This document shows positions 1-42,149 of a stretch of 42,149 nt of DNA, piece by piece. The first letter of the stretch is position 1. Every line of letters begins with the position of its first letter. The position numbers were made by a program, and so were the translations under genes. The notes beneath the pieces were generated by a model. The model saw only the letters and a list, made by a program, of their open reading frames with translations, did no database searches and was not told where the DNA came from. The DNA lies in the IMG/VR virus record IMGVR_UViG_3300020193_000917, positions 1 to 42,149 of that record. One strand, given 5' to 3'. This DNA comes from a virus.

Positions 1-14
1 CAAAGAATAATAGA

Positions 15-650
15 ATGGACAAACTTTTTAAATACATTGCCCCTAAACGATTACTTGACATCGGAGCCCACGTTGGAGGATTCACAAAACAAATCTACTT
101 CAGATATCCAGAATGTAGGATTATGATGGTGGAGGCAAACAGAAACTGTGAGCCTGCTTTAAGATTACTTGGAAAACCGTATGATATAATTGCACTTTCA
201 GATAAAGAAGGTATAGCAGATCTATATATTGAAAAGATTAATCCAACGGCAACTGGTGCCTCATTATACAAGGAAAATACTGATTGGTACGGTGAGGGAA
301 AATACGAGACAGTACAAGTAAATACAGCAACTTTAGATAGCCGTAATTACTTTAATGGAGAGCCAATAGATCTTATAAAGATGGATGTACAGGGTGCTGA
401 GTTGGATATATTAAAAGGCGGTGAGAAAACTGTAAAAAATGCAAAACACTTATTAATCGAGACCTCACTAATACAATACAATCAAGGTGCTCCTTTAATT
501 GGAGATATAGTAGATCAAATGAAACAATATAAATTCTATATGGAGGATATAATAGAGTACCATAATTTTCCTTATCTTTATGGCAAAACTATTTTTCAAC
601 TTGATATTCTTTTCGTAAATTCATTATATTTATTACCACAAAACAATTAA
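15..650 (+). CDS. FkbM-family SAM-dependent methyltransferase
   Basis: Probable SAM-dependent O-methyltransferase of the FkbM family, which usually methylates sugars or glycans. Seen: the SAM-binding motif LLDIGAHVGGF (residues 13-23), the acidic residue after strand 2 (E40 in MMVEAN), and the FkbM hallmark DLIKMDVQGAE (119-129). The 211-aa length suits a single-domain member. The reading frame stays open to the left edge, so the start could lie outside the window; ATG at 15 is the first available. It is followed by sulfotransferase, glycosyltransferase and PAPS-type genes, so it probably belongs to the same glycan-decorating cassette. The family call is firm; the substrate is unknown. Confidence 0.85.
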   Translation: MDKLFKYIAPKRLLDIGAHVGGFTKQIYFRYPECRIMMVEANRNCEPALRLLGKPYDIIALSDKEGIADLYIEKINPTATGASLYKENTDWYGEGKYETVQVNTATLDSRNYFNGEPIDLIKMDVQGAELDILKGGEKTVKNAKHLLIETSLIQYNQGAPLIGDIVDQMKQYKFYMEDIIEYHNFPYLYGKTIFQLDILFVNSLYLLPQNN

Positions 651-665
651 AAACAATTAATAGCC

Positions 666-960
666 ATGATTTTTGGAAAAATTACCCCAGTACTTAGTCT
701 TGCTACACAAGACACACTATTTAACCCATCTCCTGAATTTATAACAGGTTAATTTTCGTGTATCTTACGGAAACTGCACTTTTGAAAGTGGTAGTGTAGT
801 AAAGTTCGATGTTGTACATTCTGACAACGTAGTACTTTCTGGATCTGCCATCACTACTTGGGGACAAGATGATTCAGTTATTTTAGATGCTATTGCTGAT
901 GAACAAGGTACTACTGTTACACAAGTTGTATCTGGTAGTGCTAGTGGATTTGGATTGTAA
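666..960 (+). pseudogene. Small phage gene split by a frameshift
   Basis: This is the only content of the 346-bp stretch between two genes. An ATG at 666 opens a 28-codon frame (MIFGKITPVLSLATQDTLF...) that ends at TAA 750-752. From 745 a second frame (+1 relative to the first) runs open to TAA 958-960 and encodes about 70 residues, including FRVSYGNCTFESGSVVKFDV, SAITTWGQDDSVILDAI and a Gly/Ser-rich end SGSASGFGL. That second frame contains no ATG, GTG or TTG start, so it looks like the rest of the first ORF after a one-base change near 745-752. The composition resembles a small structural or adhesin-like phage protein; no family is recognised. Sequencing error, true decay and +1 recoding are all possible. 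Confidence 0.55.
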
Positions 961-984
961 TATAATTTAAATTAATTAGTTTTG
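955..984 (+). promoter_or_regulatory. Bacteroidota-type promoter upstream of the sulfation cassette
   Basis: TTG at 955-957, a 19-nt spacer and TAGTTTTG at 977-984 match the Bacteroidota housekeeping promoter form (TTG, 19-21 nt, TAnnTTTG). The predicted start lies only a few bases before the ATG at 997. It overlaps the stop of the preceding broken gene. Inferred from sequence only. Confidence 0.5.
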
Positions 985-996
985 TAAAATTGTGTT

Positions 997-1818
997 ATGC
1001 CAAAGAAAATATTCTATAACAGCTCGTTGCCACGAGCTGGATCAACACTGATTCAAAATATATTAGGGCAAAACCCGGACATCCACACAACCCCCACTTC
1101 GGGGTTGTATGAAATGTTATCTGCTTGCCGTACCATCTTTACTGATGGTTTAGAGTTTAAAGCACAAGATACTACTGTAATGGAAACTGGCTTTAAATCA
1201 TTTTTAAAATCTGCTATTTATGGTTTCTATGAACCACTTACAGATAAACCATATGTAATTGATAAATGTAGAGGATGGAGTTCTGAATATGATTTTATTA
1301 ATGCTTATGAACCTAATCCTAAGATTATTTGTATGATTAGAGATATTAGAGCAATTTATTCATCTTTAGAAAAAAAATATAGAAAACATCCACTAACAGA
1401 TCATCATATTGCAAATTGGGGAAACTTAACAGGTACTACAACAGATAAACGCATGGTTGTATGGTCTAATAATCCTCCAATTGGTCCATCAATAGATAGA
1501 TTATATCAAGTACTTGTACAAGGTCTTCATAAAAATATTTTATTTATTAAATTTGAAGAATTATGTTTAGATCCAGATACACAAATGCGCCGTATTTATG
1601 AGTATCTTGAAATACCATATTTTAAACATGACTTTATAAATATTCCTCAAGTAACACAAGAAGATGATAAATGGTATGGAGTATTTGGAGATCATATTAT
1701 TAGAGGTGAACTTAAACCTATAAAAAACGATTTTTTAGATGTATTAGGTCCTAATGCATGTAGAATTATTGAAGATAATTACAGATGGTTCTTTAATGAT
1801 TTTGGATACCAAATTTAA
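997..1818 (+). CDS. Sulfotransferase (PAPS-dependent)
   Basis: Likely transfers sulfate from PAPS to a glycan or other acceptor. Seen: an N-terminal 5'-phosphosulfate loop SLPRAGSTL (residues 10-18) after a short beta strand, and a 3'-phosphate-binding segment MIRDIRAIYSS (113-123), in the usual order and spacing of the sulfotransferase fold. Its 273 aa is normal for bacterial and phage members. The start ATG is preceded by GTT and lacks a Shine-Dalgarno, as is common here. A putative APS kinase lies two genes downstream, which suggests the phage supplements PAPS. Acceptor unknown; candidates are virion glycans or host surface polysaccharide. Confidence 0.85.
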   Translation: MPKKIFYNSSLPRAGSTLIQNILGQNPDIHTTPTSGLYEMLSACRTIFTDGLEFKAQDTTVMETGFKSFLKSAIYGFYEPLTDKPYVIDKCRGWSSEYDFINAYEPNPKIICMIRDIRAIYSSLEKKYRKHPLTDHHIANWGNLTGTTTDKRMVVWSNNPPIGPSIDRLYQVLVQGLHKNILFIKFEELCLDPDTQMRRIYEYLEIPYFKHDFINIPQVTQEDDKWYGVFGDHIIRGELKPIKNDFLDVLGPNACRIIEDNYRWFFNDFGYQI

Positions 1819-1822
1819 AATA

Positions 1823-2785
1823 ATGCAAGTAGGTTATAAAACAGAAACAGATTTACTAAAAGAAGAAAAAGTAGCAATTTTAGAAGATAAATCAAACAAT
1901 AGTACAAAATATATTGTATGGCATATTGAAGGAGGACTAGGAAAAAATGTAGCCGCTACTGCACTTATCTCCTCAGTAAAAAAGAAATATTCTGATCGTA
2001 AATTAATTCTAGTAGTATCTTATCCTGAAATATTTTTAAATCATCCTGATATTCATAGAGTATATAGAATAGGAATGACATCTTATTTTTATGATGATTT
2101 TATTAAAAACAAAGATACTATTATATTCAAACATGAGCCATATTTTCAATCAGATCATATTATGAAAAAAAAACACCTAATTGAAAACTGGTGTGATCTT
2201 TTAGGGATAAAGTATGAAAAGCAACCTCCACTCTTATATCCAAATCTTATTCAAAGAGATGTTATGTACAATTGGCGCCGTGAAAGGCCTACAATGATCA
2301 TACACTCTAATGGAGGTCCTTTACAACAAGATATTGTTTACTCATGGACACGTGATATGCCTTATGGTATTGTACAAGCAATAGTAGATAAATACTCAAG
2401 TAGATATCATATTATTCAAGTTGGGAGACATACAAATCATTCTATTCCAGGAATTGAATTTGTAAATGCACCGATGACAAATCATGAATTATTTTCAATG
2501 TTAGCTTTATCTGAAAAGCGTGTATTAATAGATTCATCTTTACAACATGCTGCCGCAGCTATGAAATTAAAATCAGCTGTATTGTGGATTGGTACCTCAC
2601 CTAAGAATTTCGGATACGATATACATGTAAATGTAATAGCAAAACCACCAAAAGGAGCTACTAAAATGATTGATTCATACTTATTTGATTATTCATTTGA
2701 TGGTATTGCTCATGAATGTCCTTATAATGATGCAAGTGAGATGTTTGATTTAAACGACATTTACAAAGCAATTGATAAATCATGA
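1823..2785 (+). CDS. Glycosyltransferase family 9-like protein
   Basis: Resembles the heptosyltransferase (GT9, GT-B fold) family. An N-terminal GGLGKNVAATALI segment is followed by strand-rich sequence (LILVVSYPEIF...HPDIHRVYRI). The C-terminal half has HELFSMLALSEKRVLIDSSL and QHAAAAMKLKSAVLWIGTSP, matching the GT9 nucleotide-sugar-binding half. I place the start at ATG 1823, 4 nt after the sulfotransferase stop; the frame is open upstream but that part overlaps the previous gene. It overlaps the next gene by 4 nt (ATGA). Likely adds a sugar to a glycan in the same cassette. Donor and acceptor cannot be read from sequence. Confidence 0.7.
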   Translation: MQVGYKTETDLLKEEKVAILEDKSNNSTKYIVWHIEGGLGKNVAATALISSVKKKYSDRKLILVVSYPEIFLNHPDIHRVYRIGMTSYFYDDFIKNKDTIIFKHEPYFQSDHIMKKKHLIENWCDLLGIKYEKQPPLLYPNLIQRDVMYNWRRERPTMIIHSNGGPLQQDIVYSWTRDMPYGIVQAIVDKYSSRYHIIQVGRHTNHSIPGIEFVNAPMTNHELFSMLALSEKRVLIDSSLQHAAAAMKLKSAVLWIGTSPKNFGYDIHVNVIAKPPKGATKMIDSYLFDYSFDGIAHECPYNDASEMFDLNDIYKAIDKS

Positions 2786-3222
2786 TTATAGTATTATTTG
2801 GACAACCACATAGTGGTAAAACAACAATAGCTAATGCTATAAAGCAAGAAAGAGATGTTGAAATTATTGATGGAGATCAATTAAGAAATATATTTCAAAA
2901 TAAAGACTATAGTAAAGAAGGCCGTATTAAAAACCTAAATAGAGCTAGTGATATTGCTCATTATCTAAATTCAACAACAGATAAAGATGTAATTTTAGCC
3001 TTAGTATACCCATATAAAGAGGCAAGAAACTATTTAAACAGTTTAGGTAGTGAAGTTAAATGGATATATCTAATATATGAGGTAGATAGAGGTAAAGAGA
3101 AATTTCATGTAAGTGATTTTGATTACCCAACAGAGGATGAAGCTCTATGCCTAAATACAGAGTGGTTAGAGATTGAAGAATGTAAAAATCAAATATTAGA
3201 TTATGCAAAATATACTAGCTAA
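2782..3222 (+). CDS. APS kinase-like P-loop kinase
   Basis: P-loop kinase resembling adenylylsulfate kinase (CysC), which phosphorylates APS to PAPS. Seen: Walker A GQPHSGKTT (residues 7-15), the IDGDQLRNIF segment (29-38) matching the DGD(N/Q)xR motif of APS kinases, and a downstream SKEGRIKNLNRASDIA helix matching the family's DRxxNIRR region. At 146 aa it is shorter than CysC (about 200), with a reduced C-terminal half. The overlap with the glycosyltransferase (ATGA) and with the next gene (20 nt) argues for translational coupling. Together with the upstream sulfotransferase this suggests PAPS supply. Other small-molecule kinase roles are possible. Confidence 0.65.
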   Translation: MIIVLFGQPHSGKTTIANAIKQERDVEIIDGDQLRNIFQNKDYSKEGRIKNLNRASDIAHYLNSTTDKDVILALVYPYKEARNYLNSLGSEVKWIYLIYEVDRGKEKFHVSDFDYPTEDEALCLNTEWLEIEECKNQILDYAKYTS

Positions 3223-3589
3223 AGCTACTCACAAATCAGGAATATGGGCAATGTTCATAGGCCGTTGGCAGCCTTGGCATGAAGGTCATCGTTGGTTAAT
3301 TGATCAAGCATTAAATGAAGGTAAAAAGGTATTACTTTGCATTCGTGATGTGCCAGTAAGTGATTCTAACCCATGGACAGTCCAAGAGATACTACTAAAC
3401 TTGGCTGAAGCACTAAAAGACCTTATTGAAGAAGGGCGTGTCCATATTATAAAGATACCAGACATTGAGTCTATTAATATTGGTAGAGGCGTAGGGTACG
3501 ACATAATTGAGCATGTACCCCCTCAAGATATATATGACATATCGGCTACCAAGATTCGTGAACAAATGAAACAAGACGGCAAGTTATGA
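3203..3589 (+). CDS. HxGH-motif nucleotidyltransferase
   Basis: Small cytidylyltransferase/NMNAT-like nucleotidyltransferase. Seen: GRWQPWHEGH (residues 20-29) with the HxGH catalytic motif (H26, H29), a KVLLCIRDVPVSDSNPWT segment, and a C-terminal ISATKIREQ that matches the (I/S)SSTxIR nucleotide-binding motif. It is a single-domain protein of 128 aa. It overlaps the APS-kinase-like gene by 20 nt and the DUF2061 gene by 4 nt. Next to an APS kinase and a sulfotransferase it could carry out an adenylylation step such as APS formation, but ordinary ATP sulfurylases are larger and differ in motif; a sugar- or NMN-type substrate is equally possible. Confidence 0.65.
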   Translation: MQNILAKATHKSGIWAMFIGRWQPWHEGHRWLIDQALNEGKKVLLCIRDVPVSDSNPWTVQEILLNLAEALKDLIEEGRVHIIKIPDIESINIGRGVGYDIIEHVPPQDIYDISATKIREQMKQDGKL

Positions 3590-3798
3590 TAGTTGAAAAG
3601 AAAAGGCACATTGCCAAAACAATTAGTTACCGTATAGTCAGTACCTTGATAGGCTTTCTAATTATGTGGGTGGTCACAGGGTCAGTTAAAATAGGAGCTG
3701 CTTTCGGTATAGTGGAATTAGTCTATAAGCCAATCCAATACTATTTACATGAGAGAGTCTGGTATAAATGGATAAAGTATGGACTGAAGCATGACTAG
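3586..3798 (+). CDS. DUF2061 small membrane protein
   Basis: 70-aa membrane protein with the DUF2061 pattern: basic N-terminus, helix RIVSTLIGFLIMWVVTG (about residues 17-33), a second hydrophobic helix containing AAFGIVELVYK, and the YYLHERVWYKW signature (52-62). DUF2061 proteins are of unknown function and, from memory, are often found near APS kinase genes, which fits this location. It starts within the stop of the nucleotidyltransferase (ATGA), so it is probably co-translated. Likely inserted in the host inner membrane. Confidence 0.7.
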   Translation: MIVEKKRHIAKTISYRIVSTLIGFLIMWVVTGSVKIGAAFGIVELVYKPIQYYLHERVWYKWIKYGLKHD

Positions 3799-3820
3799 CG
3801 CTTTTTGCTAGATTTCCATA

Positions 3821-3827
3821 TATTTAT
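3821..3827 (+). promoter_or_regulatory. ATATTTAT-class putative phage promoter
   Basis: Context ccata-TATTTAT-aaata, 16 nt before ATG 3844. It reads TATATTTAT, a near match to the Bacteroidota -7 element TAnnTTTG with the final G replaced by A. It marks the boundary between the glycan cassette and the structural block. Confidence 0.5.
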
Positions 3828-3843
3828 AAATAAACAATTAGAT

Positions 3844-4026
3844 ATGAAACTATTACTTATCATTTGTGCAATTGCTATAGTCACTTTTATCCTAATGAAA
3901 AAAGGTAAGATTAAAGATGCTGATGGCAATAAAATTCCTGACGCTTTAGAAGATGCTGCCAAGGAAGTAAAAGAAGTAGCTAAAAAAGTTAAAAAGGCTG
4001 CTACTAAGAAGAAAGTTACAAAATAA
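3844..4026 (+). CDS. Small membrane-anchored lysine-rich protein
   Basis: 60 aa, family not recognised. An N-terminal hydrophobic helix (MKLLLIICAIAIVTFILM, residues 1-18) is followed by KKGKIKDADGNKIPDALED and a long Lys/Ala/Val amphipathic tail ending KKAATKKKVTK. The DADGNKIPD segment resembles a calcium-binding thrombospondin type 3-like loop, but this is weak. ATG 3844 is chosen because the ATATTTAT motif lies 16 nt upstream and the hydrophobic segment begins there. Probably an inner-membrane protein with a basic cytoplasmic tail. Confidence 0.6.
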   Translation: MKLLLIICAIAIVTFILMKKGKIKDADGNKIPDALEDAAKEVKEVAKKVKKAATKKKVTK

Positions 4027-4039
4027 TAAACAACACAAT

Positions 4040-4501
4040 ATGGCAACAGTTACATTTAAAAATTCAGAACTTTTAAATCTAGAATCTGAGATCAACGGAT
4101 TAATTAATCGACAAGATGGCAGACTTATCTTAAAAGGTCTTGTTAACGAGAACATGAAGCTGTCTACTAAAATCAAGCTTTCTGATCTTACTAAAAAGTT
4201 AGCAGTAGAACTTAATACTATTGCAGACAAGAGAAACGAGCTGGTAGTTAAGCACGGTGAAACTCAAGAAGACGGTACAACTTTTGTACCTATGTTTGTA
4301 AACATACAAACTAACGAACAAGGTGAAGTAATATCTAGAGATGCTAACCCAAAGTTCGAAGAGTTTCAACAAGAATATCAACCTTTATTGAACGAGGATA
4401 AAGAGTTCGAATGTGAACTATTTACTCAACAAGATATAGAAGGAGTTAGTTCAGATTTTAATTACCCAGTATTCTATAAGTTAATTAAATCAGAAGAATA
4501 A
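4040..4501 (+). CDS. Hypothetical helical phage protein
   Basis: 153 aa, not assigned. The N-terminal half is mostly helix (NSELLNLESEINGLINRQ; LKGLVNENMKLSTKIKLSDL; LTKKLAVELNTIADKRNELV). It then passes through a Gly/Thr-rich turn into an acidic C-terminal half ending in FNYPVFYKLIKSEE. The pattern loosely recalls phage DUF1617-type proteins, but I cannot confirm it. It follows the small membrane gene by 13 nt and is closed by a strong terminator at 4534-4561, so the two form one short transcription unit just before the tail genes. Confidence 0.6.
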   Translation: MATVTFKNSELLNLESEINGLINRQDGRLILKGLVNENMKLSTKIKLSDLTKKLAVELNTIADKRNELVVKHGETQEDGTTFVPMFVNIQTNEQGEVISRDANPKFEEFQQEYQPLLNEDKEFECELFTQQDIEGVSSDFNYPVFYKLIKSEE

Positions 4502-4533
4502 CTTGTATTTTATTTTTTTAATATAAACGACAG

Positions 4534-4561
4534 TGGCTCTCTTTAACTAGAGGGCCATTTT
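4534..4561 (+). terminator. Intrinsic terminator
   Basis: Stem TGGCTCTC (4534-4541), loop of 8 nt and GAGGGCCA (4550-4557), followed by TTTT. It ends the 3844-4501 unit. The ATATTTAT motif of the next gene begins within a few bases of it. Confidence 0.75.
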
Positions 4562-4564
4562 ACA

Positions 4565-4571
4565 TATTTAT
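4565..4571 (+). promoter_or_regulatory. ATATTTAT-class putative phage promoter
   Basis: Context ttaca-TATTTAT-aatca, directly after the terminator and 13 nt before ATG 4585. The terminator-then-motif arrangement supports a promoter role. Confidence 0.55.
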
Positions 4572-4584
4572 AATCACAGTTGTT

Positions 4585-4821
4585 ATGGGAAAACTTACTG
4601 ACACAGAGCTCCAATTAGTCCAGCTGATAAAAAAAGACGCTCTAGAGGTTGCTTCTACTTTAGGTGAGCTTAATTATCAAAAAATGACAATCGATATTTT
4701 GATTGATGAAGAGAAGAAAAAGATTAAGGATATCAAAGAAAGAGAGGCCAAAATCTTAAATGAGCTCAAAGAAAAATATGGAAATGTCTCTATAAATATT
4801 GATACTGGAGAATTTCAATAA
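4585..4821 (+). CDS. Small coiled-coil phage protein
   Basis: 78 aa. Nearly all of residues 4-68 is charged helix with heptad character (ELQLVQLIKKDALEVASTLG, then IDEEKKKIKDIKEREAKILN). It ends in a short beta-like tail NVSINIDTGEF. Small helical proteins with this tail occur upstream of tail genes in many T4-like marine phages as I recall them, without known function. The context between a terminator and the sheath gene suggests a virion-assembly role, but that is inference. Confidence 0.65.
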   Translation: MGKLTDTELQLVQLIKKDALEVASTLGELNYQKMTIDILIDEEKKKIKDIKEREAKILNELKEKYGNVSINIDTGEFQ

Positions 4822-4842
4822 GGTGTTTCAAAAAAGTTTTGA

Positions 4843-4849
4843 TATTTAT
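4843..4849 (+). promoter_or_regulatory. ATATTTAT-class putative phage promoter (tail sheath)
   Basis: Context tttga-TATTTAT-tacta, 21 nt before the sheath start at 4871. The sheath is a late, abundant product, so this copy suggests late use of the motif. Confidence 0.55.
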
Positions 4850-4870
4850 TACTAGATAAAAATCATATAA

Positions 4871-6649
4871 ATGGCCGAAACACTTCTTAGCCCAGGAGTT
4901 TTCTTACAAGAAAACGATCTATCGCAAATAACCGCAGGACCTGTTGCAGCCGGTGCTGCTCTCATAGGTCCTACAGTAATTGGTTTAGTTAATATTCCTA
5001 CATTAGTAACATCATACTCACAGTACAAAGCTATTTTTGGTGCTGCGTTCGTATCTGGTGGTGCTAATTTTGAATATTTAACTTCTATTGCTGCACTTAA
5101 CTATTTTGAACAAGGAGGAGAATCCTTATTGGTTACTCGTGTAGCCTCTGGTTCTTATACCGCTGCTACAGCTTCTGTAGTAGGTCTTAATGGAACAGCA
5201 TCATTTACCTTAGACACTTTGTCTGTAGGTACAATAATGAACAACTTTGCTTCTGGTGCAGTAGCTCCATTTGCTTCAGGTTCTAATGGATCACTTCCTT
5301 CAGGTTCTGCAGCTAACGTTCGTTGGGAAGTTACAGGTGTAAATACTGGTTCTGGTGTGTTCAGCCTTGTTATCCGCCGTGGTGATGACTATAATAATAG
5401 CAAAACTATCTTAGAATCTTGGACTAATATGTCTTTAGATCCTAATCAGAATAACTATGTTGCTTATGTAATTGGAGATCAAACTCAAACAGTTGCTTTA
5501 GATTCAACAGGATACTATTACTTACAAACTACAGGTTCTTATAAAAATAATAGCTTATATGTACGTGTATCTTCTGTAGTACAGCCAACTCCTAGTTATT
5601 TCAACCAGACTGGTGTTGCTCAAAATCAATACACAAGTTCTATGCCAGCTCTTGGAACTGGTTCTTATCATGGATCTTTTGGTGGTGCTTCTGGAGTTAT
5701 CTTCGGTTCTTTTGGAAAAGCGGCAGTAAACATGTTTGAAAGTATCCCTAATGCAACTTCTGTAGTAACAACACCGTCTACTAATATTCAAGGTATACAC
5801 CCAGCTGACTATAATATTGCTATCAATCTTCTTGAGAATAAAGACGCATACGACTTTAATGTTATTTATGCACCAGGTTTAACTAGTAAGAATGCATCTT
5901 CTCAAATAGCTAGTCTTTTACTTTTAGCTCAAAATCGTGGTGATAATATCGCTGTAGTTGACATGGTTGGATACGGACAACAACTAAATACAGTAATTAG
6001 TGAAGCTGTAACTTATGATAATAGTTACGGTGCAACTTACTGGCCATGGGTACAAATTCGTTCTCGTGAAACCGGTAAAGTTAATTTTGTTCCAGCTTCT
6101 ACATTAATACCAGCTGTTTACGAATATAATGATAAAGTATCTGCAGAATGGTTCGCTCCAGCAGGTCTTAACCGCGGTTCACTTTCTACAGTGCTTCAGC
6201 CAGAAAGAAAGATCGGTGTAAATGATCGTAACCTTCTTTATCAAGGAAAGGTTAATCCAATTGCTACTTTCCCAGGTGTAGGCACAGTTATCTATGGTCA
6301 GAAAACACTTCAACAGAAGCCATCTGCACTTGATCGTGTAAATGTGCGTCGTTTATTGATTGCTCTTAAATCATTTATTGGTCAACTAGGTGAACAAATT
6401 GTGTTCGAACCAAATACTCAAGTAACTCGCAATAAATTCTTAAGCCAAGTTAACCCATATCTTGAGTCTGTACAACAACGTCAAGGTTTATATGCCTTCC
6501 AAGTTGTAATGGATGAAACTAATAATACACCAGATGTGGTAGATCGTAACAAATTAGTAGGTACAATTTATATACAACCAACAAAGACTGCTGAATTCAT
6601 ACAACTTGACTTTAACATTCTTCCAACTGGTACAACATTTGGTCAATAA
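4871..6649 (+). CDS. Contractile tail sheath protein (T4 gp18-like)
   Basis: Forms the contractile outer tube of the tail. The 592-aa length is close to T4 gp18 (659). Seen: the conserved sheath N-terminus with SPGVFLQE (residues 7-14) and the VAAGAALIGPTVIGLVNIPT strand region. A variable Gly/Ser-rich middle (about 90-290) corresponds to the surface-exposed inserted domains. The conserved C-terminal domain contains ALKSFIGQLGEQIVFEPNT and ends PTKTAEFIQLDFNILPTG, the arm that interlocks sheath subunits. It lies upstream of the tube gene as in other myoviruses, but a 266-aa gene is inserted between them. Confidence 0.93.
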   Translation: MAETLLSPGVFLQENDLSQITAGPVAAGAALIGPTVIGLVNIPTLVTSYSQYKAIFGAAFVSGGANFEYLTSIAALNYFEQGGESLLVTRVASGSYTAATASVVGLNGTASFTLDTLSVGTIMNNFASGAVAPFASGSNGSLPSGSAANVRWEVTGVNTGSGVFSLVIRRGDDYNNSKTILESWTNMSLDPNQNNYVAYVIGDQTQTVALDSTGYYYLQTTGSYKNNSLYVRVSSVVQPTPSYFNQTGVAQNQYTSSMPALGTGSYHGSFGGASGVIFGSFGKAAVNMFESIPNATSVVTTPSTNIQGIHPADYNIAINLLENKDAYDFNVIYAPGLTSKNASSQIASLLLLAQNRGDNIAVVDMVGYGQQLNTVISEAVTYDNSYGATYWPWVQIRSRETGKVNFVPASTLIPAVYEYNDKVSAEWFAPAGLNRGSLSTVLQPERKIGVNDRNLLYQGKVNPIATFPGVGTVIYGQKTLQQKPSALDRVNVRRLLIALKSFIGQLGEQIVFEPNTQVTRNKFLSQVNPYLESVQQRQGLYAFQVVMDETNNTPDVVDRNKLVGTIYIQPTKTAEFIQLDFNILPTGTTFGQ

Positions 6650-6666
6650 TATAAAATAAACAATAG

Positions 6667-7467
6667 ATGAACGATAATACAGTACTTAGAATTAAAGTCC
6701 CAGCTCACTTATACGAAAGTGTAAAAGAGCAGTTAACACTATCTGAAGCTAAGAAAGGTAAACACAATCTTGGTGCTGGTATGGAGATAGTTAAAGAAAA
6801 GAAAATGAAGGCTCCAAAACAAAGTATGAAGAAAGTAGATAAAGCAGAAGAGGCTGATTTTAAAAAAATTGAATCAGCATTATCAGCTGTAGAAAAATCA
6901 AAATTCCCTAACGTGGATTTCGATGAAATTGACAAAAGCGAAAAGTATAGTGGTTTATACTATTCACGTGGTACTGGCGAGCATGAAGGTAAAGAAGTAG
7001 ACGTAACTATCTACATCGATGGTAAAACTCTTGAAGTGGTAGATATTTTAGTAGAACAAGTTCAAGAAACTGAACAAGTTGAAGAAGGCTTAATGGATAT
7101 GCTTCGTTCAGTAAGCGATAAAGTTGCCTACGATATCTTTTTAGATACTCCTAAAGGAATGTCTAAAGAAGACAGAGCTAAAAATATACAAAGTTGTATT
7201 ACTGATGCAAATAATAAAAAGAAAACAGATCCTAAAATAGATAGAGACGATCTTATTGTTAACTGTTTAAGAGAAAAAGGATGGAAATTTGCATACGAAG
7301 GAAGTCAACCAGGTATGAGTGCTATGGGAGGTAAATGGGCCGAAGGTAAAAAAGACAGAACGATGGAAGAGTTGAAAAAGGCTAAAGACATGCTCGAAAT
7401 GAAAATCAAGAAAATGGAAGAGAGCCTTAATGAGAAGAAGCATAAAGAAGAAGACGAAGAACAATAA
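6667..7467 (+). CDS. Hypothetical protein inserted between sheath and tube
   Basis: 266 aa, no family recognised. Apparent regions: an N-terminal RIKVPAHLYESVKEQLTLSE segment of a type I associate with several marine-phage proteins; a Lys-rich linker; an alpha/beta part (about 60-130) with EGKEVDVTIYIDGKTLEVVD; a helical part with YDIFLDTPKGMSKEDRAKNI and one or two Cys; and a highly charged coiled coil at the C-terminus ending KKHKEEDEEQ. The unusual position between sheath and tube suggests a virion or assembly role, possibly binding the tail during assembly. Confidence 0.6.
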   Translation: MNDNTVLRIKVPAHLYESVKEQLTLSEAKKGKHNLGAGMEIVKEKKMKAPKQSMKKVDKAEEADFKKIESALSAVEKSKFPNVDFDEIDKSEKYSGLYYSRGTGEHEGKEVDVTIYIDGKTLEVVDILVEQVQETEQVEEGLMDMLRSVSDKVAYDIFLDTPKGMSKEDRAKNIQSCITDANNKKKTDPKIDRDDLIVNCLREKGWKFAYEGSQPGMSAMGGKWAEGKKDRTMEELKKAKDMLEMKIKKMEESLNEKKHKEEDEEQ

Positions 7468-7480
7468 TTTAGTTATTGAA

Positions 7481-7487
7481 TATTTAT
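7481..7487 (+). promoter_or_regulatory. ATATTTAT-class putative phage promoter (tail tube)
   Basis: Context ttgaa-TATTTAT-agtaa, 25 nt before the tube start at 7513. Confidence 0.5.
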
Positions 7488-7512
7488 AGTAAGAAACTAA
7501 ATCACATATACG

Positions 7513-7998
7513 ATGCCAGTATTGGACCCAAATGAAATAATGTTCACTGCGTTTGAACCTACAGTATCAAACCGCTTTATCATGTACATAGACGGAATTC
7601 CTTCTTACATGATCAAAAAGGCAGACGCTCCTGGTGTTACTTTAAATGAGATCAAGTTAGATCATATCAACGTTTACCGCAAAATCAAAGGTAAAGCTGA
7701 ATGGCGTGATTTAACATTATCTCTTTATAATCCAATCTCTCCATCTGGCCAACAAGCCGTGATTGAGTGGGTACGTCTACACCATGAATCTGTAACAGGC
7801 CGTAACGGCTACTCTGACTTTTACAAGAAAGACCTTAATTTGTCTATTTTAGGTCCTGTTGGTGATATCGTAAGTGAGTGGATCATCAAAGGTGCTTTTA
7901 TAAAAGAAGCAACTTTCGGCAGTTACGACTGGTCAACATCTGATCCAACAGAATTGACTATGTCTATAGGAATGGATTATGCAGTATTGAATTACTAA
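7513..7998 (+). CDS. Tail tube protein (T4 gp19-like)
   Basis: Builds the inner tail tube. The 161 aa matches T4 gp19 (163). Seen: the N-terminal SNRFIMYIDGIPSYMIKKAD strand pair, AWRDLTL-type strand (EWRDLTLSLYNPI), the helix QQAVIEWVRLHHESVTG, and the C-terminal KEATFGSYDWSTSDPTELTM beta hairpin typical of tube proteins. It has its own upstream motif and a strong terminator after it, so it can be expressed at high level as a single-gene unit. Confidence 0.92.
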   Translation: MPVLDPNEIMFTAFEPTVSNRFIMYIDGIPSYMIKKADAPGVTLNEIKLDHINVYRKIKGKAEWRDLTLSLYNPISPSGQQAVIEWVRLHHESVTGRNGYSDFYKKDLNLSILGPVGDIVSEWIIKGAFIKEATFGSYDWSTSDPTELTMSIGMDYAVLNY

Positions 7999-8022
7999 TA
8001 CGCTACTTATACCTCCAACAAG

Positions 8023-8049
8023 AAAGGCCTCTTACTAGGGGCTTTTTTT
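8023..8049 (+). terminator. Intrinsic terminator after the tube gene
   Basis: Stem AAAGGCCTC (8023-8031), a 6-nt loop and GGGGCTTTT, running into seven T residues (8043-8049). Nine pairs including G-T wobbles. Confidence 0.8.
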
Positions 8050-8073
8050 ATTTTAGTAAATTTAATATTAGTA

Positions 8074-8080
8074 TATTTAT
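8074..8080 (+). promoter_or_regulatory. ATATTTAT-class putative phage promoter
   Basis: Context tagta-TATTTAT-atata, 19 nt before ATG 8100 and just after a terminator. It reads TATATTTAT. Confidence 0.55.
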
Positions 8081-8099
8081 ATATAAAAGACAATAGTTT

Positions 8100-8867
8100 A
8101 TGAGCGAACAAAAGTTTACGGTACCTACAGAAATGATCGACCTTCCAAGTAAAGGTCTTATCTACCCAAAAGAAAACCCACTATCATCAGGTAAAGTTGA
8201 AATGAAGTACATGACGGCAAAAGAGGAAGACATCCTTACAAATGTCAACCTACTACGTCAGGGCCTCGCCATCGAGAAGATGCTCAAGAGCCTAATCAAA
8301 TCATCTATCAACTACGAAGACTTAACCTTAGGTGACAGGAATGGTTTGCTGATAGCCGCCAGAATTCTAGCCTATGGTAAGGATTACTCTTTTAAGTATC
8401 TTAACCCAAATACTAATGAAGAAGAGAAAGTGGAAACAGATCTACAAAACTTAAAGTATAAAGAGATTGATTGGTCTAAGCTTGCTAATAAAAACGAGTT
8501 TATCTTTACTCTTCCTTATTCTAAGAATGAAGTGACGTTCAAGATCTTGACTGTAACTGATGACAAGAAAATTGATGAAGAGATAAAAGGTATGAAGAAG
8601 ATAGTAGGTCAAGAAGCAGGTATACTGTCCACAAGACTTAAACATCAAATTATATCAGTAAATGGTGACTATTCTGTTAAAACTATTCGCGACTTTATCG
8701 ATCAAGGATACCTCCTATCAAGAGACTCAATCGAGCTCAGAAAGTATATTGCAGAAGTAACACCAGATATTGATACTACAATAACATTTACTTTAAAAGA
8801 CTCTACAGAGATACAAACAACCCTTCCTATGGGTGCAGAGTTCTTTTTTCCCGGGAGCGGACTATAG
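8100..8867 (+). CDS. T4 gp26-like baseplate hub/tail assembly protein
   Basis: 255 aa. The N-terminal LPSKGLIYPKENPLSSGKVE and MKYMTAKEEDILTN stretch matches the T4_baseplate family (gp26-like), which behaves like a tail-assembly factor. The rest is helix plus a beta part ending TLPMGAEFFFPGSGL. The frame ends at TAG 8865 inside a T-rich stretch (TTC TTT TTT CCC). A second frame continues there as SFFPGADYRSAFMTECFE, so part of the ribosomes may shift and make a longer fusion. Placement immediately upstream of the tape measure supports a chaperone role. Confidence 0.75.
   Translation: MSEQKFTVPTEMIDLPSKGLIYPKENPLSSGKVEMKYMTAKEEDILTNVNLLRQGLAIEKMLKSLIKSSINYEDLTLGDRNGLLIAARILAYGKDYSFKYLNPNTNEEEKVETDLQNLKYKEIDWSKLANKNEFIFTLPYSKNEVTFKILTVTDDKKIDEEIKGMKKIVGQEAGILSTRLKHQIISVNGDYSVKTIRDFIDQGYLLSRDSIELRKYIAEVTPDIDTTITFTLKDSTEIQTTLPMGAEFFFPGSGL
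8844..8856 (+). promoter_or_regulatory. Possible translational frameshift site in the gp26-like gene
   Basis: The end of the gp26-like frame reads TTC TTT TTT CCC GGG. A -2 slip on the six T residues (8844-8849) or a +1 slip at CCC-G would move ribosomes into the frame of the next gene, which is open from at least 8833 through the TAG of the first gene to 9132. Both frames encode FFPG here. Inferred from sequence only. Confidence 0.4.
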
Positions 8868-8877
8868 GTCCGCATTC

Positions 8878-9132
8878 ATGACCGAATGCTTTGAACTCAC
8901 TTATCACGGAGGCGGCGGTTTTAGTTGGACCGAGGTGTGGAATATGCCTGTAACTACTAGACGTTTTAACCTCAAGAAGATTAACCAATACCTTGAGAAG
9001 GTAGAAGAGATGCGTAATGAAGGCCGGCAAAAAGTTACAGAGAAAACAGATATGTCTAAAGTTAAACTGCCTGAATTTATGAAAAAGGCAGAAGAGCCTA
9101 CCTTTGTATCTAAGGTAAAAACCAAAAGGTAA
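8878..9132 (+). CDS. Small tail-assembly partner downstream of gp26-like protein
   Basis: At least 84 aa. The core is ECFELTYHGGGGFSWTEVWN, then MPVTTRRFNLKKINQYLEK, then a charged tail. The MPxxxR helix pattern resembles the short second components of phage tail-assembly chaperone pairs, and the position fits T4 gp51 only by neighbourhood. ATG 8878 lies 10 nt after the previous stop. The frame is open further upstream, with GTG at 8833 as an alternative start, and YRSAF before the ATG looks protein-like. The real product may be a frameshift fusion with the gp26-like protein. Confidence 0.6.
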   Translation: MTECFELTYHGGGGFSWTEVWNMPVTTRRFNLKKINQYLEKVEEMRNEGRQKVTEKTDMSKVKLPEFMKKAEEPTFVSKVKTKR

Positions 9133-9133
9133 A

Positions 9134-9140
9134 TATTTAT
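9134..9140 (+). promoter_or_regulatory. ATATTTAT-class putative phage promoter (tape measure)
   Basis: Context gtaaa-TATTTAT-tcgta, 20 nt before ATG 9161, immediately after the stop of the previous gene. Confidence 0.5.
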
Positions 9141-9160
9141 TCGTAAGCAGTATAATGTAA

Positions 9161-11407
9161 ATGGCTAACGATAATCAAAATACAGGACCGGATAAAGGCC
9201 AAATTAGGCAAACTGTTTCCGATATAAAGGATATTAAGAGAGAGCAGGGAGACTTTAATGATACCATTAAAGAATCAATAAATTTACTTAAGAATTTAGA
9301 CAGGTCTTATGAAAGAATAGAAGCGCGTTTAGAAACTCTCAATAGATCAAGTATTAATGTTAAAGAGATAAATCAAGAGCTATCTAAAGCTAAACAAAAA
9401 GAGTTTATTACATCTAAACAATTATCAGATCTAGAAAAGAAGCTAGAAGGAGATTCTAAAAATAGAGTAGATAACTATTTGAAATCTCAAAACCTAGTAA
9501 AGTCATTTGAAGATAAACTCCTAGAGGCTAGACAAAAAGGAGAAATCTCGGGGATAGAAATAGCAGAAAAAAGATTAGATAGGGCTCTAGTATTAAATGA
9601 AAGACACAAATCTCTTTTAGATGTTCAAGAGGCAGAATTAATAGCTTTAAGAGAAGCTGACAGAATAGCTAAAGAAGGAATTAAAATAGGAGAAGAAAAG
9701 CTAAAGAAAGAAAAAGAGCTTAGAAAAGAAGTTGGTTATAGTGGAGCAGCTCTTGGTTTATTTGCTAAAAAACTAGGGCTAGGAAATGATGCTTATGAAC
9801 AAATGGTTGAAAAGGCCAGAGATCTTAATAAAGAAGGAAAAAAACTTACATTTGCAGATAAGTTAGGTGCATTAGGAAAAGCAGCCGGAGCAGGTTTAAA
9901 AGAAACTGTAAAAGATCCTTTAACTGCTATCCCTATGACTGTGGGTGCTATAGGAGGTATTGTTATTGCTTTAAAATCTGTATTCGATTACATACTAGGT
10001 ATACAAGATAAAACTGTCAAGTTTGCAAGAGCTATGAACCTTTCAACAGGTGAAGCTCGAGCAATTAAAAAGGAGTTTGCTAGTCTTAGCATTTCTTCTG
10101 GAGACTTATTCATCGATAGTCAAAAGATGGTTGAGTCTCAAATGGAGTTTGTAGATGCATTAGGTGTAACTAATAGACTTACTAATGAACAGTTAGCTAC
10201 TAATATTAAACTAAGAGATATAGCAGGCCTTGACTTAGAAACAAGAAAAGGTATAGTTGAAGCTTCAACATTAACAGGTAAGTCATCAGAAAGTATAACT
10301 AAATCTGTTTTATCACAAGTAGTAGGTTTAAAACAAGCAACAGGAATTGGTTTTAGTTATCAGAAGATACTTAAAGAAGCTTCTAATTTAGGTGGCTATT
10401 TAGGATTATCTTTTGCAAAATACCCAGCGCAATTAACTAAATCATTAGTTACTGTTAAGTCAATGGGCTTAGAACTAAAGCAACTTGATTCAATAGCAGA
10501 TTCTTTCTTAGACTTTGAGTCTTCAATATCAAAACAATTTGAAGCACAACTATTAACTGGTAAAGATATTAATCTAAATAAAGCTCGTGAAGCTTTTTTG
10601 AATAACGATCTTGCCACAGCAGCTTCTGAAATAACAAGACAAGTTGGATCTGCTAATGACTTCTTGAAGTTAAATCGTATACAAGCTGATTCTCTTGCTT
10701 CTGCATTTGGTATGACAAGAGATCAAATGGGAGATATGTTGAAGCAACAAGAGTTATTAAGTAAATTAGGGGCAAAAGATCTTAAAGATGCGCAAGCAAA
10801 AGTGCAAGCATTAAAAGCGCAAGGTAAATCTAAAGAAGAGATCATTAAACTTACTGGTGAAGAAGCATATCAAAACTTAACTAATGCGTCTCTTCAAGAA
10901 AAGATTGGCGCTTTCATGGAGAAGATAAAACAATCAATAGCCGACTTTGTTGAACATTCTGGTATTATAGGAAAGATAGAAAACTTTTTTAAGTTTATCT
11001 CTGAGCCAAAAAACATCCAAGCTATTATAATAAAAATAAGAGATATATTTGCACAGGTCGTAGACATAGTTGCTACCATTGCTTCAGGAGTTGTTGGAGT
11101 ATTAGACTTTTTTGGTGCAATATCAGATGAAAAAGCAGATAGTATACAAGCATTTCTTGAAGGAACCGGTGATAAAATTAGATCTTTAGGCGGAGACTTT
11201 GGAGGCGTAAGTGTTGAAAATAATGCTGCTGCACCAACTACAACTGGTACAAATACTAATGTTCAAGATAATATGAAAATGGCAAGAGTGCCTAAAAATG
11301 AAATGATTAATGTAAATGTAACTACATATGTGGTTGATACTAAGCGCGATGCTGAAGCAAGGGCAAGAAGAAATCCAGATCTTGATAATCAAACGGGGGC
11401 TCAATAA
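9161..11407 (+). CDS. Tail tape measure-like protein
   Basis: 748 aa. Residues 1-200 are long charged coiled coil. A hydrophobic, Gly/Ala-rich segment AIPMTVGAIGGIVIALKSVF follows (about 256-275), then an extended helical region with many KxxG and QxxL repeats. A second hydrophobic stretch IIIKIRDIFAQVVDIVATIA comes near residue 620, followed by a low-complexity Asn/Thr tail. This architecture and the position right after a gp26-like/partner pair identify the length-determining tail protein, functionally equal to T4 gp29. It is short for a tape measure, which implies a tail near 100 nm by the usual length rule (rough). Confidence 0.78.
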   Translation: MANDNQNTGPDKGQIRQTVSDIKDIKREQGDFNDTIKESINLLKNLDRSYERIEARLETLNRSSINVKEINQELSKAKQKEFITSKQLSDLEKKLEGDSKNRVDNYLKSQNLVKSFEDKLLEARQKGEISGIEIAEKRLDRALVLNERHKSLLDVQEAELIALREADRIAKEGIKIGEEKLKKEKELRKEVGYSGAALGLFAKKLGLGNDAYEQMVEKARDLNKEGKKLTFADKLGALGKAAGAGLKETVKDPLTAIPMTVGAIGGIVIALKSVFDYILGIQDKTVKFARAMNLSTGEARAIKKEFASLSISSGDLFIDSQKMVESQMEFVDALGVTNRLTNEQLATNIKLRDIAGLDLETRKGIVEASTLTGKSSESITKSVLSQVVGLKQATGIGFSYQKILKEASNLGGYLGLSFAKYPAQLTKSLVTVKSMGLELKQLDSIADSFLDFESSISKQFEAQLLTGKDINLNKAREAFLNNDLATAASEITRQVGSANDFLKLNRIQADSLASAFGMTRDQMGDMLKQQELLSKLGAKDLKDAQAKVQALKAQGKSKEEIIKLTGEEAYQNLTNASLQEKIGAFMEKIKQSIADFVEHSGIIGKIENFFKFISEPKNIQAIIIKIRDIFAQVVDIVATIASGVVGVLDFFGAISDEKADSIQAFLEGTGDKIRSLGGDFGGVSVENNAAAPTTTGTNTNVQDNMKMARVPKNEMINVNVTTYVVDTKRDAEARARRNPDLDNQTGAQ

Positions 11408-11412
11408 AAACA

Positions 11413-13248
11413 ATGCCTTTAATTGACTTACAAACTAACCTAAAGAACCTCAGGTTCGGAAATGATAGACCAGGCTATGGTTCATCAGGCCTTCCTTATA
11501 TTCAAACTATAATGCCTGATACACCGAATGCTACTGGCACATTTCAACCTATATATAGACCAGGCTCTACTGGAGGTTTAGACTTTCCTATTAGAGGAGG
11601 TCAGTTAGAGTTTAACTTAGGCACACAATCATTTACTGTTTCTAGTAGAATAGATAAATCAAGAATCAAAAAGTTCTTTGAAGACAGGCCAAGAGGCACT
11701 GCTTTTATACAAAAACAAGTAGGGCTACAATTATCTAATCCTAAGATTGAGACTGGAAACACTTTGTTTGGTATTCCTCAAGGGCTTCCTTTCCCTGGTT
11801 TATTAGAAAACACTAGAGTGTATAACCTAGGTGCAAATACACTTGCTCAAGTAGGTGTGTCTGGAACAGGTTTTCACGCTAATAGAGCAGGATTAATACC
11901 GTTTAATCCATTTGAGAAGTTCTACTATGATATAGTAAACAAGCAAAATGTAACAAACCAGAGAGCGTCTAATAGGCTTTATAATTTACTAACCTTAAAG
12001 ATGACTACAGGAGACCCATTTGCAAACCCAGCAAATGTGCCAGATATTAATCTAGTAAACACACTAGGTATATCACTTAATAGAAACATGATATATCAGT
12101 ATCTAGGAGGTCCTAACTCTGTTTATGGTATAGGTACTACAACTATACCAAGAGTAGTTGATACAACTAAGCTTGTATCTAGTAGAGCTATGAATTACGA
12201 TCTGTTATTACAACAAGAATCTAATCTTGTTGGTTGGAGCGGAGGAGGAAACCCTAATCCAGAACTTCAAGATTTTAGAGAAAAAATTAATAAAGATGCT
12301 GGAGGTATTATATTCTCTAATACATGGACTAAAGAACAATCTGTAGACTATAAATTCTTTACCAACAAAAAAGATAAGCTAAACTTAACACATCCCTTTC
12401 TATTCATAAACGATCAAGCACCTTGGGAAGTACAAGAAAATAAAAATAGTACTCAAGATCTTATTAAGTTTATTTTTGAAGCAATATCTAATGACAATCC
12501 TAGTGTTTCAACAGCAATATTCTTTAGAGCATTTTTAATAGCTGGTATTACTGATACAAATAATGCGGAATTAAATTCATTTAAATATATAGGTAGAGGT
12601 GAGAGTTTCTTTACATATCAAGGTTTTACTAGAACGATAGGATTTTCTTTTAGAGTAGCTGCTCAGTCTAAAGAAGAGTTAAGGCCTATGTACAATAGGT
12701 TAAATACGCTGCTAGGTCAAGTTTACCCAGATTATAGCTATACACAAGGTATAATGAGAGCCCCTGTAGTTCGTGTAACTATTGGTGATTATCTATATCG
12801 TGTACCTGGTTTTATTGAATCTATTAATTTAACTGTTGATAATGATATGCCATGGGAAATTAATTTAGATGGAGACTTAGCACAACTTCCACAAGTAGTA
12901 GATGTTGCTGTTACATTTAGACCAATTCTAGATGTACTTCCTAAGAGACCATCTACAAAGTCTACTAAAACTATAACAGTTAATAAACAAACTGTAACGG
13001 CTACAGAAACAGAAACTATTACAAGTGAAGTTACACCGTTAATTGCTAATGTTCCAAAGTCCTCTACTAGTGATTCTAATACTTTTATATTTCCAACTTT
13101 AAAACCATTACAAATAGTAACTAATAGAGTTGCAACAAATAAAGAGTTATTTCCTAATAAACCTTTTAATTTACGTAAAGCAGTTAAATCATTTGATAAG
13201 TTTGTACAATCACAATTTGGCTTTGGCAATAATAAAACTTCAGAATAA
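11413..13248 (+). CDS. Baseplate/tail tube-associated structural protein
   Basis: 611 aa. Pro/Gly/Asn-rich N-terminal third, a central region with KFFTNKKDKLNLTHPFLFI, and a C-terminal domain (about 390-510). The last contains GFTRTIGFSFRVAAQSKEEL, YNRLNTLLGQVYPDY, APVVRVTIGDYLYRVPGFIE and INLTVDNDMPWEINLDG. That last part resembles tube-like domains of baseplate tube-initiator or hub proteins (gp48/gp54-type). The Thr-rich end is probably flexible. It is followed 10 nt later by the LysM wedge gene. Structural role likely; exact position in the baseplate is inferred. Confidence 0.65.
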   Translation: MPLIDLQTNLKNLRFGNDRPGYGSSGLPYIQTIMPDTPNATGTFQPIYRPGSTGGLDFPIRGGQLEFNLGTQSFTVSSRIDKSRIKKFFEDRPRGTAFIQKQVGLQLSNPKIETGNTLFGIPQGLPFPGLLENTRVYNLGANTLAQVGVSGTGFHANRAGLIPFNPFEKFYYDIVNKQNVTNQRASNRLYNLLTLKMTTGDPFANPANVPDINLVNTLGISLNRNMIYQYLGGPNSVYGIGTTTIPRVVDTTKLVSSRAMNYDLLLQQESNLVGWSGGGNPNPELQDFREKINKDAGGIIFSNTWTKEQSVDYKFFTNKKDKLNLTHPFLFINDQAPWEVQENKNSTQDLIKFIFEAISNDNPSVSTAIFFRAFLIAGITDTNNAELNSFKYIGRGESFFTYQGFTRTIGFSFRVAAQSKEELRPMYNRLNTLLGQVYPDYSYTQGIMRAPVVRVTIGDYLYRVPGFIESINLTVDNDMPWEINLDGDLAQLPQVVDVAVTFRPILDVLPKRPSTKSTKTITVNKQTVTATETETITSEVTPLIANVPKSSTSDSNTFIFPTLKPLQIVTNRVATNKELFPNKPFNLRKAVKSFDKFVQSQFGFGNNKTSE

Positions 13249-13258
13249 TGTTTAAAAT

Positions 13259-13567
13259 ATGAACTATAGATATCAAAATATAGAAGTTATCAAGTACGCT
13301 GCAACAGGGAGTCAGTATTATGTTAATAATATATACCCTGAAATACCGCTTACTAATGACGATAATTATATTATTACAGTTTTAGGTGATAGATTAGATC
13401 TACTGGCCTTTGACTTTTATGGCGATTCTAGCTTTTGGTGGGTAATTGCTTCAGCAAACGCACTATCAGGAGATTCATTAGTAGTAGAACCAGGCACACA
13501 ACTTCGTATACCTGTAGATTTAATTGGAGCAATTAACACGTATAAAATAGTAAACGCCATAAGATAG
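13259..13567 (+). CDS. LysM-containing baseplate wedge protein (gp53-like)
   Basis: 102 aa. The C-terminal two thirds is a LysM-like fold: NYIITVLGDRLDLLAFDFYG, SSFWWVIASANAL, then VVEPGTQLRIP (residues ~38-92). This pattern is shared by T4 gp53 and other small baseplate LysM proteins that join wedge to hub. The ATG at 13259 follows an 8-nt gap with no Shine-Dalgarno. It lies between two large baseplate genes, as expected for this family. Confidence 0.75.
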   Translation: MNYRYQNIEVIKYAATGSQYYVNNIYPEIPLTNDDNYIITVLGDRLDLLAFDFYGDSSFWWVIASANALSGDSLVVEPGTQLRIPVDLIGAINTYKIVNAIR

Positions 13568-13569
13568 TT

Positions 13570-16500
13570 ATGCCATTTGATAGTAATAAGATATCAAATA
13601 TTATTGGCACTAAAATCCCGCAATGGTTAATAAACCAGTTGGATACTAGAGCTAATCAAGGAGCTAGAGATTCTAGAGATAATAATAATATTTTATTTCT
13701 CTCTAATAAAACTGCTTGGATAAGACTTGTTTCTTCTATAGACTTATTGAATCCTAGTGACATAGAATATTTTAGAAAAATAGTAGGAGACTCGATACAA
13801 AACAAAGAAGACCTTGCTAAAGAATTTGTTTTGTTTGGTGGTACATCAAAATATCTAAGAGAGAATTCATATCAACAAAGATCAGGTATTGGAAAGGATG
13901 GTGCTTATGGTATATTAGGAGACGTAGAAATCCAACAGTTTGGTTATAGACCAATGCCAGGCATAACATCTGTTATTATTGATACTCAAGGTAAGTTAGG
14001 TTCACTTAGAGCAGCAACCATTAATTTTAAATGTTGGGATAAAACGCAATTAGACATTATAGATGCACTTTATTTTAAGCTTGGTTTTACTATGTTCTTA
14101 GAGTGGGGCCAAACTTTTTTTTATCCTGATGGCAGTAGTAGAGTGCAGTCATCTGAATTCTATTCTATAGATCCTTTTAAACAAAATTTAACAAAAGAAG
14201 AGATTGCAATTGAAATAAGTAAAAATGTTAGGCAGTCTGAAGGTAACTATGATGCACTATTAGGCATGGTTACTAACTTTAACTTTACTTATAATCAAGA
14301 TGGTGGATATGATTGTACTCTTAAATTGATGGCTCTTGGTATATTAGGAGACTCTATAAAAATTAATAATTCAGGAGGACTGCCTGGTATATTAAGAGAT
14401 GAGATATTATTATTAAGTAATACTTTAGTAAAAATTTCGCAACTGAGTCAAGGTTCTAGTGAAGATGTGGTTGAAAAATATCCTAATGATCTTTTACAAG
14501 CTTTAGTTAAATTATTAAGATTACAATATGTAAATCCTGAAAAGGGATTCGCAGAACCTTTTAGTAATCTGCCTCAAAATACTTTTGATACCATCAGTTT
14601 TAGATCCTCTGATTTTTATTCTAGACAAGCAGTTTTAAGTTTAAAATATAATATTAGAAATTATGAGCTTATAAAAAGCAATCCCGTTCCATTAGTACTA
14701 CCTTCAAGATGGGCATTAAAACCTAAAGAAGGAAGAAATATTTTAACAAAAGATCAAGTAAATGCTATAAAGAATTCAGAGTTTTATGAATTTGATTATA
14801 TTATAAGAGATAGCTCACCGTTATATCTTATAGGTAGAACAGGGCAGATATTAGATACATCAAAATTATCAAACTACTTTTTAGAATTTGATGCTAATTA
14901 TTTAGATGAAAAAATACATAAAGGTATTTCTGCATATGCAGTAAGAACTCCCGATGGTGATCCACCAAATAAAGATTTTTATGAATATAAAATATCTTAT
15001 GGTAAATCCCAAGGTCCAGATTATTATAATTTTGATATAAAAGTTTATAACAAGTTATCAAATGCTAAAGTAGATAATACACAATATAAGAGTGGTTTTC
15101 TTACTATTGATCTTGGAGGAAAAAGAAGTGATTATATTTTACAAAACGTTATAGAAAAATTAAAAATAATCCAAGGGGGCGTTTATGAATCAGGTGTTAG
15201 TGTAAAATTAACTCAAATAAAAGAGGATGGAACATTTGTAGTTACTATTTCATATGAAAATTTTGAATCACCAGGAACTATCGAACGTGCAGAATATTAT
15301 AGCGATGTCTTAAAAGAACCAGATCCAGGTACTGGGGATAGTAGTTTCTCAGTTACTTATAAAGGTACAGTTGAAATAGAATTTATTTTTAAAGATAGTT
15401 CATTTATTAATAAAATAACAGGAACAGAAAATTCTAAAGTTCAAATAAATCCATATAGTGAGGCTATAGCAAAAACTAATGCGCAAAATAAAAAGCAATT
15501 TGAAGCTACTTTAAAAGAAGAACAAAGAAAAGATCAAGACGCTAGATCAGAACAAATTTTACAAGCCCTATCTTCACAATCTTCTTTAGAACTTATTTTA
15601 AGAACCATAGAAGTTAAAGCTCTTACAGAAGCGATTCAAAAAACAAAAAGTTCAGAAATTGATAAAAAAGTACATCCTTTTAAAATATATAATCCAATAA
15701 TAGAATCACAAAATATTCCATTTTATAAACAAATATTTTCTAATGGAATATTCTCACCTATTATAGATGATTTACTTAATGAAAAAATAGATGATAATTT
15801 ATATAGTACAAATAAAAGAATTAGTGTAATAGATAGATTAAAAATATATAGTAAATATGGATTTGCGACACAGTTATTATCAGGAGAATCTATAGAAAAC
15901 TTTAAAGATAATCAAGTTGATTTTAAAGAGTTATTAAGAGCCTATGTTGTACCTTATATAATAAACCAAGAAATCGTATCAGGTGCTTATACAAACCACC
16001 CAGTTTATATTCCTTTAGGTTTATTATTAATGATATTGAATCATAATTGTACTATATATGATTCTAAAACAAATCAGGAAAATCAAACCCCTTTAGTATA
16101 TATTGATTTTAATCCTAATTTAAATTTCTTTTTAACTAATACTAAACAACTAAGTACAAATCCATTTAAGGTTTTAATTCCTTACGAAGGAACCTTTTCA
16201 GATTATCAAGCTTTATTCTCTACAAATATTTTAAATACTAATAAAGATGCAATTTTACCACAGACAAAAAATAGTGAATCAATCCCACTATTTAAAACTC
16301 CAGATGATGATCTACTATCTGCACAAATACCTCCTATAAAATATGATCAAACAACTAATAATTCTTATAGAGGTAAGTTAATGAATATTCTATTAAATAT
16401 AGATTATTTAGTAGAGTTAGTTAAAGATTATAGTTTAAAGGATGGTACAAATAGCATATATCTAAAACCTTTTTTAGAACAAGTTATAATTGATATTAAT

Positions 16501-17907
16501 AAATACTTAGGTAATTTTAATTTATTAAGATTATCATATAACGATGGAGGAAATACCTATCAATTTATAGATGATCAAATTCTACCTCCTAAACAAGGCG
16601 CTAAAGAAACTATGCTAGAACCCACTAATACAACCTTTTTACATCTAGTAGGTCAACTAAGTATTGCAAAAAGTTTAGAAATTAAAACCGAAGTTAGTAG
16701 TAAATTAAGTAGTATGATTGCTATTTCTGCAAATGCAGATGCAAAAAATAAGGCAACACTATCTACTAATGGAGATAGTTTTGGTTTTATAAATACTAAT
16801 TTTGTTGATAGGTATATAGTAAATAGAGGTGAAATATCTGGAAATAATACAGGATCTTTAGATGCAGTAAAATTAGCAGCTTCCCAATTTAATCAAACTA
16901 TATCAGATTTTTATAGTACTATTAATCCTTCTGAAGCAAATGTTTCTCAAGCTACAAATTATTATATTAATAAAATGACTAATATAAAAAATGATGATTC
17001 TGCAACAATAGCGTCTGCTATGATTCCTGTATCTGTTAATTTTACAACAGACGGAATATCTGGATTTACTATAGGTCAAGCATTTACTATTTCTGATCAA
17101 CTTTTACCTTACACATATAATAATCGTATAGTAGCTAATCAACCGCTATTAACAAAAGATCATATAAATAAAGTGGGGTTTGTAGTAGTAGGACTTACTA
17201 ACACTATTGAGAATAATCAATGGAACACTGCTGTAAGAGCTAATATGATCTTTTTAAAAAATGCTACTTATTTCTCAGGATCAGTTAAACAATTAGAAAC
17301 TAAAAATGTTCAGTTTGGATTTAATCCTTTGAATTTATTATCTTTAGACGTAAATACTAAAATAAATAGTGGAAATTGTGAAGAGCCTTATGTTAATACA
17401 AACTTAAATAGAGGCTGGGAAGGAAGAAAGCAAGCGTTCCAAAGAACAGTAATTGATCCTGCTGTAGAGGGTCCAAAATTAAAAGCTAAATATGGTGAGA
17501 CTCTAGCTAAAGCAATATTAGCAACTATAAAAATAGAGCAGAACTTTATAGGCTTTAATAACAATTATGCAGGATTTGATATTACTGGAGGAGCATGGTC
17601 GTTTGATGCTAGATTTCATAATGGATATGTAGTAGCAAAAGAAGGTGGAACTAATTTATGTAAAGCTTTTATATCCTTTATTAGTTTCGAAGCATTTGTT
17701 GTACATATCGCCGAGAGTTTTATAAGGAAGGGTTTTGATAAAGCTACTACAGCAGACTCTTATGCTAAATTATGGTTAGAGAAATGGAACAGCGACGGTA
17801 TAAAAGATAAATATCCTGATAGAACCCGCACCCCAGAATTGGAAAAAGAATTGATTACATCTGCTATACTTCAAGCATCTAAGATTTGGAAACAAATAGT
17901 CATATAA
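13570..17907 (+). CDS. Large baseplate hub-like protein with possible wall hydrolase domain
   Basis: 1445 aa. N-terminal region: KIPQWLINQLDTRANQGARD and NKTAWIRLVSS. Residues ~125-215 are hub-like: GYRPMPGITSVIIDTQGKLG, LRAATINFKCWDKTQLDIID, LYFKLGFTMFLEWGQTF. The middle is long, Asn/Lys/Ile-rich and not recognisable. The last ~170 residues (LAKAILATIKIEQNFIGFNN, NYAGFDITGGAWSF, FISFEAFVVHIAESF) resemble a glucosaminidase/muramidase domain of the FlgJ/GH73 type. That would supply the peptidoglycan-cutting tail tip that gp5 provides in T4. The hydrolase assignment is tentative; the structural role is well supported by context. Confidence 0.65.
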   Translation: MPFDSNKISNIIGTKIPQWLINQLDTRANQGARDSRDNNNILFLSNKTAWIRLVSSIDLLNPSDIEYFRKIVGDSIQNKEDLAKEFVLFGGTSKYLRENSYQQRSGIGKDGAYGILGDVEIQQFGYRPMPGITSVIIDTQGKLGSLRAATINFKCWDKTQLDIIDALYFKLGFTMFLEWGQTFFYPDGSSRVQSSEFYSIDPFKQNLTKEEIAIEISKNVRQSEGNYDALLGMVTNFNFTYNQDGGYDCTLKLMALGILGDSIKINNSGGLPGILRDEILLLSNTLVKISQLSQGSSEDVVEKYPNDLLQALVKLLRLQYVNPEKGFAEPFSNLPQNTFDTISFRSSDFYSRQAVLSLKYNIRNYELIKSNPVPLVLPSRWALKPKEGRNILTKDQVNAIKNSEFYEFDYIIRDSSPLYLIGRTGQILDTSKLSNYFLEFDANYLDEKIHKGISAYAVRTPDGDPPNKDFYEYKISYGKSQGPDYYNFDIKVYNKLSNAKVDNTQYKSGFLTIDLGGKRSDYILQNVIEKLKIIQGGVYESGVSVKLTQIKEDGTFVVTISYENFESPGTIERAEYYSDVLKEPDPGTGDSSFSVTYKGTVEIEFIFKDSSFINKITGTENSKVQINPYSEAIAKTNAQNKKQFEATLKEEQRKDQDARSEQILQALSSQSSLELILRTIEVKALTEAIQKTKSSEIDKKVHPFKIYNPIIESQNIPFYKQIFSNGIFSPIIDDLLNEKIDDNLYSTNKRISVIDRLKIYSKYGFATQLLSGESIENFKDNQVDFKELLRAYVVPYIINQEIVSGAYTNHPVYIPLGLLLMILNHNCTIYDSKTNQENQTPLVYIDFNPNLNFFLTNTKQLSTNPFKVLIPYEGTFSDYQALFSTNILNTNKDAILPQTKNSESIPLFKTPDDDLLSAQIPPIKYDQTTNNSYRGKLMNILLNIDYLVELVKDYSLKDGTNSIYLKPFLEQVIIDINKYLGNFNLLRLSYNDGGNTYQFIDDQILPPKQGAKETMLEPTNTTFLHLVGQLSIAKSLEIKTEVSSKLSSMIAISANADAKNKATLSTNGDSFGFINTNFVDRYIVNRGEISGNNTGSLDAVKLAASQFNQTISDFYSTINPSEANVSQATNYYINKMTNIKNDDSATIASAMIPVSVNFTTDGISGFTIGQAFTISDQLLPYTYNNRIVANQPLLTKDHINKVGFVVVGLTNTIENNQWNTAVRANMIFLKNATYFSGSVKQLETKNVQFGFNPLNLLSLDVNTKINSGNCEEPYVNTNLNRGWEGRKQAFQRTVIDPAVEGPKLKAKYGETLAKAILATIKIEQNFIGFNNNYAGFDITGGAWSFDARFHNGYVVAKEGGTNLCKAFISFISFEAFVVHIAESFIRKGFDKATTADSYAKLWLEKWNSDGIKDKYPDRTRTPELEKELITSAILQASKIWKQIVI

Positions 17908-17908
17908 C

Positions 17909-18616
17909 ATGTTAAGATACTATCCATCATTCGCAATACAACCTAACTTAAACACAGTAGGAGGAGAATTCTTTTTAGATGGACAACCTTATTCTGGCAA
18001 GTATTATGAAACCTACGATGGTAGAGCATTTACAGGATCAACCCCAGAAGTAGGACCTAGTGAACCTTTAGAGAGAATCAGAAGCTATGCATCTGCACCG
18101 GGTTTAGGCAATGCTAATTTATCATCAAAGTCAAAAAGAGATCTTGCTAGTAGAACAGGAGTTGTTCAATCAACAGCTACCAATTCAAGAATTCCAGGAC
18201 AGCCGAATTCATACTATCCACGACCTATTGAACAAGACTATAAGAAAGGATATATCATTCGCTACTTTACTAAAAAAGAAAACGAAAGAGGTTTTGTTAC
18301 AGAGATATCACAAGACGAGTATAACTCAATTATAAACGGTATAACAGACTATGACATCACTATTTATCAGACTACAACTATACTTTGGAAATTAACAGGC
18401 CCATTAAAAAGCACTAGAGAGTCGCAGTACAATATTATACCAGGTATCATTGACACAAATCAAAGACTCACTGAATCAGCAAATAGAACGTTTTTAGGCA
18501 TCGTTGATTTTATTGGAGGCGAGTACTCTAAATTCGCTAGACCTACAGGAACAGTTGTAAAAAATACTCCAAGTACATCAAACGTACAAAGTACTTCAGG
18601 ACCACTTTATAATTAA
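17909..18616 (+). CDS. Hypothetical baseplate-associated structural protein
   Basis: 235 aa, family not recognised. Starts MLRYYPSFAIQPNLNT, followed by VGGEFFLDGQPYSGKYYETY and DGRAFTGSTPEVGPSEPLER. This Tyr/Gly-rich N-terminus gives way to a Ser/Asn-rich linker and a compact part with GYIIRYFTKKENERGFVTEI and YQTTTILWKLTGPLKS. The tail is Ser/Thr-rich. It begins 1 nt after the hub-like gene stop and closes the tail block, so it is most likely part of the baseplate or a fibre-attachment protein. Confidence 0.6.
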   Translation: MLRYYPSFAIQPNLNTVGGEFFLDGQPYSGKYYETYDGRAFTGSTPEVGPSEPLERIRSYASAPGLGNANLSSKSKRDLASRTGVVQSTATNSRIPGQPNSYYPRPIEQDYKKGYIIRYFTKKENERGFVTEISQDEYNSIINGITDYDITIYQTTTILWKLTGPLKSTRESQYNIIPGIIDTNQRLTESANRTFLGIVDFIGGEYSKFARPTGTVVKNTPSTSNVQSTSGPLYN

Positions 18617-18666
18617 ATTATATGATGTAAAAATATTTTTATTATATTGTCTACTAATAACAGGTT

Positions 18667-19962
18667 ATGTATTTCATCATTGAAAATAAAGAGCAACTAG
18701 ACCGTCTAGAATTAACAGATGAAGCGTTTATTCAGATTGTTACTTCTAACGATTATTACCATCCTAAGCTGTCTAGAGCAAGTTTAATTTACTATCATAA
18801 TGGTAAGAAAGGTTATATTTTTGTAATCAACCATTCAGAAGGTTTTTCACTAAATATTAAATTAGTAGAACAGTTCTTGCAAAAGCATGATAAGGTCTAT
18901 CTACTAGACAAGAAGTTTCATTTATACTTTTTAGATCTTCCTAAGTCTATCGATGTACAGTTTATTTGTTTAGATAAAAACAATGAATATAGTTCTTTTG
19001 AATACAACACTCCGGTTCATCGTGATTTTTATATTAAACATCCTGTACTATCAACAATCAACGAGATTATACCAATTTCTAAACACTATGAAAAGTGTCA
19101 ATATTTGTATAAGATGGTAAAAGATTATTTTAATCTTGAAATGGATATTGAATTGCAAGACAGACTTGTTGAAGCATATAAAAAAGTAGAAGAGACTGGT
19201 ATTGCTATTGACTTAAAATGCTTTCATAACAAGTTCCAGTTTCAGCACCCAGAGTATAGTTTAGATAGTTCAATTATCTATTCATACTACAACCTGTACA
19301 ACTTAACAGCTAGGCCTACTAATTCATTCAACGGTATTAATTTTCTAGCTATACCTAAAGATAAGGATTTTAGACAGTGTTTTGTACCAAAGAATGACTT
19401 TTTAGTAGAGTTTGATTTTGATGCCTACCATTTAAGGCTTATATCTAGACTCATTGGGTTTGAACTTCCAAAAGAATCTATGCATGTCTATTTAGGGCGC
19501 TTATACTTTAACCTGACCGAGCTGACTAGTGAGCAATATAAGGAATCAAAGACCATTACATTTAGACAGCTGTATGGAGGGATTGAGACCAAATATAAAC
19601 ATATAGAATTCTTTAAACACTTAAGTGAGTTTATTGACCAGGAATGGAAGAAGTATAATGCACATAAAGCAGCAGTACTACCAACTGGCCGTATTTTGAA
19701 GAAGCTTCCTGGCATGAATAAGCTAAAGTTGTTTAACTACATTATTCAGAATCTGGAGACCAAGGAAAACATTGACAAGATCTTAGAGATAAATAAACTT
19801 CTAAGTAAAAAGAAGACAAAAATTATTTTAATCACCTACGATTCATTCTTATTTGACTTTTGTCAAGAAGATGGAAAAACACTGTTAAAAAAGATAAAAG
19901 AAGTGTTAGAAAACAATCAAATGGTCGTAAGACACAAATATGGCACCAACTATGCTTTCTAG
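18667..19962 (+). CDS. Divergent family A DNA polymerase-like protein
   Basis: 431 aa with an eroded Pol I palm. Motif A is DFDAYHLRLISRLIG (Asp250 kept; the usual Glu of QIELR is His255). Motif B is SKTITFRQLYGG (K295 and Y303-G304 at the normal K-x7-YG spacing). Motif C is TYDSFLFDF, where the usual HDE is Y391-D392-S393. The N-terminal 150 residues look like a degenerate exonuclease domain without DxE. A complete PolA is encoded at 28193-30496, so this is a second, probably altered copy. It may be inactive as a polymerase, or a specialised enzyme. It opens the replication block. Confidence 0.7.
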   Translation: MYFIIENKEQLDRLELTDEAFIQIVTSNDYYHPKLSRASLIYYHNGKKGYIFVINHSEGFSLNIKLVEQFLQKHDKVYLLDKKFHLYFLDLPKSIDVQFICLDKNNEYSSFEYNTPVHRDFYIKHPVLSTINEIIPISKHYEKCQYLYKMVKDYFNLEMDIELQDRLVEAYKKVEETGIAIDLKCFHNKFQFQHPEYSLDSSIIYSYYNLYNLTARPTNSFNGINFLAIPKDKDFRQCFVPKNDFLVEFDFDAYHLRLISRLIGFELPKESMHVYLGRLYFNLTELTSEQYKESKTITFRQLYGGIETKYKHIEFFKHLSEFIDQEWKKYNAHKAAVLPTGRILKKLPGMNKLKLFNYIIQNLETKENIDKILEINKLLSKKKTKIILITYDSFLFDFCQEDGKTLLKKIKEVLENNQMVVRHKYGTNYAF

Positions 19963-19974
19963 TAATATATTCAA

Positions 19975-19981
19975 TATTTAT
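19975..19981 (+). promoter_or_regulatory. ATATTTAT-class putative phage promoter
   Basis: Context ttcaa-TATTTAT-aatta, 13 nt before ATG 19995. Confidence 0.5.
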
Positions 19982-19994
19982 AATTAACCAAGTT

Positions 19995-20423
19995 ATGCAA
20001 GAATCAAAAATTATTGAAATTACAGTTGAAAATTTGATGAATAAGTTATTTTGTACTTTTTCTCCTAAAGATAGTCTAGATGATACACTTAGAGAAATTA
20101 ACAGAGAGTACACTATTTTATATAAAAAGATTTTCGTTTTGGCGTCCCCAGAGTCTGATGAGTTTATGTGTACATACAACATTGAACTCCAAGACGGCAA
20201 GACCAAGGTTCTTCCAAATACTATCCTACTCCATAGAAAGAAAGAGTCAAATACTCTTTATACCATTAATGCCTTGAACACTTTGATTAAGAAGCTGAAT
20301 AGTGGTGTACTAGATACATCTTTTATTATCAATTGGAATGATTACAAGAATAGTATCTTGTTGACTCAAGGAGACGACTTGAAAAGGTTGAACACTACTA
20401 TCCATAAGATCGTGGCAGTCTAA
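19995..20423 (+). CDS. Hypothetical phage protein
   Basis: 142 aa from ATG 19995 (MQESKIIEITVENLMNKLF). This start is preferred over the longer frame because ATATTTAT and the common AAGTTATG context lie directly upstream and a longer version would overlap the polymerase-like gene. No family recognised. Predicted mix of helix (NALNTLIKKLN) and strand (SFIINWNDYKNSILLTQGDD). It is located between the polymerase-like gene and the SSB region; function unknown. Confidence 0.6.
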   Translation: MQESKIIEITVENLMNKLFCTFSPKDSLDDTLREINREYTILYKKIFVLASPESDEFMCTYNIELQDGKTKVLPNTILLHRKKESNTLYTINALNTLIKKLNSGVLDTSFIINWNDYKNSILLTQGDDLKRLNTTIHKIVAV

Positions 20424-20430
20424 TATTTAT
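20424..20430 (+). promoter_or_regulatory. ATATTTAT motif almost abutting a start codon
   Basis: Context tctaa-TATTTAT-tagca, only 4 nt before ATG 20435. If it is a -10 element, the mRNA would be leaderless or start inside the gene. Confidence 0.4.
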
Positions 20431-20434
20431 TAGC

Positions 20435-20860
20435 ATGAAACAGCAACTTACCGAAGTAAAAAGGATGCAGAAATTAGCTGGCATTTTAAAAGAGGATCTA
20501 GAGTCTGATATAAGACAAGACTTACAAAAAGTGTCTGGTATTAGTTTACCTGCGACAGAAGATCCTGAATATTTAAAAGCTGCCAAAAAAGGAAGAGACT
20601 CCGCAACTGCTTTTTTAGCTAGTAAAGTAGACCAGAGTGGAGTTAGTCTTGATTCTATTAAAAAAGGTTTGATATCTACTTTTAGAGATGAGCCTTTTGA
20701 TGAGCCTAGATTCGTCAATAGAACTATTCAAGGAGTAAAGAACGCAGAGGATCTAGATCAGCTAGTATCAGATGCAGCTGCCGATAGCGATGGGTTCTTT
20801 GATAAACATAACTTGTACGATTTAATACTCGATCTAATTGATCAAAGAGTGATAAAATAA
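20435..20860 (+). CDS. Hypothetical helical protein with RMQKLAGI motif
   Basis: 141 aa, mostly helix. The N-terminus LTEVKRMQKLAGILKE is a short tag that I associate with many unrelated marine phage proteins. The body contains YLKAAKKGRDSATAFLAS and an acidic region NAEDLDQLVSDAAADSDGFF. Met11 (20465) is an alternative start if the mRNA begins within the first codons. It is closed by the terminator at 20863-20888, so it is separate from the SSB gene. No function assigned. Confidence 0.6.
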   Translation: MKQQLTEVKRMQKLAGILKEDLESDIRQDLQKVSGISLPATEDPEYLKAAKKGRDSATAFLASKVDQSGVSLDSIKKGLISTFRDEPFDEPRFVNRTIQGVKNAEDLDQLVSDAAADSDGFFDKHNLYDLILDLIDQRVIK

Positions 20861-20862
20861 GT

Positions 20863-20888
20863 AAAGCCGGCTAAACACCGGTTTTTTT
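20863..20888 (+). terminator. Intrinsic terminator
   Basis: Stem AAGCCGG (20864-20870) and CCGGTTT with a 7-nt loop CTAAACA, followed by a run of T residues (20882-20888). Confidence 0.8.
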
Positions 20889-20900
20889 ATCTCACTTAAC

Positions 20901-20920
20901 AGAACGATTTTTTCCGTTCT
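20901..20920 (+). promoter_or_regulatory. Hairpin in the SSB gene leader
   Basis: AGAACG (20901-20906) and CGTTCT (20915-20920) form a perfect 6-bp stem with an 8-nt T-rich loop. AGAAC repeats at 20921. No T run follows, so it is not a terminator. It lies 34 nt upstream of the SSB start. T4 gp32 represses its own mRNA through a structured leader, so autoregulation is a reasonable guess. Confidence 0.45.
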
Positions 20921-20954
20921 AGAACATTCATTACATTTACTAAAACAGTTATAT

Positions 20955-21737
20955 ATGGACATTTCAGTCATCAAATCAAGATTGTCGGCTCTACAGAATC
21001 CACGTGGAGGACAAAAGAAAGACCTCACCCAAACTATTTGGAGGCCAACCGTGGGTAAACACTCGGTACGCATTGTACCTTCTGTGTTTAATAAACAGAA
21101 TCCTTTTAAAGAAGTTTATATGCACTATGGTATCAATAATAGATCCATGATGGCATTAACTAACTTTGGTGAAAAAGATCCTATTGTTGAATTTGCACAA
21201 GGGCTTCGTAAGTCTAGTGAAAGAGACAATTGGCAACTAGCTAAGAAGCTTGAACCAAAAATGCGTGTATTCGCTCCTGTAATTGTACGTGGAGAAGAAG
21301 ACAAAGGGGTGCGCCTTTGGGAGTTCGGTAAGCAAGTCTATATGGACTTACTTTGTATTGCTGAAGACGAAGATGTAGGAGACTACACAGATCCTATTCA
21401 AGGTCGTGATATTACAGTTGAAACTGCTGGGAAAGAAACCACAGGCCTTATGTATAACACATCTACTGTACGTGTTAGAACTAAGTCAACGCCTCTATCA
21501 GAAGATGGTGACAAAGTAAAACAGTGGTTAGAGAATCAGCCTGATCCTTTAACACAGTTTAAGAGATACACTTATGATGAAATGAAAGAAGCGCTTCTAA
21601 AACACCTGAATCCAGAAGAAGACATCAAAGAACAAGCAGATCAAGTTGTTTCTAAACAGCCTGAAACAGGTCAATATACCTTGAGCACTAGTAAGCCTAG
21701 TATTGACTCTTCTATTGATGATTTATTTGATTTTTAA
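20955..21737 (+). CDS. Single-stranded DNA-binding protein (T4 gp32-like)
   Basis: 260 aa. Coats ssDNA during replication and recombination. Seen: N-terminal basic segment (IKSRLSALQ...GGQKKDL), an OB-fold core with WRPTVGKHSVRIVPS, FKEVYMHYGI and KMRVFAPVIVRGEEDKGVRL, and the acidic, aromatic C-terminal tail SIDDLFDF that recruits replication partners. Unlike T4 gp32 it has only one Cys and no zinc-binding Cys/His cluster. It directly precedes UvsX, as expected for a recombination-dependent replication module. A hairpin in its leader may mediate control. Confidence 0.85.
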   Translation: MDISVIKSRLSALQNPRGGQKKDLTQTIWRPTVGKHSVRIVPSVFNKQNPFKEVYMHYGINNRSMMALTNFGEKDPIVEFAQGLRKSSERDNWQLAKKLEPKMRVFAPVIVRGEEDKGVRLWEFGKQVYMDLLCIAEDEDVGDYTDPIQGRDITVETAGKETTGLMYNTSTVRVRTKSTPLSEDGDKVKQWLENQPDPLTQFKRYTYDEMKEALLKHLNPEEDIKEQADQVVSKQPETGQYTLSTSKPSIDSSIDDLFDF

Positions 21738-21742
21738 TAACT

Positions 21743-21770
21743 AACCTCTGGTCTGTAAAATCAGGGTTTT
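21743..21770 (+). terminator. Probable terminator after SSB
   Basis: AACC-t-CTG (21743-21750) pairs with CAGGGTT (21762-21768) through 7 bp with one bulged T, followed by TTATAAT. Weaker than the other terminators; it may attenuate rather than stop transcription into UvsX. Confidence 0.5.
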
Positions 21771-21788
21771 ATAATATAACAGTTTTGT

Positions 21789-22859
21789 ATGGCAAAAGCA
21801 AAAGAATCGCTTAATAGTACTATATTTAGTGCAATAAAAGGCACAGCAGACATAGAGAAGTTTAAGAAAGGCAAAAACTTATCTGCTGGAGTAGTTTTCA
21901 AAGAACAGAGTTGGATACCACTTTCAAAAGCATTTCAAGATACGCTACAAATACCAGGAATTCCAATTGGTCACATTACATTATTAAGAGGGCACTCTGA
22001 TACTGGTAAAACTACAGCACTACTTGAAGCCGCAGTTAGTGCACAGAAGCTAGGGATACTACCTGTGTTTATTATCACAGAGATGAAGTGGGATTGGACA
22101 CATGCTCGTGAAATGGGCTTTCAATTTGAAGAGGTAGCAGACTCTGCGACAGGAGAAGTTATAGACTATAAAGGCTTCTTCTTATATATTGATCGTGAAA
22201 GGTTAGAGTGTATTGAAGACGTGGCAGGCTTTATTGCTGATATTCTTGATGAACAGAAGAGAGGAACTCTTCCTTACAACATTTGTTTCTTCTGGGATTC
22301 TGTAGGGTCAATTCCTTGTAGAATGTCAATAGAGAAAAGTACTAATAATAACGAATGGAATGCAGGCGCGATGTCTCAACAGTTCGGTAACTTTATTGAT
22401 CAAAGGATTATATTATCACGTAAAGCATCGCAGCCCTATACTAATACATTAGTAGCCGTTAATAAGGTGTGGGTAGCTAAGCCTGATTCACCAATGAGCC
22501 AACCTACACTTAATAACAAAGGAGGTAATACTATGTACTTTGACTCGTCTTTAGTTATCACATTTGGCAACATTGCTAGAGCAGGTACTAACAAAATCAA
22601 AGCTACCAAGAACGGTAAAGAAATAGAGTTCGCTAAAAGAACTAGAATTAGCTGTGATAAGAATCACGTAACTGGTGTTACAGCTGTTAATAAAGTTATT
22701 ATGACTGTGCATGGATTTATCAATGATGATAAAAAGGAGCTTGATAACTATAAGAAAGAGTACTCTGATCAGTGGATGAAAGTTCTTGGATCAACATCAT
22801 TCGACATAGTTGAAGAAGAAACCGTTTTATCACCAGATATATTTGACACAGCAGATTAA
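21789..22859 (+). CDS. uvsX: UvsX/RecA-like recombinase
   Basis: 356 aa strand-exchange ATPase. Seen: Walker A GHSDTGKTT (residues 68-76), Walker B ICFFWDSVG (165-173, Asp170), and a DNA-binding loop region with NEWNAGAMSQQFGNFIDQR and NKVWVAKPDSPMSQPTLNNK. The length and lack of a RecA-type C-terminal domain fit T4 UvsX. Works with the SSB encoded upstream. Its stop overlaps the start of the exonuclease (TAATG), giving translational coupling. Confidence 0.9.
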   Translation: MAKAKESLNSTIFSAIKGTADIEKFKKGKNLSAGVVFKEQSWIPLSKAFQDTLQIPGIPIGHITLLRGHSDTGKTTALLEAAVSAQKLGILPVFIITEMKWDWTHAREMGFQFEEVADSATGEVIDYKGFFLYIDRERLECIEDVAGFIADILDEQKRGTLPYNICFFWDSVGSIPCRMSIEKSTNNNEWNAGAMSQQFGNFIDQRIILSRKASQPYTNTLVAVNKVWVAKPDSPMSQPTLNNKGGNTMYFDSSLVITFGNIARAGTNKIKATKNGKEIEFAKRTRISCDKNHVTGVTAVNKVIMTVHGFINDDKKELDNYKKEYSDQWMKVLGSTSFDIVEEETVLSPDIFDTAD

Positions 22860-23869
22860 TGAATCCAGAATATAAAAAAATATTTGACTCTTTAAAAGAG
22901 GAGAAGACCATAGATTCAGTAGATAGCAGAGTACTATTAATAGATGGCCTAAACACCTTCTTAAGAGCATTCGCTGCTATTGGTTGGGTAGATAAAAATC
23001 TATCACATATTGGTGGCTTAACAGGTTTTCTTAGATCGTTAGGCTATGTAATTAAATTAGTTAGACCAACTAGAGTGATAATAGTGTTTGATGGGCAAGG
23101 CTCATCTACAAATAAAAGGTATATTTACCCAGAATATAAAGCTAATCGTGGACTTAGTAGAGTAACTAATTGGGATTCATTTGAATCACAGCAAGAAGAG
23201 TCTGATGCTATGACCGAGCAATTAGTTAGACTGATCTTCTATTTAAAGACATTACCAGTTGATCTATTGTCTATTGATAAGATAGAAGCAGATGATGTTA
23301 TAGGTTACATTAGTCAACAGCTTAAAGGTGAAATTACTATCATGTCAAGTGATTGTGACTATCTACAACTAGTTTCTGATAAAATCACAATCTATTCACC
23401 TACTAAGAAAAAATTTTATGATCATAACCTCGTAGTTACAGAGTACGGTATCAGTCCTAATAACTTTTTGACACAAAAGATACTATTAGGTGATTCTGGA
23501 GATAATGTACCTGGTGTAAAGGGACTTGGTAGTAAAACTATGTTGAAACACTTTCCAGAATTATCTAAAGATATTGAAGTATCTATAGATGATATTCTAC
23601 AAAAGTGTGAAGGTAAACATAAAATATTAGAGTCTATTAAGAACTTCGAGTTTCAATTAAGGATTAATAAGAAGTTGATGGATTTAAAACACCCAAATAT
23701 GTCAGAAGAAGTACTAGAGGAAATAAATAGTGTATTACTTAACCCAAATAAAGTTTATAATTCACAGAAATTTCTTACATTATATCATGAAGATGAGTTA
23801 GGGAACTCAATTCAAAATGTACAAACGTGGTTATTTAATCATTTTCACAATTTGCAAAAGTATAAATAG
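22859..23869 (+). CDS. 5'-3' exonuclease (T4 RNase H / FEN-like)
   Basis: 336 aa flap nuclease that removes RNA primers. Seen: N-terminal metal site VLLIDGLNTFLRAF, RVIIVFDGQGSSTNKRYIYP, the IEADDVIGYI acidic cluster, then MSSDCDYLQLV and the helix-hairpin-helix region LGDSGDNVPGVKGLGSKTML. All core Asp clusters of the FEN/5'-nuclease family are present. It lies in one string with UvsX and helicase, with TAATG coupling upstream and 2 nt to the next gene. Confidence 0.88.
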   Translation: MNPEYKKIFDSLKEEKTIDSVDSRVLLIDGLNTFLRAFAAIGWVDKNLSHIGGLTGFLRSLGYVIKLVRPTRVIIVFDGQGSSTNKRYIYPEYKANRGLSRVTNWDSFESQQEESDAMTEQLVRLIFYLKTLPVDLLSIDKIEADDVIGYISQQLKGEITIMSSDCDYLQLVSDKITIYSPTKKKFYDHNLVVTEYGISPNNFLTQKILLGDSGDNVPGVKGLGSKTMLKHFPELSKDIEVSIDDILQKCEGKHKILESIKNFEFQLRINKKLMDLKHPNMSEEVLEEINSVLLNPNKVYNSQKFLTLYHEDELGNSIQNVQTWLFNHFHNLQKYK

Positions 23870-23871
23870 TT

Positions 23872-25257
23872 ATGTCGAATTTAAACCAGTTACAGCAGTA
23901 TGGTATCAGTTTTCAAGTTAAGGTACTATCTAGCTTACTAAAGCACAAAGAGTTTTTACAAAATATTAACGACATCTTAGATACCGAGATGTTCGATAAC
24001 CCAGCGCACAAATGGATAGTAGGTGAAATACTTCGTTACTATTACAAATATCATACTACACCATCAGTTGATGCACTACAGGTTGAAATTAGAAAGATAG
24101 AGAATGAAGTGTTGAAGGTGTCAGTAGTAGAACAGTTGAAAGAAGCGTTGAAAGCGTCTAATGATGACCGTGATTATGTAGAGCAAGAGTTTAGTAGCTT
24201 CTGTAAAAATCAACAAATCAAGAAAGCTATTTTGAATTCAGTAAGTCTGTTAGAAAAAGGCCAATATGATGATATTAAATATATGATGGACGCTGCCTTA
24301 AAAGCAGGTCAAGATAAGTCTATAGGCCACGAATACGAAAAAGATATTGAAACAAGGTATCGTGAAGAAGAGCGTGCCGCTATTCCTACAGCATGGCCAC
24401 ACGTAAATGAACTATTAATGGGAGGCCTTGGTGCTGGTGACTTTGGTATTATATTCGGAAATCCTGGAGGTGGCAAATCATGGATGCTAATTAATATGGG
24501 AGCTATGGCAGTACAACACGGTTATACAGTTTGTCATTATACACTAGAATTATCTGAATATTATATAGGTAAAAGATATGACTCCTTGTTTACCGGGATT
24601 GATGTACAAGCTGTACATAGACACAGAGCCGCCATTGAAGAAGCGGTGTCTAAGGTAAAAGGTAAGCTGATTATTAAAGAGTTTTCTATGGGAAAAACAA
24701 CTATACATACCATTGAATCACACATTCAAAAGTGTAGAGATCTTGGGTACTCACCAGATCTAGTTATTGTTGATTATGTTGACCTATTGAAAAGTAAAAT
24801 TAAATCAATAGATCCAAAAGATGCAATTGACGATGTTTACTCTGCTACTAAAGGTATGGCAAGAGATTTAAAAGTACCTATCTGGACTGTGTCACAGGTA
24901 AATCGTGCAGGTGCTAAAGATGACGTAATCGAAGGTGACAAGGCAGCCGGGTCGTATAACAAGATGATGATAGCAGATTTTGCTATGTCATTATCAAGAA
25001 AAAGGCAAGATAAAATGAATGGTACAGGCCGTATTCATATTATGAAAAATCGATATGGCATGGATGGTATGACCTACGCTGCCAAGATCAGTACTAACAA
25101 TGGGTCTATTGAGATTAATCCAGACAGCCTAGATGACGACGAATTAAACATAGAAACATCAACTCCAATTTCAGGCTCAAATAAAGTATATAGTTCTAGT
25201 CTAGATCGTGATGAAAAGGCATATTTGGTATCCAAATTTTTTGAGCTCAATATCTAA
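23872..25257 (+). CDS. Replicative DnaB-family helicase (T4 gp41-like)
   Basis: 461 aa hexameric helicase. N-terminal helical domain (1-150), then the RecA-like motor with Walker A GNPGGGKS (196-203), H1a YTLELSEYYIGKRYDS, Walker B LVIVDYVDLL (297-306; Asp301), H3 TVSQVNRAG and the arginine region SLSRKRQDKM. No fused primase domain, and no primase is visible in the window. It pairs with PolA, SSB and exonuclease. The C-terminal tail after residue 425 is Ser/Asp-rich and probably a flexible contact for partners. Confidence 0.9.
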   Translation: MSNLNQLQQYGISFQVKVLSSLLKHKEFLQNINDILDTEMFDNPAHKWIVGEILRYYYKYHTTPSVDALQVEIRKIENEVLKVSVVEQLKEALKASNDDRDYVEQEFSSFCKNQQIKKAILNSVSLLEKGQYDDIKYMMDAALKAGQDKSIGHEYEKDIETRYREEERAAIPTAWPHVNELLMGGLGAGDFGIIFGNPGGGKSWMLINMGAMAVQHGYTVCHYTLELSEYYIGKRYDSLFTGIDVQAVHRHRAAIEEAVSKVKGKLIIKEFSMGKTTIHTIESHIQKCRDLGYSPDLVIVDYVDLLKSKIKSIDPKDAIDDVYSATKGMARDLKVPIWTVSQVNRAGAKDDVIEGDKAAGSYNKMMIADFAMSLSRKRQDKMNGTGRIHIMKNRYGMDGMTYAAKISTNNGSIEINPDSLDDDELNIETSTPISGSNKVYSSSLDRDEKAYLVSKFFELNI

Positions 25258-25273
25258 ATTGGCTGAAGGCAGA

Positions 25274-25280
25274 TATTTAT
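25274..25280 (+). promoter_or_regulatory. ATATTTAT-class putative phage promoter
   Basis: Context gcaga-TATTTAT-taaag, 20 nt before ATG 25301 and just after the helicase stop. Confidence 0.5.
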
Positions 25281-25300
25281 TAAAGAAAAAACGAACTTAT

Positions 25301-25522
25301 ATGAAATTCTTAATAGATCTATTAAAAAAGGCAATTAAAGGAGATAATTTCCGTATTAAAGCCAATCCTACAAAGTATAACGACAAGATTGCTCAATTAA
25401 ATACAACTTCAAATAATCAGTTTAATAGATTAACGACCTCTAATATTAATAAGATTCAAAAGACAAATAACTCTGTTTTGACTCAAAATAGTTCTGTAGG
25501 GACTATACTCCCGGGTTCTTAA
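25301..25522 (+). CDS. Small hypothetical protein
   Basis: 73 aa from ATG 25301 (MKFLIDLLKKAIKGDNFRIK). The longer in-frame extension upstream overlaps the helicase in another frame and would be shadow sequence. An amphipathic basic N-terminal helix is followed by an Asn/Thr/Ser-rich unstructured tail. No family recognised. It has its own upstream motif and ends about 60 nt before a terminator hairpin, forming a one-gene unit. Confidence 0.5.
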   Translation: MKFLIDLLKKAIKGDNFRIKANPTKYNDKIAQLNTTSNNQFNRLTTSNINKIQKTNNSVLTQNSSVGTILPGS

Positions 25523-25582
25523 TAGAATCTACTATCACTTAAGACTGAAAAAATAGGTTGTATTTTTTGCTAGAAGACTTAT

Positions 25583-25604
25583 TGGTCTCTTAGAGGCCAC
25601 TTTA
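25583..25604 (+). terminator. Intrinsic terminator before the RNR gene
   Basis: TGGTCTC (25583-25589), 3-nt loop and GAGGCCA (25593-25599), followed by CTTTATT. It separates the helicase unit from the ribonucleotide reductase gene. Confidence 0.65.
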
Positions 25605-25635
25605 TTATATAAACTATTTTAAAACAAAAAGAAAA

Positions 25636-27546
25636 ATGGAATTAAAGGACGTGCAAACCCCTTGGGGAGAAATTGGTTATATTACATTTAAAAGAACGTA
25701 TGCAAGACGAATAAAAGAAGACGATTCTAATTCCAAGACAGAAGAGTTTTGGCAAGTTGTACAGCGTGAACTTGATGCTTCTGATAAGCAACTTAAAGTA
25801 GGTTTTACTGAAGAAGAGAAAAAAAGGTATGCTGAGATGAGACTCAATTTAAAGTTTTCTACAGCCGGCCGTTTTATGTGGCAGCTTGGCACTAAAACTG
25901 TAGATAAGCTAGGCCTTCCGTCACTACAAAACTGCGCATTTGTTACAGTTAATAATCCTATTAGACCTTTTACATGGGCATTTGAAATGTTGATGCTAGG
26001 CTCAGGTGTCGGATACAATATTCAGAAGCACAATGTTTATCAACTACCTAAAGTAAAAGGAAAAGTAAAGATAGAACGTAAAGATGTAAAAGACGCTGAT
26101 TTCATTGTGCCAGATACAAGAGAAGGTTGGGTAAAACTACTTGGTAAAGTATTGAAAGCCCACTTCTATTCTGGAGAAAGTTTTACATATTCCACGATGT
26201 TAATCAGATCTAAAGGAGCTACTATTAAAGGATTCGGTGGCACAGCATCTGGCCCAGAAGATCTTTGTTGGGGTATTAGTGAGATCAACAAGATATTAAA
26301 TAGTCGTGCTAATAAGAAGCTAAGACCAATCGACTGCTTAGACATTATGAATATTATTGGTATGATAGTTGTAGCAGGAAATGTTAGACGTTCTGCACAA
26401 ATATCTATTGGTGATTATGATGATATTGAGTATTTAAAAGCCAAGCGTTGGGATTTCGGTTCTATTCCTAACTGGAGATCCATGAGTAATAACTCAATAG
26501 TAGCTCCAGAAAATACTAATGATTTACTTCCTGAATTCTGGGAAACTTATAATCAAGGTGAGCCTTATGGTCTTATAAACTTAGAATTATCTAAAACAGT
26601 TGGTCGTACAGGTGAAACACAATATCCTGATCCAGAAGTAGAAGGATTCAATCCTTGTGCTGAGCAATCACTTTCTAATTTTGAAACATGTTGCCTAGCT
26701 GAGGTATATCTGCCTAATATTAATACATATGATGAGTTATTAGAAGCTATTACGTTTACATATCGTATGAACAAACACTCTCTTAATTTACATTGTTTTT
26801 TAAAAGAAACAGAAAATGTTGTTCATAAAAATATGAGAATGGGAATTGGCATGACAGGTATTTTACAAGCCACAGAAGAACAACGTAGTTGGTTAAAAGA
26901 TGCTTACGTTTGGCTTCGTGAGTATGACAAAAACTACTCAGCTAAGCACAAATTCCCAGTGAGTATTAAATTAACTACTGTCAAACCATCTGGCACCTTA
27001 AGTTTGTTAGCAGGCGTAACTCCAGGTGTGCATCCAAACCCAGCAGGCCCATATTATATTCGTCGTGTAAGAATATCATCACAATCACCATTAGTAGATG
27101 TTTGCCGTCAACACGGTTACCACATTGAATACCAAATAAAGTTTGATGGTTCAGAAGATAAGTCTACAATGGTAATATCATTCCCTTGTAAACTACCTCT
27201 AACTACACCTGTTGCTGCCGATTATGACTGGAAAACACAGATGGACATGGTATGTCGTATGCAAGCTGAGTGGAGTGACAATTCTGTAAGTTGTACTGTA
27301 TATTATAAAAAAGAAGACATAGAAGATATCAAGAAGTACTTAAAAGAGCACTTTAGACATAAAATGAAGACGGTATCATTTTTGTTGTATCATGGTCACG
27401 GTTTTGATCAAGCGCCGTACGAGACTATCACAGAAACACAGTATCTTGAAATGATAAAGAGTGTTAAACCAATTACGTCTGTTGAAGTAAAAGAATCAGA
27501 AATGGAACTTATTGAGTGTGAATATGGAAAATGCCCGGTTAAGTAA
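25636..27546 (+). CDS. nrdJ: Class II (adenosylcobalamin-dependent) ribonucleotide reductase
   Basis: 636 aa. Converts ribonucleotides to deoxyribonucleotides using vitamin B12 coenzyme. Seen: N-terminal Cys in LQNCAFVTV (C100), the active-site NPCAEQSL loop (C341, E343), GSGVGYNIQKHNV and SGPEDLCWGISEINKI near the substrate site, TVKPSGTLSLLAGVTPGVHP, and a C-terminal CEYGKC pair (C628/C633, CX4C) for re-reduction. This matches the monomeric RTPR type rather than NrdA/NrdB. The thioredoxin at 41471 could reduce the CX4C tail. The host must supply or import B12. Confidence 0.88.
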   Translation: MELKDVQTPWGEIGYITFKRTYARRIKEDDSNSKTEEFWQVVQRELDASDKQLKVGFTEEEKKRYAEMRLNLKFSTAGRFMWQLGTKTVDKLGLPSLQNCAFVTVNNPIRPFTWAFEMLMLGSGVGYNIQKHNVYQLPKVKGKVKIERKDVKDADFIVPDTREGWVKLLGKVLKAHFYSGESFTYSTMLIRSKGATIKGFGGTASGPEDLCWGISEINKILNSRANKKLRPIDCLDIMNIIGMIVVAGNVRRSAQISIGDYDDIEYLKAKRWDFGSIPNWRSMSNNSIVAPENTNDLLPEFWETYNQGEPYGLINLELSKTVGRTGETQYPDPEVEGFNPCAEQSLSNFETCCLAEVYLPNINTYDELLEAITFTYRMNKHSLNLHCFLKETENVVHKNMRMGIGMTGILQATEEQRSWLKDAYVWLREYDKNYSAKHKFPVSIKLTTVKPSGTLSLLAGVTPGVHPNPAGPYYIRRVRISSQSPLVDVCRQHGYHIEYQIKFDGSEDKSTMVISFPCKLPLTTPVAADYDWKTQMDMVCRMQAEWSDNSVSCTVYYKKEDIEDIKKYLKEHFRHKMKTVSFLLYHGHGFDQAPYETITETQYLEMIKSVKPITSVEVKESEMELIECEYGKCPVK

Positions 27547-27559
27547 TAAAAAACGTTAA

Positions 27560-27566
27560 TATTTAT
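27560..27566 (+). promoter_or_regulatory. ATATTTAT-class putative phage promoter
   Basis: Context gttaa-TATTTAT-tattg, 18 nt before ATG 27585 of the frameshifted cysteine protein gene. Its presence implies that this gene is expressed despite the broken frame. Confidence 0.5.
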
Positions 27567-27584
27567 TATTGTAAAATTGGTAGA

Positions 27585-27778
27585 ATGGCCGAGTTCTTAA
27601 TAATAAAAAAAAAGTAGTAGAAGGAATTCATTATTATATAGAAAATGATAGGGTCATTTTTACGGCCCTTTTTCATTTACAGAGAGGTCAATGTTGTGGA
27701 AACGGATGCCGCCATTGTCCTTATGATCCTAAATATACAAAAGGTACTATAAACATTAATAAAAAATGTAGGAAATAG
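27585..27778 (+). CDS. DUF5522-like CCGNGCRHCPY protein, -1 frameshift needed
   Basis: ATG 27585 opens a 10-codon frame (MAEFLIIKKK) that ends at TAG 27615. The -1 frame from GTA 27614 to TAG 27776 encodes VVEGIHYYIENDRVIFTALF, HLQRGQCCGNGCRHCPYDPK and YTKGT..., a full match to my memory of the small DUF5522-type cysteine proteins common in Bacteroidota. The junction is A AAA AAG (27608-27614) in the correct phase for a -1 slip, exactly the E. coli dnaX heptamer, with a stop as next codon. A slip gives a 64-aa protein. Real recoding, a homopolymer read error or decay are the options. The Cys/His cluster probably binds metal. Confidence 0.6.
27608..27614 (+). promoter_or_regulatory. dnaX-type -1 slippery heptamer
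   Basis: A AAA AAG in zero-frame phase at the end of a run of nine A (27605-27613), followed at once by TAG in frame 0. No stem lies at the usual 5-9 nt distance; the nearest hairpin starts at 27650. Confidence 0.5.
27650..27673 (+). terminator. Terminator-like hairpin inside the DUF5522-like frame
   Basis: AGGGTC (27650-27655), 8-nt loop and GGCCCT (27664-27669), running into five T residues. It looks like the other terminators here but sits within the conserved coding region, so it may be coincidental or may attenuate transcription. Confidence 0.35.
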
Positions 27779-27785
27779 TTTTGTA

Positions 27786-27792
27786 TATTTAT
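27786..27792 (+). promoter_or_regulatory. ATATTTAT-class putative phage promoter
   Basis: Context ttgta-TATTTAT-ctaaa, 13 nt before ATG 27806; reads TATATTTAT. Confidence 0.5.
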
Positions 27793-27805
27793 CTAAAATC
27801 ACATT

Positions 27806-28012
27806 ATGACATTTACTATTACTAGAGAACTTCTCTATCTTGTAGTGACAGTCTTACTTCTTTTAATGCAATTATGGCAGTCAAGAAGAGTCGACGTACT
27901 TAAAAGAGAGATTAAAGATCTTTGGGACCAAATTCATATTATTGCTATATCAGCTGGTAGTACACTACAAAAATTAGAAAAAAAGATCGATGGAAAACAA
28001 GACAAACAATGA
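27806..28012 (+). CDS. Small membrane protein with coiled coil
   Basis: 68 aa. One N-terminal transmembrane helix (ELLYLVVTVLLLLMQLW, about residues 8-24), then RRVDVLKREIKDLWDQIHII and a charged coiled coil ending KIDGKQDKQ. The topology suggests a membrane anchor with a cytoplasmic helix. It overlaps the next gene by 23 nt. No family assigned; similar bitopic small proteins are common in phages. Confidence 0.6.
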   Translation: MTFTITRELLYLVVTVLLLLMQLWQSRRVDVLKREIKDLWDQIHIIAISAGSTLQKLEKKIDGKQDKQ

Positions 28013-28184
28013 ACAGTCAAAAGGTCTTGGTGATACTATTGCTAAAATTACTCATGTAACAGGTATTGATATTATAGTAAAGAAGGTTACTAGTGCCGTA
28101 GGTAAAGAAGACTGCGGTTGTAATAAACGCCGTGAAAAGCTAAATGACCTATTTCCTTATAAGACTGAAGATAAAAAAGACTAA
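27990..28184 (+). CDS. Small conserved CGC-motif phage protein
   Basis: 64 aa. GLGDTIAKITHVTGIDIIVK (residues 12-31) is followed by EDCGCNKRREKLNDLFPYKT (45-64 region). The CGCxKRREKLNxxFPY pattern recurs, from memory, in many phages of Bacteroidota and other hosts without a known function. The two Cys (C-G-C) might bind metal with a partner. It overlaps the membrane protein gene and is followed 8 nt later by PolA. Confidence 0.65.
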   Translation: MENKTNNEQSKGLGDTIAKITHVTGIDIIVKKVTSAVGKEDCGCNKRREKLNDLFPYKTEDKKD

Positions 28185-28192
28185 TCAAGTTT

Positions 28193-30496
28193 ATGAATAA
28201 AAGTTATGTTACGGTAAGGTCTCTTGATACACTAAAAGAGATGGTTGATCACATTAAGTCGCACGACCTTATTTCATTTGACACAGAAACAAACAGCTTA
28301 AATCCTCGTAAAGGTAAGATTATTGGCTTCTCAGTATCAGCTGAAGTTGGTAAAGGCTTTTATATGCCTACTATGATCTGTGTTGATGGTGAATTACAAG
28401 ACGCTTATATTAATGAAAAATTATGTCATGACATTGCAAAGAAGACTATTTCGCTTTTAATTGGAAAAAAGCTTGTGATGCACAACGCATCATTTGATTG
28501 TAGATTTGTTAAATGCTTTTATGGAATAGACTTGCTGTCTAGTTTATATGTCGATACACTATTATTAGTACATACAGTACGTGAAGAAGGTGCAGGATTT
28601 ATGGCTGGTTCATCATTTGGCTTAAAAGATATTGCTAAGACTATTCAAAAAGATATCGGTCTAGATATTGAGCAAGCTGCAAATGAAGAACAGTTGAAGA
28701 TGAAAGAGTCTATTAAGAATAACGGTGGATCAATTACACGTGAAAATTATGAGATATGGAAAGCAGATCTTGAACTATTATCAGAGTATGCATCAGCAGA
28801 TACTGACTTGACTCTTAGAATATATTACTACTTCATGAATACACTAAAAGAAGAAGGACTGGAGAAGTTTTTCTTTGAAGACGAGGTAATGCCTGTCTAT
28901 AAAGAGGTAACTATTCCTATGGAGATGGTTGGTATGAAGATAGACATTGATCTTATAAATACTAGTCGTATTAAAATTATAGAAGAGCTACAAAAGTATT
29001 CTGATCTTGTTATCAAAGAGTTGTTGAAGCATGAGTCTGTACGTGCTTGGGTTATTATGAAAGCACTAGATGCATATCCACCTAATAACAAAGGTACATT
29101 TGCTCAAGAGCTTTGTCGTGAAGCTAACCTAGATCTTGAAGTGTCTAATAAAACACAAAAGCACAGCTTAACACAATCAGCTTTGATCAGACTTCCTGAA
29201 TCACCATACAAACATTTTTTATTACGTGGTGATCAATCTGTACTTGATAAAGATTTTATAACTAAGATTAGTCTTAGACTATGGAAAGAAGATAATGATG
29301 GACAATTCTTTAATATACAATCTAAAGATCAGTTAGGAGAAATTGCTTTCGGTGTACTTGGTATTAAATTTAAAGCCACTACAAAGACAGGTAAGCCACA
29401 GTTTGATGATGATGCTGTGCAATCTATTGCTAACAAGTTTAATTGGGCAAAGAACTTACGTATCTACAACCGACTACTAAAGATTAAATCAACATACATG
29501 GACCGTTTTCTTGACAATCAAGAAGATGGCCGATACTACTTCTATTACAAACAACATGGTACTGTGTCTGGTCGTTACGGTTCAGACGCTCAACAGCTAC
29601 CTAGACCTAAAGAAGAAGGAGATGATGAGCCTATTGTTATAGAGTACAACAACTTAATTCGTAAATTCTTTATATCAGAAGAACATAACATATTTATTGA
29701 CTGTGACTATGAATCACTTGAGCCGCATGCATTTGCTCACGTATCAGGTGACGAAGGCTTGAAAGATATTTTTCGTAATAACTGGGACTTCTATTCTACT
29801 ATTGCAATCAAAACAGAAGGGCTTACTCAATATTCACCAGACAAAAATGTGCCTAACTTCTTACGTAAGCTAGAACCTAAACTTAGAAATAAAGCTAAAG
29901 CGTACGCACTAGGTATACCTTATGGTATGGGAGCTTATGCTCTTGGTATGAATTTAGGAATATCAACAAAAGATGCTAAAAAACTAGTTGATGGTTATTT
30001 GAATGGATTTCCTGAACTCAAGAAGTGGATGGAAAGATCTAAGAAACAGGCTAAAGAGCAAGGTTTTATTAAAACTCAAGTTGGTCGTATTCGCCACTTA
30101 CCAAAAGTAAAAGCTATCTACGATAAGATAGGTGACGATCTACTTAATTGGAATATGAAGAGAGCAATGGAACGTCAGTATGGAGTCGAAAGAATCAAGA
30201 ACTTAAGTCGTGACTATACCAATGGACTTAATAATGCATGTAATGTTCAGATTCAAGGCCTAGCGGCTTCAATTGTAAACCGTGCAGCTTTAGCTATTAA
30301 CCGTAAGTTTCAACAGATGGGTATTAATGGTTGGGTATGTGCACAAATCCATGACCAGTTGGTAATTGAGGTAGAACACTCAAGAGCAGAAGAAGCGGCC
30401 AGGATCGTCCAGGATTTGATGGAGAACACAACCAAGCTTAGTATCTCATTGAAAGCGCCACCAGCTCTAGCCAGTAATCTCAAAGACGGACATTAA
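28193..30496 (+). CDS. polA: Family A DNA polymerase with 3'-5' exonuclease
   Basis: 767 aa replicative polymerase. The exonuclease domain begins with FDTETNSLNP (D30, E32) and continues with MHNASFDCRFV and YASADTDLTLRIYYY. Polymerase motif A is DYESLEPHAFAH (Asp505, Glu510), motif B RNKAKAYALGIPYGMG (R565, K569, Y577-G578), motif C IHDQLVIEVEH (H720-D721-Q722; the usual Glu is Gln). The residue matching E. coli Phe762 is Leu573. No 5' nuclease domain is fused; that activity is the separate gene at 22859. A family A enzyme replaces the family B gp43 of T4. Confidence 0.92.
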   Translation: MNKSYVTVRSLDTLKEMVDHIKSHDLISFDTETNSLNPRKGKIIGFSVSAEVGKGFYMPTMICVDGELQDAYINEKLCHDIAKKTISLLIGKKLVMHNASFDCRFVKCFYGIDLLSSLYVDTLLLVHTVREEGAGFMAGSSFGLKDIAKTIQKDIGLDIEQAANEEQLKMKESIKNNGGSITRENYEIWKADLELLSEYASADTDLTLRIYYYFMNTLKEEGLEKFFFEDEVMPVYKEVTIPMEMVGMKIDIDLINTSRIKIIEELQKYSDLVIKELLKHESVRAWVIMKALDAYPPNNKGTFAQELCREANLDLEVSNKTQKHSLTQSALIRLPESPYKHFLLRGDQSVLDKDFITKISLRLWKEDNDGQFFNIQSKDQLGEIAFGVLGIKFKATTKTGKPQFDDDAVQSIANKFNWAKNLRIYNRLLKIKSTYMDRFLDNQEDGRYYFYYKQHGTVSGRYGSDAQQLPRPKEEGDDEPIVIEYNNLIRKFFISEEHNIFIDCDYESLEPHAFAHVSGDEGLKDIFRNNWDFYSTIAIKTEGLTQYSPDKNVPNFLRKLEPKLRNKAKAYALGIPYGMGAYALGMNLGISTKDAKKLVDGYLNGFPELKKWMERSKKQAKEQGFIKTQVGRIRHLPKVKAIYDKIGDDLLNWNMKRAMERQYGVERIKNLSRDYTNGLNNACNVQIQGLAASIVNRAALAINRKFQQMGINGWVCAQIHDQLVIEVEHSRAEEAARIVQDLMENTTKLSISLKAPPALASNLKDGH

Positions 30497-30506
30497 AGAA
30501 AAGATA

Positions 30507-30520
30507 AGATAAGCTTATCT
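30507..30520 (+). repeat. Perfect 14-bp palindrome after PolA
   Basis: AGATAAGCTTATCT, 10 nt after the PolA stop. No T run follows, so it is not a clear terminator. It lies in a 223-bp gene-free stretch that also holds the Hsp20 promoter motif and leader hairpin. Possible protein-binding site. Confidence 0.45.
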
Positions 30521-30630
30521 GATGTAATGTGGACTAATACATAGGTTTTGTATTTAGTAAATTAAGCAAACTAGACTAATAGCTCCATACACTTAAAAGA
30601 TTTATTTCTCCATTAAGATATAATTTTATA

Positions 30631-30637
30631 TATTTAT
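30631..30637 (+). promoter_or_regulatory. ATATTTAT-class putative phage promoter (chaperone block)
   Basis: Context ttata-TATTTAT-taaga, 82 nt upstream of the Hsp20 start. This is the only copy with a long leader, so the chaperone mRNA would carry about 70-75 nt of 5' sequence. Confidence 0.5.
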
Positions 30638-30687
30638 TAAGAAAGGTACTTGGTAGGCCTTAGTTACGAAAGACATATTAATTAACC

Positions 30688-30704
30688 GTTCACCGTAAGG
30701 GAAC
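30688..30704 (+). promoter_or_regulatory. Hairpin in the Hsp20 leader
   Basis: GTTC-a-CC closed by a GTAA tetraloop and GGGAAC: 6 pairs with one bulged A and a GNRA-type loop. It sits 15 nt before ATG 30720 and is followed by an A/C-rich unstructured stretch. Could stabilise the mRNA or tune translation. Confidence 0.4.
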
Positions 30705-30719
30705 ACAAAAACAACAACC

Positions 30720-31130
30720 ATGGGAATATTTAAACCATTTGAGCTGGATCCATTTGACCTGCTCTGGAGAGACTTGTTAGAAACACAATCTCATTTCTCT
30801 GCAATTACGCAGAAAGTAACACATCCAGTAGACATTTACGAAACAGAAGCCGGCATTCGTTTTGAAATTGCCGCAGTAGGCATTGACAAAGAAGACGTCG
30901 ATATCCTTATTGAAGGAGATCAACTTCGCATTAAGTACGATAAAACACGACCAGTAGATCAAGAGGCCGCGATTTATCGTGGTATCAAGAAAGGATCTTT
31001 CGATCTTAGTTGGAAGATTAGTTCTAAATTTGATCTAAACAAACTAGGAGCCAAGTTAGATAAAGGACTCCTAACATTAACAATTCCAGTAGCTGAAGGA
31101 AAAGCTATCAAGAGAATTGAACTAAAATAA
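30720..31130 (+). CDS. Hsp20-family small heat shock protein
   Basis: 136 aa alpha-crystallin-type holdase. Seen: N-terminal hydrophobic arm (FKPFELDPFDLLWRDLLE), the crystallin core from THPVDIYETEAGIRFEIAAV to the conserved GLLTLTIP loop (A-x3-x-G-LL form), and a C-terminal KAIKRIELK with an I/L-type anchoring motif. It heads the chaperone block upstream of GroES/GroEL. Small Hsp20 genes also occur in T4-like cyanophages. Likely protects virion or replication proteins. Confidence 0.88.
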   Translation: MGIFKPFELDPFDLLWRDLLETQSHFSAITQKVTHPVDIYETEAGIRFEIAAVGIDKEDVDILIEGDQLRIKYDKTRPVDQEAAIYRGIKKGSFDLSWKISSKFDLNKLGAKLDKGLLTLTIPVAEGKAIKRIELK

Positions 31131-31158
31131 GGTAAATAGGCCTACTAAGTATCAAGTT

Positions 31159-31347
31159 ATGTTTCAAATCTGTCAAAACTTTATTAGAATTAATGATGAT
31201 TTATTTTTAGTAAAGCGTACTTTTCCTGAAGAAAGAATCAAGAACTTTAATTTAGCAAAAGAATGGTTAAAAGTAGATTTTGTTTTTAAAAGAGAAGGCT
31301 TACTCTATTTTTGTGATAAAATAATTGATCTAGAAATTATAAATTAA
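31159..31347 (+). CDS. Small hypothetical protein in the chaperone block
   Basis: 62 aa, no family recognised. MFQICQNFIRINDDLFLVKR, then FPEERIKNFNLAKEWLKVDF and a final strand LLYFCDKIIDLEIIN. Probably a compact alpha/beta mini-protein. It uses the AAGTTATG start context and ends 4 nt before the GroES-like gene, so it is co-transcribed with the chaperonins. Confidence 0.55.
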   Translation: MFQICQNFIRINDDLFLVKRTFPEERIKNFNLAKEWLKVDFVFKREGLLYFCDKIIDLEIIN

Positions 31348-31351
31348 TTTT

Positions 31352-31753
31352 ATGAATAAAATAACCCCTTTAAATGGTTTTGTAATATTAAAACCAATTG
31401 AAACACAAGAAGAGACATTCGGTAATATTATTATTCCAGATCTTGGTAAAGAAAGGCCAGAAGTAGGAGAGGTAGTTGGATCTTCGGCAGTTTATAATTT
31501 TCACACAGATAAACATGTTGAGTCTAAGTTAACACCAGGTCAAATTGTATTGATCCCTAAACTAGGATCACAAAGGATTGTTCTTGATGGACAAGATTAC
31601 TTTATTTGTAAAGAGACAGACATTTTTGCAATCATTTATGATGAAGCAAATCCTAATCCAATCAATTATGAAGTTCATGCTAATAGTCCTTATAATGATG
31701 GTTGGACTAGAGAATATTATCAAAACATTTTAGACAAAGAAAAAAATAAATAA
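31352..31753 (+). CDS. groES: GroES-like co-chaperonin
   Basis: 133 aa Cpn10-type lid for GroEL. Seen: the start NGFVILKPIETQEE, a mobile loop with the hydrophobic tripeptide (FGNIIIPDLGKERPEVGEVV), TPGQIVLIPKLGSQRIVLDG, and DYFICKETDIFAII. It exceeds bacterial GroES (97 aa) by a C-terminal extension of about 35 residues rich in Asn, Tyr and charged residues. It is followed 2 nt later by GroEL, so phage-encoded lid and ring are probably co-produced. T4 gp31 and phage RB49 CocO are functional parallels. Confidence 0.82.
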   Translation: MNKITPLNGFVILKPIETQEETFGNIIIPDLGKERPEVGEVVGSSAVYNFHTDKHVESKLTPGQIVLIPKLGSQRIVLDGQDYFICKETDIFAIIYDEANPNPINYEVHANSPYNDGWTREYYQNILDKEKNK

Positions 31754-31755
31754 AG

Positions 31756-33396
31756 ATGGGTACAACTAAAAGTTTTTTTGGAATCGAACTTAAAGAAAAA
31801 CTGTTACAAGGTATAGAGAAGTTAAACAACTCTGTATCATCAACATTAGGGCCAGGTGGCCGTACTGTTTTGATTCGTGAACAAAATGGTGAAGTTAAAG
31901 TTACAAAAGATGGTGTAACTGTAGCTAAAGCTTTTCATAAATTAGAAGACGATATCGAAGACCTAGGTGCACAACTTGTTAAGCAAGTTAGTATCAAGAG
32001 TGCAAATGAAGCAGGTGATGGTACTACCACATCTACTTTGATTGCGACTGAGCTTGTTAAGCAAGGTCTGAAAGAGATTCGTCAAGGTGTAAACGCTGTA
32101 GAAATTAAGAATGAGATCGACAACATTGTGAATCAAATTGTTGAAGAGATCAAAGAGTTGGCTACAGAAGTATCATCAGAAGAGCAGATTAAACAAGTTG
32201 CAACTATATCAGGTAACAACGATTCAGAGGTTGGGAACTTGATAGCCGAGGCTCTTGATAAAGTAGGGCGTGATGGTATTGTCACAATTGAAGAGTCTAA
32301 GTCAGGCGAAACTACTCTTGAAGTTGTAGAAGGTATGCAATTTGATCGTGGTTACAAATCACCTTATTTTGTAACAAACAACACGACAATGCAAGCTGTG
32401 CTTGACAATCCTTATATCCTACTTTATGATGGCCGTATTTCTACTGCACAAGAACTACTGCAAGTACTAACTAAGGCTAACTCTGAGAATAAATCGATAT
32501 TAATTATTGCTGAAGATATTGGAGACGAAGCTTTAGCAACACTTATTGTAAACAAGATGCGTGGGATCGTGCAAGTATGTGCAGTAAAAGCACCAGACTT
32601 TGGAGAGCGCAAAACTCTTATCTTAGAAGACATTGCTGTCTTGACTGGTGGTCAAGTGATATCTAAAGACAAAGGCTTGAAGTTAGATAAACTAACTACA
32701 CAACAACTATCACAGTTTTTAGGTACAACTAGACTTGTTACTGTATCTAAAGAAGAGACTACTATCATTGATGGTAAAGGTGATGAGAAAGCAATCGCTA
32801 ATCGTGCAATAGAAATCAAAAATCAAATTGATCAAGCTACTTCATTTTATGAGAAAGAGAAGTTACAAGAGAGACTTGGTAAGTTGGTCGGTGGTGTTGC
32901 TATCATCTCTGTTGGAGGTAATAGTGATATTGAGATTAGAGAAAAAAAATATCGTGTAGAAGATGCTTTATTTGCAACTAAAGCAGCATTAGCCGACGGT
33001 ATTGTTCCAGGCGGTGGTGTAGCATTGTTAAGAGCTGCAAAGTTAGGCAATCTTAGTTTTGATAATAAAGTAGATTTTAATGATAACTCTAACATCGTAA
33101 CTGCTAGAATTATATTGAAAGCAGCACTCGTTGCACCTTTCATCAAAATATTATCAAATGCTGGTATTGATAACTGGTGGGAATTTATTCCAAATGAAGG
33201 TGAAGTGTATGACGTTAAGAATTATGCAACTGTCAATGCATTAGAAGCAGGTATCATTGACCCAGCAAAAGTAGTGATAACAGCCCTCAAGAATGCATCT
33301 TCTGTTGCTGGCACAATCTTAACCACAGAATCAGTTGTGTTCGAAAAGAAAGATAAGGACGAGAAAGGACAAGATCATATGATGAGTATGATGTAA
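31756..33396 (+). CDS. groEL: GroEL chaperonin
   Basis: 546 aa, essentially full length (E. coli 548). Seen: nucleotide motif GDGTTT (87-92) and GPGGRTV (32-38), apical segment FDRGYKSPYFVTNNTTM, the equatorial return GGVAIISVGGNSDIEIREKK and the RVEDALFATKAALADGIVPG loop with the catalytic-type Asp. The C-terminal tail is DHMMSMM instead of the Gly-Gly-Met repeats. All core ATPase residues I can place are kept, so it is likely active. A complete phage GroEL is uncommon and suggests that this phage folds a large or difficult protein. Confidence 0.93.
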   Translation: MGTTKSFFGIELKEKLLQGIEKLNNSVSSTLGPGGRTVLIREQNGEVKVTKDGVTVAKAFHKLEDDIEDLGAQLVKQVSIKSANEAGDGTTTSTLIATELVKQGLKEIRQGVNAVEIKNEIDNIVNQIVEEIKELATEVSSEEQIKQVATISGNNDSEVGNLIAEALDKVGRDGIVTIEESKSGETTLEVVEGMQFDRGYKSPYFVTNNTTMQAVLDNPYILLYDGRISTAQELLQVLTKANSENKSILIIAEDIGDEALATLIVNKMRGIVQVCAVKAPDFGERKTLILEDIAVLTGGQVISKDKGLKLDKLTTQQLSQFLGTTRLVTVSKEETTIIDGKGDEKAIANRAIEIKNQIDQATSFYEKEKLQERLGKLVGGVAIISVGGNSDIEIREKKYRVEDALFATKAALADGIVPGGGVALLRAAKLGNLSFDNKVDFNDNSNIVTARIILKAALVAPFIKILSNAGIDNWWEFIPNEGEVYDVKNYATVNALEAGIIDPAKVVITALKNASSVAGTILTTESVVFEKKDKDEKGQDHMMSMM

Positions 33397-33415
33397 TAAA
33401 TAAAATTAATCAGTT

Positions 33416-34345
33416 ATGAAAGCCGCCGTTGTAGGTATGCTCAACAATGTTGGTAAATCCACCTCTCATCATGGAGGTGGTTACTATCATGTTATGATGC
33501 ATATAATAAAAGCACAGCATCCAGGTGAATTAATGTTTAACGCAGATCCTTCGATCTGGAACGACTATGAACGTATTTATATTCTAGAAGGAGTCAACTA
33601 TCAAGAGAACGTATTTAACTTTATTGGAGGGCCTCAGCCTGAACATAGAGCTAAGCTAGAAGCAATAGCTAATTATAAAGGGCTAGTTATTGCAGTAAAT
33701 GTACCTATTGATTTAAACGTCTTCAATAAGAGGTTTCAAGTAGATCATGTATTTCCAGCTATCAATTGTATTGATTATGCTAGACAATATGGTATTACTA
33801 CAAGAAAGTTAGTTGTAGGTGATTCGCATGTACTCAGTGTATGGAAGCCTGGTTATGGTTTAGATAGAACTGATGGTAAAACATTGTTCGGCTTCTTGAA
33901 AGAGTCAGATCAACTAATTGAAGAGTGGAACAGTAAGTACGATGAGATCATTTTATATTTTGGCAACATTGATCTACGTTTTCACTTGATGAGGCAAGAC
34001 AACCCTGAAGCCGCGACAGGTGAACTGTTTAGACGTTATGTTGAGTTTGCTAAAAAACTAAACAATGCAACTCTAGTTAATTTGCTCCCGGTTGAGCACG
34101 AAAGTCGTAAATTACCTGGTACAGGTTTATATCTCAAACAACCATACTTTGGTACAAGGCAAGAGCGTATGCACTTAAGAGACATAGCTAATCGAATCAT
34201 GAACAACTCAGGCCTTAATACATTACAATGGCCAGATGAATGGATTGATGAAAACGGTATGAAGATGTTTCAATATATGGAACCTAAACAATCTGTACAT
34301 TTGAAGCCTCAATATTATATGTTCAGTAAAGAGTTTATATCATGA
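33416..34345 (+). CDS. SGNH/GDSL-like two-domain protein
   Basis: 309 aa. The N-terminal part starts MKAAVVGMLNNVGKSTSHHG (a P-loop-like stretch with one extra residue, so not a proper Walker A). Residues ~138-150 read LVVGDSHVLSVW, like SGNH block I with Ser in GDSH. LYFGNIDLRFHL (block III-type Asn) and LVNLLPVEHESR follow. These suggest a hydrolase or acyl/sugar transferase fold. It is the first of a run with a helical unknown and a PLP enzyme, which could act together on a nucleotide or DNA base. Function not known. Confidence 0.5.
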   Translation: MKAAVVGMLNNVGKSTSHHGGGYYHVMMHIIKAQHPGELMFNADPSIWNDYERIYILEGVNYQENVFNFIGGPQPEHRAKLEAIANYKGLVIAVNVPIDLNVFNKRFQVDHVFPAINCIDYARQYGITTRKLVVGDSHVLSVWKPGYGLDRTDGKTLFGFLKESDQLIEEWNSKYDEIILYFGNIDLRFHLMRQDNPEAATGELFRRYVEFAKKLNNATLVNLLPVEHESRKLPGTGLYLKQPYFGTRQERMHLRDIANRIMNNSGLNTLQWPDEWIDENGMKMFQYMEPKQSVHLKPQYYMFSKEFIS

Positions 34346-34539
34346 CACCAAAAGAAAAAGCAAAACAGTTATACAATAAAATGGTGGTTGATTTTACTAT
34401 AGACGGGTGGCAATCTAAGCAATGCGCATTAGTAGCAGTAGACGAGATAATAGATGTTGCTAGAGATGCTTCCAATGAAGTAGCAGCATCAGTTATAATA
34501 TATTGGAGTAAAGTAAAACAAGAAATAGAACAACTATAA
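34342..34539 (+). CDS. Small conserved phage protein (TPKEKAK type)
   Basis: 65 aa. MTPKEKAKQLYNKMVVDF and KQCALVAVDEIIDVA are typical of a small helical family often seen in phages of Bacteroidota, by memory; function unknown. It overlaps the upstream stop (ATGA) and ends 3 nt before the next gene, which uses GTG. Confidence 0.7.
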   Translation: MTPKEKAKQLYNKMVVDFTIDGWQSKQCALVAVDEIIDVARDASNEVAASVIIYWSKVKQEIEQL

Positions 34540-34542
34540 TAC

Positions 34543-35586
34543 GTGCAGAAGTTTATAATCAACGAAAAGCTGTTAGAAGCACTAGACGAATACGATAAGC
34601 GTAGTCTATTAATGCAGCAACACGGTAGTCTTGGCCTACCTTATGAAGGTGACTTGTATAAAGACGTGAATGATGATCTTATCTATCATGTGCCTATTTA
34701 TGATACGGCTCATCGTAGATTCGCTGCCTTCTGTGCATTTACAGAAGCTGTATGGTATAAAGAAAAAGATCTAAGAAAAATGGGATGCCACTTTTCACAA
34801 CACGAAATTAAAGATGACTTTGATTGGTTCATGTTATTTTATTTATTTCGTTTAGCAGGATCTGGCATTAACTATGTCCCAAGATACAAGAAGGATCATA
34901 TCAAGGATATATTAGGGACGCATGGCTTCGGTAACTTCTGGATTGTAGATTCTATATTAAATAACAGATATACATGGCCAGAATGGAAAGAAGACCTTAG
35001 AAACCGCATCACACCATTCACAGATAACAAAGGTTACTTATTACCACAATTTACATTTAAAGGTGAAACAAAAGGCCATTTGAGGAAGTTTATTGTAGAT
35101 TATTCTGAAGGATTAATTAAACATATTTTTGAAGCTGTACAGACTAAAAAATATGATATCTATCAAATTACTGATCTAGGGAATCAATACTTGAAAAACC
35201 TTGGTTTTAAAAGACAAAATTTTGTTTTAACTGCATTTGCAGCTGACTTGGGTGAATATTTTCCTAACTATGTTAATCCAAAAGGTTTGGTGTATGCTGG
35301 TACAAATGCTATACGTTGCATTAACGCTATTTTTCCTAAGGTGAGCCCTAAAGTAAAAGAGTTTGAATACATCAATGAAGTATTACAATTCTTGTCTAAA
35401 AGATATAACTTGAACCCTATTGATTGTGAAGATAGTCGTGCTTGTGATGTTGTTAGATATTTTCAAGAGTATCAATCAGACGATCACATCATTAAGAACA
35501 ATGGTCGTAGAATGCGCAACAACTCTATATTGAAACAGACCTGGGGTCTAGATACATACTATGACTTTGCTAAAAGACTGAAATAA
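34543..35586 (+). CDS. Uncharacterised helical protein, possible base hypermodification enzyme
   Basis: 347 aa starting at GTG 34543. Largely alpha-helical. Landmarks: YDTAHRRFAAFCAFTEAVWY, FDWFMLFYLFRLAGSGINYV, ILGTHGFGNFWIV and a C-terminal ACDVVRYFQEYQSDDHIIKN. The FxLxRxxGSG and HGFGN patterns remind me of the phage alpha-glutamyl/putrescinyl-thymine pyrophosphorylase-like or amino-acid:DNA transferase families, but this is memory-based and weak. It lies directly upstream of a PLP enzyme, which is the arrangement expected in DNA-hypermodification operons. Confidence 0.45.
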   Translation: MQKFIINEKLLEALDEYDKRSLLMQQHGSLGLPYEGDLYKDVNDDLIYHVPIYDTAHRRFAAFCAFTEAVWYKEKDLRKMGCHFSQHEIKDDFDWFMLFYLFRLAGSGINYVPRYKKDHIKDILGTHGFGNFWIVDSILNNRYTWPEWKEDLRNRITPFTDNKGYLLPQFTFKGETKGHLRKFIVDYSEGLIKHIFEAVQTKKYDIYQITDLGNQYLKNLGFKRQNFVLTAFAADLGEYFPNYVNPKGLVYAGTNAIRCINAIFPKVSPKVKEFEYINEVLQFLSKRYNLNPIDCEDSRACDVVRYFQEYQSDDHIIKNNGRRMRNNSILKQTWGLDTYYDFAKRLK

Positions 35587-35587
35587 T

Positions 35588-36475
35588 ATGTACATAAATA
35601 AAGCGACAGACGAGTCTAACTTAGACATGTCAGATGGTAGAAATTTAAAATACTACCTTGAAATGACGAAAGATTACAAGCCAGACTTTGACTTCAAGCT
35701 AAAACAAATTGAAGGGTTTAAGATTGTAGACGATGGTGACTTTCAATACGGTACAAAAGCAAAGATGGGTGACTTCATGATTAGTCAAGTCAAAGAAGAC
35801 ACCTTAGTTTATGTTGCACCTAGAACAGGATATGCTCCTTACTCACTAACTTATCTTGCAAAGAAGTATAATAAAAAGCTTGTACTATTTATGCCTGCAT
35901 CTAAAGAAGCGTCTGAGCATCAATTACGTGTGATTGAAGATGGAGCAACACCTATCTTCTTAAAAACACCAGCAATGCCAACTATCAATAGTTGGGCAAA
36001 AGAGTTTGCACAAAAGATCGGCGCAAAATATCTACCATTTGGTCTTAAGCACGAACAAGTAGTAGCAGGTGGAGTTAAGATCTTTCATGAAGCGTTCAAA
36101 GACAAGGTTATACCAAGAATGTGGTCAGTATTTTCTACAGGTGTTCTATCAAGAACTCTTCAAATTGCACTCCCTAATGTAGACTTTAGTGCAGTTGCTG
36201 TTGCAAGAAATGTACAACCAGGTGAACTTGGCCGAGCTAAATTCTATACATACCACAAAGAGTTCTTAAAAGATTGTGACAGTGATACTCCATTTGATTG
36301 TATTAAAACCTACGATGCCAAAGGCTGGGAGTATATGAAGAAATACGGTAACTTAGGAGATTGGTTCTGGAATGTTGCAAGAAACATGCCTAAGCCAACA
36401 ATCAAACCAAGCGATATAAACTCTCAAAGAGAGTGGGGTGATAAGACCGACATCACTAAGTACTTAGGGAAATAA
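35588..36475 (+). CDS. PLP-dependent enzyme, fold type II-like
   Basis: 295 aa resembling tryptophan synthase beta/ACC deaminase-type enzymes. Seen: FQYGTKAKMGDFMI (candidate PLP-binding Lys in the position of GGNKxRK), LVYVAPRTGYAPYSLTYLAK (substrate-side N-terminal domain), KLVLFMPASKEASEHQLRVI and a Gly/Ser-rich phosphate loop candidate SVFSTGVLSRTLQIALP. It lacks a canonical SGGNxG loop, so it is divergent. Adjacent to the helical unknown gene (1 nt gap). Phages with modified bases carry PLP enzymes for amino-acid side chains; amino-acid metabolism is the alternative. Confidence 0.6.
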   Translation: MYINKATDESNLDMSDGRNLKYYLEMTKDYKPDFDFKLKQIEGFKIVDDGDFQYGTKAKMGDFMISQVKEDTLVYVAPRTGYAPYSLTYLAKKYNKKLVLFMPASKEASEHQLRVIEDGATPIFLKTPAMPTINSWAKEFAQKIGAKYLPFGLKHEQVVAGGVKIFHEAFKDKVIPRMWSVFSTGVLSRTLQIALPNVDFSAVAVARNVQPGELGRAKFYTYHKEFLKDCDSDTPFDCIKTYDAKGWEYMKKYGNLGDWFWNVARNMPKPTIKPSDINSQREWGDKTDITKYLGK

Positions 36476-36501
36476 TTTTATTGTTTACTTAATCTTTTTT
36501 A

Positions 36502-36508
36502 TATTTAT
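36502..36508 (+). promoter_or_regulatory. ATATTTAT motif 3 nt before a start codon
   Basis: Context tttta-TATTTAT-cctat; ATG 36512 follows after 3 nt. A second in-frame ATG at 36521 would fit a promoter better. It precedes the nucleotide-metabolism block. Confidence 0.45.
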
Positions 36509-36511
36509 CCT

Positions 36512-36826
36512 ATGAATACTATGAATATACTAGAAAAAGCTAATGAGATTCTCTATAAGAGATCTCAAGAAAAGACCCGTAAATATGGGCCAATGCAAGA
36601 AGGTATGAAAGAAGCTGCCAAGATTGCGTCGTTATTAAGCCGTAAAGAGATTACAGCAATAGACATGTATAATGCAATGATTGCTCTCAAGTTGTCGAGA
36701 CAGGCTTACAATCACAAAGAAGACAATCTATTAGATTGTGTAGCTTATATTGCTTCATTAAATGATTATCAAAATGCTATTCAAGATGAAAGTACAAAAG
36801 TTACGAAACGTAAAAACACCAAGTAG
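36512..36826 (+). CDS. DUF6378-like helical phage protein
   Basis: 104 aa, all helix. NILEKANEILYKRSQEKTRK, YGPMQEGMKEAAKIASLLS and the signature LKLSRQAYNHKEDNLLDCVA, which resembles MazG-like NTP pyrophosphohydrolase helices and the phage family I remember as DUF6378. It sits upstream of dUTPase and dCMP deaminase and overlaps dUTPase by 41 nt, so a nucleotide role is plausible. Met4 (36521) is an alternative start given the upstream motif. Confidence 0.65.
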   Translation: MNTMNILEKANEILYKRSQEKTRKYGPMQEGMKEAAKIASLLSRKEITAIDMYNAMIALKLSRQAYNHKEDNLLDCVAYIASLNDYQNAIQDESTKVTKRKNTK

Positions 36827-37208
36827 AGGCACATCAGTTTCAGCAGGCATTGACTTCTATGTACCTGAGGACTTTGAAACACAAGTACTTAAACCAGGAC
36901 AGTCAGTATTAATCCCATCAGGAATCAAGGCGCAAGTCCCTAGAGGATACGCTTTAATTGCATTCAACAAATCAGGTGTAGCTACCAAGCAAGGTCTACA
37001 AGTTGGTGCATGCGTAGTTGATGAAGATTATAGATTGGAAATACATCTCCATGTCATTAATATCTCTGATAAAAATCAAACAGTAGTTACAGGGCAAAAA
37101 CTAGTACAGTTTATCCTAATGCCAGTATCATACTTAGATATTGAAGAAGTAGATAATATTGAGAATAATACTGAAAGGAAAGGTGGCTTTGGTTCAACAG
37201 GTTTATAA
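36786..37208 (+). CDS. dut: dUTPase
   Basis: 140 aa trimeric-type dUTP pyrophosphatase that keeps uracil out of DNA and feeds dUMP. Seen: motif 1 SAGIDFYVPED, motif 2 FNKSGVATKQGL (PRSG replaced by NKSG), motif 3 ACVVDEDYRLEIHL (the uridine-binding D-x-D-Y hairpin), motif 4 LVQFILMPV and the C-terminal P-loop-like motif 5 ERKGGFGSTG. ATG 36786 (MKVQKLRNVKTPSRG) is chosen because dUTPases start with this strand; upstream ATGs lie inside the preceding gene. Confidence 0.87.
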   Translation: MKVQKLRNVKTPSRGTSVSAGIDFYVPEDFETQVLKPGQSVLIPSGIKAQVPRGYALIAFNKSGVATKQGLQVGACVVDEDYRLEIHLHVINISDKNQTVVTGQKLVQFILMPVSYLDIEEVDNIENNTERKGGFGSTGL

Positions 37209-37224
37209 ACATTAAATACGTAGT

Positions 37225-37767
37225 ATGAGATCTTTAACTATATTAGCAATACCGATTTATCAAAAGTTAAGCAAGCAGCATTCTAATTTAGCAGAGAGAA
37301 AAGAGGCTACTAAGCAATATATTTTAAACGAGATTAGTCAGTGGAATATAAAAAGTTTAGAACAAGATGGTAATTACTTTTTTAAACCTAAAGAGTTTCA
37401 AGGAGATAGTAAAAGCAGTCCATTTGAAATTAGGCTTATAAAAGGAGGGCCCTATCCTGGAATGTACGAATTAAAGTTCGGCAATTTAAATGCTGATACA
37501 GATAAAGATAGGTATAGTTGGAACGATAATGATCCATACAGTCTACAAAAAGCATTATTCTTAAGAAGAGTATTAGAATCAAAAGTAGCTCAGTTATTAG
37601 AAAAAGGAGCAATTAATGCAATTACATTTAGTGCGTACGATGAAGATGGTCTTGGTAGTGATAGATACAGTTATTTTTATAACATGTATGAGAAGTTAGA
37701 AAAAGACAATTTTGATCTACAACTCATAGACTCAGATACTTATATTATAACAAAAAAGAATGACTAA
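37225..37767 (+). CDS. Hypothetical phage protein
   Basis: 180 aa, family not recognised. N-terminal helix with LTILAIPIYQKLSKQHSNLA, a beta-rich part with EIRLIKGGPYPGMYELKFG, a helix FLRRVLESKVAQLLEKGAIN, and an Asp/Tyr-rich segment ITFSAYDEDGLGSDRYSYFY. It overlaps the dCMP deaminase by 8 nt. The position between dUTPase and dCMP deaminase suggests the nucleotide block, but nothing in the sequence shows an activity. Confidence 0.5.
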   Translation: MRSLTILAIPIYQKLSKQHSNLAERKEATKQYILNEISQWNIKSLEQDGNYFFKPKEFQGDSKSSPFEIRLIKGGPYPGMYELKFGNLNADTDKDRYSWNDNDPYSLQKALFLRRVLESKVAQLLEKGAINAITFSAYDEDGLGSDRYSYFYNMYEKLEKDNFDLQLIDSDTYIITKKND

Positions 37768-38254
37768 ACTAGATACAGTATTTATAAACATAGCAAAAGA
37801 AGTTGCTACTTTATCACACTGCGCTAGATCAAAAGTCGGCGCAGTTCTTGTTAAAGATGGTAACATTATATCTTTTGGCTACAATGGTACACCTAAAGGT
37901 ATGGATAATTGTTGTGAGAAGAAACTGTACATGGCTTATGATGCTAGTGATTGGATAGACGTAGATACTATTGAAGATACATGGCCTCATAAAGATCACT
38001 TAGGTCAATACAGACTAGAAACTAAGACTGAAGTGATCCATTCAGAGTGTAATGCTATTTTGAAAGCTGCTAAAAGCGGTACTTCTATGGAAGACTCTAC
38101 TCTATATTTGACTTTGTCTCCATGTATAGATTGCTCTAAACTTATACTGCAATCAGGAATCAAACGTGTTGTATATTTGTATCAATATCGAGATCTTGAA
38201 GGAGTAGATTTTCTTAAACAATTTATAAAAGTAAATCAATATGAAGTACAATAA
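37760..38254 (+). CDS. dCMP deaminase
   Basis: 164 aa zinc enzyme converting dCMP to dUMP. Seen: GAVLVKDGNIISFGYNGTPK, zinc ligand and general acid in HSECNAI (H94, E96), and the PCIDC pair (C122, C125). Like T4 Cd it carries an extra Cys/His-containing insert (NCCEKK...WPHKDH) that may bind a second zinc or regulate. It overlaps the ThyA-like gene by 14 nt. In this phage the product dUMP may go to dTMP, or dCMP may be diverted to the ThyA-like enzyme. Confidence 0.88.
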   Translation: MTKLDTVFINIAKEVATLSHCARSKVGAVLVKDGNIISFGYNGTPKGMDNCCEKKLYMAYDASDWIDVDTIEDTWPHKDHLGQYRLETKTEVIHSECNAILKAAKSGTSMEDSTLYLTLSPCIDCSKLILQSGIKRVVYLYQYRDLEGVDFLKQFIKVNQYEVQ

Positions 38255-38879
38255 TGCAACTGATGCCTTTCAATTATTGTTTCAAGATATTATTATAGAT
38301 GGTATAGACTATGCTGGAACTAAAGCATTGTTCAACCAATCGTTTACACTATTTTATCCAGAAGACAAAGTTATCACTACATCTGAGCGTAAGTTCAATC
38401 AAGACTACGCTGACTACGAATGGGAGTGGTATCTCAGAGGTGATCGTGATGCTAGTGAAATAAGTGAGCGTGCCAATATCTGGAAACAAATGATGGTTCC
38501 TACTACTACAGAAGTAAACTCTAACTATGGCTACTTCTGGAAGTATAACGATCAGCTTAATCGTGTCATTGACGACCTTAAACTAAATAAAGAAACACGC
38601 CGTGCTATTGTTGTACATTATATACTACACGAGCTTGATAGATATAAATACGACACGCCATGTAACGACGTACTTAACTTCTATATCAAAGACGACAAGT
38701 TACATCTAACTGTGTTCGCTAGATCTATTGATCTTGTATTTGGCTTCTGTAATGATCAATACACATTTGCTAAACTAATGGAGTATGTCTCAAAGAAGAT
38801 AAAGTACACTGTTGGTGAGATGCATTGGTTTGTTACAAACTTACACATCTATCCAAGACACTATAATATGTTTAAATAA
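38241..38879 (+). CDS. ThyA-family dNMP C5-methyltransferase or hydroxymethylase, Asp-type
   Basis: 212 aa (ThyA 264; T4 dCMP hydroxymethylase 246). Seen: EWEWYLRGD (E60 equals E. coli Glu58), NSNYGYFW, the nucleophile C141 in DTPCNDVLNFYI, RS (161-162, phosphate), and HIYPRHY near the end. Counting from C141, the residue at E. coli position 177 is Asp172, not Asn. In this family Asn favours dUMP and Asp (as in T4 gp42) favours dCMP. His147 is replaced by Asn. So the enzyme probably makes 5-hydroxymethyl- or 5-methyl-dCMP. Which of the two cannot be told from sequence. Confidence 0.8.
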   Translation: MKYNNATDAFQLLFQDIIIDGIDYAGTKALFNQSFTLFYPEDKVITTSERKFNQDYADYEWEWYLRGDRDASEISERANIWKQMMVPTTTEVNSNYGYFWKYNDQLNRVIDDLKLNKETRRAIVVHYILHELDRYKYDTPCNDVLNFYIKDDKLHLTVFARSIDLVFGFCNDQYTFAKLMEYVSKKIKYTVGEMHWFVTNLHIYPRHYNMFK

Positions 38880-38888
38880 ATAAAGGTT

Positions 38889-38993
38889 ATGAAAAAAAGA
38901 GTAGAAGACGCCACTTATTTTATTACGATTGTTTTTGCATTATTTGTTATTATATTGAAGTCAACATCTATATTGATCAGTGTCTTAAATTAA
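38889..38993 (+). CDS. Tiny membrane protein
   Basis: 34 aa, MKKRVEDATYFITIVFALFV then IILKSTSILISVLN. Basic N-terminus plus one hydrophobic helix (about residues 10-24) and a further hydrophobic end. It has the AGGTTATG start context and fits exactly between neighbours (9 nt gap before, 6 nt after). Function unknown; could be a small inner-membrane effector. Confidence 0.5.
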   Translation: MKKRVEDATYFITIVFALFVIILKSTSILISVLN

Positions 38994-38999
38994 AAGGTT

Positions 39000-39467
39000 A
39001 TGTTATTTCCTGTATTACAATCTAGAGAGTTTATAGAGACTCAGTTATCTAAACTACAAAAGAAGAACTATAACCAGTTTCAATGGTGGAGAAGATATCA
39101 AACTAGAAATATATTGCATCCTAAAATACCTCTTGAACAAAGGATATTGAATGGTGATTATGAGCACTCAGACTATTATTATCAAGCACAACATGAGAAC
39201 TATCTTCTTGAAGACAAGATTCAAAAAAAAGTACATTATGAAGATATGCTAGATGACATTAGCTTATTTAGAATGAGATACAAAAGACTAATAGATGATT
39301 ATGAAAAAGATGAGAAGCAGTTAATTAAAGATCTTCGTAAAGAGATTAGAATAATCACTAAAATTACATACGATGAGTTAGACAAGATCATGGAAACGTT
39401 TGATGGTACAACTCATGAGCTGTTTATATATGTTAGAGACCTGATGAAAAAACGTCGTAATGTCTAG
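39000..39467 (+). CDS. Hypothetical phage protein
   Basis: 155 aa. Aromatic N-terminal part (NYNQFQWWRRYQTRNILHPK), a middle acidic helix, and long coiled coil YKRLIDDYEKDEKQLIKDLR ending ITYDELDKIMETFDGTTHEL and FIYVRDLMKKRR. Family not named, though it looks conserved among marine T4-like phages by memory. It overlaps the DUF1643 gene by 8 nt. Confidence 0.5.
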   Translation: MLFPVLQSREFIETQLSKLQKKNYNQFQWWRRYQTRNILHPKIPLEQRILNGDYEHSDYYYQAQHENYLLEDKIQKKVHYEDMLDDISLFRMRYKRLIDDYEKDEKQLIKDLRKEIRIITKITYDELDKIMETFDGTTHELFIYVRDLMKKRRNV

Positions 39468-39921
39468 TACATTAAAAGTACAAAGTCTTTGTGGCAAACA
39501 TCAGTTTGCTAGTTGGTTCTATGAAAAGTCTATGAAAAATCCTTTAGGTATAGTTGGCTTAAACCCGTCTGTAATAAAAGATAGCAAAAACTCTACAGTA
39601 ACTGTACTATTAAAAATTGCTAAGCGTGAAGGATTTGATAGTTTATTTATCACTAATTTATATAGCTATATAACACCAGACTCTAAACAATTAAAAAAAG
39701 TAGAAGAACCTGTCTTACAAGAGAATGATGATTGGATTCAGGAAATGACTACGACTTGTAAGATGATCTTGTGCATCTGGGGAAATAATGCAGAAGACTA
39801 TAGAATAATTAAAGTGAGCCCTATCATTAAACACAAAGCCTATAGTATTGGTTTTACCAAGTCAGGCCAGCCTAGACATGTACTTCATACCAAAATAGAC
39901 GTACCACTTATAAAATTGTAA
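39460..39921 (+). CDS. DUF1643 protein
   Basis: 153 aa. Carries the DUF1643 core: LGIVGLNPSVIKDSKNSTVT, then LLKIAKREGFDSLFITNLYS and MILCIWGNNA, ending with GQPRHVLH. The family is widespread in phages and bacteria with no proven activity; the LNPS-x-(A/I) and GxxGxxW features are consistent. Translation is probably coupled to the upstream gene through the 8-nt overlap. Confidence 0.78.
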   Translation: MSSTLKVQSLCGKHQFASWFYEKSMKNPLGIVGLNPSVIKDSKNSTVTVLLKIAKREGFDSLFITNLYSYITPDSKQLKKVEEPVLQENDDWIQEMTTTCKMILCIWGNNAEDYRIIKVSPIIKHKAYSIGFTKSGQPRHVLHTKIDVPLIKL

Positions 39922-39928
39922 TCATTTT

Positions 39929-39955
39929 GTAACAAAATTTGTTTATATTTGTTAC
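39929..39955 (+). promoter_or_regulatory. Inverted repeat embracing a Bacteroidota -7 box
   Basis: GTAACAAA (39929-39936) and TTTGTTAC (39948-39955) are perfect 8-bp arms around TTATATTTG. TATATTTG (39944-39951) is an exact -7 element, and the right arm ends 2 nt before ATG 39958. A second small palindrome TTTTGT-A-ACAAAA (39925-39937) overlaps the left arm. Operator-like. Confidence 0.5.
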
Positions 39956-39957
39956 GT

Positions 39958-40269
39958 ATGTGGAGGATCAGACGCACTAAGAACTTACTTCGTTGGCTTT
40001 CTATTATATGGAAGGACGAACAGTGGGACTACTACCACATTTTTGAGATACTCAAGCATAAGTTACTATTCACAGCAGAATATACTCGTAAGTACGGCTA
40101 TCATGCTTTTTCTGATCGTGATGCTGACAGAATGATGTTATATGTTCGTTTAATTGAGAAGGTACAGAATGAAGAATATATGATGGAATTAGTTAACGAT
40201 GATGATATCACTAAAGATAAATTAGAGTCGGCTAAGAAAAAGCAATGTTTGATATTAATTATGGCTTAA
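39958..40269 (+). CDS. Hypothetical phage protein under possible operator control
   Basis: 103 aa from ATG 39958. Basic N-terminus MWRIRRTKNLLRWLSIIWKD, then HIFEILKHKLLFTAEYTRKY, and a FSDRDADRMMLYVRLIEKV helix. Such DRDAxRM helices occur in small hypothetical proteins of T4-like phages, by memory. ATG is chosen over a TTG three codons upstream because the inverted repeat lies immediately before the ATG. No helix-turn-helix is clear. Confidence 0.55.
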   Translation: MWRIRRTKNLLRWLSIIWKDEQWDYYHIFEILKHKLLFTAEYTRKYGYHAFSDRDADRMMLYVRLIEKVQNEEYMMELVNDDDITKDKLESAKKKQCLILIMA

Positions 40270-40287
40270 CAATAAAAGAAGATTAGT

Positions 40288-40629
40288 ATGTTAGAGAATA
40301 TAAAATCAGGCCGTGAATATGGTGAGCTTTTAGTCAGTACACTGAAAGATACCACTAGCGATGAAACACCACCAGTCTTATTAAAATATTGGTATAAAAA
40401 TATATTTAATTTAGCTGTAAAAAGCTATAACCAATATATCATTGGAAACAAAGATACGTTTATACTTAATATAGAAGAGATAGATAAGTGTTATGACGAT
40501 GCAGGCTTACAGTATACCCAAGATCTTTTAAATGGTATGATTGATAAAGGTGTTATCGAAGCCCTAATCAATGATTCAGGTGAAATTGTCTATGGCCTAA
40601 CAGACAAAGGAAAAAAGTACAAACTATGA
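40288..40629 (+). CDS. Hypothetical protein, winged-helix-like
   Basis: 113 aa. Helical N-terminal half (YGELLVSTLKDTTSDE; LLKYWYKNIFNLAVKSYNQY) and a C-terminal part YTQDLLNGMIDKGVIEALIN, then SGEIVYGLTDKGKKYKL. The last part has the look of a winged-helix wing (GEIVYGLTDKG). No family assigned; a DNA-binding role is possible. It lies next to the gene with the operator-like site. Confidence 0.5.
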   Translation: MLENIKSGREYGELLVSTLKDTTSDETPPVLLKYWYKNIFNLAVKSYNQYIIGNKDTFILNIEEIDKCYDDAGLQYTQDLLNGMIDKGVIEALINDSGEIVYGLTDKGKKYKL

Positions 40630-40654
40630 ACAATATAGATAAACAATTTAACAT

Positions 40655-41200
40655 ATGTTCGATAAACTAATAACATTAATACAGCAGTTCATAAATGAAT
40701 TGAACCCAATCTTTATTATAGATCAATGGGAAGAAGCTGTAGTACTCAGATTCGGTAAGTTTTACAAAACTGTTACTCCGGGACTGTATTTAAAAATACC
40801 TTTCTTTGACAGTGTTTGGAAGCATATTATTATCACTCAATCTATAGATATACCTCCACAATCTGTTACAACAGCTGACAATAAAAATGTTATTGTAAAA
40901 GGGATCATTCGTTTTAATATTATAGATATAAAAAGTTTTTTAACAATGATCACTAAACCAGAAGATGTATTAACTGACACAACAGGGTGTATGATCAGAG
41001 ACATTATAGAAGATACAGCTTGGATTGATATTATAGACATTGATAAAAGACTTACGAATGAAGTAGGTAAATTTGTCAAAAAGTGGGGGATCAAAGTAGA
41101 AAAAGTTACATTAACAGATTTACAGATCGCAAACTCTATTAGAATTATACAAGATACAACATACCAATCTAAGATTATTCCTTTAAGTGAACAGACTTAA
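40655..41200 (+). CDS. SPFH/prohibitin-like protein
   Basis: 181 aa with an SPFH (band 7) domain: IIDQWEEAVVLRFGKFYKTV, TPGLYLKIPFFDSVWKHIII, SIDIPPQSVTTADNKNVIVK and IVKGIIRFNIIDIKSFL, the usual pattern of prohibitin, HflC or stomatin. The N-terminal stretch LITLIQQFINEL is an amphipathic rather than clear transmembrane helix. The C-terminal coiled coil of host SPFH proteins is missing. In host cells such proteins build membrane scaffolds and affect FtsH proteolysis; a phage copy could interfere with that or with membrane stability at lysis. Phage versions are uncommon. Confidence 0.78.
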   Translation: MFDKLITLIQQFINELNPIFIIDQWEEAVVLRFGKFYKTVTPGLYLKIPFFDSVWKHIIITQSIDIPPQSVTTADNKNVIVKGIIRFNIIDIKSFLTMITKPEDVLTDTTGCMIRDIIEDTAWIDIIDIDKRLTNEVGKFVKKWGIKVEKVTLTDLQIANSIRIIQDTTYQSKIIPLSEQT

Positions 41201-41237
41201 TTATTAATATATTTTTACTCACTATAAACAAAAATAA

Positions 41238-41260
41238 CTTCTATATTAGAAGCTTTTTTT
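41238..41260 (+). terminator. Intrinsic terminator after SPFH gene
   Basis: CTTCTA (41238-41243), 3-nt loop TAT, TAGAAG (41247-41252), then C and a run of T (41254-41260). The next promoter motif begins within 2 nt. Confidence 0.75.
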
Positions 41261-41261
41261 A

Positions 41262-41268
41262 TATTTAT
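41262..41268 (+). promoter_or_regulatory. ATATTTAT motif 3 nt before a start codon
   Basis: Context tttta-TATTTAT-tatat; ATG 41272 follows after 3 nt. It is placed immediately after a terminator, so a promoter role with a leaderless transcript is likely. Confidence 0.5.
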
Positions 41269-41271
41269 TAT

Positions 41272-41460
41272 ATGAATTATGAACAGAGACGAGATCTTTT
41301 GTTAAAGCAAATGAGAAAACAAACTGACAGTCTACTCAAAGAAGATTTGTATGAAGATTGGCAAAAAAAGAATAAACCTAAGCGTAGCTATACTTTTAAG
41401 CCAAAAAGAACTGTTAGAACTCATGACCTTTTATATTACTCTAGATTTAAACAAATATAA
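41272..41460 (+). CDS. Small basic hypothetical protein
   Basis: 62 aa, no family recognised. YEQRRDLLLKQMRKQTDSLL is helical. The rest is Lys/Arg-rich (KKNKPKRSYTFKPKRTVRTH) and probably binds nucleic acid or is unstructured. It is followed 10 nt later by thioredoxin. Confidence 0.5.
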   Translation: MNYEQRRDLLLKQMRKQTDSLLKEDLYEDWQKKNKPKRSYTFKPKRTVRTHDLLYYSRFKQI

Positions 41461-41470
41461 AAAGTAAACT

Positions 41471-41728
41471 ATGCAAGTATTGTATTTTGGTGCCCCATGG
41501 TGTAGCCCTTGTAAGTCATTTAAACCTTTAGTAGAACAAACTGTTAGAGAGATGAGATTGAATTGGACAGATATTAACGTAGACTATGATATAAATATGT
41601 CCCAGCAATACCAGGTGACCTCTATTCCTACATTAGTGATATTGGATAGGCAAGGTGGAGTTGCATACAGGCATACAGGACCAATGTCTAAGAGCCAACT
41701 AGAAGCCGCTTTCAATAGTTTTAAATAG
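41471..41728 (+). CDS. Thioredoxin
   Basis: 85-aa minimal thioredoxin fold. It has VLYFGAPWCSPCKSFKPLVE with the active site W10-CSPC (C11, C14), the cis-Pro segment TSIPTLVIL, and the ending MSKSQLEAAF. It lacks the first beta strand and helix of the usual 105-aa form, as in other short phage thioredoxins. Likely electron donor for the class II RNR (CX4C tail) or for other phage thiol proteins. Confidence 0.87.
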   Translation: MQVLYFGAPWCSPCKSFKPLVEQTVREMRLNWTDINVDYDINMSQQYQVTSIPTLVILDRQGGVAYRHTGPMSKSQLEAAFNSFK

Positions 41729-41738
41729 AGCTAATAGA

Positions 41739-41745
41739 TATTTAT
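41739..41745 (+). promoter_or_regulatory. ATATTTAT-class putative phage promoter (endolysin)
   Basis: Context ataga-TATTTAT-atctg, 15 nt before ATG 41761. The gene encodes a lysis enzyme, again suggesting late use. Confidence 0.5.
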
Positions 41746-41760
41746 ATCTGTAAAGTATAT

Positions 41761-42149
41761 ATGAATATTAGTAAATTAAAAGGACATATACCAGATACAG
41801 TAATTGCTCAGATTCCTGATGTGATGCAAAAATTTGGAATTGACACTACTATTAAGTTGTCTCATTTTTTAGCTCAATGCGGCCATGAATCCGGTGGTTT
41901 TAAAGTAGTAAAGGAAAATTTAAACTACAGAGCTAAAGGTTTACGTGCTATATTTGGAAAATATTTTCCTGATGATGCTACTGCTCTTCTTTATGAACGC
42001 AAACCAGAAAAAATTGCTAACATAGTATACGCCAGCAGAATGGGAAATGGCGATAAAGCAAGCGGGGATGGATATAAATTTCGCGGACGTGGGTATATCC
42101 AACTAACAGGAAAACAAAACTATACACTATTCGGTAAAGCAATTAATGA
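41761..42149 (+). CDS. GH19 endolysin (chitinase-like lysozyme), truncated by window end
   Basis: 129 codons are visible with no stop; the right edge cuts the gene. Degrades peptidoglycan for host lysis. Seen: HFLAQCGHESGGFKVV (residues 35-50, catalytic-type Glu43), NLNYRAKGLRAIFGKYFP, and YKFRGRGYIQLTGKQNY (about 108-124) typical of the GH19 lysozyme substrate cleft. GH19 endolysins are common in phages of Gram-negative hosts. No signal peptide is visible, so release probably needs a holin that is not identified in this window. Confidence 0.87.
   Translation, partial: MNISKLKGHIPDTVIAQIPDVMQKFGIDTTIKLSHFLAQCGHESGGFKVVKENLNYRAKGLRAIFGKYFPDDATALLYERKPEKIANIVYASRMGNGDKASGDGYKFRGRGYIQLTGKQNYTLFGKAIN

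Follow-up and report, generated by a model that had tools for sequence, protein, structure and literature searches.

The tail genes of phage P2 are ordered FI-FII-E-E'-T and those of phage lambda V-G-T-H. Both phages make a short and a frameshifted long protein (E/E+E' in P2, G/GT in lambda) between the tail tube and tape-measure genes, and both use a -1 frameshift. T4 itself has PF12322 domains in two genes, 26 and 51, and the abstract of Vladimirov et al. reportedly assigns both as chaperones. T4 gp26 and gp51 have been listed as hub assembly chaperones (PMC3004832), and a 2016 review treated T4 as an exception to tail-chaperone frameshifting (PMC5009743). According to papers that cite their work (PMC10885494, PMC12846349), Vladimirov, Gautam & Davidson (2022, Virology 566:9-15) identified the tail-assembly chaperones of T4-like phages, and the relevant passage of PMC12846349 describes poly-T -1 signals in these phages. 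As far as these descriptions go, tail-chaperone frameshifting in T4-like phages is, as a general idea, already published (Vladimirov 2022). Frameshifting by +1 is known from other genes. UUU_Ynn is a +1-prone sequence, found as UUU_CGU in influenza A PA-X, and a rare CCC codon is used in tail genes of the Listeria phages PSA, A118 and A500 (CCC_UGA) and in E. coli pheL (CCC_UGA), where the preceding Phe matters (PMC5009743). Bacillus phage 0305phi8-36 has a two-gene tail chaperonin that represents a frameshift-free version (PMC2147016).

We analyzed a window of 42,149 nucleotides, the whole stretch of DNA taken from virus record IMGVR_UViG_3300020193_000917. Its tail genes lie on the + strand and comprise a sheath gene (4871-6649; PF17482 5e-14, phrog_23 6e-70), one gene of no known family, a gp19-like tail tube gene (7513-7998; phrog_4542 1.4e-21), two coding regions termed A and B, and a tape-measure gene (9161-11407), assigned by its position and by a homologue in Flavobacterium phage immuto that is annotated as tail tape measure protein. 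A (8100-8867) codes for 255 aa of the T4 gp26/gp51 family and is the putative short tail-assembly chaperone (TAC-N). B (8854-9132), recognized by its open +1 frame and its relatives, would add 92 aa after the slip as the C-terminal domain of a long chaperone (TAC-C). The A-B pair is located between the tail tube and tape-measure genes, and the order sheath-tube-A-B-tape measure is that of the P2 and lambda chaperones. The computed frames, slip site, conservation, family and position make it highly probable that A and B serve a contractile-tailed phage as its tail-assembly chaperones and that the long form arises by +1 frameshifting. Between the sheath and tube genes, positions 6667-7467 code for a Lys/Glu-rich 266-aa protein to which no family was assigned. 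A sulfotransferase-family gene (997-1818; PF13469, 1e-18) lies upstream of the tail genes.

We compared A to the T4 proteins. A matched PF12322 at 6e-9 (36.3 bits, cut-off 24.5) and phrog_150, a baseplate hub family, at 9e-13. The structures of A and B were predicted separately. The AlphaFold2 model of A had a pLDDT of 93, and its Foldseek matches were models of viral baseplate hub, hub-assembly chaperone and gp26 proteins. T4 gp26 and gp51 both score above the PF12322 cut-off and are paralogues (hhalign 99%). A matched a combined T4-like profile at 97% in hhalign when cyanophage and Gram-positive bridging relatives were included, and gave no match to a small gp26 or gp51 alignment directly, without those relatives. 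On these sequence comparisons, A is assigned to PF12322 with T4 gp26 and gp51, and T4-like chaperones share both its family and its proposed role. The initial annotation had placed T4 gp26-type proteins among the tail-assembly chaperones, a placement that was already published; many more sequences now support the assignment of gp26 and gp51 as chaperones. T4 carries two PF12322 copies, whereas the window and each of six other T4-like and Gram-positive records that we searched carry one; members of the family in which the genes overlap have a single copy. The Pfam model missed Flavobacterium phage immuto and Microcystis phage Mel-JY01, in which a profile search found one copy each. No PDB match to A was found by fold or by sequence, so its likeness to lambda gpG is one of position and organisation only. 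Compared with the lambda and P2 proteins, A has a larger domain and a different predicted fold, with no detectable sequence relation.

B is less readily linked to known families. B alone gave no confident match in Pfam and PHROG searches, and a fold search had no significant hit (phage Moogle's tape measure chaperone came up at E 0.37). Members of the B family matched phrog_634, a hub-assembly catalyst (8 of 59 members), and phrog_32580, a tail assembly chaperone, all weakly. A combined B profile matched the T4-like C-terminal domain (hhalign 76%, E 2.4e-5), a weaker link than that of A. In T4-like cyanophage, Aeromonas and Pseudomonas phages, another frame adds to gp26 a domain with homology to the C-terminus of T4 gp51 (98%, E 1e-12), an arrangement comparable to A-B. 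These extensions are reached by -1 (two of the three at U UUU UUC), whereas the window would use +1 at UUU_Y. In the three records concerned (Synechococcus, Aeromonas phiAS5 and Pseudomonas Cygsa01 phages; L294, L295 and L296), this -1 frame domain is annotated merely as an ORF of 41-58 aa.

We examined the overlap between A and B in relatives of the window. We gathered 80 close relatives (A identity 70-91%) and some 180 that are more distant, using Flavobacterium, Microcystis, metagenomic and Gram-positive phages as queries for the latter, and scored the +1 ORF as present if it reached at least 150 nt past the stop codon of A. The initial annotation had read A as ending in EFFFPGSGL-stop, with a +1/-2 frame running through the same bases, and the sequence is as it described. 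Frame A ends ATG GGT GCA GAG TTC TTT TTT CCC GGG AGC GGA CTA TAG (MGAEFFFPGSGL*), with TTC TTT TTT CCC G at 8841-8853. The +1 frame stays open across 8797-9132; over the terminal bases of A it reads ..SSFFPGADYRSAFMTECFE.. Counting duplicates, 177 loci could be scored, and all except 8 had B in the +1 frame (169 distinct). Conservation of the two frames, of the slip site and of the location ahead of the tape measure extends beyond the window's clade to phages of Flavobacterium, Microcystis, Bacillus, Listeria and Streptococcus. These results confirm that the A/B overlap is real and far beyond chance, and on sequence they support the frameshift fusion of the gp26-like protein with its partner before the tape measure that the initial annotation had suggested.

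An alternative is that B is a separate small protein, started by re-initiation after the stop codon of A at AUG 8878 (or GTG 8833), with no fusion. The first ATG of frame B (8878-8880) is kept in 51 of 51 loci of the window's clade, and relatives with A and B as separate genes use an own start for B. The coding of B nevertheless appears to extend upstream of this Met. A motif, F-x-x-x-[DE]-Y-[RK], is conserved there, inside the first predicted helix; its Tyr-Arg codons (8863-8868) overlap the TAG stop of A (8865-8867). The Y[RK] pair was present in 157 of 158 distinct loci, and in 64 of the 65 where the stop of A precedes the Tyr. The pair is thus kept after A has stopped, where no overlap constraint acts. 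No ATG, GTG or TTG occurs between the upstream stop and the conserved Tyr in 79 of 158 loci (no ATG in 112), most relatives lack GTG 8833, and most of the distant relatives have L, H or F in place of Met 8878. B was modelled as helical (residues 6-22, 29-33 and 37-68; pLDDT >90 over residues 11-60). Met 8878 is residue 13 of B, in the middle of predicted helix 1, and a start there would remove FFPGADYR and half of that helix. Separately encoded B proteins always rebuild the FPGxEYR motif that the frameshift makes, with an independent start followed by ..P[LM][FL]P[GN]..YR, which supports coding of B upstream of Met 8878. Homologues with separate genes, named in the initial annotation as evidence against fusion, do exist, yet their B proteins speak for the longer coding region. 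Together with a freezing of slip codons that is confined to the overlapping forms, these observations make a separate B very improbable. In the immuto record (L001), positions 3851-3961 are annotated as a 36-aa hypothetical protein that equals the last 36 codons of B; the annotation covers only this tail because B has no ATG before it. B has been missed or truncated in public genomes.

Fusion of A to B requires a slip within the overlap, and the window offers UUU UUU CCC G at 8844-8853 (UUU_C at 8847-8850, CCC_G at 8850-8853). All 168 distinct frameshift-type loci carry UUU_Y in frame among the final 11 codons of A, inside the overlap; elsewhere in A, just 5.2% of 11-codon stretches contain one. 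Re-pairing of tRNA-Phe by +1 (UUU to UUY) is possible in every one of them. The sites are of three types. The window's clade has UUY UUU CCC N (51 distinct loci). A Flavobacterium, Microcystis and marine group (n=112) has UUU UUU UGG, UUU CUU UGG, UUU CUA UGG or UUC UUU UGG, with UAC instead of UGG at the end in two cases. The third type, in a few phages of Gram-positive type and others, is UUU CGU, UUU CAC, UUU CUA or UUU UUU. The UUU_Y element shared by all loci is that of influenza A PA-X, whose UUU_CGU occurs in two Gram-positive-type relatives, although here a bacterial ribosome would translate a phage gene. Like pheL, the window has Phe before the Pro codon; it differs from pheL and the Listeria phages in that CCC follows a UUU that is itself able to slip.

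The CCC codon itself is conserved within the clade. CCC accounts for 9 of the 425 Pro codons in the window, and other conserved prolines of A in the clade are mostly CCA, CCT or CCG. CCC occupies the slip codon in all 51 clade loci, the slip site reads CCC TAA or CCC TAG in some relatives, and synonymous-codon entropy is 0 at Pro251 compared with 0.7-1.75 bits at the other conserved prolines of A. The synonymous codons of A are frozen solely at the slip site. The count of 51 is not circular because, among clade loci with an open +1 frame, only L059 and L060 lack CCC, and both give B its own GTG start.

The initial annotation had allowed either a -2 slip on the six T or a +1 slip at CCC-G. A -2 shift on the six-U run, as in phage Mu, would add one extra Phe and arrive in the same frame as +1; T6 and T7 runs are common, and the shift is possible in 127 of 168 loci. 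The other 41 loci keep B where a -2 slip is impossible (TTC TTT CCC, TTT CTT TGG and TTT CTA TGG, for example), so cognate re-pairing 2 nt upstream is not available in all members, and a -2 shift would leave the freezing of CCC unexplained. The +1 slip fits best because of these 41 loci, and we regard the -2 shift as very improbable, about as much so as a separately started B. A mutational or assembly frameshift in a once-continuous gene, with a practically negligible chance, is already refuted by the conservation of the same overlap, with differing slip motifs, in 169 distinct loci from many assemblies and isolates.

We propose that the long chaperone is made by +1 slippage as follows. Most ribosomes would terminate at 8865 and release A (TAC-N, 255 aa). 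A minority would slip by +1 while a rare codon in the A site awaits its tRNA, through tRNA-Phe on UUU (UUU_C to UUC) or tRNA-Pro on CCC (CCC_G to CCG), and produce A-B (TAC-NC, 343 aa, ..EFFFP-GADYRSAFMTE..). Slips at UUU_C and CCC_G yield an identical protein, so the sequence is equally consistent with either codon. By analogy with lambda G/GT, A may coat the tape measure and B may recruit the tail tube. The slip rate, binding partners and stoichiometry in this scheme are inferred. A hairpin (GCGGAC-TATAG-GTCCGC, 8857-8873) lies directly 3' of the slip site and occurs in near relatives only. Across 30 relatives, 62.8% of cells were paired; the hairpin is missing from about half of the clade and is probably non-essential. 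An RNA stimulator after the slip site was rejected on this absence, and the search for a consensus structure with covariation there found none.

In eleven of the relatives sampled, A and B are separate genes. Four of these (L028, L038, L075 and L283) have an ORF of about 185 aa inserted between the two; that of L028 has a NUMOD1 domain (1e-5) and looks GIY-YIG-like by eye. The other seven (L055, L059, L273, L276, L281, L284 and L287) are split without an inserted ORF. UUU_CCC is retained in 3 of the 11, and the slip codons are relaxed. On a tree of A built with the trait columns removed, the fused or split state changes 8 times, of which at least 5 are forced by starred branches; sister pairs that differ in state include L283/L080, L028/L025 and L038/L023. 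Split-type contigs (83-183 kb, perhaps partial) contain one A and one B each, so TAC-C would be unfused there unless the stop is read through. Since A and B are separate in some relatives, covalent fusion is not required in every phage. The split relatives resemble Bacillus phage 0305phi8-36 in lacking a frameshift, but the long protein of that phage repeats the N-domain, whereas B of the split relatives lacks the A domain.

It is possible, though we would lean slightly against it, that the long chaperone alternates between fusion by frameshift and a pair of unfused genes, that homing-endonuclease-like insertions at the slip site drive the switch, and that TAC-N and TAC-C work as separate polypeptides with covalent fusion dispensable. 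If true, this would be a third arrangement beside lambda G/GT and T4 26/51. The alternation of fused and split forms is a natural experiment that asks if G and T have to be linked. The large set of gp26-type genes with a plainly conserved frameshift contrasts with the description of T4 as an exception (PMC5009743). Judged against the cited descriptions of Vladimirov 2022, a +1 UUU_Y site throughout the family and repeated fission into unfused genes look like additions to that work. UUU_Y is also a compact +1 slip motif that annotation tools could use.

Several further features were observed. The inserts of L028, L038, L075 and L283 are homing-endonuclease-like ORFs at the frameshift site, and the B that follows starts independently; three of these four ORFs have a start that overlaps or almost overlaps the stop of A (TAATG). 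A group I intron joining A and B in these relatives was considered and rejected, with no Rfam hit at gathering thresholds. In the tightly spaced split forms L276, L284, L287 and L055, one TAA and gaps of 6-9 nt separate A from a B in the same frame, so read-through of the stop could still yield a fusion, although the shared frame could be chance. In the split form L273 (repeated in L275, L277, L278, L280, L285 and L286), the B frame stays open for about 50 codons further upstream, overlapping the end of A in the -1 phase, and UUUUUUCCC is still present. Elsewhere in the window, a B12-dependent (class II) ribonucleotide reductase gene (25636-27546) has a family A DNA polymerase gene (28193-30496) as the next large gene, and positions 31756-33396 code for a phage-encoded Cpn60/TCP-1 chaperonin (PF00118, 7e-56).

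Follow-up and report, generated by a model that had tools for sequence, protein, structure and literature searches.

The stretch of DNA analysed here (the window, 42,149 nt) is part of the genome of a tailed double-stranded DNA phage, as indicated by a tail sheath gene (Pfam; PHROG tail sheath, E = 6.4e-70). Pfam also identifies genes for a DnaB-type helicase, a class II ribonucleotide reductase, a family A DNA polymerase, Cpn60, Hsp20 and Cpn10. No tRNA was found in the window. The region of interest is on the plus strand and begins with the class II (B12-type) reductase gene (25636..27546; Pfam Ribonuc_red_lgC 1.9e-14, RNR-II_ins_dom 2.7e-13), whose stop codon is at 27544–27546. Right after it comes the site described below. 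On the other side of the site is the gene for a 68-residue protein (27806..28012, plus strand), which has its own copy of the upstream motif ATATTTAT and, on comparison of homologues, is a conserved neighbour in close relatives.

The site consists of two overlapping reading frames. The ATG at 27585–27587, the presumed start codon, opens a short ORF (27585..27617, plus strand) that translates as MAEFLIIKKK and is then closed by two consecutive TAG codons from 27615. The second frame, which is −1 relative to this ATG, encodes a DUF5522 domain and runs from stop to stop over 27584..27778 (plus strand). It is closed upstream by a TAG at 27581–27583, is open from 27584, ends with a stop at 27776–27778, and reads NGRVLNNKKKVVEGIHYYIENDRVIFTALFHLQRGQCCGNGCRHCPYDPKYTKGTININKKCRK. 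It has no canonical start codon: no ATG, GTG or TTG is found in this frame of the window ahead of the conserved part. The two frames overlap only at 27585–27614, a stretch of 30 nt, which contains a run of nine adenines (A9, 27605..27613, plus strand), the presumed slippage site. The end of the run forms the slippery heptamer A_AAA_AAG (27608–27614) in the phase of the ATG, with the zero-frame stop directly after it. An ATT at 27626 lies in the body frame, 5 nt past the second TAG and just ahead of a conserved HYY. The earlier note, made from the letters alone, had described this arrangement of frames and the phase of the heptamer, and the translation bears out both. The frame break appears to be a real feature of the DNA.

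The motif ATATTTAT (27559..27566, plus strand) was also correctly placed by that note, 18 nt ahead of the ATG. It recurs ahead of many gene starts. The window contains 21 copies (17 on the plus strand and 4 on the minus strand) against 9.1 expected, and none of 100 shuffled sequences had as many. Ten of the 17 plus-strand copies lie 3–25 nt ahead of a listed gene start (a figure that includes the gene studied here, which was added by hand), and four more lie 13–20 nt ahead of an ATG opening an ORF, these being 60, 142, 73 and at least 129 codons long. The remainder are two copies inside genes and one located 82 nt from the next start. Examples are at window positions 27559, 27785, 4842 and 8073, and the motif is also found in relatives, ahead of the MPITL cassette described below. 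This distribution suggests that ATATTTAT is a promoter or leader element of the phage group. Since a spacing of 18 nt is typical of the arrangement of motif and start, the ATG at 27585 is a credible start codon.

The body frame matches Pfam DUF5522 (PF17653) with a score of 68.9 bits (E = 3.9e-19; body-frame residues 8–49; gathering score 25 bits). The Cys/His signature that had been noticed in it is therefore part of a true coding sequence or of the remnant of one. The DNA from 27400 to 28300 has no match in 50,697 phage records, and at the protein level the only match was a weak one to Microcystis phage MaAM05, at 51% with 70% of the query covered. The DUF5522 frame at 27584–27778 was not assigned to any PHROG family at E 0.001, and Rfam gave only sub-threshold matches near the site. 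One scan of IMG/VR, on the other hand, returned 388 stretches that encode DUF5522, and many of the loci that were read by eye adjoin the end of a class II reductase gene. In the literature searched, no mention of DUF5522 by name was found, nor anything relevant on recoding in Bacteroidetes or Flavobacterium phages.

Viral DUF5522 loci were gathered using three protein queries, and loci of the neighbouring genes using two. The three DUF5522 scans contributed the best 80 of 94, the best 80 of 271 and the best 80 of 388 matches, and so do not amount to a census; contigs that are nearly identical were counted as separate loci whenever they differed anywhere in the compared stretch. A standard start was defined as an ATG, GTG or TTG in the body frame, no more than 40 codons ahead of the conserved YY. 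The count leaves out 11 of the 240 scan loci, two of which (L045 and L300) lie too near the end of the locus, while nine (L194, L195, L203, L225, L229, L233, L242, L249 and L255) do not have the motif. Eight distant relatives from a scan of bacterial genomes (L179–L186) were also left out because they are cellular.

Among the 144 distinct viral loci examined, 102 have an ATG in the body frame, 39 have only GTG or TTG, and three have no standard start. A standard start is thus present in 141/144, the exceptions being the window, L117 and L206. If the start has to be more than two codons ahead of YY, four of the 144 are without one, the fourth being L122, which otherwise passes only by virtue of a GTG two codons before YY. 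A narrower motif, which misses variants such as CCGTGC, gives 141 distinct loci with very similar numbers (100 ATG, 38 GTG or TTG, 3 none). The A9 run is absent from the 5′ end in L117, L122 and L206, so these loci do not share the site of the window. A-rich 5′ ends are not unusual in the family: a run of eight or nine A before YY is found in seven of the 144 loci, the window included, and in the window alone it is A9. The alignment of homologues that the earlier note had proposed as a check therefore goes against a shared recoding site: the frame is uninterrupted in 141/144, and the heptamer site does not recur in the start-less others. The frame break appears to be real but to be found in one lineage only, among the loci examined.

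The closest relative examined (L124/L083) has 94% identity to the window in the reductase (residues 83–636) and 91% in the 68-residue neighbour. Its DUF5522 frame is open, with an ATG 1 nt past the reductase stop codon, and the 5′ end seen in the window has no counterpart in L124. In five other relatives (L096, L097, L098, L099 and L100), an ORF of 212–235 residues starting MPITL is located between the reductase and DUF5522, and L101 has a 40-residue version of it. All of these loci encode the same body downstream of a class II reductase, with or without the cassette between; each of them, unlike the window, offers a standard start codon in the frame of the body. The cassette follows directly after the reductase and has a near-constant start (MPITL or MPITLSNT), the remainder being variable, from 40 to 235 residues. 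The idea that the ATG at 27585 is a remnant of this cassette was also considered, and when the leader was compared with the loci by short words, no supporting match was listed. Many of the reductase loci have no DUF5522 motif in the 420 nt past the reductase, and DUF5522 looks like an accessory gene.

Selection on the body was estimated over 47 codons only, using 15 pairs, of which three were saturated. The body of the window retains the complete DUF5522 signature, and in comparison with L124 it shows neither a stop nor an indel over the 47 codons. The dN/dS values are 0.25 for the window and L124, well below 1, 0.124 for the window and L096, and 0.048 for the window and L099, while the nine defined pairs of intact relatives range from 0.048 to 0.110. 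The window–L124 value is higher than those of the intact pairs, and together with the window–L096 value this fits relaxed constraint. Changes assigned to the window branch are five silent and six affecting the amino acid, and those on the L124 branch three silent and one affecting the amino acid. Taken together, the dN/dS values and the changes on the window branch suggest that the body has been constrained through much of its history and perhaps less so of late, although the numbers are small.

Our proposal is that the frame of an accessory gene has been broken at a homopolymer in this lineage specifically, and that slippage of RNA polymerase on the A9 run makes the break tolerable; we give this reading a probability of roughly 0.5. 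In this lineage the DUF5522 gene has as its 5′ end a stretch past the reductase that carries ATATTTAT and an ATG one base out of the body frame. RNA polymerase would slip on A9 and add one A in a share of the transcripts, for a net −1 reading, and the full-length 64-residue protein would most likely be produced in low to moderate amounts. The ribosome, by slipping on A_AAA_AAG, may contribute to the same product. Should the 64-residue protein be made, slippage of the polymerase explains it no less well than slippage of the ribosome. The break would then be an accident of this lineage, tolerated via slippage, and no evolved signal of the DUF5522 family. What is observed is the frame break, the A9 run, a second contig with the same run, the intact relatives and the conserved body; the slippage, the expression and the tolerance are what we infer.

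The junction contains a homopolymer of the length concerned, at least about nine A or T, in the form of the A9 at 27605–27613. Polymerase slippage in bacteria is described as efficient in vivo on nine A or T (PMC5009743), with about 50% full-length product from the nine T of Thermus thermophilus dnaX, and slippage on poly(A) is described there as correcting 12–50% of the transcripts of broken endosymbiont genes. As in those genes, the run in the window is of about nine nucleotides, is located just before the zero-frame stop, and insertion of one A would give access to the −1 frame. In contrast to them, the site in the window belongs to a single lineage and is close to the start, the stop coming after only 10 codons. 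Another interrupted gene is Citrobacter rodentium tssM1, likewise with an A run ahead of a premature stop, where slippage is about 20% and where the account in PMC4256274 reports no ribosomal-frameshift stimulators; it differs from the window in having a longer run (A11) and in that both products were shown to be needed. For bacterial polymerase, poly(T) is reported to provoke more slippage than poly(A) (PMC6260861), which counts against slippage here. The plus strand of the window has one other A9 run (2165–2173), and since this lies inside a continuous 343-residue ORF, A9 by itself is no signal.

An A+U-rich hairpin is predicted around the ATG (27562..27607, plus strand), formed by perfectly paired 9-nt arms at 27562–27570 and 27599–27607, the 3′ arm extending into the A9 tract. 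Its fold is better than expected in both stretches that were shuffled (z = −2.26, with 4/200 shuffles as good, and z = −3.01, with 2/200). Of 50-mers taken from the window, 2 of 800 matched for G+C fold as well, as do 55 of 1000 unmatched. There are 15 plus-strand runs of at least seven A. One other (at 32942) has a stronger fold, which stops well short of the run, and at several more a weak fold finishes within 1–3 nt of the tested end. In a Roseiflexus IS described in PMC5009743, slippage is driven by a nascent hairpin adjoining the run, and the hairpin abutting the 5′ side of A9 could similarly aid slippage, although it was noticed post hoc and no diverged relative was found with the same 5′ end. 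If ATATTTAT is a promoter, transcription may begin downstream of the 5′ arm. One might go further and see in the 5′ end an evolved slippage switch, in which the hairpin formed from ATATTTAT and abutting A9 sets the amount of DUF5522 protein: for instance, read-through transcripts from the reductase would hold the complete hairpin, and transcripts started at the motif would be without its 5′ arm. We regard such a switch as improbable.

Our reading, a break tolerated via slippage, has to be weighed against four others, of which a recent pseudogene ranks next and the remaining three carry little weight each. One of these is an error of assembly or sequencing in the A run, in that homopolymers are error-prone and L206, L117 and L122 are each known from single contigs with broken or start-less frames. 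Against this, a second contig (IMGVR_UViG_3300020197_000129) is identical to the window over 901 nt at the site. The two contigs show three differences in 26,769 nt, each a C in the second contig and a T in the window, and none of them in the A run, which is A9 in both (n = 2, with no variation seen). Since the second contig differs by substitutions elsewhere and has the same A9, a lone sequencing error is unlikely, and the concern raised in the earlier note about nine A in a row is largely removed, with the qualification that the samples of the two assemblies are possibly not independent. A search of viral contigs with a degenerate leader pattern allowing a variable A run matched only the known second contig. 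Moreover the whole 5′ end is unlike that of the relatives, beyond the run alone, and error has become a very unlikely explanation. A programmed −1 ribosomal frameshift of the dnaX type, which was the proposal of the earlier note, has in its favour the heptamer in phase and the stop directly after it. The frameshift of Escherichia coli dnaX uses a structure 3′ of the heptamer and a Shine–Dalgarno-like element upstream. The window shares with it the heptamer and the phase, but has no 3′ structure beyond chance, no such upstream element seen, and a site that is not conserved. In a pseudoknot-free model, the 101 nt downstream (27615–27715) fold close to chance (z = −1.14, 27/200 shuffles as good), which gives no sign of a stimulatory structure shortly downstream. 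There is no stem at a spacing of 5–9 nt, as had been noted; a weak stem 2 nt past the heptamer is absent from the centroid, and another predicted stem overlaps the end of the heptamer. By eye, no AGGA-like stretch is seen 8–14 nt upstream. The heptamer AAAAAAG is also common, with 27 plus-strand copies in the window, and is in phase in seven listed ORFs that are unbroken, so on its own it means little. The break is absent from 141 of the 144 homologues examined, including the nearest relative L124/L083, which leaves the proposal unsupported. The programmed class as set out in PMC3711429 calls for five or more genes with a conserved site, and as there is no conserved site in at least five genes here, the break is not classed as programmed. 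Ribosomal frameshifting of this kind is thus an improbable explanation.

The main rival is that the gene is a recent pseudogene, a dispensable gene silenced by an indel in the homopolymer or by a rearranged 5′ end, with a body that has yet to decay. This is a serious alternative, though we consider it somewhat less probable than tolerance through slippage. Intact starts in 141/144 homologues are what it would lead one to expect, as are the many reductase loci where the following 420 nt show no DUF5522 motif and the raised dN/dS of the window–L124 pair, and homopolymers are sites of ordinary indels, so that a dead gene, too, would be expected to have A9 at its break. The loss of one base breaks another homologue, L206, in comparison with L209/L215. 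However, the body carries no further lesion, 5/11 of the changes on the window branch are silent, which is not a small share, and some slippage at A9 would be hard to avoid. It is also conceivable that translation of the body begins at a codon other than the standard ones, for example through re-initiation at the ATT at 27626, which is in frame, 5 nt past the second TAG and immediately ahead of the conserved HYY. L117 and L122 are also without a standard start upstream of that point. But these are few loci, an ATT or similar codon at this position is simply a conserved I/V codon, and no properly spaced ribosome site is seen, and we consider this start very doubtful.

If the transcripts do slip, this would be one more phage gene kept partly alive by polymerase slippage. 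It would also be a warning that phage genes from metagenomes broken at an A9 ought not to be dismissed as errors or taken for programmed frameshifts before their homologues have been checked. If they do not slip, the locus is a case of ordinary recent gene loss.

It is worth adding some observations on other DUF5522 loci. In L117 and L122 (about 4900–5000), DUF5522 is next to the reductase with no standard start ahead of its conserved part; in each, an ATA AAG in frame lies close to where the start would be expected, L122 having an ATC as well, and initiation at AUA or AUC is possible. Comparison of L097 (about 5550–5620) with L098 shows that the stretch from the C-terminus of DUF5522 into the start of the 68-residue neighbour is missing, such that both genes are cut. 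In L104, L105 and L206, a conserved ORF of some 20 codons (MK, DN.VQNI.N.IY..IKGNR) is visible by eye directly past the reductase stop. Lastly, 21 of the 142 distinct DUF5522 loci, and in a variant form L301, have a G+C stem resembling a terminator about 90 nt ahead of the CC motif, as in AAGGGAGAAG-loop-CTTCTCCCTT followed by a T-rich stretch. Examples are L070:1931-2020, L209:1-120, L217, L272, L312, L338 and L345. The stem lies mostly inside the open DUF5522 frame, and may be a terminator or attenuator of the reductase through which the next gene is translated. The base missing from L206 (about 1440–1520), relative to the closely similar L209/L215, is in the region of this stem. The arms vary by lineage, such as AAGGGTCAAG/CTTGACCCTT in L217, in rows that were picked for pairing.
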